From positions 1-53,235 of the forward strand of contig NZ_DAHVHY010000005.1 of NCBI RefSeq assembly GCF_027322205.1: a stretch of 53,235 nt of DNA, written 5' to 3'. Made by a program: the position numbers and the translations under genes. This document shows, piece by piece, positions 1 through 53,235 of the stretch. Position 1 is the first letter of the stretch; the number at the start of each line of letters is the position of its first letter. This stretch comes from Acidithiobacillus sp. GTDB taxonomy: Bacteria; Pseudomonadota; Gammaproteobacteria; Acidithiobacillales; Acidithiobacillaceae. Under the pieces are notes generated by a model, which did no database searches, was not told the origin of the DNA, and saw only the letters and a list, made by a program, of their open reading frames with translations.

Positions 1-2
1 GG

Positions 3-1622
3 GTTTGGCGCTGGGCGGGAGTAGCACGGCATCATCGTCGGCCGGTGGCGGCACGGCGTCTCGATTATCTGACGGCGGCCAGCATACTCCTGCGCCGCGA
101 GGCGCTGGAGCGCACGGGTCTCTTTGATGACGATACCTTTTTTATGTATTGGGAAGATGTGGATCTGTGCTTTCGCCTGCGCGCGCAGGGCTGGAAGCTG
201 GCGGTGGCCGGTGATGCGGTGATCTGGCATCAGCGCTCGTCCAGCCTCGGGCATGCCAACCCCCTCAAGGATTATTATGTCACCGCCTCCTCCCGCCGTT
301 TTTTGCGGCGCTACGCCTCCAGGCCGCGCCTGGCGATGACTCTGGGCGCGTTGGGGCGCATTGCGCGGCGACTGCTCTGGGGTAAGTGGCGCAATGTGCG
401 GGCGATGGTTTCCGCGCTGTGGGACCGGCCCTACGACTTTTCGCTGTCCCCATTCATGGATGGGGGAGCGCCGGGTTTGGGGCCGCTGCGGGTGGCGGTG
501 GATGCCAATACGCTGTCGGGGCGACTGGCGGGGATCGGGCATTATAGCGTTGCGCTTTGTCAGCAACTGGTGGCCGATGGGGGGGCGACTCTGGCCTACT
601 TTACCGCGCGGTCCTGGGCGCGGGTGCCGCCGCGACCGGCGGGTCTGCGCATTCCCCGGTTGCTTCAGTGGCGTAAGCATATTCCCCTGGGTCGGGATCT
701 GCAGTGGGCTTTGCAGGGGCGGCAACTGGCGCGTCTGGAAAGGCGTTGGCGGCCGGATCTCATCCTGGGGCCGAACTTTGTCCTGCCGCCTGCCAGGGCG
801 CCGTCTGTCCTGGTGGTGCATGATCTCTCCCATATCCGCTATCCGGAGGTTCACCCCCCGGCCCGCGTGGCCTTTTTGGACGGTCACTTGCGACCGGCCC
901 TGGCGCATGCGCGGGCGGTGCTCACGGATTCCTGTTTTACGGAAGCAGAATTGTTGCATTACTTCCCGGAGGCGGCGGGCAGGACGCATGTGGTCTATCC
1001 CGGTATCAGCGGGCGCTTTGCCGTGGCTCCGGCGGCGGAGGTGGAGGCGGCCCTGGATGGCGTGTTGCTGGGGGATGATCGGCGCTTTTTCCTGTTTCTC
1101 TCCACTCTGGAGCCGCGCAAGAATCTGGCGGGCTTGCTGGCGGCCTACGCGGCCTTGCCGGTGGTCATCCGCAGGGCGCACCCGCTGGTGCTGGTGGGGC
1201 AGATGGGCTGGCAGGAGAGTAATTTCGCCGCGGTCCTGGCGGAAATGCTGGAACGCGGCGAGGTGCGGATGCTGGGCTACCTGCGCGACGAGCTGCTGCC
1301 GGCACTCTATCGCCGCGCCCTGGCGCTGGTTTACCCATCCCTCTACGAGGGCTTTGGTCTGCCGCCCATCGAGGCCATGGCCACGGGCTGCCCGGTGCTG
1401 GTGGCCGACGTGACCGCGATGCCGGAGGTCTGCGGCGATGCGGCGCTTTATTGCGATCCGCTGGATGTGGGGTCCATCACCGCGGGGATGCGGCGGCTGG
1501 CGGAGGATGATGCGATGCGGACCCGGTTGGCGGCCGTCGGCCCGGCGCGGGCGGCGCTCTATACCTGGGAGGCGGCGGCGGCGCAGGTGCTGGCGGTGAT
1601 GCGGGAGGTGGTTGGGCGTTAA
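3..1622 (+). CDS. Fused GT2-GT4 glycosyltransferase, 5' end outside window
   Basis: The frame is open to the left edge, so the true start lies outside the window; a GTG at 45 is only the first internal start codon. The first ~130 visible residues are the C-terminal part of a GT2 (rhamnosyltransferase-like) domain, with ASILLRREALERTGLFDD followed by WEDVDLCFRLRAQGW. From about residue 148 (counted from 45) a complete GT4, GT-B fold domain follows: LRVAVDANTL, LSTLEPRKNL, and the donor-binding E-x7-E in EGFGLPPIEAMATG. The protein therefore joins two sugar transferases and probably adds successive sugars to a lipid-linked polysaccharide (O-antigen or exopolysaccharide) at the cytoplasmic face of the inner membrane. 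Donor and acceptor cannot be read from sequence. It is probably the last gene of a polysaccharide cluster lying to the left. Confidence 0.85.
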   Translation, partial: VWRWAGVARHHRRPVAARRLDYLTAASILLRREALERTGLFDDDTFFMYWEDVDLCFRLRAQGWKLAVAGDAVIWHQRSSSLGHANPLKDYYVTASSRRFLRRYASRPRLAMTLGALGRIARRLLWGKWRNVRAMVSALWDRPYDFSLSPFMDGGAPGLGPLRVAVDANTLSGRLAGIGHYSVALCQQLVADGGATLAYFTARSWARVPPRPAGLRIPRLLQWRKHIPLGRDLQWALQGRQLARLERRWRPDLILGPNFVLPPARAPSVLVVHDLSHIRYPEVHPPARVAFLDGHLRPALAHARAVLTDSCFTEAELLHYFPEAAGRTHVVYPGISGRFAVAPAAEVEAALDGVLLGDDRRFFLFLSTLEPRKNLAGLLAAYAALPVVIRRAHPLVLVGQMGWQESNFAAVLAEMLERGEVRMLGYLRDELLPALYRRALALVYPSLYEGFGLPPIEAMATGCPVLVADVTAMPEVCGDAALYCDPLDVGSITAGMRRLAEDDAMRTRLAAVGPARAALYTWEAAAAQVLAVMREVVGR

Positions 1623-1728
1623 CTCACTCTTAAAATGCAGACCAGGCCCAAGGTATTCCGTACACGCGCAAAGATATGCTGGGTTCTCCGGGTACCGGTG
1701 AGGGGCTGTTTCGAGACATTACGATAAC

Positions 1729-1767
1729 TTGACCTATATGGACCAGTCTGTATACTGGTCCATATAG
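1729..1767 (+). promoter_or_regulatory. Promoter and palindromic operator of the toxin-antitoxin operon
   Basis: A -35 box TTGACC (1729-1734) and a -10 box TATACT (1751-1756) are separated by 16 bp. A perfect 14-bp inverted repeat, CTATATGGACCAGT (1734-1747) with its reverse complement at 1754-1767 and a 6-bp centre, covers the spacer and the -10 box. This is the expected arrangement for autorepression by a Phd/YefM-type antitoxin dimer. The antitoxin ATG is at 1785, preceded by an AAGGA ribosome binding site. Confidence 0.75.
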
Positions 1768-1784
1768 CTAAAAAGGAACTGTTC

Positions 1785-2030
1785 ATGAATATCGAAGTTG
1801 GGTCATACGAAGCCAAGACGAAGCTGCCGGAGTTGCTGCGCGGTATCCAGGCGGGCAATCGCTACACTATCACCTTGCGGGGCGAGGCCGTGGCCGATCT
1901 TGTACCCGCTGAAGGCAACAAGCACTCGGATGCCATGGCAGCCGTCGATGAAATGTTGTCCTTCATGCAGGCTCGTCAGCCTGTGGACGGTGTCGATCTC
2001 AAGGCGCTTATTAACGAAGGTCGGGCATGA
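1785..2030 (+). CDS. Phd/YefM-family antitoxin
   Basis: An 81-residue protein starting MNIEVGSYEAKTKLPELLR. The motif of a short strand followed by S-x-x-E-A-K-x-x-L-x-x-L-L is the DNA-binding N-terminal fold of Phd/YefM antitoxins, usually paired with PIN toxins. Residues ~45-81 form the acidic tail (DEMLSFMQ, DLKALINEGRA) that would wrap the toxin. The ATG has an AAGGA ribosome binding site, and the gene overlaps the toxin start by 4 bp (ATGA), so the two are translationally coupled. It should repress its own promoter through the palindrome at 1734-1767. The family call is firm; the pairing with a PIN toxin follows from the next gene. Confidence 0.85.
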   Translation: MNIEVGSYEAKTKLPELLRGIQAGNRYTITLRGEAVADLVPAEGNKHSDAMAAVDEMLSFMQARQPVDGVDLKALINEGRA

Positions 2031-2452
2031 AATTTGTCTTGGATGCTTCTGTTGCGTTGCTCTGGTTGGTGCCCGAATCCAATCCGGCAGGTGTGGATTA
2101 TGCCAGTGCGACCCTGAAGGCGCTTAGGGAATCGCAAGCCGTTGTGCCGTCCCTGTTCGCGCTGGAGGCAGCCAACGTTGCAGCCAAGGTGGAATCCAAG
2201 GGTGTTGTGATTGAAGCGGACGTACAACGATTCATCGCCCTCCTTGGGCGACTCAACATCGTGACCGATCAGGCAACATCGGCACACGCATTAGGGGACA
2301 CCTTGAACCTCGCCCGGCGCTATAAACTGTCAGCCTATGATGCGGCTTATTTGGAGCTATCGCTGCGCACGGGCCTACCGCTGGCAACACTTGATGCCGA
2401 TCTGGCGAAGGCAGCCACAACTGCGGGCGTTCCGCTTTTCAGTACTCATTGA
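2027..2452 (+). CDS. VapC-type PIN-domain toxin ribonuclease
   Basis: A 141-residue PIN-domain protein, the normal VapC length. The acidic catalytic residues of the fold are visible: Asp in MKFVLDASVALLWL (residue 6), Glu in FALEAANV, Asp in LSAYDAAYLELS, and Asp in LATLDADLAKAA. These would bind Mg2+/Mn2+ for RNA cleavage; known VapCs cut initiator tRNA or the 23S sarcin-ricin loop, but the target here cannot be told. It is coupled by ATGA overlap to the antitoxin. The reading frame is intact with no missing active-site residue, so the pair is probably functional. Confidence 0.88.
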   Translation: MKFVLDASVALLWLVPESNPAGVDYASATLKALRESQAVVPSLFALEAANVAAKVESKGVVIEADVQRFIALLGRLNIVTDQATSAHALGDTLNLARRYKLSAYDAAYLELSLRTGLPLATLDADLAKAATTAGVPLFSTH

Positions 2453-2665
2453 TACGGCCACCACCTGGGTCCAAACAGCGGGATTGCTAATCAGGCCCGC
2501 CCGTACAATAACCCTATTTATCGGGTAAACGGGGATCGGATCGTACAAGTCGGTCAGTCCGTGGACATCCTGATGCAGCAACTGGGTATGGCGCCCCCGA
2601 GTTCGACAGTTAATCTTGCAACTCATGGATATCGCCGGCCCCCGATACAGGGGGTGTGTGCATAG
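2453..2665 (+). pseudogene. Open frame without a start, possible gene fragment
   Basis: Directly after the vapC stop, and in the same frame, 70 codons stay open to a TAG at 2663-2665. The translation (for example NQARPYNNPIYRVNGDRI and VGQSVDILMQQLG) has a protein-like composition but no credible start codon or ribosome binding site. I do not recognise it. It may be the tail of a gene cut by a rearrangement, and chance is not excluded. Confidence 0.2.
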
Positions 2666-2704
2666 CTCCCAATTCTCCATGAGTTCAGCCCGATGCTCCT
2701 CATC

Positions 2705-2732
2705 AATCCATTACCGGTAATCCATTACCGGT
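2705..2732 (+). repeat. Two tandem copies of a 14-bp unit
   Basis: AATCCATTACCGGT occurs twice in perfect tandem (2705-2718 and 2719-2732) in non-coding DNA between the toxin-antitoxin pair and the IclR gene. Its role is unknown; it may be a replication-slippage scar in decaying sequence. Confidence 0.6.
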
Positions 2733-2851
2733 TACTGAAAATGAATCTCCACAGGTATGCAAGCACTCGCCAGCGCGTCCAGGAGCTTGTTTATCTCTTG
2801 AATCGACGTAGCGCGCTGGCCAAGACCGAAGTATCGAGAACGATCTTTAGC

Positions 2852-2944
2852 ATATCTCATAAGATATTACATCTGACGATCGCTAATCCTGCCCATATGG
2901 TCTGGTTCAGTGCCGCCAGCCTCTGGGAAATCGCCATCGATAGC
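2852..2944 (+). pseudogene. Remnant of a second PIN-domain toxin
   Basis: The short stretch VWFSAASLWEIAI (about 2900-2938) matches the central helix of the other common VapC subfamily, where a conserved S-A-x-S-x-W-E-I precedes the catalytic Glu. Neither the first catalytic Asp upstream nor the C-terminal Asp region downstream is present, and the frame ends a few codons later at the IclR gene. I read it as a relic of a lost toxin. The surrounding 2666-2956 holds nothing else I can support. Confidence 0.4.
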
Positions 2945-2956
2945 TGCGTAATCGTC

Positions 2957-3748
2957 TTAACTTAACGCCCCCACATCCACCGTTACCGTCTGTCCCTGCA
3001 AGCGCGTATCTATCCGCCGGGCGGCCTCCTGCAACAGCGGTACCCAACTTTCCTGACGACGCTCAATGGGTGCGGAGATGCTCAGTCCGGCATTCCAGGG
3101 CAGTTGGCTGCGAAGTAATACACCGATACAACCCACCCCGATCTCGGCCTCTTCATTATCCAGCGCATAGCCGCGCTCCAGAGCCGTGCGGGCGTCCTTC
3201 CAGAGTGTCGGGGTGTCGTGCAGGGTGTGTATGGTGAGCGCCGGTAAGTGGGTGCGGGTGGCATAACGCTCGACCGCCGCCTCACCATTCAGCGCCAGCA
3301 TCAGCTTGCCGACGGCGGTGGTGTGCAGGGGCGCGCGACTGCCGATCACCTGCTCTACCCGCATCATCCGCGACGGGGTGGCGCGCTCCACATAGACGAC
3401 TTCGTCGTCCTGCTGAATGGTGAGGTTCACCGTCTCCTGCACCTGATCGCGCAGCCAGGCCATGATGGGCCGGGCGATGGCGCGCAGGTCGCTGCGGCCG
3501 GGGGCGAGCTGCGCCCAGTCCTGGAGGTGGGGGCCAAAGCGGTAATGGCCGACGGTGTCCCGGGTGATCAATGCGTTGTCCTGTGCCGAGGCGAGAATGC
3601 GGAAGGCGGTGGAGGGCGCCAGTCCGGTTACGGCGGCGAGTATCTTGAGGGGGGCATTGCCGCCCTCCGCCGCGAGGGCGTCCAGCAGGGCGCGCAGGCG
3701 GTCGATGACCTGGATGGAGGAGTTTCTGTCGCTGGTAGAGTCTGGCAT
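2957..3748 (-). CDS. IclR-family transcriptional regulator
   Basis: A 263-residue protein of normal IclR length. Residues ~12-75 form the N-terminal winged helix-turn-helix (LKILAAVTGLAPSTAFRILA). Residues ~90-255 form the effector-binding domain, with the typical VVYVERA, PLHTTAVGKLML and EEAEIGVGCIGVLLR segments. It is transcribed divergently from the TPP-enzyme/DUF1537/glcDEF operon across a 96-bp gap containing repeated TTCC/GGAA half-sites, so it very likely controls that operon. IclR proteins of this type often sense small organic acids; glyoxylate or a related acid would fit the enzymes here, but that is inference. A homologue of allantoin or glyoxylate regulators is possible. Confidence 0.9.
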   Translation of the reverse strand: MPDSTSDRNSSIQVIDRLRALLDALAAEGGNAPLKILAAVTGLAPSTAFRILASAQDNALITRDTVGHYRFGPHLQDWAQLAPGRSDLRAIARPIMAWLRDQVQETVNLTIQQDDEVVYVERATPSRMMRVEQVIGSRAPLHTTAVGKLMLALNGEAAVERYATRTHLPALTIHTLHDTPTLWKDARTALERGYALDNEEAEIGVGCIGVLLRSQLPWNAGLSISAPIERRQESWVPLLQEAARRIDTRLQGQTVTVDVGALS

Positions 3749-3753
3749 GGAAT

Positions 3754-3809
3754 ATTCCGCATTGTGGAAACGATACCCTATTGCGGAATCATACGGTCTT
3801 GCTTAGAGT
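3754..3809 (+). promoter_or_regulatory. Divergent regulatory region with IclR-type operator and promoter
   Basis: The interrupted palindrome TTCCGCATTGTGGAA (3755-3769) resembles IclR-family operators. A further half-site TGCGGAAT (3782-3789) is the inverted copy of ATTCCGCA (3754-3761). For the plus-strand operon, -35 TTGCGG (3781-3786) and -10 TAGAGT (3804-3809) are spaced by 17 bp, and the second half-site overlaps the -35 box. This suggests direct control of RNA polymerase binding by the IclR protein. The assignment is by inspection only. Confidence 0.55.
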
Positions 3810-3844
3810 GGGTGCAACCTTTTTTAGCACAGGATCATCACGCC

Positions 3845-6064
3845 ATGACCGCCCAAAGCACCTTGCCCGCTAACGCTCCCGCCTTTTGCGCGGGTATGTT
3901 CCACTTTGGTGAATCCTGGCCGAATTTTGCGGAGTACGGCCGCAGTGCCGCCATCGCCGCTGGCCACAAAGCCATCCCGCATCCGGCGGCCAAAGCCGCC
4001 GTCTACCAGACCCTGCTCATGGCCGACGCCCTGCGCTACTGCACCTTGCAGATCTGCGCCGCCAAATCCTCCGGCCATCCCGGCGGCTTTGCCTCCAGCG
4101 TTGAGGCTTATGCGGCGCTGGTGATGCTCGGCCATACCAACATCGTCACCGAAGTGGGCCACCACGCCCCCGGTTTCTACAGCGCCATGTTCCTCGACAG
4201 CTCGCTGGAGGATATGGGTATCCGCGACATGAATGACATGATGGCGCGTTTCCGCGAACAGCATGGCCTGCTCGGCCATCTCTCCGGGGCGATCCCCGGC
4301 CTGTTGGCGCCAGCCGGCCCGTTGGGGCAGGGACAGCACTTTGCCATGGCGGGCGCGTTGCTGCACCCCGGTACTCTCTTCCCGGTGACCATCGGTGACG
4401 GCGGTTTTGGGGAGCCTTATGTGTTGAGCGCCATGAAGCACTTCCACTTTGCCTACCCGCGGGTCACCAACTACCTGCCGGTGCTGGTCTGGAATGGCTT
4501 TAGTCAGGAGCATCACTCCATGGTTTCCCTGATGACGAATGACGAGATGATCGCCTACTGGCGCGCCCATGACTTCGACGAAGTCATCCTGGTGGATGCC
4601 AGGGACTTCGACGATGCCGGTCAGGAAGGGGCCTATGTCGACTCCGCGCGCTTCTCCTTCGGCCAGCGGCTGGCCTTCATGGAGGCGGTGCTGACCGGTG
4701 TGGCCAGGGCGGCGGACCACGCCCTGGGCGGTCGTCACACCGCCTTCATTCTCAAGCAGTTGAAGGGGGCGGGCATGCATGTTTCGGGTGCCAAGTCCCA
4801 CAATCTCTATCCCAAGGACACCCCGGAATCGCCGGAGATCAGGACGGCGCTGGAGCAACGTGCCCTCAGTCCGGAAGCCTGGGCACTGGTGCGGGAGAAC
4901 TTCGCGCGGGCCGGTGGTGGTCCTGCCGCCAAAACGGCGGTGACCGAGCAGGTGTTGGAAATCGCCAAGCTGGGCGAATTTCCCATGCAGGATTTCGCCT
5001 TGGGCGAGCAGGTCGTGCCCGCCACCGCCATGGGCGCGTTGGTGGCCTGGCTGGGGCGGCAGGACCCACGCTTCGTGGTGACCAATGCCGACGGCAACGA
5101 AGCCTCGGCCATGAAGAACATCAATGACGCCCTGAAAATCCGCCACCCCACAGAGGACCCGCTCTACAACCAGCAGCCTGGGGGGCAGGTCTATGAACCC
5201 CTGAACGAGGATGCCTGCGCGGGTCTGGCGGCGGGACTGGCACTTTTCGGCAGCCGTTCCCTGTGGCTGTCTTATGAGTCCTTCGCCATTAACGGCTGGC
5301 CCATTATGCAGACGGTGGCCCAGGCCATGGCCGAACTGCGCCGCAAGACCCCGTCCACCGTCTGTATGTTCACCGCCGGTGCGCTGGAGCAGGGCCGCAA
5401 CGGTTGGACCCATCAGCGTCCGGAGATCGAGAATTACTTTGCCGCGCAGATGCGCAACGGCAACGTCTTCCTGCTCTATCCCACCGATGCCAATACCATC
5501 CAGGCGGCCTACGAGTACGCGGTGAACAGCGTCAACAAGTCGATGGTGATTGTGGCTTCCAAGAGCCCCCTGCCGGTGCGCCTGAGCATGGCACAGGCCC
5601 GCGCGGCGGTGCGCAAGGGGGCGGCGCTCTTGCATGATACGGGTGCAGGGCAGCGCGGCACCGTGACCCTGGCGGTGACCGGCGATATGGTTCTGCTGCC
5701 GGTTTTCGCCGCCAGGGACGTGCTGGAGAAGGAGGGGTATCGGGTGCGGATCGTGTCGGTGATTAACCCACGTCAGTTGTATCGTCCGGTGGATGTGGCC
5801 GCGCATACCGTTTCCGAAGCCGATACCGGCTTCATGCGCGACGCGGATTTCCACGCCCTCTTCGCCGGGGACTGGCTGCTGGGCATCAGCGGCGGCACTT
5901 CCGGGGCGCTGGAGCCGGTGCTGCTGCGTAGCCGGGCGACACAGCGCGATGTGCTGGCCTGGTTGCGGGGGGAGACCACCGCGACGCCGGGTGAGTTGAT
6001 GGCCTTCAACGGGATTACCGCCGAGACCATCGTCGGTAAGATCCACGGCTTCAACGCCGGATAA
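3845..6064 (+). CDS. Phosphoketolase/transketolase-like TPP-dependent enzyme
   Basis: A 739-residue protein starting at ATG 3845, inside a longer open frame that is a chance extension over the promoter. The N-terminal half carries a transketolase-like SSGHPGGFASSVEA and the TPP/Mg motif GDGGFGEPY...LVWNG (GDG about 26 residues before Asn). The C-terminal half is closest to phosphoketolase (XFP): LWLSYESFAINGWPIMQ, RNGWTHQRPEIENYF, LYPTDANTIQAA, SKSPLPVRLSM, and a short final domain. XFP cleaves xylulose-5-P or fructose-6-P to acetyl-P and an aldose phosphate, while transketolases move C2 units. At 739 residues it is shorter than typical XFP (~800) and lacks several of its signature blocks, so the exact reaction is open. 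It begins an operon with a DUF1537 kinase and glycolate oxidase, so the substrate is probably linked to C2-C4 acids. Confidence 0.75.
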   Translation: MTAQSTLPANAPAFCAGMFHFGESWPNFAEYGRSAAIAAGHKAIPHPAAKAAVYQTLLMADALRYCTLQICAAKSSGHPGGFASSVEAYAALVMLGHTNIVTEVGHHAPGFYSAMFLDSSLEDMGIRDMNDMMARFREQHGLLGHLSGAIPGLLAPAGPLGQGQHFAMAGALLHPGTLFPVTIGDGGFGEPYVLSAMKHFHFAYPRVTNYLPVLVWNGFSQEHHSMVSLMTNDEMIAYWRAHDFDEVILVDARDFDDAGQEGAYVDSARFSFGQRLAFMEAVLTGVARAADHALGGRHTAFILKQLKGAGMHVSGAKSHNLYPKDTPESPEIRTALEQRALSPEAWALVRENFARAGGGPAAKTAVTEQVLEIAKLGEFPMQDFALGEQVVPATAMGALVAWLGRQDPRFVVTNADGNEASAMKNINDALKIRHPTEDPLYNQQPGGQVYEPLNEDACAGLAAGLALFGSRSLWLSYESFAINGWPIMQTVAQAMAELRRKTPSTVCMFTAGALEQGRNGWTHQRPEIENYFAAQMRNGNVFLLYPTDANTIQAAYEYAVNSVNKSMVIVASKSPLPVRLSMAQARAAVRKGAALLHDTGAGQRGTVTLAVTGDMVLLPVFAARDVLEKEGYRVRIVSVINPRQLYRPVDVAAHTVSEADTGFMRDADFHALFAGDWLLGISGGTSGALEPVLLRSRATQRDVLAWLRGETTATPGELMAFNGITAETIVGKIHGFNAG

Positions 6065-6076
6065 GGATTGCAGCGA

Positions 6077-7414
6077 ATGGCCGACGCCGACAGCAAAATC
6101 ATCGTCATTGACGACGACCCCACGGGTTCGCAAACAGTGCATTCATGCCTGCTGCTCACCCGCTGGGATACGGAAACGCTGGGCATCGCCCTGCGCGATC
6201 CGGCCCCGCTCTTTTTTGTCCTCAGCAACACCCGGGGCATGGCGGCCGCGCAGGCGGCGGCGGTGACCCGCGAAATCTGCCGGAATCTGCGGGTGGCGCT
6301 GGACCGCTTGGCGGCGACGGGGCAGGCGCTACGGCCTATTCTGGTGAGCCGTTCCGACTCCACCTTGCGCGGCCATTATCCGGTGGAAACCGACGTCATG
6401 GCCGAGGAATTGGGGCCGTTCGACGCCCACTTCCTGGTCCCCGCTTTTTTTGAGGGCGGGCGCATCACCCGCGACGGCGTGCATTACGTGCGCCAGAACG
6501 GGGTTGAAACGCCCGCCCACGAGACGGAGTTTGCCCAGGATTCGGTGTTTGCCTTCCATCACAGCTTTCTGCCGGATTATGTGGAGGAGAAGACCCAGGG
6601 GCGGATTCCGGCGGTGGTGGTGGAGCGCCTGACGCTGGCGGAGTTGCATGCCGGTTGTCTGCCGCGTCTACTGGCGCTCAGGGACAACGCTTGTGTGGTG
6701 GTGGATGCCGTGGAGCCTGCCGATCTCGCCGCTTTTGCCCGGGATTTGCGAGTGGCGGCGGCACAGGGCAAGCGCTTCCTGTTCCGTAGCGCCGCCAGCC
6801 TGTTGACGGCGCTGGCGGACTTGCCGCCGCAGCCGGTCGCGGCCATTGATATGGCGCGACTGGTGCGCGGCGGCAAGCCGGGTGCCATCGTGGTCGGCTC
6901 CCATGTGCGCAAAAGCACCGAGCAACTGGAGCGCCTATTGCAGGAGCCCGGTCTGGAGGCGATCGAGGTGAATGTGGATGCCTGCGCTGGCGACGCGCGT
7001 TCCAGGCAATTGCCAGCCATTTTGCAGCAGGCGGCAGCGGCGCACGACAAAGGGTTGGACGTGGTCATCTACACCAGCCGCAGTGAGCGCCGTTTTGCCG
7101 ATCAGGCTGCCCGCCTGGCCTTTGGGGAGGCGGTGTCGGCTTTCCTCATGGCCGTGGTGCGAGGCTTGCCGGAGGACCTCGGCTTCCTCATCAGCAAGGG
7201 CGGTATTACCTCCAATGATGTGCTCAGCAGTGGCCTTGCCCTGCGCATGGCGCGGGTCATGGGGCAGATTCTGCCGGGCTGCTCGGTAGTGACCTGCCCT
7301 GCTGATCACCCCCGCACGCCCAATCTGCCGGTGGTGATTTTCCCCGGCAATGTGGGGGATGCGGAGGGCCTCGCGCTCGTCCGTCGGCGGTTACGCGGTG
7401 CGGCAATCGAGTGA
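6077..7414 (+). CDS. DUF1537 (four-carbon acid sugar kinase family) protein
   Basis: A 445-residue protein; ATG 6077 lies 9 nt after AAGGA (6063-6067) and is preferred to an upstream TTG at 6068. The N-terminal domain begins IIVIDDDPTGSQTVHSC, the subfamily version of the DD-x-TG motif of DUF1537 kinases, followed by SRSDSTLRGHYP for sugar-acid binding. The C-terminal nucleotide-binding domain has AIVVGSHVRKSTEQL and LGFLISKGGITSNDVLSSG, plus a glycine-rich end (VVIFPGNVGD). Characterised relatives phosphorylate threonate, erythronate or 3-oxo-tetronate with ATP. The gene follows the TPP enzyme by 12 bp and overlaps glcD by 4 bp (GTGA), so they work together. The specific acid substrate is not predictable. 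Confidence 0.85.
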   Translation: MADADSKIIVIDDDPTGSQTVHSCLLLTRWDTETLGIALRDPAPLFFVLSNTRGMAAAQAAAVTREICRNLRVALDRLAATGQALRPILVSRSDSTLRGHYPVETDVMAEELGPFDAHFLVPAFFEGGRITRDGVHYVRQNGVETPAHETEFAQDSVFAFHHSFLPDYVEEKTQGRIPAVVVERLTLAELHAGCLPRLLALRDNACVVVDAVEPADLAAFARDLRVAAAQGKRFLFRSAASLLTALADLPPQPVAAIDMARLVRGGKPGAIVVGSHVRKSTEQLERLLQEPGLEAIEVNVDACAGDARSRQLPAILQQAAAAHDKGLDVVIYTSRSERRFADQAARLAFGEAVSAFLMAVVRGLPEDLGFLISKGGITSNDVLSSGLALRMARVMGQILPGCSVVTCPADHPRTPNLPVVIFPGNVGDAEGLALVRRRLRGAAIE

Positions 7415-8889
7415 CGCGTTCCATGTCTGCCCCTCCTGACAGCGCCGCCTTCCTCGCCGAACTGCGGGCGGCGCTGTCTGCGGAGGCGGTATTGAGCGGT
7501 GCGGAAGATTTGCGGCCCTATGAATGCGACGGCCTCTCGGTGCTGCGCGAGTTGCCGCTCTGTGTGGTATTGCCCACGGACCGGGAGGGCGTGCAGGCGG
7601 TCCTGCACCTCTGCCAGCGTTATGGCGTGGCGGTGGTGCCGCGTGGCGCGGGTACCGGTCTATCGGGGGGCGCCCGCCCGATCCGCGGCGCGGTCCTCCT
7701 CAGCCTGGCCCGCCTGCGTGATATCCTCGCCATCGACTTGGAAAACCGTACCGCGCGGGTGCAGCCGGGCGTGCGTAATCTGGCCATCAGCGAAGCGGCC
7801 CGCCCCTTGGGCCTGTATTACGCGCCCGACCCCTCCTCGCAGATCGCCTGCAGCATCGGCGGCAATGTGGCGGAAAATTCCGGGGGGGTGCATTGCCTGA
7901 AATACGGTCTCACCGTCCACAATATTCTGGCACTGGAAGTGCTGACGGCGGCGGGCGAAGCCCTGCAGATTGGTAGCCAGGCCCCCGACAGCCCCGGCTA
8001 TGATTTGCTGGCGCTGATGACCGGCTCCGAGGGCCTGCTCGGGGTGGTGACCGAATGCACGGTGCGCCTGCTGCCAGTGCCGGAGCATACGCTGGTGCTG
8101 CTTGCCGCTTTCTCCAGCGTCGTGGCGGCGGCGGAGTCGGTCGGTGCCATCATTGCCGCCGGGATCATCCCTGCCGGATTAGAGATGATGGATCAGCTCG
8201 CCATCGAAGCCGCCGAGGATTTTGTCCACGCCGGCTATCCCCGCGATGCGGCCGCGATCCTCCTCTGCGAACTGGATGGCTCGGTCGTAGAGCTGAAAGA
8301 GCGCCGCCAGGAAGTGGAGGTGATTCTCCAACGCCACGGCGCCAGTGCCATCCGCATGGCCGAGGATGCCGCGACCCGCCTGCTGCTCTGGAAAGGTCGC
8401 AAAGCCGCCTTCCCGGCGGTGGGGCGTTTGGCCCCGGACTACTACTGCATGGATGGCACGATACCCCGTCAGCGTCTCGCCGAGGTGTTGGAGCGGATCG
8501 CCGCCTGGTCGGTCGAATATGGTCTGCGGGTCGCCAATGTTTTTCACGCGGGCGATGGTAATCTGCATCCTCTGATTCTTTACGACGCCAACGCCGAGGG
8601 GCAGTTGCACGCCGCTGAGGAATTTGGACGCCGCATCCTTGAACTCTGCGTGGCCGTCGGTGGCAGTGTCACTGGCGAGCACGGCGTCGGTGTCGAGAAG
8701 CTGGACAGCATGTGCGTCCAGTTCAACGCCGCCGAACTGGCGCAGTTGCATCGCATCAAACACGCCTTCGACCCCGAAGATCGCCTCAATCCCGGAAAGG
8801 CCGTGCCCAGCCTGCATCGCTGCGCCGAGCTGGGAGCCATGCATGTGCATCATGGCCGGTTGCCTTTCCCCGAACTGGAGCGTTTTTGA
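7411..8889 (+). CDS. glcD: Glycolate oxidase FAD subunit GlcD
   Basis: A 492-residue FAD-linked oxidase of the VAO/PCMH type, matching GlcD in length. The FAD-binding part shows VVPRGAGTGLSGGARP, IACSIGGNVAENSGGVHC and LMTGSEGLLGVVTE. The C-terminal substrate cap ends with NVFHAGDGNLHPLILYD and GGSVTGEHGVGVEK, whose His, Glu and Lys residues are typical of glycolate and D-lactate oxidising members. With GlcE and GlcF it oxidises glycolate to glyoxylate and passes electrons to the membrane quinone pool. GTG 7411 overlaps the previous stop; ATG 7423 is an alternative start. In a CO2-fixing organism the obvious role is salvage of glycolate from RuBisCO oxygenation. Confidence 0.92.
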   Translation: MTRSMSAPPDSAAFLAELRAALSAEAVLSGAEDLRPYECDGLSVLRELPLCVVLPTDREGVQAVLHLCQRYGVAVVPRGAGTGLSGGARPIRGAVLLSLARLRDILAIDLENRTARVQPGVRNLAISEAARPLGLYYAPDPSSQIACSIGGNVAENSGGVHCLKYGLTVHNILALEVLTAAGEALQIGSQAPDSPGYDLLALMTGSEGLLGVVTECTVRLLPVPEHTLVLLAAFSSVVAAAESVGAIIAAGIIPAGLEMMDQLAIEAAEDFVHAGYPRDAAAILLCELDGSVVELKERRQEVEVILQRHGASAIRMAEDAATRLLLWKGRKAAFPAVGRLAPDYYCMDGTIPRQRLAEVLERIAAWSVEYGLRVANVFHAGDGNLHPLILYDANAEGQLHAAEEFGRRILELCVAVGGSVTGEHGVGVEKLDSMCVQFNAAELAQLHRIKHAFDPEDRLNPGKAVPSLHRCAELGAMHVHHGRLPFPELERF

Positions 8890-8890
8890 C

Positions 8891-9955
8891 ATGGACCAGA
8901 GCCAGACCTTACAGGCGATCGTGCAGGAGGCCCACGCCAGATCCCGGCCCCTCGCCATTCGCGGCGGCGGGAGCAAGGCGTTCTATGGCCGCCAAACGCC
9001 GGAATGCGATCGGCTCGATCTCAGCGGCCATCAGGGCATCGTCGACTACGCGCCCAATGAACTCTTCATCACCTTGCGCGCGGGTACACCTTTGCAGGTA
9101 CTCGAAGCACAACTGTCGGAAGCCGGACAGATACTGCCCTTTGAACCCCCGCACTTCGGACCCGCCGCGACCATCGGCGGCACGCTGGCCTGCGGTTTTT
9201 CCGGTCCGCGCCGCCCCTACGCCGGGTCGGCCCGCGACACGGTGCTGGGCATGCGCATCCTCAACGGGCAGGGCGAAATCCTGCGCTTTGGCGGGCAGGT
9301 CATGAAAAATGTCGCCGGTTATGATGTTTCCCGCTTGATGGTGGGCGCGCTCGGCACCTTGGGCGTCCTGCTCGAGGTGAGCCTCAAGGTGCTGCCGCGT
9401 CCCGATCATGCCGTGACTCTGGTGCAGCGGGTGGACCCCGCCACCGCCGTCCAGCGCATGAATCTCTGGGCTGGACAACCCCTGCCGCTCTCCGCTACGG
9501 CGTATGATGGCGAGCACCTGTATATACGTCTTTCCGGCACCGGAAGCGCCGTGCGGGCGGCACAGACCCGGCTGGGTGGCGAAAGGTTGCCCGATGCCGA
9601 GGCGGCAGCCTTCTGGGTGGCCCTGCGCGAACAGCGGCACGTTTTTTTTCAGGGGGATGCGCCCTTGTGGCGTCTGGCCGTTGCCCCGGCCACACCGCCC
9701 TTGCCTCTCGCGGGCCAGACCCTCGTCGAATGGGGCGGCGGTCAGCGCTGGCTGCGTGGTGTCCGCGATGCGACGGCCTTGCGGCAGTTGGTGGCGGAGC
9801 ACGGTGGTCACGCCACCCTTTTTCGCGGCGGCGATCGCCACGATGAGGTCTTTCATCCCCTCACACCACCGCTGCTGGCCGTACAACAACGGCTCAAAGC
9901 GGCCTTCGACCCGCGCGCCGTCCTCAATCCCGGCCATCTTTACGTCGTCCTCTGA
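8891..9955 (+). CDS. glcE: Glycolate oxidase FAD-binding subunit GlcE
   Basis: A 354-residue protein, the expected GlcE size, with a single FAD-binding domain: PLAIRGGGSKAFYGR near residue 20, FGPAATIGGTLACGFSGPRR, and FGGQVMKNVAGYDVSRLMVG. It lacks the long cap domain of GlcD and ends in the common AAFDPRAVLNPGHLY tail. It is the accessory flavoprotein of the GlcDEF complex and is needed for activity in Escherichia coli. It starts one base after the glcD stop codon, so translation is coupled. The N-terminal extension of the open frame upstream of 8891 overlaps glcD and is not part of the protein. Confidence 0.92.
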   Translation: MDQSQTLQAIVQEAHARSRPLAIRGGGSKAFYGRQTPECDRLDLSGHQGIVDYAPNELFITLRAGTPLQVLEAQLSEAGQILPFEPPHFGPAATIGGTLACGFSGPRRPYAGSARDTVLGMRILNGQGEILRFGGQVMKNVAGYDVSRLMVGALGTLGVLLEVSLKVLPRPDHAVTLVQRVDPATAVQRMNLWAGQPLPLSATAYDGEHLYIRLSGTGSAVRAAQTRLGGERLPDAEAAAFWVALREQRHVFFQGDAPLWRLAVAPATPPLPLAGQTLVEWGGGQRWLRGVRDATALRQLVAEHGGHATLFRGGDRHDEVFHPLTPPLLAVQQRLKAAFDPRAVLNPGHLYVVL

Positions 9956-9964
9956 GGCTCGCCC

Positions 9965-11230
9965 ATGCAAACCCACATCGCCCCCCGCTTTCAGAATGAC
10001 CCCAGCGTGACCGAGGCCGACGCCATTCTGCGCAGTTGCGTCCATTGCGGCTTTTGCACCGCCACCTGTCCCACCTACCAAATTCTCGGTGACGAACTGG
10101 ATGGTCCGCGCGGCCGCATCTATCTCATCAAGGAATTCTTCGCCGGTGCCCCGGCCACGGAACACACCCTGAAGCATTTGGACCGCTGTCTCACCTGCCG
10201 CGCCTGCGAAACCACCTGTCCTTCCGGCGTGCGCTACGCGCGGCTGGCGGAAATCGGTCGCGCGCATATTGAGGCAGAAGTGGGTCGCCCGGCACTGGAG
10301 CGGCTGAAGCGCCGCCTGCTGCGTGCTATCGTCCCCCATCCCGAGCGCTTCCGGCTGCTGGTACAATTCGGCGATGCTTGCAAACCTCTGCTGCCGGAAG
10401 CCTTGGCGCGCAAGGTCCCAGCCCTGCCCAAACCCTTGCCGGCCAGATCCACCGTCTTGAAACCGGCCCACCAACGGCGGGTCATCGCCCTCGCCGGCTG
10501 CGTACAAAGCGTGATGACTCCGGCGACAGGGGCGGCGCTGGAACAACTACTCGGCACCCTCGGTATCGCTGCAGAGGTTCCGGCCAGCGCCGGCTGCTGT
10601 GGTGCCCTCAGCCTGCACCTCGGCGCCCACAGCGAAGCCCACGACTACATGCGTCGCAACATCGACGCCTGGTGGCCGCTGATCGAGGCTGGCGCTGAAG
10701 CCATTCTGGTCAGCGCCAGCGGCTGCGGCAGTATGGTCAAGGAATATGGGGAGGCGCTGCAAAACGATCCGGACTATGCCGAAAAGGCCGCGCGCGTCGC
10801 CGCTCTGGCCCGCGACCCCAGTGAATGGCTTCTGGAACGCGCCGGAGAAATCCCTTTCGTGGCCGCGGATCGCGGCACCGTCGCCTTCCACGCCCCCTGT
10901 TCCCTGCAACACGCCCAGCGCTTGCAAGGCGGGGTCGAAATGCTCCTGCAACGAGCCGGTTACCGCTTGACCAGGGTCCGCGACGGTCATCTTTGTTGTG
11001 GCTCGGCGGGCACTTACTCTATTTTGCAGCCGGTGCTGTCCCAGCAGCTGCGCAATCAGAAATTGGAGGCTTTGCAGGCAGAGCAGCCGGATTGTATCGC
11101 CACGGCCAATGTCGGCTGCCAGATGCACCTGCAAAGCGGCAGTGAGACTCCGGTTCGTCATTGGCTGGAACTGTGTGCCGAGGCATTGGCACCCGCTGGA
11201 AGAGAGAGTGTTTCCTCAACTCAGCCGTAG
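9965..11230 (+). CDS. glcF: Glycolate oxidase iron-sulfur subunit GlcF
   Basis: A 421-residue protein with two ferredoxin-type 4Fe-4S motifs near the N-terminus (CVHCGFCTATCPTY and CLTCRACETTCPSGV) and two CCG domains in the C-terminal half (SAGCCGALSLHLG; HAPCSLQ with LCCGSAGTYSI), as in GlcF and heterodisulfide-reductase-like subunits. It would carry electrons from the flavin subunits to quinones. It lies 9 bp after glcE. Its 3' end overlaps the convergent CorA gene by 15 bp, so no separate terminator fits between them. All cysteine ligands appear present, so the complex should be active. Confidence 0.93.
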   Translation: MQTHIAPRFQNDPSVTEADAILRSCVHCGFCTATCPTYQILGDELDGPRGRIYLIKEFFAGAPATEHTLKHLDRCLTCRACETTCPSGVRYARLAEIGRAHIEAEVGRPALERLKRRLLRAIVPHPERFRLLVQFGDACKPLLPEALARKVPALPKPLPARSTVLKPAHQRRVIALAGCVQSVMTPATGAALEQLLGTLGIAAEVPASAGCCGALSLHLGAHSEAHDYMRRNIDAWWPLIEAGAEAILVSASGCGSMVKEYGEALQNDPDYAEKAARVAALARDPSEWLLERAGEIPFVAADRGTVAFHAPCSLQHAQRLQGGVEMLLQRAGYRLTRVRDGHLCCGSAGTYSILQPVLSQQLRNQKLEALQAEQPDCIATANVGCQMHLQSGSETPVRHWLELCAEALAPAGRESVSSTQP

Positions 11231-12130
11231 CCACCCCTTGCGGTAAAACACCCAGGCCGTCAGCACTTCCACCAGCACTAGCCCGCCGGTCACCGCCGCA
11301 AAGCCATAACGCCAGTGTGGAAAAGGCCCCAGCGGCACGTTCATGGCTGCGGCACCCGGAATAAAGAGCGGAATCGTCGCGAGAATGATCAGCGCCGCCA
11401 TGAATTTGAAGAGGTGGTTCACGTTGTTGTGCACCACATAAGCATAAGACTCCAGCAGTTCATTGATGGTCGCCTGATCACTGTCCACCTGATCCCGCAC
11501 CTGGGACAGTTCGATGCGGGTATCTTCATGAATTTCCACCAGGTCAGCATCCTCGCTGGGGAGAAAATGACCGATTTCACTGACCACGTACTCCAGTTGC
11601 AGCAGGCCCAGATCCAGCGCCAGCAGGCGGTCATTGATGTCCAGACCGCGATACACCACGTCATGCCGTTGCGCCTGGCGCAGATCCCGTTCCACCACGG
11701 CCATCTCCCGGGCCACTGAACGCGCGGTGGGCAGATAATTGCGGGTGACTTCGGCGATGATGCGCAGTACCAGCTCCCAGCGTTTACTCGGTTTCTGCGG
11801 ATCAATCAGGTGGCTCAGGAAGGGAATCTCCCGCTCGGCCAGGGTGACAAAATAGCCGGGCACGAAATACAAACTCAGGGGCACCAGCGTGAATTGTCCT
11901 GCTGCACCTTCTTTCGGTAGTGGCACCTGGAATTGCAAAGAAATCAACCGTTCTTCTTTGATCAGCGGGCGCGATGCCTCGCCTTCCAGGCGTTTGCGCA
12001 GGAAGCTCTCGGGGATGTCCAGGGTCGTCGCCGCCTGGGTCAGTTCGCTGGCCGAGGGGGCGACCAATGCCATCCAGCTCCGCCGGTTGGCGTTTCCGGA
12101 CAGCAGAGAATCGCGGGTGATGCGCATCAT
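11216..12130 (-). CDS. CorA-family divalent cation transporter with AMN motif (fourth gene of array)
   Basis: A 304-residue CorA-family protein: a soluble N-terminal alpha/beta domain, a long stalk helix (~150-245, with YAYVVHNNVNHLFKFM entering the membrane) and two transmembrane helices separated by the periplasmic loop. The selectivity motif, normally Gly-Met-Asn, reads Ala-Met-Asn (residues 262-264, GAAAMNVPLG). The C-terminus FYRKGWLRLS is basic and short, as in CorA. Known CorA pentamers import Mg2+, Co2+ or Ni2+, while GMN variants such as ZntB (GIN) move Zn2+. It is the promoter-distal member of the four-gene array and ends inside the convergent glcF. Confidence 0.82.
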   Translation of the reverse strand: MMRITRDSLLSGNANRRSWMALVAPSASELTQAATTLDIPESFLRKRLEGEASRPLIKEERLISLQFQVPLPKEGAAGQFTLVPLSLYFVPGYFVTLAEREIPFLSHLIDPQKPSKRWELVLRIIAEVTRNYLPTARSVAREMAVVERDLRQAQRHDVVYRGLDINDRLLALDLGLLQLEYVVSEIGHFLPSEDADLVEIHEDTRIELSQVRDQVDSDQATINELLESYAYVVHNNVNHLFKFMAALIILATIPLFIPGAAAMNVPLGPFPHWRYGFAAVTGGLVLVEVLTAWVFYRKGWLRLS

Positions 12131-12140
12131 GGGGCGGCCC

Positions 12141-13040
12141 TCACATGGAAAAAAAGCCGTGTTTACGCGCCCAGCGCGCGAACAACCAGGTTACGCCGAA
12201 GACATAGGCGATTAATCCGAACCAGAGATAATGCCAATGCTCAAGAGGCAGGGGCGTCATCATGTGCCAGGGCATGATGAAAGCGATGGGCATCATGAGC
12301 AGGGCCAGCCATACCGTCATCACCTTCATCACCGTATGGGCATTGTTCTGGACAATGCCATTATAGGCATTGGTTACCGCCAGGTAGCGCTCATGAATCA
12401 GATTCACACCCTCTTCTATCCGGCGCTGTTCACGCAGCGCCGCGTCCAGCAACGGATAGGCCGGCGATTCACCGGCTGTGGCACGCAGCGCATCGCGGAG
12501 AATAAGGCCGGTTTCCCGCAGGGCGATAACCAGTTCGCCGAGGTCCCGATTCAGGACCACAATCTGGCGCAGTTCGACGTTACTCATGGAGGTTTTGAGG
12601 GCCATGCGCAGCTCCTGCAAACGTTCCACCAGCACCCGTGCTACCCGTTCGTGGCTATAGATGACATTCAGCAGCACGCGTTGCAGAACTTCGCCCACAG
12701 CGGTTTGCCGTAACTCGCCCAGCCAGTCCTGCTGCAACGGCTGGATCAGCGCTTCCTCGCCCAGAATCGCCAGACTCCGTGGCGTATGATGCAGGGTCAG
12801 GTGCGCCATCCGCGCTACCGTGCCGAACTGCGCATCTTTTTCCAGCAGGGCTACGGGCAGGCGCAGGGTCATTTCATCATGGTGACAATAAAGACGTTGT
12901 TCTACGCAGTGCCGCAGCGCGGCTTCTAATTGCGGGCACCGATTCACCTGCTCCGGCGTCAGCAGAAAAAGCCCTTCTGCCGTATAGCGTTCGGCGGCGA
13001 TCCAGGTCCCTTCCGTCTTATCGTAAAATTGACAACTCAT
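12141..13040 (-). CDS. Divergent CorA-like membrane protein lacking the GMN motif (third gene of array)
   Basis: A 299-residue protein with CorA-like architecture. The stalk helix contains NAYNGIVQNNAHTVMKVMTV, equivalent to the family's Q-N-N-x-x-x-x-x-K segment, and two C-terminal membrane helices follow. The selectivity loop aligns as PWHMMTPLPLEHW where relatives have IYGMNVPLPLQNW, so the Gly-Met-Asn signature is replaced by His-Met-Met (259-261). The N-terminal domain is also remote from the other three. It may be a non-transporting partner or a channel with altered specificity; this is inference. It sits 9-10 bp from both neighbours, clearly in one operon. Confidence 0.7.
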   Translation of the reverse strand: MSCQFYDKTEGTWIAAERYTAEGLFLLTPEQVNRCPQLEAALRHCVEQRLYCHHDEMTLRLPVALLEKDAQFGTVARMAHLTLHHTPRSLAILGEEALIQPLQQDWLGELRQTAVGEVLQRVLLNVIYSHERVARVLVERLQELRMALKTSMSNVELRQIVVLNRDLGELVIALRETGLILRDALRATAGESPAYPLLDAALREQRRIEEGVNLIHERYLAVTNAYNGIVQNNAHTVMKVMTVWLALLMMPIAFIMPWHMMTPLPLEHWHYLWFGLIAYVFGVTWLFARWARKHGFFSM

Positions 13041-13049
13041 GGCGCGCGC

Positions 13050-13991
13050 TCAGATCCAGTCTTTCTTGCGGAAGATCATGAACAGCATCCCGGATACCGC
13101 AAATCCGCCCCCCATGAGCACCGGCCACGCATAGATCCAATTCTGCAGGGGCAGGGGTACGTTCATCCCGTAGATGCTCGCCACCGTTGCCGGGGCCGCC
13201 ACGACCACGGTCCAGGCCGTGATGATTTTCAGGGTGTTGCTGATATTGTTTTGCAATACGCCGACATAGGCATCCATCATATTGGTAATGGTGGAGGCGT
13301 AAATTTCGGTCATGTCTCGCGCCTGCTGAAGATCGATGAGGGCGTCGGCGATGTCTTCCAGATCGCCCTCGTCCTGTTTGAGCAGCGGCAGGCGCATGGT
13401 TTGCTGAGCGACGGAGATATTACCTTTGAGCGCCGAAGAAAAGAGGATGAGGCTCTTATTGAGCGCGAGAAGTCGAAAGAATTCATTGTTATTCTGAGAG
13501 TTGCGAAGTATTTTCTCGGTTGCGGCAATTTCGGCGTTGATAATGCGCAGGGCGCGCAGATAGTCCCTGGCGATGGCCTGAAAAATCTCCGCCAGCAGCC
13601 CGCGCACATGCAGGGCCTTACCGCGCTGGCGCTGCCCGCGCAACTCGTCCCAGAGGGCAAGGGGCTGGGCGCTGGCCGTCACCATCTGCTGGGGCAGGAG
13701 CCAGAGTCCCACGGGCAGGGTACGGAAGCGCAGTTCGGCGGCGGCCTGCATGGGGGCGGGCACCTTGAGAATGATCAGGGCGATGTCGCCCTCCCGCTCC
13801 AGACGCGGGCGCTCATCCTCATCGGAAACGTCCTGAAACAGATAATCCGGTACCTGCAAATGCTGGGCGACAAAATCCAGCTCCGCGGTCGTCGGCGCCA
13901 CCACCTGAATCCAGGTGGCGCTCGGTGGCCACTGGAAGTCGGCGGTGACTTTCAGTTCAGCGTCCGTCTTTTCGTTAAACCAATGCAGCAT
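13050..13991 (-). CDS. CorA-type transporter with canonical GMN (second gene of array)
   Basis: A 313-residue protein, the normal CorA length. It has an N-terminal regulatory domain (~1-160), long stalk helix, the conserved DAYVGVLQNNISNTLKII leading into TM1, and the canonical YGMN motif (275-277 for GMN) followed by VPLPLQNWIYAWP and TM2, ending FRKKDWI. It should be a pentameric Mg2+ (Co2+/Ni2+) channel in the inner membrane. It is the only member of the array with an unaltered motif and so the best candidate for ordinary Mg2+ uptake. It is separated from the first gene by 30 bp and from the third by 9 bp. Confidence 0.88.
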   Translation of the reverse strand: MLHWFNEKTDAELKVTADFQWPPSATWIQVVAPTTAELDFVAQHLQVPDYLFQDVSDEDERPRLEREGDIALIILKVPAPMQAAAELRFRTLPVGLWLLPQQMVTASAQPLALWDELRGQRQRGKALHVRGLLAEIFQAIARDYLRALRIINAEIAATEKILRNSQNNNEFFRLLALNKSLILFSSALKGNISVAQQTMRLPLLKQDEGDLEDIADALIDLQQARDMTEIYASTITNMMDAYVGVLQNNISNTLKIITAWTVVVAAPATVASIYGMNVPLPLQNWIYAWPVLMGGGFAVSGMLFMIFRKKDWI

Positions 13992-14021
13992 TCCGTCCCC
14001 TCCGTGCGTCCGTCAGCCCGT

Positions 14022-14954
14022 TCATATCCAGCCTTTCCGCTTGAAAATCAGTGCCAGTCCGGTAGAAATGCTCGCCCCCAGACCCAGCACGACCCAAAAA
14101 ATCCAGTCGGTCTTCTGAAACGGCAGGGTCGTATTCACCCCGTAGAGGGTCGCCAGCAGACTCGGCACATAAAAGATCATGGCCAGCACCGTCACCACCT
14201 TCAGGCCATGATTGATGTTGTTCTGCACCATGCCGGCGTAGGCGTCCATCATCGACGTACTGGTTCCGGCATAGACCCGCGCCCGCTCATGGGCCACCTG
14301 CAATTCCAGCAGAGCCGTGTCGATCTGCCGGGTGGCGGGCAGATCGTCGCGGATTTCCGGCAGGCGGGAAATCTTGAAGGCCGTGGCGATATTGCCTACC
14401 AGTGCCACCTCAAAGCGGGTCAGACTTTTGCTGATCTCCAGCAGGGTAAAAAAGTCGCCATTGCTCTGGGTCCAGTCCAGTTGCTGCTCGTTATCGTGGA
14501 TGGCGGCATTGAGCTGATGCAGGGCGTCTTCGTAGCTCTGCGCCAGAATCTTGAGGATGGCGGCGAGAATTTCGACACTTTCCGGTGGGCTGGAAAGATG
14601 CTCCATCTGCGCGAAAAAAGGCGATAATGGCGCAAAATCCCGGGCCAGCACCGTGGTAATCCGGTTTCCTTGCAGGATGATGCCCAAGGGCCGTTGTTCC
14701 CAGCTATCGACACCCGCGTCATCCCCCTTCACCGGGAATTGCAACGTAATGAAGACGCGCGCGCCATCGCGACGCAGCCAGGAGCGCTCATCGGGGTCGA
14801 GGATGTCCTGGGCAAAGTCCCAGTCGTCCGCCAACTGCCCCGCCCGTTGCCAGTCCGCCGGCAGCGGTGCCGTGAGATGCTGCCAGCCGCCTGCCGCCGC
14901 CGGTTCGGGCGCCGACGTCAGGGCTTGCGGATCTGCTGGCAGGGACACATCCAT
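14022..14954 (-). CDS. CorA-family transporter with GVN motif (first gene of array)
   Basis: A 310-residue CorA-family protein with DAYAGMVQNNINHGLKVV at the stalk/TM1 junction. The selectivity motif is Gly-Val-Asn (272-274, in LYGVNTTLPFQKTDW). It has two C-terminal membrane helices and a basic tail FKRKGWI. GVN and GIN variants are known in the wider CorA/ZntB superfamily and are often associated with other metals, but specificity cannot be assigned from sequence alone. It is the promoter-proximal gene of four; the ATG at 14954 follows GGAGAG. The 146-bp gap to divergent moaB must carry the array promoter, for which I see no clear boxes. Confidence 0.83.
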   Translation of the reverse strand: MDVSLPADPQALTSAPEPAAAGGWQHLTAPLPADWQRAGQLADDWDFAQDILDPDERSWLRRDGARVFITLQFPVKGDDAGVDSWEQRPLGIILQGNRITTVLARDFAPLSPFFAQMEHLSSPPESVEILAAILKILAQSYEDALHQLNAAIHDNEQQLDWTQSNGDFFTLLEISKSLTRFEVALVGNIATAFKISRLPEIRDDLPATRQIDTALLELQVAHERARVYAGTSTSMMDAYAGMVQNNINHGLKVVTVLAMIFYVPSLLATLYGVNTTLPFQKTDWIFWVVLGLGASISTGLALIFKRKGWI

Positions 14955-15037
14955 GATGCTCTCCAGATCAGAAGCGGGCTATTTCGGCGCCAGTGCCCGG
15001 AATCAGCGCTTATGGAGAGCGCCGCATGCCGTGACCC

Positions 15038-15066
15038 TTGGACCGCAGGACGGAGCCTTTTATACT
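15038..15066 (+). promoter_or_regulatory. Sigma-70-type promoter of moaB
   Basis: -35 TTGGAC (15038-15043) and -10 TATACT (15061-15066) are spaced by 17 bp, about 35 bp before the GTG start of moaB. It lies in the gap between the divergent CorA array and moaB, and probably also drives the methyltransferase and lipoprotein genes. Confidence 0.6.
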
Positions 15067-15100
15067 GGACTTTCCGTCATCCTGTAAAGGGAATACCGCC

Positions 15101-15643
15101 GTGAGCAGTGCGCAGCAGCCACCCGAAAGCAAAGCCTTTTTACCCCTCGCCATTGCCATCCTCACTGTCTCCGACAGCCGTACGCCGGAAACCGACCAGT
15201 CCGGTGACAAAATTGCCGAACTCGCCAGTCAGGCCGGACACCGGATCGCTGTCCGCCAGATCATCGCCGACGACGCCGAAAGCCTGCGCACGCAACTGCG
15301 TGACTGGATCGCCGACCCCGCCATCGACGTGATCATCGCCACCGGCGGCACCGGTGTCACCGGCCGCGATGTCACCCCCGAAGCCCTCGCCCCCCTCATC
15401 AGCAAGCCCATCCCCGGCTTCGGCGAACTCTTCCGCATGCTCTCCTATCAGGAGATCGGCACCAGCACCATCCAGTCCCGTGCCGAAGCTGCCATCTGCG
15501 ATGGCACCATCGTGTTCCTTCTTCCCGGTTCCACCGGCGGCGTCCGTCTCGGCATGGAGGCCATCATCATCCCACAACTGGATATCCGGCACCGCCCTTG
15601 CAACCTCAGCGAACTGCTGCCGCGCATCCGCCACGAGCAGTGA
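15101..15643 (+). CDS. moaB: Molybdenum cofactor biosynthesis protein MoaB/MogA family
   Basis: A 180-residue protein with the molybdopterin-binding fold. The family motifs are [17 protein letters not shown] near residue 25 and [15 protein letters not shown] near residue 85, followed by [17 protein letters not shown] and a glycine-rich [16 protein letters not shown]. MoaB/MogA proteins adenylate molybdopterin before molybdate insertion; in MoaB the activity varies by organism. GTG 15101 is chosen because AAGGGA (15086-15091) sits 9 nt upstream; an in-frame ATG at 15038 would lie within the promoter. The next gene follows by 10 bp. Confidence 0.9.
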
Positions 15644-15653
15644 GGGTACGGCC

Positions 15654-16193
15654 ATGACAGACGACGAAAAGCGGGCGCACTGGGACGCCTGCTATGCGCA
15701 AGTGGAGGCGGTGGAGCCAGAGCCGCTGCCTTTTTTGACGGCGCATGCGGATTGGCTGCCCGCCAGTGGCCGGGCGCTGGATCTGGCCTGTGGACGGGGC
15801 GGGAATGCGTTGTTTCTGGCACGCCGCGGTCTGGAGACTGAGGCCTGGGACTATGCGGAAAGCGCCGTGGCCGGGCTGCGCGAGCGGGCCGTTGGCTTGC
15901 CCCTGCAGGTGCAATGCCGGGATGTGATTGCCCGGCCACCGGCGCCCGAGTCATTTGCAGTGATCGTGGTTACGCATTTTTTGCACCGGCCGCTGTTCCC
16001 GGCGCTGGCGGCGGCGCTGCGGCCCGGCGGCTTGCTGTTTTATGAGACGTGGGCCGGGGCGTATGCCGGGCGCGGGCCACAGAATATGGCGTATCGGCTG
16101 GGTTTAGGGGAGTTGGCAGGGGCTTTCACGGGGCTGATTTTACTGGAATTGCAGGAGGATGTGGATCGGGCGGCAGGGGTCTGGCGGTGCTAA
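15654..16193 (+). CDS. Class I SAM-dependent methyltransferase, TehB-like
   Basis: A 179-residue Rossmann-fold methyltransferase. Motif I is ALDLACGRGGNALFLARRG, followed by an acidic residue at the end of strand 2 (ETEAWDYAESAV), VQCRDVIARPP as motif II, and LRPGGLLFYETWAGAY as the post-II segment. The size and order match small TehB/UbiE-like proteins. The substrate is unknown. It is the second gene of the moaB operon and overlaps the lipoprotein start by 7 bp. Confidence 0.78.
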   Translation: MTDDEKRAHWDACYAQVEAVEPEPLPFLTAHADWLPASGRALDLACGRGGNALFLARRGLETEAWDYAESAVAGLRERAVGLPLQVQCRDVIARPPAPESFAVIVVTHFLHRPLFPALAAALRPGGLLFYETWAGAYAGRGPQNMAYRLGLGELAGAFTGLILLELQEDVDRAAGVWRC

Positions 16194-16642
16194 GGCCGCA
16201 CGCTCTGTTTCTCTCCGCCGCCATCCTCCTGGGCGGCTGCGCCACCCAACCGGCCGCGACAACCCGCACGCCAACCCCGAAGCGGGGCATCGCCCACACC
16301 CGTCATGCGACACTAGACTGGGTTGGCACCTATGCGGGTGTGCTCCCCTGCGCAGACTGCCCCGGCGTGCGTGAGGTCATCACGTTAAACAAAGATCACG
16401 CCTATGAGATCACCACCCAATACGTGGGTCGTGGTGACCAGCTTTTTCGGCGCGGGAATGTGTTCTCCTGGATCGATGGCAACACCATCCGGCTGGAGGG
16501 CGTGGGCGCTGGGCCGAAGCTCTACCGTGTCGGCGCGAACCGGCTCACCCAACTGGGTAGGGATGGCCAAGTGATCACAGGCCCCCTCGCGGCGCGTTTT
16601 ATCCTGAAAAAAATTGCCAAAACCCGGCGGAAACGCGGATAA
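16187..16642 (+). CDS. NlpE-like outer membrane lipoprotein
   Basis: The GTG at 16187 gives a 151-residue protein with a lipoprotein signal peptide, [12 protein letters not shown], where Cys is the lipidation site. A longer open frame upstream overlaps the methyltransferase in another frame and should be ignored. The mature part matches the NlpE N-terminal domain: [17 protein letters not shown] with the CxxC motif, then a small beta-barrel ending [12 protein letters not shown]. NlpE senses surface contact, copper and lipoprotein trafficking faults and signals to the Cpx system in enterobacteria; whether that holds here is unknown. It ends 7 bp before mnmG. Confidence 0.8.
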
Positions 16643-16649
16643 TCCCGCC

Positions 16650-18524
16650 ATGCAAAATCAATTTGATGTCATCGTCGTTGGCGGCGGTCACGCCGGGACG
16701 GAGGCGGCTGCTGCGGCCGCCCGTTTCGGCGTGCGTACACTCCTGCTCACCCAGAACCTCGACACCATCGGCCAGATGTCCTGCAATCCAGCCATCGGTG
16801 GTATCGGTAAGGGGCATCTGGTCAAAGAAGTCGATGCCCTCGGCGGTATCATGGCCCTCGCCATCGATCAGGCGGGCATCCAGTTCCGCACCCTCAACGC
16901 CAGCAAAGGCCCGGCGGTACGCGCTACCCGCGCCCAGGCCGACCGCAGCCTTTACAAACGCGCGGTGCGGCGCCTGCTCGAAGACATTCCCGCCCTGCAA
17001 CTGTTCCAGGGCATGGTCGGCGATCTGCTCATGGAGGGCGATCAGCTCGCGGGGGTCATCCTCGAAACGGGGCTGGTGCTGCGCGCACCCCAGGTCGTTC
17101 TCACCACGGGGACTTTCCTCGGGGGCCGGGTGCACATGGGCGACCAGAACTACGCCGCCGGCCGGGCCGGCGATCCGCCCAGCAACGCCCTCGCCCAGCG
17201 CCTGCGCGAGATGGCCTTCCCGGTGGCGCGCCTGAAGACCGGTACGCCGCCGCGCATCGACGGTCGCAGCATCGACTATAGCGTGCTGGAGGCGCAGCCC
17301 GGTGACACCCCGCCACCCGCCTTCTCCTTCATGACCCAGCGCATCGCGGTGCCCCAGCGCGCCTGCCATATCACTCATACCAACCTGCGCACCCATGAGA
17401 TCATCGCCGCGAACCTGCACCAGTCGGCCATGTATGGTGGTCATATCCAGTCGGTGGGCCCACGTTACTGCCCGTCCATTGAGGACAAGGTCGTGCGCTT
17501 TGTCGACAAAAGCGCGCACCAGATCTTTCTGGAGCCGGAAGGCCTCGATACCCACGAAGTCTACCCCAATGGCATTTCCACCAGTCTGCCCTTTACCGTG
17601 CAGGTGGAACTGGTGCGCAGTATGCGCGGCCTGGAGAACGCCGTCCTCCTGCGTCCCGGTTATGCCATCGAGTACGACTACCTCGACCCCCGCGACCTCC
17701 ACCTCAGTCTCGAAAGCCAGCGCCTGCCCGGTCTTTTCTGTGCGGGGCAGATCAACGGCACCACCGGCTACGAAGAGGCCGCGGCACAGGGCCTGCTCGC
17801 CGGACTCAACGCCGCCCGCCGCGCCCGTGACCTCGCGGCGTGGACGCCCGGTCGCCATGAGGCCTATCTGGGGGTGATGGTGGATGACCTCGTCACCCGC
17901 GGTCTTGACGAGCCCTACCGCATGTTCACCAGTCGCGCCGAGTATCGCCTGCAACTGCGCGAAGACAATGCCGATTTGCGTCTGACCCCCCATGGCCGGG
18001 CGTTGGGGCTGGTAAATGACGCGCGCTGGACGGCTTTCAGTACCAAGCAGGACATCGTGCAGGCGGAGCGCCGCCGCCTTGAAGGCCTGCGCATCCACCC
18101 CGGTAGCGTCATCGCCGAGCGTATTGCGGCGAAGACGGATCAGTTCCTCTCCCGCGATGTTACCGCCCTCGAACTTCTCCGCCGTCCTGACTGGGATTAC
18201 GTCGGCCTGCTCAACACCCTCGAGCTGCCCCCTTGTACGGATGCCCAGGCCCGGAAGCAACTGGAGATCGAATGTAAATACGCCGGCTACGTCGCCCGCC
18301 AGCACGATGAGATCACCCGCGCCGCGCGCTGGGAGGGTACGGATATCCCTGCCGACATGGACTATGCCGCGGTGCGTGGTCTCTCTAGCGAAGTGCTGCA
18401 GCGCCTCGCCCGCCAGCGGCCCCAGACCATCGGTTTGGCCAGCCGCATCCCTGGTGTGACCCCGGCGGCCATTTCCCTGCTCCTGATCCATGTGAAACGT
18501 CGCGGTCTGCAGCAGGCCGGCTGA
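16650..18524 (+). CDS. mnmG: tRNA uridine-5-carboxymethylaminomethyl modification enzyme MnmG
   Basis: A 624-residue protein (E. coli 629). The N-terminal FAD dinucleotide-binding motif is [12 protein letters not shown], followed by the family hallmark [31 protein letters not shown] and [10 protein letters not shown]. The helical C-terminal domain ends [12 protein letters not shown]. With MnmE it installs cmnm5/nm5 on U34 of certain tRNAs. ATG 16650 is chosen over an upstream in-frame ATG because it matches the family start. It precedes rsmG, parA and parB, an ancient gene order often found near replication origins. Confidence 0.97.
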
Positions 18525-18529
18525 TCCCG

Positions 18530-19192
18530 ATGGCCAAGCCGGAGATATCTCCGCAGGTACTGCGCGCCCGTCTGGATGCCGGACTGGTGGCCCTCGGCCT
18601 CGACCGAGTTGATGCGGAGCAGCGTAATCTGCTGATCCGCTACCTCGCCCTCCTGCAGCGCTGGAATGCCACCCACAACCTGACGGCGGTGCGCGATCCC
18701 CTGGAGATGGTGCCCCGCCATCTGCTGGACAGCCTGGCGGTGCTACCCTACCTGCCGGAGGGCGCGGTGGCGGATATCGGCAGCGGCGCCGGATTGCCCG
18801 GTATCCCGCTGGCCATTTGCCGCCCGGCGCAACCGTTTACCTTGGTTGAACCGGCGGCGAAGCGGGTAGCCTTCCTCCGCCATGCCATCGCAGATCTTGG
18901 GTTGACCAACGTGCAAGTTGCCCCACAGGGCAGCGAAGATTACCACCCCGATCCCCTCCCGCAAGTCATTATCAGCCGCGCCACCGCGCCCCTCGCCCGT
19001 CTCGACGCCATGACCCGGCACTTGCAGGGTCCGCACACGCGGGTGCTCGCTCAGAAAGGTCCGGGTGTCGAGGCGGAGTTGGCCGACTGGCCCCGTGCCG
19101 CAATCCTCCACATCGCTCGTCAGGAACTCGCTGTCCCCGACCTGCCGCCCCGTCTGCTGCTTTCCTGGTGTGTACCCGTAATCATGCCCTAG
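18530..19192 (+). CDS. rsmG: 16S rRNA (guanine527-N7)-methyltransferase RsmG
   Basis: A 220-residue protein. It contains the RsmG signature RWNATHNLTAVRDP, the HLLDSLAVLPYLP segment, and SAM-binding motif ADIGSGAGLPGIPLA. Further on are VEPAAKRVAFLRHA and SRATAPLARLD. It methylates N7 of G527 in 16S rRNA; its loss gives low-level streptomycin resistance in other bacteria. It starts 5 bp after mnmG and is followed by parA, the usual order. Confidence 0.95.
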   Translation: MAKPEISPQVLRARLDAGLVALGLDRVDAEQRNLLIRYLALLQRWNATHNLTAVRDPLEMVPRHLLDSLAVLPYLPEGAVADIGSGAGLPGIPLAICRPAQPFTLVEPAAKRVAFLRHAIADLGLTNVQVAPQGSEDYHPDPLPQVIISRATAPLARLDAMTRHLQGPHTRVLAQKGPGVEAELADWPRAAILHIARQELAVPDLPPRLLLSWCVPVIMP

Positions 19193-19229
19193 CCCCCTGC
19201 GCCGCTACGGGGTACTCTAAGGGAAATCA

Positions 19230-20021
19230 TTGTCGAAGATGGAAGTCTATCCAGTCATCATGCGCACGGTCGCTATTGCCAATCAAAAGGGAGGGGTGGG
19301 TAAGACTACCACCGCCGTCAATCTGGCCGCCGGACTGGCCCAGGTGGGCAAACGCGTCCTCCTGATTGATCTCGATCCCCAGGCCAACGCCACTACCGGC
19401 CTTGGTCTCGGCAGCAGCGCGACGTCGACCATTTACCACGTCCTCCTCGGCGAATTGCCGCTGAGCGCGGTGCTGCTGAACGCCTCTCCGGCGGGTCTCT
19501 CTCTCGCACCCTCCAGCCCCGATCTTGCCGGGGCGGAGGTTGAGCTTTATGGCCGCCCCGACCGTGAGCGGCATCTTAAAAATGCGTTGGCCCCAGTGAG
19601 TAACTTCGAATACGTGCTGATCGACTGCCCGCCCGCGCTCAATATGCTGACCATTAACGCACTGGTCGCCGCGGATAGCGTGCTGATCCCCATGCAGTGC
19701 GAATATTATGCCCTCGAAGGCCTGACCCAGTTGCTCGGCACCGTGCGCCGGGTGCGTGCGCAACTCAACCCACGCCTCGAAGTGCATGGCCTGCTGCGAA
19801 CCATGTTCGACAATCGCAACCGCCTCTCCTCCGAAGTGGGGCTGGAGCTGGAGCGCCATTTCCCGGATAAACTCTATTGTACGGTGGTACCCCGCAATAT
19901 CCGCCTGGCCGAAGCCCCCAGTTTTGGCCGCGCTGCATTGGAATATGATCCGGCCTGTGCCGGGTCGCGGGCCTATCAGGGGGTCGCCGCTGAGTTTTTA
20001 CGTCGCGAGTGGGCGGAGTGA
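19230..20021 (+). CDS. parA: Chromosome partitioning ATPase ParA (Soj)
   Basis: The conserved protein begins around MRTVAIANQKGGVGKTTTAV, with the deviant Walker A KGGVGKTT. Walker A' is VLLIDLDPQANAT and switch II is VLIDCPPALNMLT. It binds DNA non-specifically in the ATP form and drives origin segregation with ParB. The start is uncertain. TTG 19230 has AAGGGA (19219-19224) 5 nt upstream and is used here; ATG 19239 (14 nt from that site) and ATG 19260 give shorter N-termini closer to typical ParA. Confidence 0.95.
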   Translation: MSKMEVYPVIMRTVAIANQKGGVGKTTTAVNLAAGLAQVGKRVLLIDLDPQANATTGLGLGSSATSTIYHVLLGELPLSAVLLNASPAGLSLAPSSPDLAGAEVELYGRPDRERHLKNALAPVSNFEYVLIDCPPALNMLTINALVAADSVLIPMQCEYYALEGLTQLLGTVRRVRAQLNPRLEVHGLLRTMFDNRNRLSSEVGLELERHFPDKLYCTVVPRNIRLAEAPSFGRAALEYDPACAGSRAYQGVAAEFLRREWAE

Positions 20022-20866
20022 AGCGGGTCGGTCTCGGGCGCGGGCTGGACGCCCTCTTCGCCAGTGAAGGGAGCGCGGGCGGCGCTATGCGCGAGGTTCC
20101 CGTTGATTTGCTGCAACGTGGCCGTTATCAGCCACGCGGTTTGATCAGCGAGGAGTCTCTGGAAGAGCTGGCCGCCTCCATCCGCAGTCAGGGGGTGGTG
20201 CAGCCCATTGTCATTCGCGCCATCGGCGGCGGTCGCTACGAAATCATCGCCGGTGAGCGCCGCTGGCGTGCCGCGCAGTTGGCCAGTCTCAGCCATATCC
20301 CCGCCGTGGTCCGGGAGTGCAGTGACGAACAAGCCCTCGCCATCGGCATTATCGAAAATATCCAGCGCCAGGCTCTTAATCCTCTGGAAGAAGCCCAGGC
20401 CCTGCAACGCCTGCTCGACGAGTTTGGCCTCAGTCACGAAGCGCTGGCGGAATCTCTGGGTCGTTCCCGGGCCGCCATCAGCAATCAGTTGCGCCTGCTG
20501 CGCCTCTGTCCAGACCTCCATCCCCATGTCGAAAATGGCGCCCTCAGCGCGGGGCACGCCCGCGCCCTGCTCACGTTGCCAGACGATCGTCAGGTGCGGC
20601 TCGCGGATAGAGTCGTGCGTGAGGCCTTGAGTGTGCGGGCCACCGAACGCTTGGTGCAGGCCGAAGGCCGGGTCAGGCCGTCCAAAGCCGACCAGGATCC
20701 CAATGTGGCCGCGCTTTCAGCCCGTATTGCGGCGCGTCTGGGGCTGCCTGTTGTTTTGCGTGCTCAGGGGCGGGGCGGCGAATTGCGGATTCGCTGGGAT
20801 GATCCCGAACAGGAAATGATGCTTTTCCGGCGTCTGGGCGTGTCGTTGGATGATGACGAAAGCTGA
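20018..20866 (+). CDS. parB: Chromosome partitioning protein ParB (Spo0J)
   Basis: A 282-residue ParB. The N-terminus KRVGLGRGLDALF is typical, followed by the CTP-binding ParB/Srx domain (GRYQPRG, GVVQPIVIRAI, YEIIAGERRWRAA, ENIQRQALNPLEEA). Next come a helix-turn-helix for parS binding (ALAESLGRSRAAISNQLRLL) and a C-terminal dimerisation domain. GTG 20018 overlaps the parA stop (GTGA); an in-frame GTG at 20009 is an alternative. It loads at parS sites as a sliding clamp and stimulates ParA. No perfect parS was seen in this window. Confidence 0.95.
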   Translation: MKRVGLGRGLDALFASEGSAGGAMREVPVDLLQRGRYQPRGLISEESLEELAASIRSQGVVQPIVIRAIGGGRYEIIAGERRWRAAQLASLSHIPAVVRECSDEQALAIGIIENIQRQALNPLEEAQALQRLLDEFGLSHEALAESLGRSRAAISNQLRLLRLCPDLHPHVENGALSAGHARALLTLPDDRQVRLADRVVREALSVRATERLVQAEGRVRPSKADQDPNVAALSARIAARLGLPVVLRAQGRGGELRIRWDDPEQEMMLFRRLGVSLDDDES

Positions 20867-20876
20867 GTTTCGGCTC

Positions 20877-20905
20877 TTGACGGGTTGCATCAGCCTGTTT
20901 AGACT
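20877..20905 (+). promoter_or_regulatory. Strong sigma-70-type promoter of the ATP synthase operon
   Basis: -35 TTGACG (20877-20882) and -10 TAGACT (20900-20905) have the ideal 17-bp spacing, just after the parB stop and before atpI. The predicted start of transcription is near 20912. It should drive atpI through atpC, which are closely spaced and end at a hairpin terminator at 27805. Confidence 0.7.
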
Positions 20906-20956
20906 CTGCCCGTATTCTGGACCTGCCCGTTGAAAGAGCAAGAAAAACAAACGGGC

Positions 20957-21328
20957 ATGGTAAATTTCTCGTCCTATGTTGGGCGGGTAACTGCGACAGT
21001 GCTGACGCTGGCCCTGTTCCTGGCTGCCTTGGTGGTTTGGCGCTGGGGGCGGGAAGCAGCCTACGCGGTGCTGTTTGCTGCATTTTTGAGCGTCATCAAC
21101 ATGCTCATTTTGGGTGGCCGCCTGATCGCGCTCCCCGTCTCCACGCATCGCGCTGCACAGCGCCTGGGTGGCGCGGTGTTGCAGCGCTGGATTATTACCA
21201 TCCTCGGACTCATTTTTGCAATCTTCTGGTTGCACCTGCCGGTTATCGGGCTGGTCGCCGGGTTTTTGCTGACGCATTTCATATTTATGGCATTTCTGGT
21301 CCGTGAACGGACCAGGCAAAGGAGTTAA
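20957..21328 (+). CDS. atpI: ATP synthase protein I
   Basis: A 123-residue membrane protein with four hydrophobic segments (TVLTLALFLAALVVWRW, YAVLFAAFLSVINMLIL, WIITILGLIFAIFWL, VIGLVAGFLLTHFIFMAF), the layout of AtpI/UncI. The Arg-rich loop between segments 2 and 3 is typical. It is thought to help assemble the c-ring and is not part of the finished enzyme. The start is uncertain: ATG 20957 is used, and an in-frame TTG at 20930 would add nine residues; neither has a good ribosome binding site. It is the first gene of the atp operon, 2 bp before atpB. Confidence 0.83.
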   Translation: MVNFSSYVGRVTATVLTLALFLAALVVWRWGREAAYAVLFAAFLSVINMLILGGRLIALPVSTHRAAQRLGGAVLQRWIITILGLIFAIFWLHLPVIGLVAGFLLTHFIFMAFLVRERTRQRS

Positions 21329-21330
21329 GC

Positions 21331-22080
21331 GTGGCATCAGGCGATATCGCCCATCACCTCGTAAACTGGTCCATCGGCGAAGGCTTCTGGACCTTCAATC
21401 TCGACACCATCATCATGGGTTGGGTCGTGGCTGCTATTCTGGTCATTACCGCCATGGTGGTGGGCGCACGTTTACAGACCAGCGCCCCCAGCGGCATGCA
21501 GAACTGGCTGGAAGGTGTTGTTGATTTCATTGATGATCTGGTGCAAGGCAGCTTCCCGGTCAAAGATCCTTTGATTGCCCCCGTCGCCATGACCGTCTTT
21601 CTGTGGATTTTGCTGATGAACAGCCTGGACGTTATCCCCGCCTACCTGCCTGGCACGGTTGCGCACTGGTTTGGGATCACGGAATTCCGCATCACCCCGA
21701 CCGTCAATTTGAATACGACGTTGGGTGTAGCCATCGCGATCTTCCTGTTGATGGTAGCAACTAACCTGCGGGTGAAAGGATTCTCCTACTTCAAGACCTA
21801 TCTGACCCATCCTTTCGGCATTTGGCTGGCGCCGATGAATATCATCATGTCGCTGATTGAAGAAATCACCAAGCCCCTGAGCCTTGGTTTGCGACTTTTC
21901 GGCAATATGTTCGCCGGTGAACTGGTCTTCCTGCTGCTGGCCATGCTGCCCTGGTGGGGCGAGCTGGTTATGGGCGAGGTCTGGTCCTTGTTCGAAAGTT
22001 TAATCATCATCCTGCAGGCGTTTATTTTTACCGTGCTGACCGTGGTTTACCTCGGCATGGCGAACATGCAGGATCATTAA
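21331..22080 (+). CDS. atpB: F1Fo ATP synthase subunit a
   Basis: A 249-residue integral membrane protein with five to six helices. The essential helix-4 arginine lies in LSLGLRLFGNMFAGEL (E. coli Arg210), and helix 5 continues FIFTVLTVVYLGMANMQ. It forms the two half-channels that carry protons to and from the c-ring. The GTG 21331 start is preceded by AAAGGAG. In an acidophile this subunit faces a very large inward pH gradient, but I see no substitution at the key Arg. Confidence 0.96.
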   Translation: MASGDIAHHLVNWSIGEGFWTFNLDTIIMGWVVAAILVITAMVVGARLQTSAPSGMQNWLEGVVDFIDDLVQGSFPVKDPLIAPVAMTVFLWILLMNSLDVIPAYLPGTVAHWFGITEFRITPTVNLNTTLGVAIAIFLLMVATNLRVKGFSYFKTYLTHPFGIWLAPMNIIMSLIEEITKPLSLGLRLFGNMFAGELVFLLLAMLPWWGELVMGEVWSLFESLIIILQAFIFTVLTVVYLGMANMQDH

Positions 22081-22122
22081 AAAGTTTATTATTCCACTTT
22101 GCGACACTTGTAAGGAGTTATC

Positions 22123-22377
22123 ATGGACGCACATACCATCATTGTTGCTGCTACTGCCATTGCCGTGGGTATCATTTTTGGCGCCGCTGGTCTGGGTTCC
22201 GCCATTGGTTGGGGTCTGATCACCTCCAAGACCATTGAAGGCATCACCCGTCAGCCGGAAATGCGCCCGCAGTTGCTGGTGAATACCTTCATCTTTGCCG
22301 GTTTGATGGAGTCTTTCCCTTTCATTATTCTGGCCTTCGGTTTCTGGTTCCTCTTCGCCAACCCGTTCCTGGGCTGA
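22123..22377 (+). CDS. atpE: F1Fo ATP synthase subunit c
   Basis: An 84-residue hairpin of two membrane helices joined by the conserved polar loop TRQPEMRP (E. coli ARQPDL). The ion-binding carboxylate is Glu63 (FAGLMESFPF) rather than the Asp61 of E. coli, with a conserved Pro three residues on. In helix 1 the sequence is GSAIGWGLITSK: a Trp at position 30 aligns with E. coli Ile28, close to the ion site. The Gln of Na+-type rings is not at its usual place, so H+ is the likely coupling ion. The ATG follows TAAGGAG. Confidence 0.96.
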   Translation: MDAHTIIVAATAIAVGIIFGAAGLGSAIGWGLITSKTIEGITRQPEMRPQLLVNTFIFAGLMESFPFIILAFGFWFLFANPFLG

Positions 22378-22419
22378 TGCTGGGCCGGCTGAGTCGGCCC
22401 ACTTGCAAGTGAGGTAGTC

Positions 22420-22899
22420 ATGAATCCAGTAGGTATCAATGGAACACTGATCATTCAGTTGATCACCTTCGCCATCCTGGTGGCGTTGTTGTACAAGTAT
22501 ATGTATGGTCCTTTGCGCAAGGTCATGGATGACCGTCGCGCGAAAATCGCCGATGGCCTGGCAGCAGCGGAACGTGGTAAGGAAGAAATGGTCCTGGCGC
22601 AGAAGCGTGCGACGGAACTGCTCCATGAAGCCAAAGAAAAGGCGGCAGAAATTATCGCCAATGCTGAACGTCGTGGTGTGGAGCTGCGTGAAGAGGCCCA
22701 AGGTAAGGCGCGTGAGGAAGCCGACCGGATTATTGCCGGGGCGCGCGCTGAAATTGATGTCGAGACCAACCGGGCGCGTGAAGTGCTGCGTGGTCAGGTG
22801 GTCGGGCTCGTGGTCGATGGCACCCAGCGCATTTTGCATCGGGAAATCGACGATAAGACCCATCGCGACATCATCGACCGTATGGTCGGCCAATTGTGA
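22420..22899 (+). CDS. atpF: F1Fo ATP synthase subunit b
   Basis: A 159-residue protein. One N-terminal membrane helix ([19 protein letters not shown]) is followed by a long, charged, heptad-like helix rich in Ala, Glu, Lys and Arg (residues ~30-150). This is the peripheral stalk that holds the catalytic head static through the delta subunit. Length and order are as in proteobacteria, and there is a single copy with no b' subunit, so it should form a homodimer. It starts 42 bp after atpE. Confidence 0.96.
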
Positions 22900-22909
22900 G
22901 GAGACTCCC

Positions 22910-23449
22910 ATGGCCGATCTGATTACGGTGGCGCGCCCCTACGCCGAGGCGCTGTATAGTGTGGCAAAGGAGGGCGGCCAGGAACAGGCTTGGGCAGATG
23001 CCCTGCGGGTTCTCGCCGCCATGGTCGCCGATGCTCAGGCGCGCGCTTTTCTCAACGACCCCGAGCGTCCTGAAGCCGAGAAAGTGGCTTTGCTGTGTGC
23101 CACTCCGGTAACCATGGATGTTAAGGCATGGGAGTCGTTTTTAGCGCTGCTGATCAGTAATGATCGCTGGGCGGCCGCCGCAGAAATCGGCTCGCTTTTC
23201 GACGAAGCCCTGCGTCACGCCGAAGGTATCGTCGATGTTCTGGTCACCAGTGCCATCGCCTTGGACGCCGATCAGAAGACGGCCGTGCAATCCGCTCTCG
23301 ATCGTCGTTTCACCGGCCGCAAAGTGGTGTTCCGCGAGTCGGTGGATGCGGCTCTGATCGGTGGCCTAGTTATTCATACGGGTGATCTCACCATAGATGC
23401 TTCCGTGCGTGGACAAGTGCAGCAGCTTGCCCGAACCCTTCGCAGCTAA
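22910..23449 (+). CDS. atpH: F1Fo ATP synthase subunit delta
   Basis: A 179-residue protein starting MADLITVARPYAEALYSVAK, the usual delta/OSCP opening. It ends with the conserved IGGLVIHTGDLTIDASVRGQ that binds the b stalk. ATG 22910 has a GAGGAG site upstream; the frame remains open further upstream, but that part overlaps atpF in another frame. It links the top of the alpha/beta hexamer to the b dimer. Confidence 0.95.
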   Translation: MADLITVARPYAEALYSVAKEGGQEQAWADALRVLAAMVADAQARAFLNDPERPEAEKVALLCATPVTMDVKAWESFLALLISNDRWAAAAEIGSLFDEALRHAEGIVDVLVTSAIALDADQKTAVQSALDRRFTGRKVVFRESVDAALIGGLVIHTGDLTIDASVRGQVQQLARTLRS

Positions 23450-23465
23450 GTCTTGAGGAAATGGT

Positions 23466-25010
23466 ATGCAACAACTGAATCCATCGGAAATCAGTGAACT
23501 GATCCGCGCCCGGATCGCCGGCTTTGAAGGCCGCGTCGAAACGCGCTCGCAGGGCACTATCATCAGTTTGAGTGACGGGATTCTCCGTATTCATGGTCTG
23601 GAAGACGTGATGTACGGCGAGATGCTGGAGCTCGCCAGCGGCCGCTTCGCGCTGGCCATGAATCTGGAACAGGATAATGTCGGCGCAGTCGTGCTCGGCG
23701 AGTTCTCCGGTCTGGAAGAAGGCGACGTCGTCAAATGTACCGGCAAGGTCATGCAGGTACCCGTTGGCAAGGCACTTCTCGGTCGTGTCGTTAATGCGCT
23801 CGGTCAACCGATTGATGGCAAAGGGCCTATAGATACGCAAGAATTCGACGTCCTCGAAAAAATTGCCCCCGGTGTGGTCGAACGTCAGAGTGTGGACGAA
23901 CCCATGCAAACCGGTATCAAGTCCATTGATGCCATGGTTCCGATTGGCCGTGGTCAGCGCGAGTTGATTATCGGTGATCGTCAGACCGGCAAGACCGCTG
24001 TTGCCATCGACGCCATCATCAATCAGAAGGGCAAAGATGTGCAGTGTATCTACGTCGCTATCGGTCAGAAGGCTTCCACCGTCGCTGGCGTGGTACGCAA
24101 GCTCGAAGAATATGGCGCGATGGAGTACACCACGGTGATCGCTGCTAATGCCTCCGAGTCCGCTGCCATGCAGTACCTGGCGCCGTACGCCGGCTGTACC
24201 ATGGGGGAATATTTCCGCGACCGTGGTATGAATGCCCTGATCGTCTATGACGATCTCACCAAGCAGGCTTGGGCCTATCGCCAGATCTCCCTGTTGCTGC
24301 GCCGTCCGCCGGGTCGTGAAGCCTATCCGGGTGATGTGTTCTACCTGCACTCCCGTTTGCTGGAGCGTGCGGCGCGCGTCAACGCCGATTTCGTCGAGAA
24401 GTTCACCAACGGTGCAGTGAAGGGCAAAACCGGTTCTTTGACCGCCCTGCCTATCATTGAAACGCAGGCGGGCGACGTCTCGGCTTTCGTGCCGACCAAC
24501 GTGATCTCCATCACCGATGGCCAGATTTATCTGGAAACCGACCTTTTTAACTCCGGTATCCGTCCGGCCATCAATGCGGGTTTGTCGGTATCGCGGGTAG
24601 GTGGTGCGGCGCAGACCAAGATCATCAAGAAGCTGGGTGGTGGTATTCGTCTTGACTTGGCGCAATATCGTGAACTGGCGGCTTTCGCCCAGTTCGCTTC
24701 GGATCTGGACGAGATTACCCGCAAGCAGATTGAACGCGGCAAGCGGGTTACCGAGCTGCTCAAGCAGGACCAGTTCTCGCCGATGTCGGTGGCAGAACAG
24801 GCGGCGGCGCTTTTCGCGGCCAGCAGTGGTGCGTTGGATGACGTCGAAGTGGTCAAGGTGCGGCCTTTCGAGAGGGCGCTGCTCGCTTACCTGAGCAGCA
24901 ATAACAAGGACTTGATGGCCGGACTCGAAGAAAAGAAAGAGTTGACGGACGACTTCAAGAAGCAGCTCGACGCGGCGGTCAAGCAGTTCAAGTCCAGTTC
25001 AACGTACTAG
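23466..25010 (+). CDS. atpA: F1Fo ATP synthase subunit alpha
   Basis: A 514-residue protein (E. coli 513). It has an N-terminal beta-barrel, a nucleotide-binding domain with P-loop GDRQTGKTA (about residue 170), the [19 protein letters not shown] segment carrying the arginine finger region, and the C-terminal helical domain. It forms the non-catalytic half of the hexamer and supplies the Arg to the catalytic site on beta. Nothing unusual is seen. It is preceded by TTGAGGAA and follows atpH by 16 bp. Confidence 0.97.
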
Positions 25011-25019
25011 GAGAGCAGT

Positions 25020-25886
25020 ATGGCCAATGCCAAGGAAATCCGCGGGCAAATCAAGAGCGTTAAAAATACGCGCAAGATCACCCGGGCCATGGAGATGGTG
25101 GCTGCGAGCAAGATGCGGCGCGCCCAGGAGCGGATGCGTGCCGCCCGTCCCTATGCGGAGAAGATTCGTGAGGTGTTGGGACATCTGGCGCAGGCGCATC
25201 CCGAGTACGAACATCCGTTGATGCAGGTACGGCCCATCAAAAAGGCGGGCTTTATCGTCGTGACCACGGACCGTGGCCTCTGTGGCGCGCTCAACGTCAA
25301 CGTGCTGCGCAACGTCGTCCATAAGATGCACGATCTCCACGAGCAGGGCATCAATGCTGATCTCGCGGTCATAGGCAACAAGGGACTGGGCTTTTTACGG
25401 CGTCACAATGCGCATCTGGTGGCAGAACTCAACGGATTGGGCGATAAGCCCCGTCTGACTGATATGATCGGACCGATTCGGGCCATGGCGGATGCTTATG
25501 CCAAGGGTGAGGTCGACGTGGTGTACCTGGTCTCCTCCCGCTTCGTGAATACGATGTTACAGCGGGCGACGCTCGAGCAATTACTGCCGGTGGAGAAGCC
25601 GGAAGTTCCCGCAGAACCGCGTGGGGAGCGCTGGGATTATATCTACGAGCCTGAGGCGCGTCCGGTATTGGATCGTTTGTTGCAGCGTTATGTGGAATCA
25701 GTGGTATATCAGGCGGTCATCGAGCATCTGGCTTGTGAACAGAGTGCCCGGATGGTCGCCATGAAAAATGCCTCGGATAACGCGAAGCGCATGGTCGGAG
25801 ATCTGCAGTTGGCCTACAACAAGGCGCGACAGGCCGCCATTACTCAGGAAATCGCAGAAATCAGCGCCGGTGCCGCGGCGGTCTGA
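25020..25886 (+). CDS. atpG: F1Fo ATP synthase subunit gamma
   Basis: A 288-residue central-stalk protein. It has the conserved N-terminal coiled-coil half [20 protein letters not shown] and the C-terminal half [20 protein letters not shown] that together form the rotating shaft. [11 protein letters not shown] marks the start of the Rossmann-like middle domain. It transmits c-ring rotation to the catalytic sites. The start at 25020 follows GGAGAG, 9 bp after atpA. Confidence 0.96.
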
Positions 25887-25923
25887 CGATTATGCACAGC
25901 ATTTTTGGAATTTTGAGGGTTAA

Positions 25924-27336
<1,413 letters not shown>

Positions 27337-27339
27337 TTC

Positions 27340-27765
27340 ATGGCTATGACCATAGATGTGCAGGTAGTGAGCGCCGAGGGCAGCATTTACGCGGGGGTCG
27401 CCGATATGGTGGTGGCCCCTGGCGAGATGGGTGAGCTCGGTATCCTGCCGCGCCACGCCCCGCTGCTGACCGGGCTGCGTCCTGGTGAGTTGCGGATCAT
27501 TCATGGCGCGGCGACGGAATATCTCTTCGTCAACGGCGGCGTACTGGAAATTCAGCCCCATCTGGTGACGGTGCTGGCCGACTCGGCGGAGCGGGCGACG
27601 GATATCGACGAAGCCAAAGCCATGGCTGCCAAGCAGGCTGCCGAAGCGCGGATGGCCGGGCAGACGGATCAGATGGAGTATGCTGCGGCTCAGGCCGAAT
27701 TGCTGGAGCAGATCGCGCGTCTGAAGACGGTGCGCCGTTTGCGGGATCAGGGATTGCTGCGCTGA
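27340..27765 (+). CDS. atpC: F1Fo ATP synthase subunit epsilon
   Basis: A 141-residue protein. The N-terminal beta-sandwich opens with MTIDVQVVSAEGSIYAGV and contains PGEMGELGILPRHAPLLTGL. The C-terminal two-helix domain is ERATDIDEAKAM...EQIARLKTVRRLRDQ. It couples the rotor to the c-ring, and its helices can lock the enzyme against ATP hydrolysis. It is the last gene of the operon, 3 bp after atpD, and is followed by a terminator hairpin. Confidence 0.95.
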   Translation: MAMTIDVQVVSAEGSIYAGVADMVVAPGEMGELGILPRHAPLLTGLRPGELRIIHGAATEYLFVNGGVLEIQPHLVTVLADSAERATDIDEAKAMAAKQAAEARMAGQTDQMEYAAAQAELLEQIARLKTVRRLRDQGLLR

Positions 27766-27804
27766 CGTCTCGAAGTGTTTGCATACTTGTTGAGCTACAT
27801 CATA

Positions 27805-27848
27805 CAGACCCCAGCGGCTAAACAGTCTCTGGGGTCTGGGTATTTTAT
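27805..27848 (+). terminator. Rho-independent terminator of the ATP synthase operon
   Basis: A perfect 10-bp GC-rich stem, CAGACCCCAG (27805-27814) with CTGGGGTCTG (27829-27838) around a 14-nt loop, is followed by GGTATTTTAT. The T-tract is short. It lies 40 bp after the atpC stop and before glmU. Confidence 0.7.
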
Positions 27849-27895
27849 GGTCTAGCGTTTATGCTGGCAAACAATGTGGGGCATGGGGACATTTC

Positions 27896-29263
27896 ATGTT
27901 AACGGACATCGTAATACTCGCTGCCGGGCAGGGCACGCGCATGCGCTCTGCTTTGCCGAAGGTGCTGCAAGCGCTCGGGGGCAAACCAATGCTTGCCCAC
28001 GTGCTGGCCATAGCGGCGGAGTTGTCGCCACGGCGTATCCATGTGGTGGTCGGTTTCGGCGGCGATGCCGTGCAGGCTGCCTTCCCTGACGCGCAGGTAA
28101 GCTGGTGGGTGCAGGCACAGCAGCTCGGTACCGGTGATGCGTTGAAATCCGCATTACCCGGCCTTACGGGAGCGGAACGGGTATTGGTGTTGTACGGCGA
28201 TGTGCCACTCTTAACGGCTGCGACACTGCGCGAATTTCTCCGACAAACCCCAGTATCAGCACTAGGCCTGACGACTGCATCGCTCAGTGAACCCTACGGA
28301 TACGGGCGGATTCTCCGCGATACGGACGGTCAGGTGCAGGGTATTCGTGAGCACAAGGACTGTCAGCCGGACGAAAGCGTCATCCGCGAAGTAAATCTCG
28401 GGATGATGGTATTGCCGGTGGCACCTTTGCAGGGCTGGTTGCAAGGACTATCGGCCCAGAATGCGCAGAGTGAAATTTATCTGACGGACGTGGTGTTGGC
28501 AGCGCGGGTGGATAACTATGCCGTCTGGCCCTTTACGCTGGCGGATGCGACTGAGGCCTTGGGGGTGAATGACCCCATGCAGTTGACGGATCTGGAGCGC
28601 GTGTTTCAGCGGCAGCAATTGCGTGCTCTGCAGATGCGGGGATTACGGGTGGCAGACCCGGCACGGATAGATATCCGTGGTGAGGTTACCTGCGGCCAGG
28701 ACTGCTGGGTGGATCCCAATGTGTTGTTTGTTGGTGCGGTGCATTTGGGCGATCGCGTACGCGTGGGTGCCGGTGCGATTTTGCAGGACGTACAGATTGG
28801 TGATGATGTGGAAATTTTGCCCTACAGCCTCATCGAAGGTGCGCGAATTGCCGCAGGGGCACGGATTGGGCCTTTTGCGCGGATTCGCCCAGGAACGGAG
28901 ATCGGCGAAGCCGCGCATATCGGTAACTATGTCGAAGTAAAGGCCTCAAAAATTGGCGCCGGCAGCAAAGCCAATCACCTGACCTATATCGGCGATGCGG
29001 AGATTGGTACTGGGGTGAACGTGGGCGCGGGGACGATTACCTGCAATTACGATGGCGTCAACAAGCACCGCACCATTGTCGGCAATGATGTGTTCATCGG
29101 CTCGGACAGTCAGTTGGTGGCGCCGGTGACTATTGGGGATGGGGCGACCATCGGTGCGGGCAGTACCATCACCAGAGAGGTTCCCGCAGGTGGTTTGACG
29201 CTGAGTCGCAGTCCGCAGCGTACTATTCCACATTGGCAGCGGCCACGGCGTGAGAAAAAATAG
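27896..29263 (+). CDS. glmU: Bifunctional GlcN-1-P acetyltransferase / GlcNAc-1-P uridyltransferase GlmU
   Basis: A 455-residue enzyme (E. coli 456). The uridyltransferase domain starts with ILAAGQGTRMRSALPKVL and contains LYGDVPLL. From about residue 250 a left-handed beta-helix of hexapeptide repeats carries the acetyltransferase, with GTITCNYDGVNKHRTIVG near the active site. It makes UDP-GlcNAc for peptidoglycan and lipopolysaccharide. It forms a pair with glmS, 46 bp downstream, so the two final steps of the pathway are co-expressed. Confidence 0.96.
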   Translation: MLTDIVILAAGQGTRMRSALPKVLQALGGKPMLAHVLAIAAELSPRRIHVVVGFGGDAVQAAFPDAQVSWWVQAQQLGTGDALKSALPGLTGAERVLVLYGDVPLLTAATLREFLRQTPVSALGLTTASLSEPYGYGRILRDTDGQVQGIREHKDCQPDESVIREVNLGMMVLPVAPLQGWLQGLSAQNAQSEIYLTDVVLAARVDNYAVWPFTLADATEALGVNDPMQLTDLERVFQRQQLRALQMRGLRVADPARIDIRGEVTCGQDCWVDPNVLFVGAVHLGDRVRVGAGAILQDVQIGDDVEILPYSLIEGARIAAGARIGPFARIRPGTEIGEAAHIGNYVEVKASKIGAGSKANHLTYIGDAEIGTGVNVGAGTITCNYDGVNKHRTIVGNDVFIGSDSQLVAPVTIGDGATIGAGSTITREVPAGGLTLSRSPQRTIPHWQRPRREKK

Positions 29264-29309
29264 CGCCAGATAGCGCCGGCATTATCTTCGATTACAGGAG
29301 AGCAGGATT

Positions 29310-31154
29310 ATGTGCGGGATTGTCGGTGGAGTGAGCCAAACAGATTTGGTTCCCATGATTCTGGAGGGCCTGCGCCGTTTGGAGTATCGCGGCTATGATT
29401 CGGCCGGCCTGGCGATCCTGCAGGAGGGGCCGCAAGGCACAGATTTGCTGCGGGTACGCAGCGTGGGGCGGGTCGCCGAGCTGACTGCCGCTGTTGCCGA
29501 GCGTGGCCTGCAGGGCGGGGTGGGCATTGGACACACGCGCTGGGCCACCCATGGCGGCGTCGCCGAATGCAATGCCCATCCCATGATCTCCCAAGAACAG
29601 ATCGCTGTGGTCCATAACGGCATCATCGAGAACTTTCATGCCTTGCGCGCCCGTCTGGAAGCAGCGGGATACACCTTCACCTCCGAGACCGATACGGAGG
29701 TCATTGCGCATCTGGTACACCATTACCGGCAGACTGCGCCGGATTTATTTGCCGCAACCCGTCTGGCGGTGGGTGATCTGCGCGGCGCTTATGCCATCGC
29801 GGTAATTTCGACCCGCGACCCGGAGAGGGTGTGTGTGGCGCGGATGGGCTGCCCGCTGCTGCTGGGTATTGCCGATGACGGACATTACTTCGCCTCGGAC
29901 GTGGCAGCGTTGCTACCGGTGACCCGGCGTGTACTTTATCTGGAAGATGGTGATGTGGCCTTGTTGCAGCGCCGGGCTTTGCAGATTACGGATCAGGCCG
30001 GAGTGCCGCAGCAGCGTGAAGAACATTGGAGCCAGCTCAGTGCGGCGGCTGCTGATCTAGGTCCCTACCGCCATTTTATGCAGAAAGAAATCCACGAGCA
30101 ACCCCGCGCTCTGGCCGATACGCTGGAGGGCGCGCTGAACAGCCAGCTCGATCTGGCGGATCTCTGGGGTGCAGACGCCGCGGACATTTTCCGGGGTGTG
30201 GATAGTGTGCTGTTCCTGGCCTCCGGAACCAGTCACTACGCGACACTGGTGGGACGCCAATGGCTGGAAAGCATTGCCGGGATGCCGGCGCAGGCCGAGC
30301 TGGGGCACGAATATCGCTACCGGGATTCCATTCCGAACCCTCGCCAGTTGGTGGTGACCCTCTCGCAGTCTGGTGAAACGCTGGATACCTTCGAGGCCTT
30401 GCGCCGTGCCAAGGAACTCGGCCATACCCGCACGCTGGCCATCTGCAATGTCGCGGAGAGCGCCATTCCGCGGGCGTCGGCGCTGCGCTTCCTGACCCGG
30501 GCCGGCCCCGAGATCGGCGTGGCTTCGACCAAGGCGTTCACCACCCAGTTGGCGGCACTCTATCTGCTGGCCCTGTCCCTGGCCAAGGTGCAGGGGCGTC
30601 TGAACGATGTGCAGCAGGCCGATCATCTGGACGCCTTGCGGCAATTGCCGGGCAGTGTCCAGCATGCCCTGAATCTGGAGCCGCAGATTCAGGGTTGGGC
30701 GGCACGTTTTGCCAGCAAGGATCATGCGCTTTTTCTGGGGCGCGGCCTACACTACCCCATCGCGCTGGAGGGCGCGCTCAAGCTTAAGGAAATTTCCTAT
30801 ATCCACGCCGAGGCTTATCCGGCGGGCGAATTGAAGCATGGCCCCCTGGCCCTGGTAGATCGTGAGATGCCGGTGGTGGTGATCGCACCCAATGATCGCC
30901 TCCTCGAAAAACTGGCCGCCAATATGCAAGAAGTCCACGCCCGTGGCGGTGAACTCTATGTTTTTGCTGATTCAGACAGTCACTTTAACGCCAGTGAAAG
31001 CGTGCATGTGATGCGCTTGCCGCGTCACGCGGGCCAGCTCTCCCCCATCGTCCATGCCATCCCGGTGCAGTTGCTCGCCTATCACGCGGCGCTGGTGAAG
31101 GGGACTGATGTAGATCGACCGCGTAATCTCGCGAAGAGCGTAACGGTGGAGTGA
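29310..31154 (+). CDS. glmS: Glutamine-fructose-6-phosphate aminotransferase GlmS
   Basis: A 614-residue enzyme. The N-terminal glutaminase has the nucleophile Cys right after Met (MCGIVGGV), and [16 protein letters not shown] and HTRWATHG follow. The C-terminal half has two SIS sugar-isomerase domains ([32 protein letters not shown]) and ends [18 protein letters not shown], the normal C-terminus. It converts fructose-6-P and glutamine to glucosamine-6-P, the entry to amino-sugar synthesis. It has an AGGAGAG ribosome binding site. Confidence 0.97.
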
Positions 31155-31169
31155 GGGGGCTTTTGTCCG

Positions 31170-31537
31170 TTAACAAGAAGGATCGGGCGTTCGCACATCG
31201 GCAAGAACCAGGTGCAACCGCAAGACGTTATCACGCCCCAGACTCTCTGTATCCCAAACCACGTCGAGATTGATGTCGAAGTAACATGGGCGATGCGGTT
31301 GCGCATTCCGCGCATGCTTCGCCAAGGTATTTCTGAGTGGTCTTCCGCAAACTCTGGGTATATATGTCCATCACTTTAGTTGCGGCCTCACCGATGATGA
31401 TGAGATTCATAATAACGGCTTGCTGAGTGCGCTTGTCATTTATGAAATCGATTTTACCCAGCCCTTCCAAAGCTACAAGCATCAGTCGCCGCTTGTTTTA
31501 TATGATCAAGGTAGTCAGGAAGTTGGTTCTCGCTCAT
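31170..31537 (-). pseudogene. Frameshifted HepT-type (DUF86) toxin gene
   Basis: Reading the minus strand from ATG 31537, MSENQLPDYLDHIKQAATDA begins a HepT protein. The match then continues in other frames: LGKIDFINDKRTQQAVIMN with LIIIGEAATKVMD; YPEFAEDHSEIPWRSM with RGMRNRIAH, the start of the RNase motif; and finally YFDINLDVVWDTESL. At least three frame changes are needed to recover the protein, so it cannot be made. The frame of the last segment runs to a stop at 31170-31172. It lies between glmS and htpG and overlaps the MntA remnant by ATGA. Confidence 0.75.
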
Positions 31538-31680
31538 ACCGGTCGCGCTTCCTCAAGCACTTTGGCGCGGAACTTCAGCGGCAAGTCTGCGGGCGTCAGC
31601 AGATCGACGTGGTCGATCCTCTCGCGATGAAACCCCATCAGCGACTGCTTTGGATGAGGCACCAGCGGTCTTGATTTTTT
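31534..31680 (-). pseudogene. 3' remnant of MntA-type nucleotidyltransferase antitoxin
   Basis: On the minus strand, the frame ending at 31534 reads MGFHRERIDHVDLL followed by TPADLPLKFRAKVLEEARPV, the usual C-terminus of the minimal nucleotidyltransferase that partners HepT. The stop overlaps the HepT start (ATGA), preserving the operon order. The catalytic GSxARG part is absent; the 5' side is missing or replaced by the htpG upstream region. Confidence 0.65.
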
Positions 31681-31698
31681 CTTTAGCAGGCACCACTT
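31670..31698 (+). promoter_or_regulatory. Possible heat-shock (sigma-32) promoter of htpG
   Basis: CTTGATT (31670-31676) and CACCACTT (31691-31698) resemble the sigma-32 consensus (CTTGAAA and CCCCATTT) with a 14-bp spacer, about 60 bp before htpG. The match is partial, and the call leans on htpG being a classical heat-shock gene. Confidence 0.4.
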
Positions 31699-31759
31699 TC
31701 AGTCTGCTTACATTCAACCGTTCGCTCTCTGCGCGAACCCAGTTAATTCAGGAGAGATA

Positions 31760-33649
31760 ATGACCGCCAGCAAGGAAACCATGCAATTTCAAACCGAGAT
31801 CAATCAGCTATTGCAGTTGATGATCCATTCGCTTTACTCCAACAAAGAGATTTTTCTGCGCGAGTTGATCTCCAATGCCTCTGACGCTTGCGACAAGCTA
31901 CGTTTCGAGGCATTGGCCGACCCCGCCCTCTTGACAGGTGACAGCGAACTCAAGGTCGAGGTGGACTTCGATTCCGAGGCCGGCACCATTACCGTGCGAG
32001 ACAACGGTATTGGCATGAACCGCGACGAGGTGATTGCTAATATCGGCACTATCGCCAAATCCGGAACGCGAGAGTTCTTTGAGCGCCTCAGCGGCGATCA
32101 GACCAAAGACGCCAAGCTGATCGGCCAGTTCGGGGTCGGTTTTTATTCGGCATTCATCGTTGCAGATCGCGTCAGCCTGAACACGCGTCGCGCCGGTATG
32201 GAGGCCGAGCATGGTGTTCGCTGGGAGTCGGACGGTACCGGAACCTACACTCTGGAAACCCTGGATCTGCCCGCGCGGGGCACCGAAATCGTCTTGCACT
32301 TGCGCGCGGAAGAACGCCAGGACTTGCTCAGCGCCTGGCGCTTACGCAGCATCATTAACAAGTATTCAGATCACATTCCCCTGTCGATCCGTATGCGCAA
32401 AATGGGCGAAGATGGCAAGCTTGGTGACGAATGGGAAACGGTCAATAAGGCCTCAGCTCTCTGGCAACGATCCAAGTCCGAGATCAGCGACGACGAGTAC
32501 AAGGAGTTTTATCGCTACGTCAGCCACGACTATGGCGACCCTCTGACCTGGAGCCACAACCATGTTGAAGGACGACTGGAATACACTTCCTTACTCTTCA
32601 TTCCTGCCAAAGCACCCTTTGACCTCTGGGATCACAACCATTCCCACGGTATCAAGCTCTATGTGCAGCGCGTCTTCATCATGGACGATGCCGAGCAGCT
32701 CCTTCCCCGCTACCTGCGCTTTGTGCGTGGTGTGATCGATTCCAGCGATTTGCCTCTTAACGTCTCCCGCGAGATTCTGCAGGGTAACCGAGTCATTGAT
32801 CAGATGCGCTCCGGTTCGGTGAAACGAATACTGAGTCTCCTGGAGGAAATGGCCGAGAAGGAGCCCGAAAAGTATCAGACGTTTTGGAATGAATTCGGAC
32901 GGGCACTCAAGGAAGGTCCGGGTGAGGATTACAGCAACCGCGAACAGATCGCCAAGCTGCTACGCTTCGCCAGCACCCACACGGACACGGACACGCAAAA
33001 TGTATCGCTGGCCGATTACCTCGCGCGTATGGCCGAGGGTCAGGACAAAATTTACTACATCACTGCAGACTCCTTCCTTGCCGCCAAAAACAGCCCGCAG
33101 TTGGAGTTGCTGCGCAAAAAGGGCATCGAAGTATTGCTGCTCAGCGATCGCGTAGATGAATGGCTGACCAGCCATCTGCCCGAATTTGAGGGTAAGGCAC
33201 TGGCATCCGTCGCCAAAGGTGCACTTGACCTGGGCGCCATCGAAACCGAAGAAGAACGCAAATCGCAGGAAGAAACGGAAAAAGGTGCTGAGGGTTTGGT
33301 GGAACGCATCAAAAACGCCTTGGGCGAGCGGGTGGAGGCTGTGCGCGTCTCCCACCGTCTGACCAGCTCTCCGGCCTGTATCGTCCTGGGCGAGCGGGAC
33401 ATGGCCCTGTACATGCAGCAATTGCTCAAGCAGGCCGGCCACGAAGTATCCAGCACCAAACCTGTCCTGGAGATCAACCCCACCCATCCCATGCTGGCAC
33501 GCATAGAAGGCGAAAAAGACGATACCCGCTTCGCCGAATGGTCAGCACTGCTGCTGGATCAGGCGATTCTGGCTGAAGGGGGACAATTAGAAGATCCTGC
33601 CGGTTTCGTCGCTCGCATCAATCAGTTGATGCTTGCGCTGGCAGGCTGA
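31760..33649 (+). CDS. htpG: Chaperone HtpG (Hsp90 family)
   Basis: A 629-residue Hsp90 (E. coli 624). The N-terminal GHKL ATPase domain shows [30 protein letters not shown] and [18 protein letters not shown]. The middle domain has [15 protein letters not shown] and [13 protein letters not shown] with the catalytic-loop Arg. The C-terminal dimerisation domain ends NQLMLALAG without an MEEVD tail, as in all bacterial forms. It folds and remodels client proteins under stress. The start follows CAGGAGAG. It stands alone, with decayed DNA on both sides. Confidence 0.97.
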
Positions 33650-33675
33650 GCTTGCTTAAGCAAAAACAGGAAATC

Positions 33676-33692
33676 CCCCGGCTTTGCCGGGG
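33676..33692. other. Perfect GC-rich hairpin after htpG
   Basis: CCCCGGC-TTT-GCCGGGG is a 7-bp perfect stem with a 3-nt loop, 27 bp after the htpG stop. There is no T-run on the plus strand. It could be a weak terminator, or a subterminal hairpin of the IS200-type element whose transposase remnant follows. A 12-bp palindrome, TTGCTTAAGCAA, lies just before it (33652-33663). Confidence 0.45.
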
Positions 33693-33775
33693 TGACAATA
33701 GGTGCTGGACATGTAGTGGAGTCCATCGGAGAACCGACGTTGCGAGCCGCCAAGCACAGGACGAAGGAGGTACCG

Positions 33776-34006
33776 ATGGACGAGGGATTGAGCCTAAGGC
33801 ACAGCAGGTGGGAGTGCAAATGTCACATAGTGTTTATTCCGATGTCCCGGCATAAGGAAAGCCGGATAGAAGTGGACATCTGATGGTGGACCATGTCCAT
33901 ACGCTGATTTCGATTCCGCCGAAATATGCGGTGTCGAGTGTGGTGGGATATATCAAGGGTAAGAGCGCGATTCATATTGCGCATTCCGGCGATCGTGGGC
34001 AGTGAT
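33776..34006 (+). pseudogene. Decayed IS200-type TnpA transposase
   Basis: ATG 33776 (with GGAGG upstream) begins LRHSRWECKCHIVFIP, the usual start of IS200-like Y1 transposases, but about 20 residues later an internal segment is missing and the frame stops at 33883. The match resumes in another frame: HLMVDHVHTLISIPPKYAV, with the HUH metal-binding His-Val-His, then SVVGYIKGKSAIHIA, ending at TGA 34006. The region with the catalytic Tyr is lost. The element is dead. The 34007-34297 stretch after it holds only a short transposase-like tail and no gene I can support. Confidence 0.75.
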
Positions 34007-34297
34007 TCAGCTGATGGTCGGCAGCCGCTGCCAACCTGCCACTGGAAGTAAAGATCACCCCGAAGGGGCAGAAAATCTGCGAGACGCCAGGATGAAACAT
34101 TTTTGTAACTCAATACCGATTACACCATCAAGAAGTTGCTCATCCCCGATGGCTCTTGAAAAAATATATTCAAGACTCCAACTCCAGTTGTAACTGGTCA
34201 ATCTGGTTCACAAAAGAAGATGCATCCTGATTGCTTAGGTATGGCATGGGGATGGCGTTACTTTGAGTAATGCTGGATGACCCCCTGGGAGTTGATT

Positions 34298-34489
34298 ATG
34301 TATAAAAAGTATATAGGGCTTATAATCATGTGGACATCCGCCATGATGGGTATCGATTTCACCATTTCTGGCCTGTCGTGGCCGAAGAACTACCCGATTA
34401 CATCCAGCGTTCTTCTGTCTTTAATAATATTACAGGTGATAAATGTCTATGTATTGCATATCAAAAATCATAATAATGGCCGCAACTGA
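34298..34489 (+). CDS. Small two-helix membrane protein, unknown function
   Basis: A 63-residue protein starting MYKKYIGLIIMW. ATG 34298 is preferred to 34277 because GGGAG (34285-34289) sits 8 nt upstream. Two hydrophobic segments (IGLIIMWTSAMMGIDF and SSVLLSLIILQVINVYVL) are joined by a short loop, with a basic C-terminus (HIKNHNNGRN) suggesting both ends face the cytoplasm. I do not recognise a family. It is 17 bp upstream of the PsiE-family gene in AT-rich DNA unlike the rest of the window, so both were probably acquired together. Confidence 0.5.
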   Translation: MYKKYIGLIIMWTSAMMGIDFTISGLSWPKNYPITSSVLLSLIILQVINVYVLHIKNHNNGRN

Positions 34490-34506
34490 ACATTGAGGAT
34501 CACGAG

Positions 34507-34980
34507 ATGAAGCACAAGTGGTTCTTTGAAAAGCTACGCACGGACTGGTCCGTTCTTACCTTTTATGAGCGTTTTGAGCAGCTTGTTTCAGCGGCTATAT
34601 CGCTAATGGTTATGATTGTCATTGTGATAGCTTTTGGGAGGGTGATATCCACCATTGCGAAGCTGCCTGTAACCACATTAGCTGATATACATGGCCATGA
34701 TTTTTCGATTATTTTCGGCTCTATAATGAGCTTGCTGATTGCATTGGAGTTCAATCATACCATTTTCCATTCTATTCAACACAGGGGACAAATAGTTCGC
34801 GTTAAAACGGTTGTTCTCATCGCTATATTGGTCATAGCCAGGGAGTTTATTTTGCTGGATACCGAAACAATGCATGGCGATACTATCTTCGCTTATGCCG
34901 TTTCCGCACTGTGTCTTGGGGTGGTCTACTATATTCTCGATGTGAGAGAGCGGTTGAATGACGATGGAGAAAGAAGATAA
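34507..34980 (+). CDS. PsiE-family (phosphate-starvation-inducible) membrane protein
   Basis: A 157-residue protein with four predicted membrane helices: AAISLMVMIVIVIAFG, FSIIFGSIMSLLIALEF, VVLIAILVIAREFILL and TIFAYAVSALCLGVVYYIL. The stretch EFNHTIFHSIQHRG followed by VRVKTVVLIAILVIAREF is the PsiE family core. E. coli PsiE is induced by phosphate starvation but its biochemical role is unknown. The GC content is well below that of the neighbouring htpG. It may share a transcript with the small membrane gene before it and overlaps a 39-codon frame after it. Confidence 0.75.
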   Translation: MKHKWFFEKLRTDWSVLTFYERFEQLVSAAISLMVMIVIVIAFGRVISTIAKLPVTTLADIHGHDFSIIFGSIMSLLIALEFNHTIFHSIQHRGQIVRVKTVVLIAILVIAREFILLDTETMHGDTIFAYAVSALCLGVVYYILDVRERLNDDGERR

Positions 34981-35077
34981 AAGATATAAAAACGTTCTGG
35001 TGTGGCTGGCAGGTCTCACCACTTTATTTCGTGTCGCCGTAAATTTGCCCATCTTGCGGTATAAAAATTTCAGATAG
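34958..35077 (+). CDS. Possible 39-residue protein overlapping the PsiE gene end
   Basis: ATG 34958 opens a frame in the last 23 bp of the PsiE gene and runs to TAG at 35075-35077. The product starts MTMEKEDKRYKNV and has one hydrophobic stretch (VLVWLAGLTTLFRVAVNLPI). GAGAG occurs 9 nt upstream. Too short to judge by composition; it may be a real small membrane protein or chance. Confidence 0.25.
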   Translation: MTMEKEDKRYKNVLVWLAGLTTLFRVAVNLPILRYKNFR

Positions 35078-35264
35078 TTATCCTTGTGAGGACTGTCTGT
35101 TGCATGCGAACGTTGGTAATGTGAGTAGCCTGGAATTGGGGACCCCCGTCAGAATGGTCGGCGTGACCACTAGCCACGTACCAATCCCCATCTTTTTCAG
35201 CAACCACCCACGGCCCCGTACGCAGCTCAACACCGTTATGCTCTTTCAGACCGCGTAATGCCCG
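35070..35264 (-). pseudogene. Unrecognised gene fragment without a start
   Basis: On the minus strand an open frame of about 64 codons reads, among other residues, GVELRTGPWVVAEKDGDW and YVASGHADHSDGG, ending at a TGA at 35070-35072. The composition is protein-like, but it begins after a stop with no start codon. It could be the surviving 3' part of a gene cut by rearrangement. The rest of 35078-35310 shows nothing else. Confidence 0.25.
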
Positions 35265-35310
35265 CTATCCAGGCTATTTGATTCACACCATAGGCATCCA
35301 ACTTTCTTGA

Positions 35311-36795
35311 CTATTGTGCCGGAAGCGTAATCACAACAAAAATGCTCGCATGGTGATTACGAACCTGCATGGAAATCGGCGTATTCGCCGGGAGAACCTT
35401 CACCAGATGGGCCAATTGCTCCGGGCTGGTTACCCGCTGTTGGTTGATGGACAAAATCGCCATCCCGCTCTGTAGGCCGATAAAAGATGCTGGCCCCGGA
35501 TAGACGGCCTGGATCAACACGCCGTGATGCACTCCCAGCTTCTGCTGCTCCTTTGGTCGCAAGGTACCCACGCGCAACCCCAGACGTCGAATGTCTATGC
35601 TCTGTTGATTGGCGGCCATCAGCATCTTATGCGGCATACCACCTACCTGGACCCGCAAGGTTTTGGATTTTCCATGATCGATGATCCCGATGGCTATGGT
35701 TTTCCCTGGCGAGGTATCCCCCACCAACGGGGGCAGCGTGCCGACGTTATAGATAGGACGGTGATCGTAGGCTACGATGACCTCCCCGGATTTCAGACCC
35801 GCCTTAGCAGCGGGGCTGGAGGGCACAACCTGCGCGATCAATGCGCCCACCGGCTCCGGAAGATGCAATGCCTGCGCCATTTGTGGCGTCACCGACTGAA
35901 TCTCGACGCCCAGCCAACCAAATTTTACTTTCTGATGGCGCTCGAACGCATGAACGGCTCGCATCGCGGTATCAATCGGGATGCTGAAGGATAATCCCAT
36001 GTAGCCACCATCGTTGGTATATATCTGATCATTGATCCCGACGACTTGCCCACGCATATTAAAAATGGGGCCGCCAGAGTTCCCTGGGTTGATGGGTACG
36101 TCGCTTTGAATGAATGGAATGTATTCATCATCATGCGGCAATGAACGGTCGATGGCCCCAACCACACCCTGTGTTACCGTATTGTAGAATCCAAAGGGCA
36201 TGCCTATGGCCAGAAGCCATTGACCGACTTTGAGGTTCTTCGAATTCCCCAGTTGCACGACCGGGAGATTGCGGGCATGGATTTTCAGCAGTGCCGTGTC
36301 ATAGTGCACAGACAAACCCACCACCTTGGCGTGGTAGGCATGATGGTTGGTCAGGGTCACCACAATATGATGCATGCCTCTCACGACATGTCCCGCCGTG
36401 ACGATGTAACCGTTGTGAGAGATGATGAATCCCGACCCGAGTGCCTTAGTCATTTCCTTTTCCGGGGGCGTGTAATTTGGCAGTCCATGAAAGAAACCAA
36501 AAAACGGCGAGTTCTGAGGAAATGGATTGAAAAACCCCTGATGCCCGTGGATTATTTTGGTCGCAGAGTCGCTTATTTTGACGATAGCGTTGCCATACTT
36601 TTTCACAATCGGTGTGAAGTCTGCAATGTGCACCATCCGTGCTGATGCAGCCGCTTGCTTGGGCGATGGCAGGGGCGTTATTGCATGATCAGATTGTCCA
36701 AAGACCCAGTCGGTCGCCCCTAACCCAAATCCCAGTGCAAGAGCGACAGCCAGAGACACGATGTAGCGAGGTTTTTTCCACTGAATTTTTTTCAT
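35311..36795 (-). CDS. HtrA/DegP-type periplasmic serine protease
   Basis: A 494-residue protein with an N-terminal signal or anchor (YIVSLAVALALGFGLGATDW). A trypsin-like protease domain has His136 (IVTAGHVVRG, where most relatives have TNAHVV), Asp166 (HYDTALLKI) and Ser240 (INPGNSGGPIF). Two PDZ domains follow (FGWLGVEIQSVTP and onward; LGLRVGTLRPKEQ and onward). A His-rich, Phe/Pro-rich loop precedes the catalytic domain (residues ~83-110). It should degrade or refold damaged envelope proteins. The ATG follows AAAGGAG; a small exported protein lies 58 bp upstream and Hsp20 further upstream on the same strand. DegQ or DegS roles are possible. Confidence 0.92.
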   Translation of the reverse strand: MKKIQWKKPRYIVSLAVALALGFGLGATDWVFGQSDHAITPLPSPKQAAASARMVHIADFTPIVKKYGNAIVKISDSATKIIHGHQGFFNPFPQNSPFFGFFHGLPNYTPPEKEMTKALGSGFIISHNGYIVTAGHVVRGMHHIVVTLTNHHAYHAKVVGLSVHYDTALLKIHARNLPVVQLGNSKNLKVGQWLLAIGMPFGFYNTVTQGVVGAIDRSLPHDDEYIPFIQSDVPINPGNSGGPIFNMRGQVVGINDQIYTNDGGYMGLSFSIPIDTAMRAVHAFERHQKVKFGWLGVEIQSVTPQMAQALHLPEPVGALIAQVVPSSPAAKAGLKSGEVIVAYDHRPIYNVGTLPPLVGDTSPGKTIAIGIIDHGKSKTLRVQVGGMPHKMLMAANQQSIDIRRLGLRVGTLRPKEQQKLGVHHGVLIQAVYPGPASFIGLQSGMAILSINQQRVTSPEQLAHLVKVLPANTPISMQVRNHHASIFVVITLPAQ

Positions 36796-36853
36796 GGTGC
36801 ATCTCCTTTATGTACCACTCAACGCGCGATCAGGTACGAGAGCCGTGATCTGT

Positions 36854-37099
36854 TTATCCGCGCCGGGGGGCCTGTTTTTTCGGCCGCAAATTCGGCGCAC
36901 TTGCTGAAGGTCTATAGATCTGGCATCCGGGCACGAGATAATCCGGATTGATATGCTGTTCCCTGGCCTGTTGTGGGGTTCTGCACATGTATATCTCCCC
37001 AGCATCGTGCGCTAGATTATTCAACGGCTGAGCTATTGCCTCGACGGAATGGGATAAGTAGAAAACAAGGGCAGATAACAGCATTATTTTTATGATCAT
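36854..37099 (-). CDS. Small exported protein, unknown function
   Basis: ATG 37099 (GAAGG about 9 nt upstream) gives an 81-residue protein with a signal peptide, MIIKIMLLSALVFYLSHSVEA, and likely cleavage after it. The mature part contains two Cys (YMCRTPQQAREQH and VPGCQIYRP) and a basic, Pro-rich tail. A longer frame from 37165 is less likely. I do not recognise the family. It lies between hsp20 and htrA on the same strand, so a role in envelope stress is plausible but unproven. Confidence 0.55.
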   Translation of the reverse strand: MIIKIMLLSALVFYLSHSVEAIAQPLNNLAHDAGEIYMCRTPQQAREQHINPDYLVPGCQIYRPSASAPNLRPKKQAPRRG

Positions 37100-37201
37100 T
37101 TTAAGTGCCTTCAGAGACCCAATCATCTGGATCAATTCCAGTACTAAACACCTCATTTCCGGCATTTTTTGTCATCCACTTCAAGAGAGTGGTGGGAGGC
37201 G

Positions 37202-37231
37202 TGAGGCTTCGTGCGAATGCACGAAGCCTCA
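37202..37231. terminator. Strong 13-bp hairpin between hsp20 and the small exported gene
   Basis: TGAGGCTTCGTGC (37202-37214) pairs perfectly with GCACGAAGCCTCA (37219-37231) around a 4-nt loop, 12 bp after the hsp20 stop codon. There is no clear T-run on the hsp20 side, so termination may be partial, or the hairpin may act as a processing or stability element. Confidence 0.5.
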
Positions 37232-37243
37232 TCCTAAAAACGA

Positions 37244-37690
37244 TCAGGAAATCGCAATCTTCTTGCGTCTGGCCGCTTCTGTTTTGGGCAGCGTCAACTC
37301 TAAAACGCCGTCTTTGTACATAGCTTTTGTTTTTTCGCCGTCAACATCCGCAGGAAGTTGCACAGTGCGCGAAAACTCCCCGTAACGACGTTCCCGGTAG
37401 ATATAGTTCCCTTCTTCCCGATCACTGCCTTCTTCCTTGATGCCGCTGATGTAGACCTGATTCCCATGTACCTGGACATCCAGCCTCTCCTTGTCTACAC
37501 CGGCAATCTCTGCCTTCAATACAAAAGCGTCGTCGTGGTCAAGGACATCGATATGTGCGATATGGGGTTGCGCGGCCTGTCGGGTAATGAATGGAGAGAA
37601 CACACCCGGCCATACCGTCTCCATGAGGCTTTCCAAAGGCTCTACCTGGCGAACATCCCTAACCGCAGACCGTGAAACTTCTTTTGCCAT
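37244..37690 (-). CDS. Small heat-shock protein Hsp20 (alpha-crystallin family)
   Basis: A 148-residue protein. The N-terminal arm (~1-45) contains SLMETVWPGVFSPF. The alpha-crystallin domain (~45-135) has IDVLDHDDAFVLKAEIAGVD, VYISGIKEE, YIYRERRYGEFSRTVQLP and the family signature YKDGVLELTLPK. It binds unfolding proteins as large oligomers and holds them for ATP-dependent chaperones. The ATG follows AAGGAGG. A sigma-32-type promoter lies about 70 bp upstream, so heat control is well supported by sequence. Confidence 0.95.
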   Translation of the reverse strand: MAKEVSRSAVRDVRQVEPLESLMETVWPGVFSPFITRQAAQPHIAHIDVLDHDDAFVLKAEIAGVDKERLDVQVHGNQVYISGIKEEGSDREEGNYIYRERRYGEFSRTVQLPADVDGEKTKAMYKDGVLELTLPKTEAARRKKIAIS

Positions 37691-37760
37691 TTTACACCTC
37701 CTTAATATGCGTCAATAAACACCAGCCAAGCGCCTGCACGCCTGGATTCCGGTACACCAA

Positions 37761-37790
37761 GTTATGGGTGCGGGTTCAGATGATTTCAAG
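37761..37790 (-). promoter_or_regulatory. Sigma-32 (heat-shock) promoter of hsp20
   Basis: On the minus strand, TCTCCCCCTTGAAA ends in a full -35 CTTGAAA (37784-37790), with the upstream TCTCCCC extension typical of E. coli heat-shock promoters. After 15 nt comes CCCATAAC (37761-37768), close to the -10 CCCCATNT. The leader to ATG 37690 is about 60 nt. The gap 37691-37995 holds this promoter and nothing else recognised. Confidence 0.7.
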
Positions 37791-37995
37791 GGGGAGATTG
37801 AAACTTTTAACAGCCCATTTGAAACTGAACAGGAGGGGCAGCACGTCTTATCTATAGGAGGGGTAACAGGACAACAGCTATCAGGCATCATCAAGGAATG
37901 AATACAGGCAGATCGATCGACATTTGTCATGAAACAAGCAATGGGCACTGCATCATCCCCCCATTCTTTTTGTGGCGCAGCGTGAAGAAGCGGCG

Positions 37996-38496
37996 TTAAT
38001 GCCGGTGGCTGTCTTTTGCAGATTGCCGCCACCAGTACACCGCCTTCGGAATATTCTGCGAGATACCTTCGCCAAAGTTATAGGCAAAAGCGAGGTTGAA
38101 GGCACCTTTGGCATTGCCCGCATGCGCAGCTTTGCGAAACCAGTGCACCGCCTCCCGGCGATTCTTTTTGACCCCTTTATTGCCATGAAAATAGCGATCT
38201 CCCAACGCATTGGCGGCAGCAGGATCACCTGCTGCCGCCAATTGCCGCAAGTGTTGCATATCGCATTGTGACAGGGTACGCGGTGCATACTGTACATGAA
38301 TGGACGTTTGTGCAGAGGGCCTGGCGAAATCCATCAGCCTGGATTCAGTATGTCCAGAAAAGTGTCGGGCTGTTCCAATTCCGGCAAAGGCGGGGGAGGT
38401 GAGGGTGGCGGCCAGGATGGCCAGAACGGCGACTCGATAAGTACGCGACTGTATCCTTCCCCGACGCCCGGTGATCAAGAAAGATGGCCCCGTCAT
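37996..38496 (-). CDS. Exported Sel1-repeat protein
   Basis: ATG 38496 gives a 166-residue protein with a signal peptide (VAVLAILAATLTSPAFA, cleavage before GIG) after a basic N-terminus. The C-terminal half holds two Sel1-like repeats: PAAANALGDRYFHGNKGV with NRREAVHWFRKAA, and GAFNLAFAYNFGEGI with IPKAVYWWRQSA. Such helical repeats mediate protein contacts, often in envelope stress or secretion. The frame is open upstream to 38742 but overlaps the next gene there. The partner is unknown. Confidence 0.72.
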   Translation of the reverse strand: MTGPSFLITGRRGRIQSRTYRVAVLAILAATLTSPAFAGIGTARHFSGHTESRLMDFARPSAQTSIHVQYAPRTLSQCDMQHLRQLAAAGDPAAANALGDRYFHGNKGVKKNRREAVHWFRKAAHAGNAKGAFNLAFAYNFGEGISQNIPKAVYWWRQSAKDSHRH

Positions 38497-38632
38497 GTGG
38501 GGCCTGATCCGCAGGAGCAACGGACCCACGGCGGCAGACGCCTGGTTGTCGTAAGGAGACCGAGAAGGGGCGGCCATCGTCCGCTGCCAGTGTTGAGACT
38601 CCGCTGGCTGGTCTTGGGGTGTCTTTCCGAGG

Positions 38633-39268
38633 TCAAACGGGGACCTTGGGCGCGGCCTGCTGAGTAGGTGCCTTATGGTTCCAGCGTACGCTGAGCACCT
38701 GGTGTCCGGGCATCTCGGTGATTGGCAGGGGCGGAGCCTCATGGGGTCCTATTGCCGGTAGTGTCGGAGATACTGTTCGCTGGACACCCGCTGGGGGCGC
38801 TGCGGGGATCAGGACCTGCATGGGCAGACCTAACTGTGGCATCGTCAGTGGACTGAATGCCATCTGCTGCATCATGCGCTGCATTTGTGCCACTTCGCGA
38901 TCCATGGAGACCTGCATGGATCGCATTTGCTGCAGATCGTTCTCCACTATGGCGCGTGCCCGCACCGTGGAAAGGCTGTTATCGGTAATCCGCACCCTGC
39001 CGGGTTGCATGCCGCTGTCCCAGGTGACCGTTTGTATGCGCATTATCCCACCCGGAAAATGGATCACCCGGCTCTGTGCTGAGGCGGGGATGGCATGGCC
39101 ATTGACCCAGATGTGAATGATGGGGGTTTCTACAGGGTGCCGAACGGGTCGGCCCGGGCTTGTTGTGGCGTGGGCCAGCGTCACTGCGGCGGAGCCTAAA
39201 ATGACTGCTGTTGCGAAAGCCGGTATTTTTTTGCGTTTAGTTGAGTTCTTCGTCGGTTCACACTTCAT
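38633..39268 (-). CDS. Met-rich exported protein, unknown function
   Basis: ATG 39268, with GAGGAGGAA just upstream, gives a 211-residue protein. A basic N-terminus and hydrophobic core (IPAFATAVILGSAAVTLAHA) form a signal peptide. The middle contains a Met/Gln-rich helix (LQQMRSMQVSMDREVAQMQR and onward) and the end is Pro-rich (PPLPITEMPG). Met-rich exported proteins can bind copper or act as oxidation sinks, but no metal motif is certain here. I do not recognise a family. It is 136 bp upstream of the Sel1 gene on the same strand. Confidence 0.6.
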   Translation of the reverse strand: MKCEPTKNSTKRKKIPAFATAVILGSAAVTLAHATTSPGRPVRHPVETPIIHIWVNGHAIPASAQSRVIHFPGGIMRIQTVTWDSGMQPGRVRITDNSLSTVRARAIVENDLQQMRSMQVSMDREVAQMQRMMQQMAFSPLTMPQLGLPMQVLIPAAPPAGVQRTVSPTLPAIGPHEAPPLPITEMPGHQVLSVRWNHKAPTQQAAPKVPV

Positions 39269-39397
39269 GGTATTCCTCCTCACTTCAATCAATACAGATA
39301 ACCACCAAAAGAGGTCAGAGAACCCGCAACCTATGCTATAGACCGCTCGAAATCGGTGTGGGTTCCCAGCCTTTTGATCAGCTAGAACTCTATACCC

Positions 39398-39790
39398 AGA
39401 CCGACGTCCCCGCAGAGTATGTTGGGGGCGCCCGTATCCGCTCAGGAAGCCGGTGATAAACCGGACCGATCTCCAGTTCGGATTTGAGCACCTTGAAGCC
39501 CCGCTCGATATCGGCGAGAGATTTGTAGCGCGCGACGATTCCTTCGGGGGATAGATCCTGCATTGCTCACGAGCAGGAACTTGCCATCCATACGTTCCGC
39601 CAGCGTCCGAGCGCTTTCGTCGATGTCGTAGTTAAACTGCTGTGCGGCCATGTCGACATGGATGATGCGCGACAAATGCGTCTCGCAGACGGCATGGTAG
39701 AAGCGTGCCTTGGCACCGCTGTTGTCGGAGAGTTTGTGTCCCCGATGTTTCTCTTGCCGTCGTCCTGGTCATCCAGTTTGCCCGCCCACT
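39398..39790 (-). pseudogene. Remnant of an IS1634-type (IS4 superfamily) transposase
   Basis: The minus strand reads RRQEKHRGHKLSDN and ARFYHAVCETHLSRIIHVD, then DIDESARTLAERMDGKFLL. After a frame change near 39565 it reads DLSPEGIVARYKSLADIERG and FKVLKSELEIGPVYHRL. This is the C-terminal part of the DDE transposase, including the Y-(2)-R-(3)-E-like YKSLADIERGF segment. Homology is lost after RIRA, and upstream frames are broken. It marks the right border of the stress-gene island. Confidence 0.7.
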
Positions 39791-39834
39791 GGTCTCCTGT
39801 GGGCAGTATAAATCTATCGTGGCGCAGCTACCGC

Positions 39835-42800
39835 TTATCCTGTACCCGAAGAAACTGCGGCCGTTCTTTTTGGTCGGGAACTTTCAAAACCACCATTCAC
39901 TTTCAATAAAGCCATGTCGGCCAACCGCGAGAAAAAAGGAACGCCGCATTTCTGCACTTTGCGTAGGCATCGCACGGCCCTTTTCCCATCCTGTGGCTGG
40001 ACATGATTCAAATACCAGTTGGCCTCCTGGAGCAACAGGTGCCAAGTCATAAGGAACGATGCGGTTTTATTCGCTATTTTCCTAGATTCCACTAAATCAG
40101 CTAAAAATAAATCGCTACCAGCAGATAGCAAGGCAGCGGATTTTACGATAGACAGGAAGGCTAGGCCGCTAGGCCAGATGTTTCTTATGCAATCAATACC
40201 GGACTGCATTTTTTGTAGGTGGATAGATTGATTTGATTCATCTTCAAGAATACCCAACCAGCCGCGAAATACCTGACTATAGGCAAACCACATGACCAAC
40301 GACTCCCGGTTACAGATTTCTTCAATACGAAGCAGACTATTCTTCGCAGCAGCGGTAGAATTACCGAAGAAATCCAGCGCAAGCTGCATGGCAGAAACGT
40401 AGGCCACACTGGCTTCCATGCCGGAAGTATCTGCCAGATTGCGCGCATAGGCGATTTCTTCCCTACTTTCTTCCGGTCGGCACAAGAGTAATAATACCAG
40501 CGCTTTGTAGCAATGAAGGCTGATCTCCAAGTTCTCTCCGAACATGGAAATGCTCAAGTGGCTATATTCCTCTTTCCAATGTTTCTGTCCTTCTGAAAAT
40601 AGCTGGTACGCCTCTTCCACACTCCCCTGCCAGGCGAGGGATACCCCTTTTGCAAATCTCCCAACGGTAAGGCCAAATCCATTATCAGGACAGTGCTGGG
40701 CACAAGACAATAGCTTCTCTGCTGCCGATATGGCCTGATACATATCGCCGGAACTAAAGATTTGTAACCAGATGCCCCATAATGCAGCATAGTAGGGTCT
40801 TCCACCTATTTTGTACTGTGCGCAAAGAGCGAGAATATGAGCAAAACTGGATCGTGCCGCCTCGCACGCATACCCATCATCCATCACTGAAACTATGGCA
40901 AAATCGTGATGCAAATGTATCTCATCCCTCCATGGCTCCGATCTTTCCCCATGATCGCAAAAATTACGGATCGCCTTGGCAAGATATTCCTTCGCTTCCT
41001 TGAAAGCATACAGTTGCATCGCACGGTGGCCTGCACGTTGCCAAAATGGAACTGCGGCTGCGATATTTCCGCCCAATTCGAAATGTTCTGCAATCATTTC
41101 TGGGTAAACACCGCCTTCCAGGTTGTCGACCAAAAATTGGGCAACGTCAAGGTGCATCTTTTTGCGCTTTTCTGGTGGTATTCCGGAATATATGGCGTCA
41201 CGATATAGTTCATGATAGAATTCAAACCCATGCGCGCCCCTGATCATGATATAATTATCGAAAAGGACTGGAATCAGTTCCTCGACCAAATAACCGCTAT
41301 CGGCACATATCAACGAAAGCAGCTTCTCGCTACAAAGGGGTCCCAATACCGAAGCAAACTGCGCAACCGATAACGCCTCACCCAGAATCTCTAGGCGAGC
41401 CAGGATGACATCCATGATTTCACTTGAAATTGTTGTCGGATTGGCATTGCTTTCTTTTAATTGTGACGATGTCTGCTGAGATAAGACTCTAACAAAGAGC
41501 GGGATACCGCAACTGCGCTGCGCCACATCCAGATACCACTCCTCCGTACGGTCAGGTTTGATTGAAGCGGCCATCCTTGCGGCATTAGCTTTAGATAAGG
41601 GACTGAGATTTATTTCTTTGCAGTTTGGCCAATTGGTGGTGGTTAGTGCGAAAGTTGTTCGTGCCGTAATAATCACCAGAACCGGTAGCACTGCTAATTT
41701 TTCCATCAGCAGGCTCATCAGTTCCAGCGAGGCATGATCAGCCCAATGCAGATCTTCAATGGCAATCACGCGGGGAAGCGATCCAAGTCCGGCAGCCAAA
41801 ATCTCCAGAATGCTTTCATACAAGATTTCTTTATGCCCATCTGTAGCGTCTACGGAAAGATTTTCTTGCCCTCCGATATCGAGCCAACGCACCCAAAGAT
41901 CTACGGTTAATGAGTCGTTTATTCCATATTCTCCGAGCAGTCGCGCAATCTCTATTTTATTGATCCGGGTGCTAAAATTTACTTCTAAAAGATCACGAAC
42001 GACATCGGCTACAGGAGATAAGATGATTTTCGAATATTCCGGCAAGCACTGATAGGTCCGCCATGAAACATCACCTGCCACTTTACGAAAATCTTCAAGC
42101 AAGTGGCTTTTCCCTATTCCTGCATCGCCGCGAATCAGCATAACCGCACCTATTCCGGTCCGCTGCACGATTCGCCATTTGTTCACCAGCGTTTGCAATT
42201 CCACATCGCGCCCCACAGTTGGAACTGCTGCACGGCGCGGTGATTTCCGCGAATCGAGAACCTTATAGAACCCCATCGCCCCCTCCGGCGCTTGCCAAAC
42301 ACCAGCAAACCGGGTTGAAAACGCATTGTCCAACCGATCCAGAGTCGCGATGGAGACAAGGATTTCTCCGTTGCTGTGTCCAGCAATGGATCGAGCAATA
42401 GCTGGGACCTCTCCGATCAGATCCTGCTGCCCGCCCGGGCAGGCCATCATGATTCCGCTATGCACGCCGACACGTAATGTTTTGTTGCGGATGCTCTGCC
42501 CAATGATAGAGAATGCAAGAGCGACAGCGCGTCTTGCACCATCATCCATGCCACAAAAGCGGATCTCCATGGCCCCATCGGGAGCAACCTGTAGCCTCCC
42601 TGCAAAGCGCGTCGTAGCCGCCTGAATGGTGGGATAGAAATGCACAAAAACCCTTTCGAGGGTTACTCCTCTATCATCTTCTTGCCCGAGGATAGGCAGT
42701 AATACAAGAACACTAACGGGAATCTGCCGGAAGGTGGCGGGAGCGCCGGTAGGGGGCAAAGCTGGCGACAGGCCTTTGTAGGTAGAAACCAATCTTTGCC

Positions 42801-43527
42801 GCAGATTTTGTACCATAGGCCCTGGACGTCGGCCCTGCGATTCGATGACCCTGCGCTGAAATAGATCGTATTGCGCCAACGCGGCATGGACATTATCCCG
42901 GCTCAAAACTCGCATCATGGCAAGATTGGCATTGTCGCTAAATGGGGAAAACGCAACCCACCGGTTGGCCACCTGGAGAGCCATGGCGGACCTGCCTTCC
43001 TGTTCGTACTTGCAAACCAGAAAATCCATAGTTGCTTCCACGCGATTGGAAATCTCGTCATTCCTACGCCGCCGCCAAAGCAACCATGCTCCTTCCGGCT
43101 CTTGTTCACCCATCAGAAACGGGCCGGACAGCAACGATTCTACCCTTTGCCAGCTCAACTCCTCGCCAGCAGTCGCAAGTTCGTCGGTATCCAGCAAGAT
43201 CCGATCCGGTGCAAGCCCTATGAAATGGCGATCGCCGATGATCGTCTTCTCGGCAATGGGTCCCAAGGCAATACGCAACTGGTAGACTGCCTGCCGCAAG
43301 CGGGTGCGCGTTATCTCCGAATCGATATTCGGCCACAACAGCTTGGCTATGCCATCCCGCCTCTGCATGTTACGCTCCAAGGCCAAATAGGCGAGCAGCA
43401 ACCTGCTGGATTGGAGCGCCAAGGGCTGAATATTGCCGTTCACAATCAGCCTAACCGGACCAATGACACATACTTTCACTAACGTGCCTTTGCGTGACTG
43501 TAATTTATTGATCTTTTTGGAGGGCAT
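39835..43527 (-). CDS. Giant multidomain regulator: winged helix-BTAD-degenerate cyclase-STAND ATPase-helical repeats
   Basis: The 1230-residue protein starts at ATG 43527, chosen because AAAAAGG lies 6 nt upstream and the promoter overlaps the earlier in-frame ATG 43566. Domains in order: an OmpR-like winged helix (~17-90, LLLAYLALERNMQRRDGIAK); a bacterial transcriptional activation domain (BTAD, ~95-255); a class III nucleotide-cyclase-like domain (~270-430, LRVGVHSGIMMACPGG, GEILVSIATLDRL) lacking the first metal-binding Asp; a STAND/AAA ATPase with Walker A GDAGIGKS (467-474) and Walker B VIAIEDLHWADHASLE (~587); and a TPR-like helical tail (~790-1230). Such proteins are signal-dependent transcription activators. 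It lies directly after the Tad pilus genes on the same strand and probably regulates them. Confidence 0.8.
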   Translation of the reverse strand: MPSKKINKLQSRKGTLVKVCVIGPVRLIVNGNIQPLALQSSRLLLAYLALERNMQRRDGIAKLLWPNIDSEITRTRLRQAVYQLRIALGPIAEKTIIGDRHFIGLAPDRILLDTDELATAGEELSWQRVESLLSGPFLMGEQEPEGAWLLWRRRRNDEISNRVEATMDFLVCKYEQEGRSAMALQVANRWVAFSPFSDNANLAMMRVLSRDNVHAALAQYDLFQRRVIESQGRRPGPMVQNLRQRLVSTYKGLSPALPPTGAPATFRQIPVSVLVLLPILGQEDDRGVTLERVFVHFYPTIQAATTRFAGRLQVAPDGAMEIRFCGMDDGARRAVALAFSIIGQSIRNKTLRVGVHSGIMMACPGGQQDLIGEVPAIARSIAGHSNGEILVSIATLDRLDNAFSTRFAGVWQAPEGAMGFYKVLDSRKSPRRAAVPTVGRDVELQTLVNKWRIVQRTGIGAVMLIRGDAGIGKSHLLEDFRKVAGDVSWRTYQCLPEYSKIILSPVADVVRDLLEVNFSTRINKIEIARLLGEYGINDSLTVDLWVRWLDIGGQENLSVDATDGHKEILYESILEILAAGLGSLPRVIAIEDLHWADHASLELMSLLMEKLAVLPVLVIITARTTFALTTTNWPNCKEINLSPLSKANAARMAASIKPDRTEEWYLDVAQRSCGIPLFVRVLSQQTSSQLKESNANPTTISSEIMDVILARLEILGEALSVAQFASVLGPLCSEKLLSLICADSGYLVEELIPVLFDNYIMIRGAHGFEFYHELYRDAIYSGIPPEKRKKMHLDVAQFLVDNLEGGVYPEMIAEHFELGGNIAAAVPFWQRAGHRAMQLYAFKEAKEYLAKAIRNFCDHGERSEPWRDEIHLHHDFAIVSVMDDGYACEAARSSFAHILALCAQYKIGGRPYYAALWGIWLQIFSSGDMYQAISAAEKLLSCAQHCPDNGFGLTVGRFAKGVSLAWQGSVEEAYQLFSEGQKHWKEEYSHLSISMFGENLEISLHCYKALVLLLLCRPEESREEIAYARNLADTSGMEASVAYVSAMQLALDFFGNSTAAAKNSLLRIEEICNRESLVMWFAYSQVFRGWLGILEDESNQSIHLQKMQSGIDCIRNIWPSGLAFLSIVKSAALLSAGSDLFLADLVESRKIANKTASFLMTWHLLLQEANWYLNHVQPQDGKRAVRCLRKVQKCGVPFFSRLADMALLKVNGGFESSRPKRTAAVSSGTG

Positions 43528-43548
43528 CACAGACCTTTTTAAAACGAC

Positions 43549-43577
43549 ATTATCATCGTATTGCATAACGGCGTAAA
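43549..43577 (-). promoter_or_regulatory. Likely promoter of the giant regulator gene
   Basis: On the minus strand, -35 TTTACG (43572-43577) and -10 GATAAT (43549-43554) are spaced by 17 bp. The predicted RNA start near 43542 leaves a ~15-nt leader carrying AAAAAGG before ATG 43527. The regulator can thus be expressed apart from the Tad operon that ends 115 bp upstream of this promoter. Confidence 0.5.
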
Positions 43578-43692
43578 ACTGCTATGGTAGAAAACGTGAT
43601 CATGGCTATAGTATGATGGCATTCGTACCAAAGTATGGATCAGACTGGCACCTCCGCGGAGATAACGAGTAGCTCTGGCATCGTGCTCGCCA

Positions 43693-44451
43693 TCAGGTAC
43701 AGGAAGATGTATTATTCTTGCTTTGAATGGCCGGCGACTGCATGAGCATCGTGGAATTGGCTACCAGCGGTATTCCCCCATTCGCATAGCACGCCGCTTG
43801 CCAAGCTCCGCCAACGCTGATTGCACCATTTGCCGCCAACGATTTTATCGTAGTATTGATCAAAGGCACGATCAAATGGTAACAATAGTTTACGCGTATC
43901 TTGAGCAGGTTGGCGTCCTGAATGTCCTCACCCGAGCTGGCTCCCACCGTGGTAGGCTGGTACAGTAGACGGGCATTGGGTATTTCCGTTACGTTGCCGC
44001 CCCCCGCATTACCCGATGGCACGCTGACACCGAAATCGCTAAATGCCGCCGAACCGGGATTCAGCACCTGAATACAGGCCGTCCCTGGCGTATAGACAGC
44101 CGCAAGCGCGCTCGCCTGGGCCACTCCCGCCATGGTTACTCCCGTACCAAAGCTCGTATTCTGGTAGAGTGGTGCCAGACCGCTGGCCAGGCCCTCCTTC
44201 ATGGAGGTTGAACTGGCGTTGTTCAGCGTCCCCTCGCGATCAGCGTAAAAGGCTGCCTGGTTCAAGGTGGATTTGGCCATAAAGACCAGGGCAAACTGGA
44301 AAGCGCCAAGGATGAGCAGCAGCAAAACCGGCAGGACGACAATAAACTCCGCCATCGCCTGCCCAGCGTGCCCGGCTCCTGGGTCCTCTAGGGTGCTCCT
44401 CCTTGACGAGGAGGTGTGGTTCCGCAGGGGCACTGCAGGCAAGTCACTCAC
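43693..44451 (-). CDS. tadE: TadE-like pseudopilin of the Tad pilus
   Basis: A 252-residue protein with a type IV prepilin-like N-terminus: GQAMAEFIVVLPVLLLLILG, with cleavage expected after Gly30 and the conserved Glu five residues later (G-x4-E-F). The remaining ~200 residues are Ser/Thr/Ala-rich with several Cys and should lie outside the cytoplasmic membrane. TadE/F are minor pseudopilins required for Flp pilus assembly. It is the last gene of the Tad operon and overlaps the TadD gene by 8 bp. Its ectodomain is longer than in many TadE proteins, and TadG or a fused role is possible. Confidence 0.82.
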   Translation of the reverse strand: MSDLPAVPLRNHTSSSRRSTLEDPGAGHAGQAMAEFIVVLPVLLLLILGAFQFALVFMAKSTLNQAAFYADREGTLNNASSTSMKEGLASGLAPLYQNTSFGTGVTMAGVAQASALAAVYTPGTACIQVLNPGSAAFSDFGVSVPSGNAGGGNVTEIPNARLLYQPTTVGASSGEDIQDANLLKIRVNYCYHLIVPLINTTIKSLAANGAISVGGAWQAACYANGGIPLVANSTMLMQSPAIQSKNNTSSCT

Positions 44452-44971
44452 GAGGCGCTCCTACCCGTTTCTCTGTACCTGATTTATTCGCGTTCGCGGG
44501 CGGCGACAACCGCCATGAGGCGGCGGCCTTCCCGTCGATATCGAGCACGGGCAGCTTTTCCATACCATCGAGCAATTTCTCGATCAGCACCTTGTTGGGA
44601 TCTCCGGGAGCTGTGCTCTGATAGGCCTGGATCAGAACGGCCCAGGCCTGCCGCAGGCGCAAGACACCCATGTTGTAAAACACTGTAGCATTCCCCGGGG
44701 TGATTTCGATGGCCCGCCGGTAGGCGGCAATGGCCTTTTCAGGCTGTTTGGAGAGCACATAGAGATTTCCTAGTCTTTCCCAGATCTTGGGATCGTCCGG
44801 TGACCGGGACGCGAGCGCCTCGTAATCATTCAAGGCTGGGCCCATCTGCCCAGCCGCATAGGCTGCATTGGCCTTCTGATTGAGGGTCAACAGCGGTTTG
44901 CTCTGCATCTCGGCGCATCCCGAGAGCGATAAAAAAACCAGAGTTGCTGCAGCTATTGCCCGCTTTTGCAT
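44444..44971 (-). CDS. tadD: TadD-like TPR lipoprotein
   Basis: ATG 44971, just after GGGAGGAGGT, gives a 175-residue lipoprotein. Its signal ends in LVFLSLSGC, where Cys is the lipidated residue. Two to three TPR units follow (AYAAGQMGPALNDYEALASR, PKIWERLGNLYVLSKQPEKA, IEITPGNATVFYNMGVLRLR). TadD is an outer-membrane-associated pilotin/scaffold of the Tad secretion system. It overlaps the DUF192 gene and is followed by tadE, the normal Tad order. Confidence 0.85.
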   Translation of the reverse strand: MQKRAIAAATLVFLSLSGCAEMQSKPLLTLNQKANAAYAAGQMGPALNDYEALASRSPDDPKIWERLGNLYVLSKQPEKAIAAYRRAIEITPGNATVFYNMGVLRLRQAWAVLIQAYQSTAPGDPNKVLIEKLLDGMEKLPVLDIDGKAAASWRLSPPANANKSGTEKRVGAPRE

Positions 44972-45318
44972 GAGACCTCCTCCCATCTCAACAATCTGCC
45001 CGCTGCAAAACCCAGCCGGTCAGCCTCTCCACCCGCCATCTCAAGGGTGAAACGCGCACCCAGTGCGGCGGTAAAGCGCCATGGAGAAAGCACGTGTACC
45101 ACCTTGACCACTCGCCAGAGCCGGTTGATAAAAACCACGTCCAGCGCATATGACATTCCCATGGTGTGAACCGAGTTGCAGGGGGCGATCAGCAAACCTT
45201 GGCCGCGACCTGGTGCCGGGCTGCCGAGCAGACCGCGCGTGCGTTCCCACGCAGTTTCGGTCCTCCTCACGGTCACCGCCAGACCGCCATCTTCCGTATG
45301 GAGCGATCCGCACTTCAC
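44953..45318 (-). CDS. DUF192-family protein
   Basis: A 121-residue protein matching DUF192: AWERTRGLLGSPAPGRGQGL, then APCNSVHTMGMSYALDVVFI with the conserved His-Thr-Met-Gly-Met and D-V-x-F-I, and LEMAGGEADRLGFAAG near the end. The biochemical function of the family is unknown. It overlaps the end of tadC by 4 bp and the start of tadD, so it is a full member of the Tad operon. No signal peptide is visible, whereas many DUF192 proteins are exported. Confidence 0.82.
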   Translation of the reverse strand: MKCGSLHTEDGGLAVTVRRTETAWERTRGLLGSPAPGRGQGLLIAPCNSVHTMGMSYALDVVFINRLWRVVKVVHVLSPWRFTAALGARFTLEMAGGEADRLGFAAGRLLRWEEVSCKSGQ

Positions 45319-46193
45319 AGCAATCCCTGCTGCTTGATCATCATGACAATGGGAAAGGCCAGCACGATAAACGTCGTCGGAAAAATGAACAGCACGAGTG
45401 GCAACATCAGCTTGACGGGTGCCTCCATCGCCAGCTTTTCCGCACGCTGAAAGCGCTCCATGCGCCGCCTTTCCGCCTGCATGCGCAAGACTTTGCCGAT
45501 GCTGGCCCCAACCTGCTCGGCCTGGATGATGGAAGACACTACCGAGCTGACTTCCGGAATCTTCAGACGAGCGTCCATACGGCGTAGGGAATCCGCCCGT
45601 GACAGCCCCGCACGCAAGTCACGCAGAACCAGAAAGAACTCCTGGCGCATCGGCCCAACAGGCCCCTTTTCCACAGTCTGGGCCAACGCCCCCGAGAAGT
45701 TGGTGCCAGCCTCTACAGCCAAAACGATATAATCGAGGAACATCGGTAACGCCTTGAGAATGTCTTTCTTGCGACTGTTGTAGCGACCGTTCAGCCACAT
45801 GACCGGGTAGACAAAGCCCAATATCCCGACCATCGTCGCGAGAAACAGTCCCGTTGAGCCTAACGGTCTGGTCCCGAGCCAGATCAGCACAAAAGCCGCT
45901 GTAGCGGCGATGAAGCGGATGGCATAGAACTCTTCGGCGTTCATCATGTAATTGGCGCCGGACCGGGCCAGCATGCGATGGGCACTTTCGAGCCACGGAG
46001 CAGGCATGCGGCCACCCGCATAGTAGGCGACAAAGCGTGTCAAAGGCCAAATGAAACGCAACAGTGGAGGTAACGGGTCGAGATAACCCCGCTCATCATC
46101 AGGAACCTCCCAGTGCAGACCGGAAAATGCCCATATCACCAAGATTACGGTCAGAGCCACTGCCAAACCGATGCCGATGTAGTACCATATCAT
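45315..46193 (-). CDS. tadC: Tad pilus inner membrane platform protein TadC
   Basis: A 292-residue type II secretion F-domain protein. An N-terminal membrane helix (IGIGLAVALTVILVIWAF) is followed by two central helices (FIAATAAFVLIWLG, GLFLATMVGILGFVYPVMWL). The cytoplasmic F domain has PMFLDYIVLAVEAGTNFSGA and SIIQAEQVGASIGKVLRMQA, and a final helix ends LVLFIFPTTFIVLAFPIVMM. With TadB it forms the assembly platform driven by TadA. It lies 37 bp after tadB and overlaps the DUF192 gene. Confidence 0.92.
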   Translation of the reverse strand: MIWYYIGIGLAVALTVILVIWAFSGLHWEVPDDERGYLDPLPPLLRFIWPLTRFVAYYAGGRMPAPWLESAHRMLARSGANYMMNAEEFYAIRFIAATAAFVLIWLGTRPLGSTGLFLATMVGILGFVYPVMWLNGRYNSRKKDILKALPMFLDYIVLAVEAGTNFSGALAQTVEKGPVGPMRQEFFLVLRDLRAGLSRADSLRRMDARLKIPEVSSVVSSIIQAEQVGASIGKVLRMQAERRRMERFQRAEKLAMEAPVKLMLPLVLFIFPTTFIVLAFPIVMMIKQQGLL

Positions 46194-46230
46194 CGCCGAA
46201 CCCCTTTCAACTTATTATTTTTACTCATTA

Positions 46231-47091
46231 TTATACGTCTATGCTGGTGATCTTGCGGATGCCGATGTAACCCATGAACTCCATGGCGGCAATCAGGGTG
46301 AGCACCCCCCAACCCGTCACGCTGTGAAACAGGGGATGCATGGCGACCGGCTGCAACTGGGTGAGCACCAGCATCAGCAGGATAGGCAGGCCGGACATCA
46401 CCACGCCCTGAATCTTGCCCTGCGCTGTCAAGCTCTTGATTTTTCCTTCCGTCTGCATCTTCGTGTACAGCGTTTCCGCCAGCGATTCCAGCATGTCCGC
46501 CAAATTGCCGCCGACCTCCCTGGCAATGCGCAACCCCGCGGAAAAGAGCATGAACTCCTGAATGGGCAGGCGCCGCTCCATATCCCTCACCGCATCTTCA
46601 AAGCTGGCCCCCAGCCGCTGGGAACGAATGAGCATGGCGAACTCCTGGCTCAAGGGAGCCTTGCTCTCATTCACCAGATTTTCCATGGCGACCGCCAGGC
46701 TGGACCCCGCCCGTAGCGAACTGGACAGCATCATCAGCGCGTCCGGGAACTGCGAAATGAACTGATCCAGGCGTTTTTGGCGCACCCTCGCCACGATCCA
46801 CTTCGGCGCAAAGATCGGCAGCAACACGCTGGCGGTGGTGAATATCGGGTTGGAGGTAATGATCCATACCAATACCGGAACAAACAGGAATGCGGCAAAG
46901 TTGACATAGGTCAGCTTTTCAAAATCGACGAAGATGAAGAGGTCCTCCAGTTCTCTGTAGGTACCCTCCTTGATGCGCTTCTCTTGCCATTTCGCGCTCT
47001 TTCCGAGGACTTGCATGAAAATCACGGCGAAAAACAGAATGGCGCCGAACATGACCCCGCCGATCAAATAGATATGCATACCGCGGCTCAT
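46231..47091 (-). CDS. tadB: Tad pilus inner membrane platform protein TadB
   Basis: A 286-residue F-domain protein. An N-terminal helix (IYLIGGVMFGAILFFAVIF) and a central helix pair precede the cytoplasmic domain with FPDALMMLSSSLRAGSSLAV, RLPIQEFMLFSAGLRIAREV and GGNLADMLESLAETL. A C-terminal helix pair follows. It pairs with TadC as the platform. Its ATG overlaps the tadA stop (ATGA), so it is translationally coupled to the ATPase. Confidence 0.92.
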   Translation of the reverse strand: MSRGMHIYLIGGVMFGAILFFAVIFMQVLGKSAKWQEKRIKEGTYRELEDLFIFVDFEKLTYVNFAAFLFVPVLVWIITSNPIFTTASVLLPIFAPKWIVARVRQKRLDQFISQFPDALMMLSSSLRAGSSLAVAMENLVNESKAPLSQEFAMLIRSQRLGASFEDAVRDMERRLPIQEFMLFSAGLRIAREVGGNLADMLESLAETLYTKMQTEGKIKSLTAQGKIQGVVMSGLPILLMLVLTQLQPVAMHPLFHSVTGWGVLTLIAAMEFMGYIGIRKITSIDV

Positions 47092-48806
47092 AGTCTCATC
47101 CCCCCGCTTTTATTGCCCTGGAAGATGCTGCGATCCACGTCGATTCCGCGTTTGGCCAGATCTTCGTAAAACTCCGGTATCGCCCCGGTCGCGATAAAAT
47201 CGCCCTGGATTTTACCATCGGAACCATAGCCCTTTTGATTGAAGAGGAAGATATCCTGGAGCTGAATGGTGCCATTCTCCATGCCCGTCACTTCCGTGAT
47301 ATAGGTGACCTTGCGGCTGCCACAGGAAAATCTGGTCTGCTGGACGATCAGCTGTACTGCGGAGGAGATCTGCTGGCGAATGGCCTGCAGGGGCAACTCC
47401 ATCCCGGCCATCAGCACCATCACTTCCAGACGGGACAGCGTATCGCGGGGCATATTGGCGTGGACGGTGGTCAGCGAACCATCGTGACCGGTATTCATGG
47501 CCTGCAACATATCCAGGGCCTCGCCGCCGCGACACTCGCCAACGACGATGCGGTCTGGGCGCATGCGCAGGCTGTTGCGCACCAAATCGCGGATCGTTAC
47601 GGCCCCCTGTCCCTCCACATTGGGCGGCCGCGCCTCCATGGATACCAGGTTGGGCTGATAAAGGCGCAGTTCCGCCGCGTCCTCGATCGTCACCAGACGC
47701 TCGTGGCCGGGAATGAAATTGGACATGATGTTGAGCAGGGTGGTTTTGCCTGATCCGGTACCGCCAGAGATCACGATGTTGCGGCGTTGCTCCACGGCAA
47801 GGCGCAGAAACTCTATCATCGGTTTGCTTGCGGAATTGTAGCGGACCAGATCCTCGTCCGTCATCCGGTTTTTGGCGAACTTACGGATGGTGATGCACGG
47901 CCCCTTGAGTGCCAATGGCGGGATGATGGCGTTGACGCGGGAACCGTCCTTTAAACGTCCGTCCACCATCGGCGAGCTTTCATCAATACGCCGCCCAAGG
48001 GGCGCAATGATGCGTTCGATGGCCGACAACACGCTCTTGTCGCTGGAAAACAGGATTTCGGACGGCGTTAGGCGACCGCTCTTTTCGACAAAGATCTCGT
48101 CATACTTGTTGACCATGATTTCCGTGATACCGTCGTCGGCAAGGAGCACTTCCAGCGGTCCAAGACCGACCGCTTCGTGGAGAGCGGCCTGTACCAACCG
48201 CTCCCGGTCGCCGTCTTTTGCCAATGACGGGTCCTCGTTGATGATCTCTTCGATCAGCTCTTTCGTCCGCTGGCGCAATTCCAGTTCGGTCATCTTCGTG
48301 GTATCGATGCGCCGAAAATCCATGCGTGATATCAGGCGCTCCTGAACGATGCGGAGGGTGGCGAACTGATGATGGTCACGCGAGACCTGCGGCGCCGCCC
48401 CAGCCGCAGCGCCGTCGCTGGAGGAGGTCCCGCCCGCCACCACAACCGGAGTGGCCACCACTTCCCCCACTGGAGACGGCGCTTCTCGGGGGGCATCCAC
48501 TTCGGTCGTTTTATTGAGCACCTCCACCGTCAGCAGATAACTGCCGATCTCCACGATGTCGCTGGGCCGCAACGGACCCGTGGTGCCGCTGATGCGGTTG
48601 CCGTTGACCTTCACGCCGAAGGCGCTGGCTTCATCCTTGACGAACATCGCCGATTCATCCTGAAAGAAGGTGGCGTGCTTCCGCGCCACCTGCCATCCCT
48701 GCAGGACCACCAGATTCTCGTCCGACTTCCCCACCGAGCAGCTATTGGCAGCGCAATTGACCTGCTCGCTTTTCCCGCGGGAGTTGGTGTTGTTGATTCG
48801 AAACAT
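47088..48806 (-). CDS. tadA: TadA/CpaF secretion ATPase with N-terminal FHA domain
   Basis: A 572-residue protein. Residues ~15-100 form a forkhead-associated (FHA) domain ([35 protein letters not shown]). A linker rich in Ala, Pro and Ser (~100-145) leads to a complete CpaF ATPase: [34 protein letters not shown], Walker [10 protein letters not shown] (348-356), [37 protein letters not shown] and the [16 protein letters not shown] box. It powers Flp pilus assembly. Classical FHA contacts are altered: GR is GK, the Ser of SRxH is Ala41, and the Asn of SxNG is Phe63, so phosphothreonine binding is doubtful. No TadZ gene is present beside it. Confidence 0.93.
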
Positions 48807-48821
48807 GCCCTACCTCCTGGG

Positions 48822-50390
48822 TCAGGATTGAGTCTTGAGCGGGATGGTCGTCTGCACCGTTACAGGCGGCGTTTTTGCCATGGAGGTAGCGGCGGGTCCT
48901 GCTTTCCCTGCGTCCGGGGCCGCCGGACTCGGCGCCGCGGGCGTCTTCCCAAGCTGCGATCCATCCGCTTTTCCCACCCCGGCCGGAAGCAGGTGGCTGC
49001 CTGGTCCCACGCCGAAGCCCGGCATGTAGATCCCCTTGCCCGCCGTTGCATTGAACTGGTGCATGAGCTGCGTGCCCCGCAGTACCGCTTCCTGGTTCAC
49101 GACAGAGTTGGGATTGAAGATCACCGGCGTGACGAAGATCACCAACTCGCTCCTGCTCGCCTGGAAGTTGTTGTTCTTGAACAGATACCCGAGGATTGGA
49201 ATATCGGAGATCCAGGGGAACTTGGTCAGCGTTGACGAGCCTACGGAATGGATCAGTCCGGAGAGTACGATGGTCTGACCGCTGTGCACATTCACCACCG
49301 ATGTGGTTTTGCGCGTCAGGAAGCCCGGATAGCCGTTGACTGTCACAGTGGGGTCGATCTGGCTCACTTCCGTGGAAATGCTGGCCAGCACGTTGCCCTG
49401 GGCATCAGCCTCCGGCTTGATGTCGAGCTGTACGCCATACTTTTTATAGAGCACCGAGGTCTGGCCGAGGGCGCTGCTAATGGGAATGGGCACTTCGCCG
49501 CCAGCGAGGAAGGTCGCATTGCCGCCGCTGCGTGTACTGAGCTGCGGATTGGCGAGGATATATGCATCACCGCTCTGGACCGCCAGATTGATCGTCGAGG
49601 TCAGCGTCGAAACGAGGCCGAGATAACTCGCAAACGGGTTCACGGTCAGCGGCAGGCCCTGCAAAGGTCCGGCCGGACCGTTCAGCGTATTGCTTTGCAA
49701 TCCGCCCTGGGTCACGTCCCCCAATCGATACGTACTGTTATGTACGAAGTCACCCACCAGCCCGACCGCCGGTCCGGCGATGCCTTGTTGCCACTGGATG
49801 CCCAAGTTGTGCAGCGCATTTTTCTTGAAATCCACCACCTGCACATCCAGATAGACCATGCGCCGCATCCCGACACTGTCTGACCTGACCATATCGGTGA
49901 CACCGGGGAAGGTCTTGGCGATATCGGCCACCCGCTTGCTTTCCGTTGGATCGAGGCTGCCCGACAGGACGACCCTCCCGCCCTCCTGATCGATATGCAG
50001 GCCCGGCACGCCATGAAGTACCGCCGCCACCTGCCGGTAGCTTTGCCCAGTATCATCACCAGTGACGAAAACATGGTAGGCCTGCAGTTCATTTGTTTTG
50101 GACCACACGTATAAATCGGTAGTGCCCGTACCGGTGGCCAGCAAAACGATTTGACTCTTCAAGGTCTTGACCCCGATGATCTTGCCATTGCCAATGGCAA
50201 CCCGGGTGACCCCTTCGGCTGGCAGGACCTTTACTTGCCCATCGTAAAGCTGCAGCGTGTGGCGCACCATGGGGACCTGGGTAACCGGAGAGAGTCCTCC
50301 TTGGGCTGCCAGAGCCGGCTGCATGCCGACCATGGCGCCGGAGACAGCGAAGGCAACAGCTCGAAACCGTGTGTTTATTTTGTTGATCAT
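48822..50390 (-). CDS. rcpA: Outer membrane secretin RcpA/CpaC of the Tad system
   Basis: A 522-residue protein with a signal peptide (VAFAVSGAMVGMQPALA). The N-terminal pilus/BON-like domains contain TRVAIGNGKIIGVKTL and VVLSGSLDPTESKRVADIAK. The secretin core has VYLDVQVVDFKKNALHNLGI, ILANPQLSTRSGGNATFLAG, VPIPISSALGQTSV, IVLSGLIHSVGSSTLTKFPW and SDIPILGYLF. It forms the pore for the Flp pilus. The final ~80 residues are a Pro/Ala-rich tail without known function. It overlaps the rcpC stop by 4 bp. Confidence 0.93.
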   Translation of the reverse strand: MINKINTRFRAVAFAVSGAMVGMQPALAAQGGLSPVTQVPMVRHTLQLYDGQVKVLPAEGVTRVAIGNGKIIGVKTLKSQIVLLATGTGTTDLYVWSKTNELQAYHVFVTGDDTGQSYRQVAAVLHGVPGLHIDQEGGRVVLSGSLDPTESKRVADIAKTFPGVTDMVRSDSVGMRRMVYLDVQVVDFKKNALHNLGIQWQQGIAGPAVGLVGDFVHNSTYRLGDVTQGGLQSNTLNGPAGPLQGLPLTVNPFASYLGLVSTLTSTINLAVQSGDAYILANPQLSTRSGGNATFLAGGEVPIPISSALGQTSVLYKKYGVQLDIKPEADAQGNVLASISTEVSQIDPTVTVNGYPGFLTRKTTSVVNVHSGQTIVLSGLIHSVGSSTLTKFPWISDIPILGYLFKNNNFQASRSELVIFVTPVIFNPNSVVNQEAVLRGTQLMHQFNATAGKGIYMPGFGVGPGSHLLPAGVGKADGSQLGKTPAAPSPAAPDAGKAGPAATSMAKTPPVTVQTTIPLKTQS

Positions 50391-51421
50391 TGCATTCCCT
50401 TTTGCATTTGCGCGGCAGCGGACTGGTCGAGATGGAGAATGGATTGGAGACCGGAAACGGCTTTTTTCATCGCGTTCCTCTGCTTGCTGGCACTATCTTG
50501 GGTGGCGCTGGCTGGGGCGGCGCTATCGCTTGGCACACCGGCGCCCATGCCTTCGGTCTGGCTGGCCACATTGCCGCTGCCACCACCGATGATGTACTGC
50601 ACCGTAGCTTCGGAATCCCCTCCGGCGGTGCCGCCATTGCTCAGCGTGGCCTCTGAAAGTGATGGAATCTGGGGCGCATCAGCGGGCACGGCGTGCGGGC
50701 TCAAAACAATCCGCAACTGGCCGGCCTGTTGCGCCAGCGCCAGTTGGGCCGCCTGATCGGGGGTCACCTGCAAGGTAATGTTGCCATAGCTATCCAGCGC
50801 TGTTTGCGCCTCCAGCACGTTGTTGTCATGCACCAGCAGCGGCGTGAACTTGGTATTCTGTCCCGTGGCCAGAACCAGGGCGCGATGGAGGAGGGGGATC
50901 AGGCTACCGGCGTTTCCCGAGCCGCCGTTGCCCGTCTTGACCAGTAGCACGTCCACGCGATCGCCTGGACGTATCAAGCCGGCGAGGGCATTGACGCCGC
51001 CCACGTCGATGGTGATGGCGCGCATGTCCGTGGGCAGGGTGCTGGCAAAATCCCCGTTATAGGGTTTGGCGAAGTCTTCCGCGAGCAGCGGACGCCCCGC
51101 TTCCACCGGATGGGTCAGGATGCGGCCGGCATATCTGCCCCAACGGGCGACCGTAATGGTGCTGGAATAAATGAGATCGCGCGGCACCGGTCGGATCGCC
51201 ATGTTTTTATTGGTGGCCACGGTGCCGGCATGGACATTGGCGGTGGGCACCACCACATCCACCATGTTCGCGCTCAACTTGGTCTGCAGCTCCGTTTTGA
51301 ACTGGTGTTCACGGTTTTGCAGGTAATGCACCGTCAGAAACGCGGCGGCACCGGCAAGCAGAACGGCGATAATGAGCATTACCGTAAAACGGTTTAGCCG
51401 TGGTAGGTTAGGGAGACGCAT
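50387..51421 (-). CDS. rcpC: Tad pilus assembly protein RcpC/CpaB
   Basis: A 344-residue protein with an N-terminal membrane anchor (FTVMLIIAVLLAGAAAFLTV). A SAF domain follows (VVVPTANVHAGTVATNKNMA, HPVEAGRPLLAEDF), then the RcpC/CpaB core with MRAITIDVGGVNALAGLIRP, GDRVDVLLV and ALDSYGNITLQVTPDQAAQL. The C-terminal ~90 residues are low-complexity (Gly, Ser, Ala). It links the secretin to the inner membrane. It starts 10 bp after the Flp gene and overlaps rcpA. Confidence 0.92.
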   Translation of the reverse strand: MRLPNLPRLNRFTVMLIIAVLLAGAAAFLTVHYLQNREHQFKTELQTKLSANMVDVVVPTANVHAGTVATNKNMAIRPVPRDLIYSSTITVARWGRYAGRILTHPVEAGRPLLAEDFAKPYNGDFASTLPTDMRAITIDVGGVNALAGLIRPGDRVDVLLVKTGNGGSGNAGSLIPLLHRALVLATGQNTKFTPLLVHDNNVLEAQTALDSYGNITLQVTPDQAAQLALAQQAGQLRIVLSPHAVPADAPQIPSLSEATLSNGGTAGGDSEATVQYIIGGGSGNVASQTEGMGAGVPSDSAAPASATQDSASKQRNAMKKAVSGLQSILHLDQSAAAQMQKGMQ

Positions 51422-51431
51422 AGCGATCCTT

Positions 51432-51635
51432 TCAAGGCAAAGAAATGATGTAAGAGTAATTCTGCCAGTAGGTCTTCAGGGCAGTGGCGAGCTGATCAAT
51501 GGGCGAGGGACTTCCCGCCGAAATGGAAACGAGCACGATGATGGCGAAGATCAGCACGATGATGTATTCGACCATTGCCTGTCCTTGCTGAGAGGAGCGG
51601 CCAGAGAATCTACGGAGTTGCATCAGGATTCGCAT
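51432..51635 (-). CDS. flp: Flp-type pilin
   Basis: A 67-residue prepilin. The leader MRILMQLRRFSGRSSQQG ends at Gly18, and the mature protein begins QAMVEYIIVLIFAIIVLVS, matching the Flp rule G-x4-E-Y followed by a hydrophobic helix. The C-terminal part (DQLATALKTYWQNYSYIISL) is short, as in Flp pilins. It should be cleaved by a prepilin peptidase (TadV/CpaA or PilD), which is not in this window. It is 10 bp downstream of an unknown exported-protein gene and 10 bp upstream of rcpC. With the two genes before it, this suggests one operon. Confidence 0.87.
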   Translation of the reverse strand: MRILMQLRRFSGRSSQQGQAMVEYIIVLIFAIIVLVSISAGSPSPIDQLATALKTYWQNYSYIISLP

Positions 51636-51645
51636 GGGGGTCCTC

Positions 51646-52344
51646 TTAACGCCGTACCTTGGTGATCAGCAGAGTGGAGCCGAAGATGGCGGGTTCGACG
51701 ACGATGCTGACTGTCTGCGCCCCCTTCTGAAACATCATGGCCACCGCTCCGTGGGACATGGGCGGGTGGTTGGCGATTTGCCGCGACCAGCCCTGATGCA
51801 CCAGGGTGCGCAGATAAAAATCTGCGTTCTGCTGCACCGTCTCGCGATTGCCCAGATACCAGGTGTGGCCGATCTTGCCGCCGTCGTTGCTGGCCATATC
51901 GTTGATGACCTTGGTGCCGCTCGGTGCCGGGAAGGAAGGTTGGCCGGGCATCCCCTGCGCCTCGCCGGGCAAGGAGACGCCCACCAGCCCTTCGGTACCG
52001 CTTCCCTGGGCCTGGACCTGCACCGTGTAGAAACAGGAGCCGTCACGATGCGCCACCACCTGCCAGGGACCGACCCGATACTGCACATAGGCGGGGTGCC
52101 CGTTGACCACCCAGCGATGCCGGTAAAAATCCAGTACGGCAGCCGGTGGCAGCCGGTTCGCCATGGCCAGGATGCTCATGGGTGTACCATTCATGGCCAC
52201 CTGCTGCGCCACCACCGTCAGTTTCGTCCCGGTCGGGAAGGGCGGCCGGGCGCAGTTGACCGCGGGCACCTGGCCGGCGGCGGCCAGACCGGAAAAGTCC
52301 AGGCAGCCAATGCCCATCAGGAGAAGCAATGATCGCATCGCCAT
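51646..52344 (-). CDS. Exported protein with an internal duplication, Tad-operon member
   Basis: ATG 52344 overlaps the previous stop (TGATG) and gives 232 residues with a signal peptide (MRSLLLLMGIG followed by GLAAAG). The mature protein seems to contain two related halves: one with AAVLDFYRHRWVVNGHPAYV and QVVAHRDGSCFYTVQV, the other with QNADFYLRTLVHQGWSR and AVAMMFQKGAQTVSIVV. I do not recognise a family. Its place directly before the flp gene suggests a periplasmic assembly or regulatory role in the Tad system. Confidence 0.6.
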   Translation of the reverse strand: MAMRSLLLLMGIGCLDFSGLAAAGQVPAVNCARPPFPTGTKLTVVAQQVAMNGTPMSILAMANRLPPAAVLDFYRHRWVVNGHPAYVQYRVGPWQVVAHRDGSCFYTVQVQAQGSGTEGLVGVSLPGEAQGMPGQPSFPAPSGTKVINDMASNDGGKIGHTWYLGNRETVQQNADFYLRTLVHQGWSRQIANHPPMSHGAVAMMFQKGAQTVSIVVEPAIFGSTLLITKVRR

Positions 52345-53235
52345 CACGCCGGGCCGCTGCTACTGCTGGTCGTGGTGGTCACGGTGGAGCCCGTGACATT
52401 GCCATTGGTGATGATCGGCGTAATGGTCACGACCATGGTTTCCGTCGTCTGCTGGTTGGCATAAACGTGCTGCTGGGTGAAGGTAGCGGTAGCCCCGCCC
52501 GTTCCATAGGCCGCCCAGTTCGCGGGGAGCCAGAGGGGATTTGCCACCGGGACCTGCGTCCACGCCGGCGTGCTCGTGGTCAGCGAACTCGTCAGGCTGT
52601 TGGCGGTGGCGGAAACGTCCTGCGTGCTTTGCGTGGTCGTCTTTTGTGCTCCCGGATTCTGGGGGGATGATCCACCGGCGGAGATGGTGATGGGGATATC
52701 GGTGCCTCCTGGCGTGGTGAATACCAGATGAATGTTGCCCTGGGCATCGGTGGTTTTCGACTGGAGCGTGTCGCCGGCCTTCGTCATCTCGGTGATGACC
52801 GTCTGGGCCTGCTGCGCCGGGGTCGCGTTCCCCGACGACGAACCGCCGCTGCCGCCCTGATAGTTGGCGAGGCGGTCGGCGGGCACTTCGTTGGGGTCGT
52901 TGGTCAGGATCTTGCCGATATCCAGCCCCGAGAGGTCGGGTATGCCGTATTTCAGGACCGACAATGCACTATTGACGAAGCTGAGCTTGCTCAGCGGGAC
53001 GAGACTGGAAATCTGGTTGTAAACGTATTTGCTGTTGCTCTGCGGGCTGGGCGCGCTCTCGGCATCGCTCAGGAGCACATCCGTGGAAGTGAAGGGCAGG
53101 GCGAGTTGATCGAAGTCCCCGGCGCCGGAGGCCAACCAGCCCTGGTCACGGGTGGCGGTGGGGGGCTGGGTGTTGGCCGACACTGTGGCGGCGATGAGGC
53201 CGTTGTAATCCCACTGGAATCCGGCGAGTCCGGCC
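52344..53235 (-). CDS. C-terminal part of an unknown Ser/Thr-rich protein, 5' end outside window
   Basis: The minus-strand frame is open to the right edge (an internal GTG at 53183 has no ribosome binding site), so the protein probably starts beyond the window. The visible ~296 residues include DYNGLIAATVSANTQ, a Gly/Ser linker and a Thr/Ser-rich C-terminus. There is no membrane segment in this part. It reads like an extracytoplasmic structural protein. Its stop overlaps the start of the next gene (TGATG), which makes it the first visible gene of the Tad operon. Confidence 0.5.
   Translation of the reverse strand, partial: AGLAGFQWDYNGLIAATVSANTQPPTATRDQGWLASGAGDFDQLALPFTSTDVLLSDAESAPSPQSNSKYVYNQISSLVPLSKLSFVNSALSVLKYGIPDLSGLDIGKILTNDPNEVPADRLANYQGGSGGSSSGNATPAQQAQTVITEMTKAGDTLQSKTTDAQGNIHLVFTTPGGTDIPITISAGGSSPQNPGAQKTTTQSTQDVSATANSLTSSLTTSTPAWTQVPVANPLWLPANWAAYGTGGATATFTQQHVYANQQTTETMVVTITPIITNGNVTGSTVTTTTSSSSGPA

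Follow-up and report, generated by a model that had tools for sequence, protein, structure and literature searches.

The textbook Mg2+ channel of bacteria is CorA; it has been studied as an assembly of five identical subunits, and its opening through asymmetric states is a matter of debate. What, then, do four different CorA-family genes do when they stand side by side, and would their products make four channels or a single mixed one? We address this question for a locus of an Acidithiobacillus sp. (assembly GCF_027322205.1, contig NZ_DAHVHY010000005.1), the window being the whole stretch of 53,235 nucleotides that was analysed.

Layout of the array and identity of its genes

Four CorA-family genes occupy the minus strand of the window from 14954 to 11216 in a head-to-tail tandem, with a promoter-like block upstream:

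15059..15088, minus strand: promoter-like block of the array; TTTACA (15088-15083), 18 nt, TATAAA (15064-15059), from alignment
14022..14954, minus strand: c1, CorA-family subunit 1, 310 aa; filter GVN, codons 14133-14141; open reading frame and PF01544 match, 127 bits
13050..13991, minus strand: c2, CorA-family subunit 2, 313 aa; canonical filter GMN, codons 13161-13169; PF01544, 170 bits
12141..13040, minus strand: c3, CorA-family subunit 3, 299 aa; filter HMM, codons 12258-12266; PF01544, 61 bits
11216..12130, minus strand: c4, CorA-family subunit 4, 304 aa; filter AMN, codons 11339-11347; PF01544, 90 bits

The intergenic gaps are 30 bp (c1-c2), 9 bp (c2-c3) and 10 bp (c3-c4), and the 3' end of c4 overlaps glcF by 15 bp, tail to tail. 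The Pfam threshold for CorA (PF01544) is 27 bits, and each of the four proteins exceeds it; the match in c3 covers residues 99-287. The sequence-only reading had proposed four tandem CorA-family genes with these spacings and the motifs GVN, GMN, HMM and AMN in order of transcription; the open reading frames and PF01544 scores bear out the genes and their gaps, and the alignment bears out the motifs, including the loss of GMN from c3. Against TIGR00383, the equivalog model of the CorA Mg/Co transporter, c1 to c4 score 72, 103, 22 and 63 bits and do not reach the cut-off of 200.75, so that the array proteins are not filed as classical CorA. Neither do they reach the cut-off of 292 for ZntB (NF007092; c1 31 bits, c2 21 bits, no score for c3 and c4). 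No other PF01544 match was found in the source genome (2.28 Mb, approximately 90% complete). At the protein level c3 is 93% identical to its counterpart in A. ferrivorans DSM 22755 and 92% to that in A. ferriphilus.

We predict that the genes form an operon on the basis of their shared strand, their spacing and the one conserved promoter-like block 5' of c1. This block, which was read from an alignment and is absent from the sites listed by a promoter scan, carries TTTACA in all 14 same-genus genomes aligned, followed by TATAAA in 11 and TATAAG in the remaining 3. Rfam gave no match in 11000-15400 (E up to 1), which speaks against a metal riboswitch or any other RNA of a known family.

The plus strand at 3848-11230 encodes a phosphoketolase-like protein with XFP domains, a kinase-like protein of the SBD_N/NBD_C (DUF1537) type and, ending tail to tail with c4, a glycolate oxidase-like glcDEF set; several same-genus genomes have no glc genes beside the array. 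Divergent from the array, 15101-16642 encodes a MoaB/Mog-type molybdopterin-binding protein, a methyltransferase and a lipoprotein with an NlpE domain.

The array itself is already known. Tran et al. 2017 (PMC5468388) described a conserved four-gene 'cor cluster' in Acidithiobacillus, with five genes in A. caldus, which comprises the same corA genes and synteny as the present array and was ascribed to Mn/Zn/Co handling as a metal-resistance trait. The main text of that paper makes no mention of the GMN motif, paralogues or selectivity, and we found no description of how the residues of filter, gate and sensor are shared out among the subunits.

Conservation across the Acidithiobacillaceae

The sequence-only reading had proposed checking whether related genomes keep the array, and had held that confinement to a single strain with signs of decay would speak against it. 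Within a family sample of 29 genomes the array is present in 15/15 Acidithiobacillus genomes with the site assembled, and it occurs in two further genera, g3 (both genomes) and g4 (four genomes). Partial arrays were seen solely at contig ends: in G015, of the same genus, the array begins at a contig end within c1, and in G023 (g4) one end of it lies at a contig edge. Its apparent absence from two other genomes is uninformative because in G007 the contig ends inside moaB, beside the array site, and in G006 moaB is missing too. No CorA of any kind was found in g2 (G017) or in G025.

Filters are fixed by position, the same four recurring in the same order in all 15 same-genus arrays, with gaps of 30, 7-9 and 10-16 bp. 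The g4 array reads GVN, GMN, HME and AMN (HMN instead of HME in G023), and that of g3 consists of five genes reading GVN, AMN, GMN, HMN and SMN. The second of the five g3 genes, which is the additional one (L062:5965-6897), encodes a Met-Ala-Met-Asn (AMN) filter and belongs to the c2-like group. In most of the genus the array adjoins moaB; none of the window's neighbour genes were found around the g3 and g4 arrays, and although the neighbours differ there, the order of the array is kept.

An IQ-TREE phylogeny of 105 proteins, including 17 single CorAs, placed c1, c3 and c4 in one clade each across the three genera (support 100/99 to 100/100), and c2 together with the extra g3 gene in a clade of weaker support (83/88). 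Relationships among the four subunit clades are weakly supported, and all array members fall on one side of the branch separating the 17 single CorAs. For every array gene in six genome pairs dN/dS was 0.02-0.24, indicating purifying selection. The most canonical and generally best conserved member is c2, which is 95% identical to its A. ferrooxidans counterpart and has the lowest dN/dS in that comparison (0.03-0.04). Per-position clades and purifying selection imply that the duplications are older than the genus split and that all copies were retained, and family-wide conservation together with the dN/dS values rules out a decaying or strain-specific array.

The four-gene CorA arrangement is rare. 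PF01544 matches in 184 other gammaproteobacterial genomes formed tandem pairs at most, among the coordinates listed, and c2-like proteins at 1e-15 were found in 0/273 other Gammaproteobacteria. Array-type relatives were single and weak, and present in 4/398 Pseudomonadota. Phyla outside the Pseudomonadota were covered by a c3 scan of a genome collection, which returned 11 loci (ten Acidithiobacillus and one proteobacterial MAG), and by plasmid records, which held only distant relatives under 60% identity.

Filter, pore and fold

The family rule is GxN, where x is Met, Val or Ile (reviewed in PMC9276622). The filters of c1 and c2 follow it, and those of c3 and c4 depart from it. Pore columns, numbered after TmCorA of Thermotoga maritima, hold the following residues in the window (c1/c2/c3/c4):

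Column 277: D/D/N/E
Column 288: N/S/H/N
Column 291: L/L/M/F
Column 294: V/I/M/M
Column 302: Y/A/M/T
Column 305: S/A/I/L
Column 309: T/S/M/G
Column 312: G/G/H/A
Column 314: N/N/M/N

The TM1 of c3 is Met-rich. Across the 8 c3 orthologues aligned, Met is invariant at positions 291, 294, 302, 309 and 313, and His at positions 288 and 312. Identity between genera reaches 78% in TM1 of c3 and 82% in that of c4, as against only 22% in the diverged N-terminal domain of c3. TM1 and the filter form the most conserved region in c1, c3 and c4, and the cytosolic end of the stalk does so in c2. Pore-facing columns were not significantly more subunit-specific than neighbouring ones (p = 0.075-0.10).

The CorA fold, with an alpha/beta N-domain, a long stalk helix and two C-terminal TM helices, is supported for c3 by a predicted model with a mean pLDDT of 80, which Foldseek matched to TmCorA at E 2.9e-10 (TM-scores reaching 0.70), and for c1, c2 and c4 by sequence only. 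The closest solved structure by sequence is MjCorA of Methanocaldococcus jannaschii (PDB 4CY4, 4EV6), the best match both of c2 alone (E 5e-20) and of a c1/c2/c4 profile (E 3e-43). Like the array proteins, MjCorA is a short CorA without the MPEL loop, which is absent from all array proteins and present in the single CorAs of the genus; unlike them, it has no array, and it was solved as a single-protein GMN channel. TmCorA shares the fold and helix plan of the array proteins, but consists of five identical subunits that keep GMN and MPEL, with a full sensor in each.

The magnesium-sensor pair and other transporter families

Positions of the sensor pair D89/D253 also follow TmCorA, D89 having been mapped at about 20-30% identity. 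Asp occupies both equivalents in c2 of every genus holding the array. The D89 equivalent alone is kept by c1 in its own genus and in g3, and D253 alone by c4, which has Lys or Arg at position 89; c3 has no Asp at 253 and cannot be aligned at 89. With c1 as the D89 half and c4 as the D253 half, a complete site could be restored where c1 and c4 meet, an argument weakened by the E or Q that replaces D89 in c1 of g4.

Other CorA, MgtE or above-cut-off MgtA proteins were found in neither the source genome nor G012 and G018. G017 (99% complete) likewise has no CorA or MgtE match and no above-cut-off MgtA, which leaves it no obvious route for taking up Mg2+. The case for the array as the only Mg2+ importer is weak, because G017 does without all of these families.

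One mixed channel or four separate ones?

We favour, with slightly less than even confidence, a heteromeric CorA channel: conduction and sensing would fall to c2 and c1, and c3 and c4 would be modifiers. The four proteins would be made together as subunits of one CorA-type divalent-cation channel, where c2 (GMN, complete D89/D253) and c1 (GVN) may form the conducting, Mg-sensing core, and c3 (HMM) and c4 (AMN, Lys/Arg at 89) may join the same ring to alter pore width, rectification or Mg feedback, so that the channel would be asymmetric by construction. We infer co-assembly and its stoichiometry, uptake as the direction of transport and Mg2+ as the main substrate. Several things lead us to this reading: order, spacing and motif by position are conserved, with no partial arrays inside contigs and with the order kept among other neighbours in g3 and g4; c1, c3 and c4 each form a single orthologous clade, and dN/dS is low for every gene; c3 and c4 lack GxN, yet TM1 is their best-kept region; the sensor halves of c1 and c4 could complement each other; and hetero-oligomers have been proposed for relatives, while asymmetric states take part in CorA gating (PMC8865849). 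Among these relatives are CorA1-CorA3 of Cupriavidus metallidurans, likewise several bacterial CorA paralogues, for which a mixed complex was proposed for Co2+ import (cited in PMC6972854, whose excerpted text describes no tandem four-gene array for them). Hetero-oligomers were also proposed for yeast Alr1/Alr2 (cited in PMC6972854). That pair and Mrs2/Lpe10 are CorA-family pairs that, according to studies cited in PMC9276622 and PMC6972854 and in part to general knowledge, co-assemble or modulate one another, but unlike the array they are eukaryotic, of two proteins and without a tandem operon. An obligate heteropentamer of fixed subunit order, with filter, hydrophobic gate and Mg sensor split among the four products (five in g3), is a stricter version that we consider unlikely.

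The main rival, a serious if lesser possibility, is four separate homopentamers made from one operon that have come to differ in gating or in the metal they prefer; the Met/His-rich pore of c3 might serve a softer metal, for instance, and c4 might be insensitive to cytosolic Mg2+. Every gene encodes a full-length CorA-family chain (for the c3 N-terminal domain by predicted fold), so self-assembly is possible, and this counts against a heteromer, as does the lack of significantly greater subunit-specificity in pore-facing columns. The pore rings differ nearly everywhere, with the c3 Met and His invariant, and operon linkage and co-loss would fit separate channels under one regulator as well. 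However, differences in GMN/GxN did not separate substrates among the proteins tested, in that TmCorA, MjCorA and ZntB are promiscuous, each of them transporting Mg, Co, Ni and Zn (PMC6972854); loss of the filter G or N, or other GxN disruption, impairs single-protein CorA/Mrs2 channels, growth being reduced when GMN of Mrs2 is changed to AAA (PMC11919701); and a fixed order with an all-or-none array across the family exceeds what independent channels need. Two GxN and two non-GxN members in fixed order and of family-wide age would, we infer, be easier to reconcile with one mixed channel than with four independent channels. Of the two explanations in the sequence-only reading, mixed pentamers gain circumstantial support from the position-fixed order and motifs, the two non-GxN subunits and the apparently split sensor pair; transport of several metals is weakened for c1 versus c2 only, because GVN and GMN both lie in the normal range of the family (PMC9276622) and relatives are promiscuous.

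It is improbable that c2, with or without c1, is the sole real channel and that c3 and c4 stay outside the pore ring, as partners that do not conduct or as negative regulators: the canonical character and conservation of c2 and the low identity of the c3 N-terminal domain between genera fit such a role, but TM1 and the filter being best conserved in c3 and c4 is unexpected outside a pore. A system for removing Mn, Zn or Co, as in the published annotation of the cor cluster (PMC5468388), is more improbable still, as that reading is based on annotation only and CorA-fold channels carry divalent cations inward; the shortage of other importers in the source genome, G012 and G018 also speaks against it, though weakly given G017. 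Tandem duplication is a frequent source of such gene clusters and could have left plain gene dosage, with redundant copies diverging neutrally or decaying. Intact frames, purifying selection and position-specific motifs in three genera have already largely refuted this idea, to which we give very little credence.

If the heteromeric channel is real, the array would be a natural genetic and structural test of symmetry-breaking in CorA. It would also show what the GxN motif is for, because two of its subunits have kept non-GxN filters under selection.
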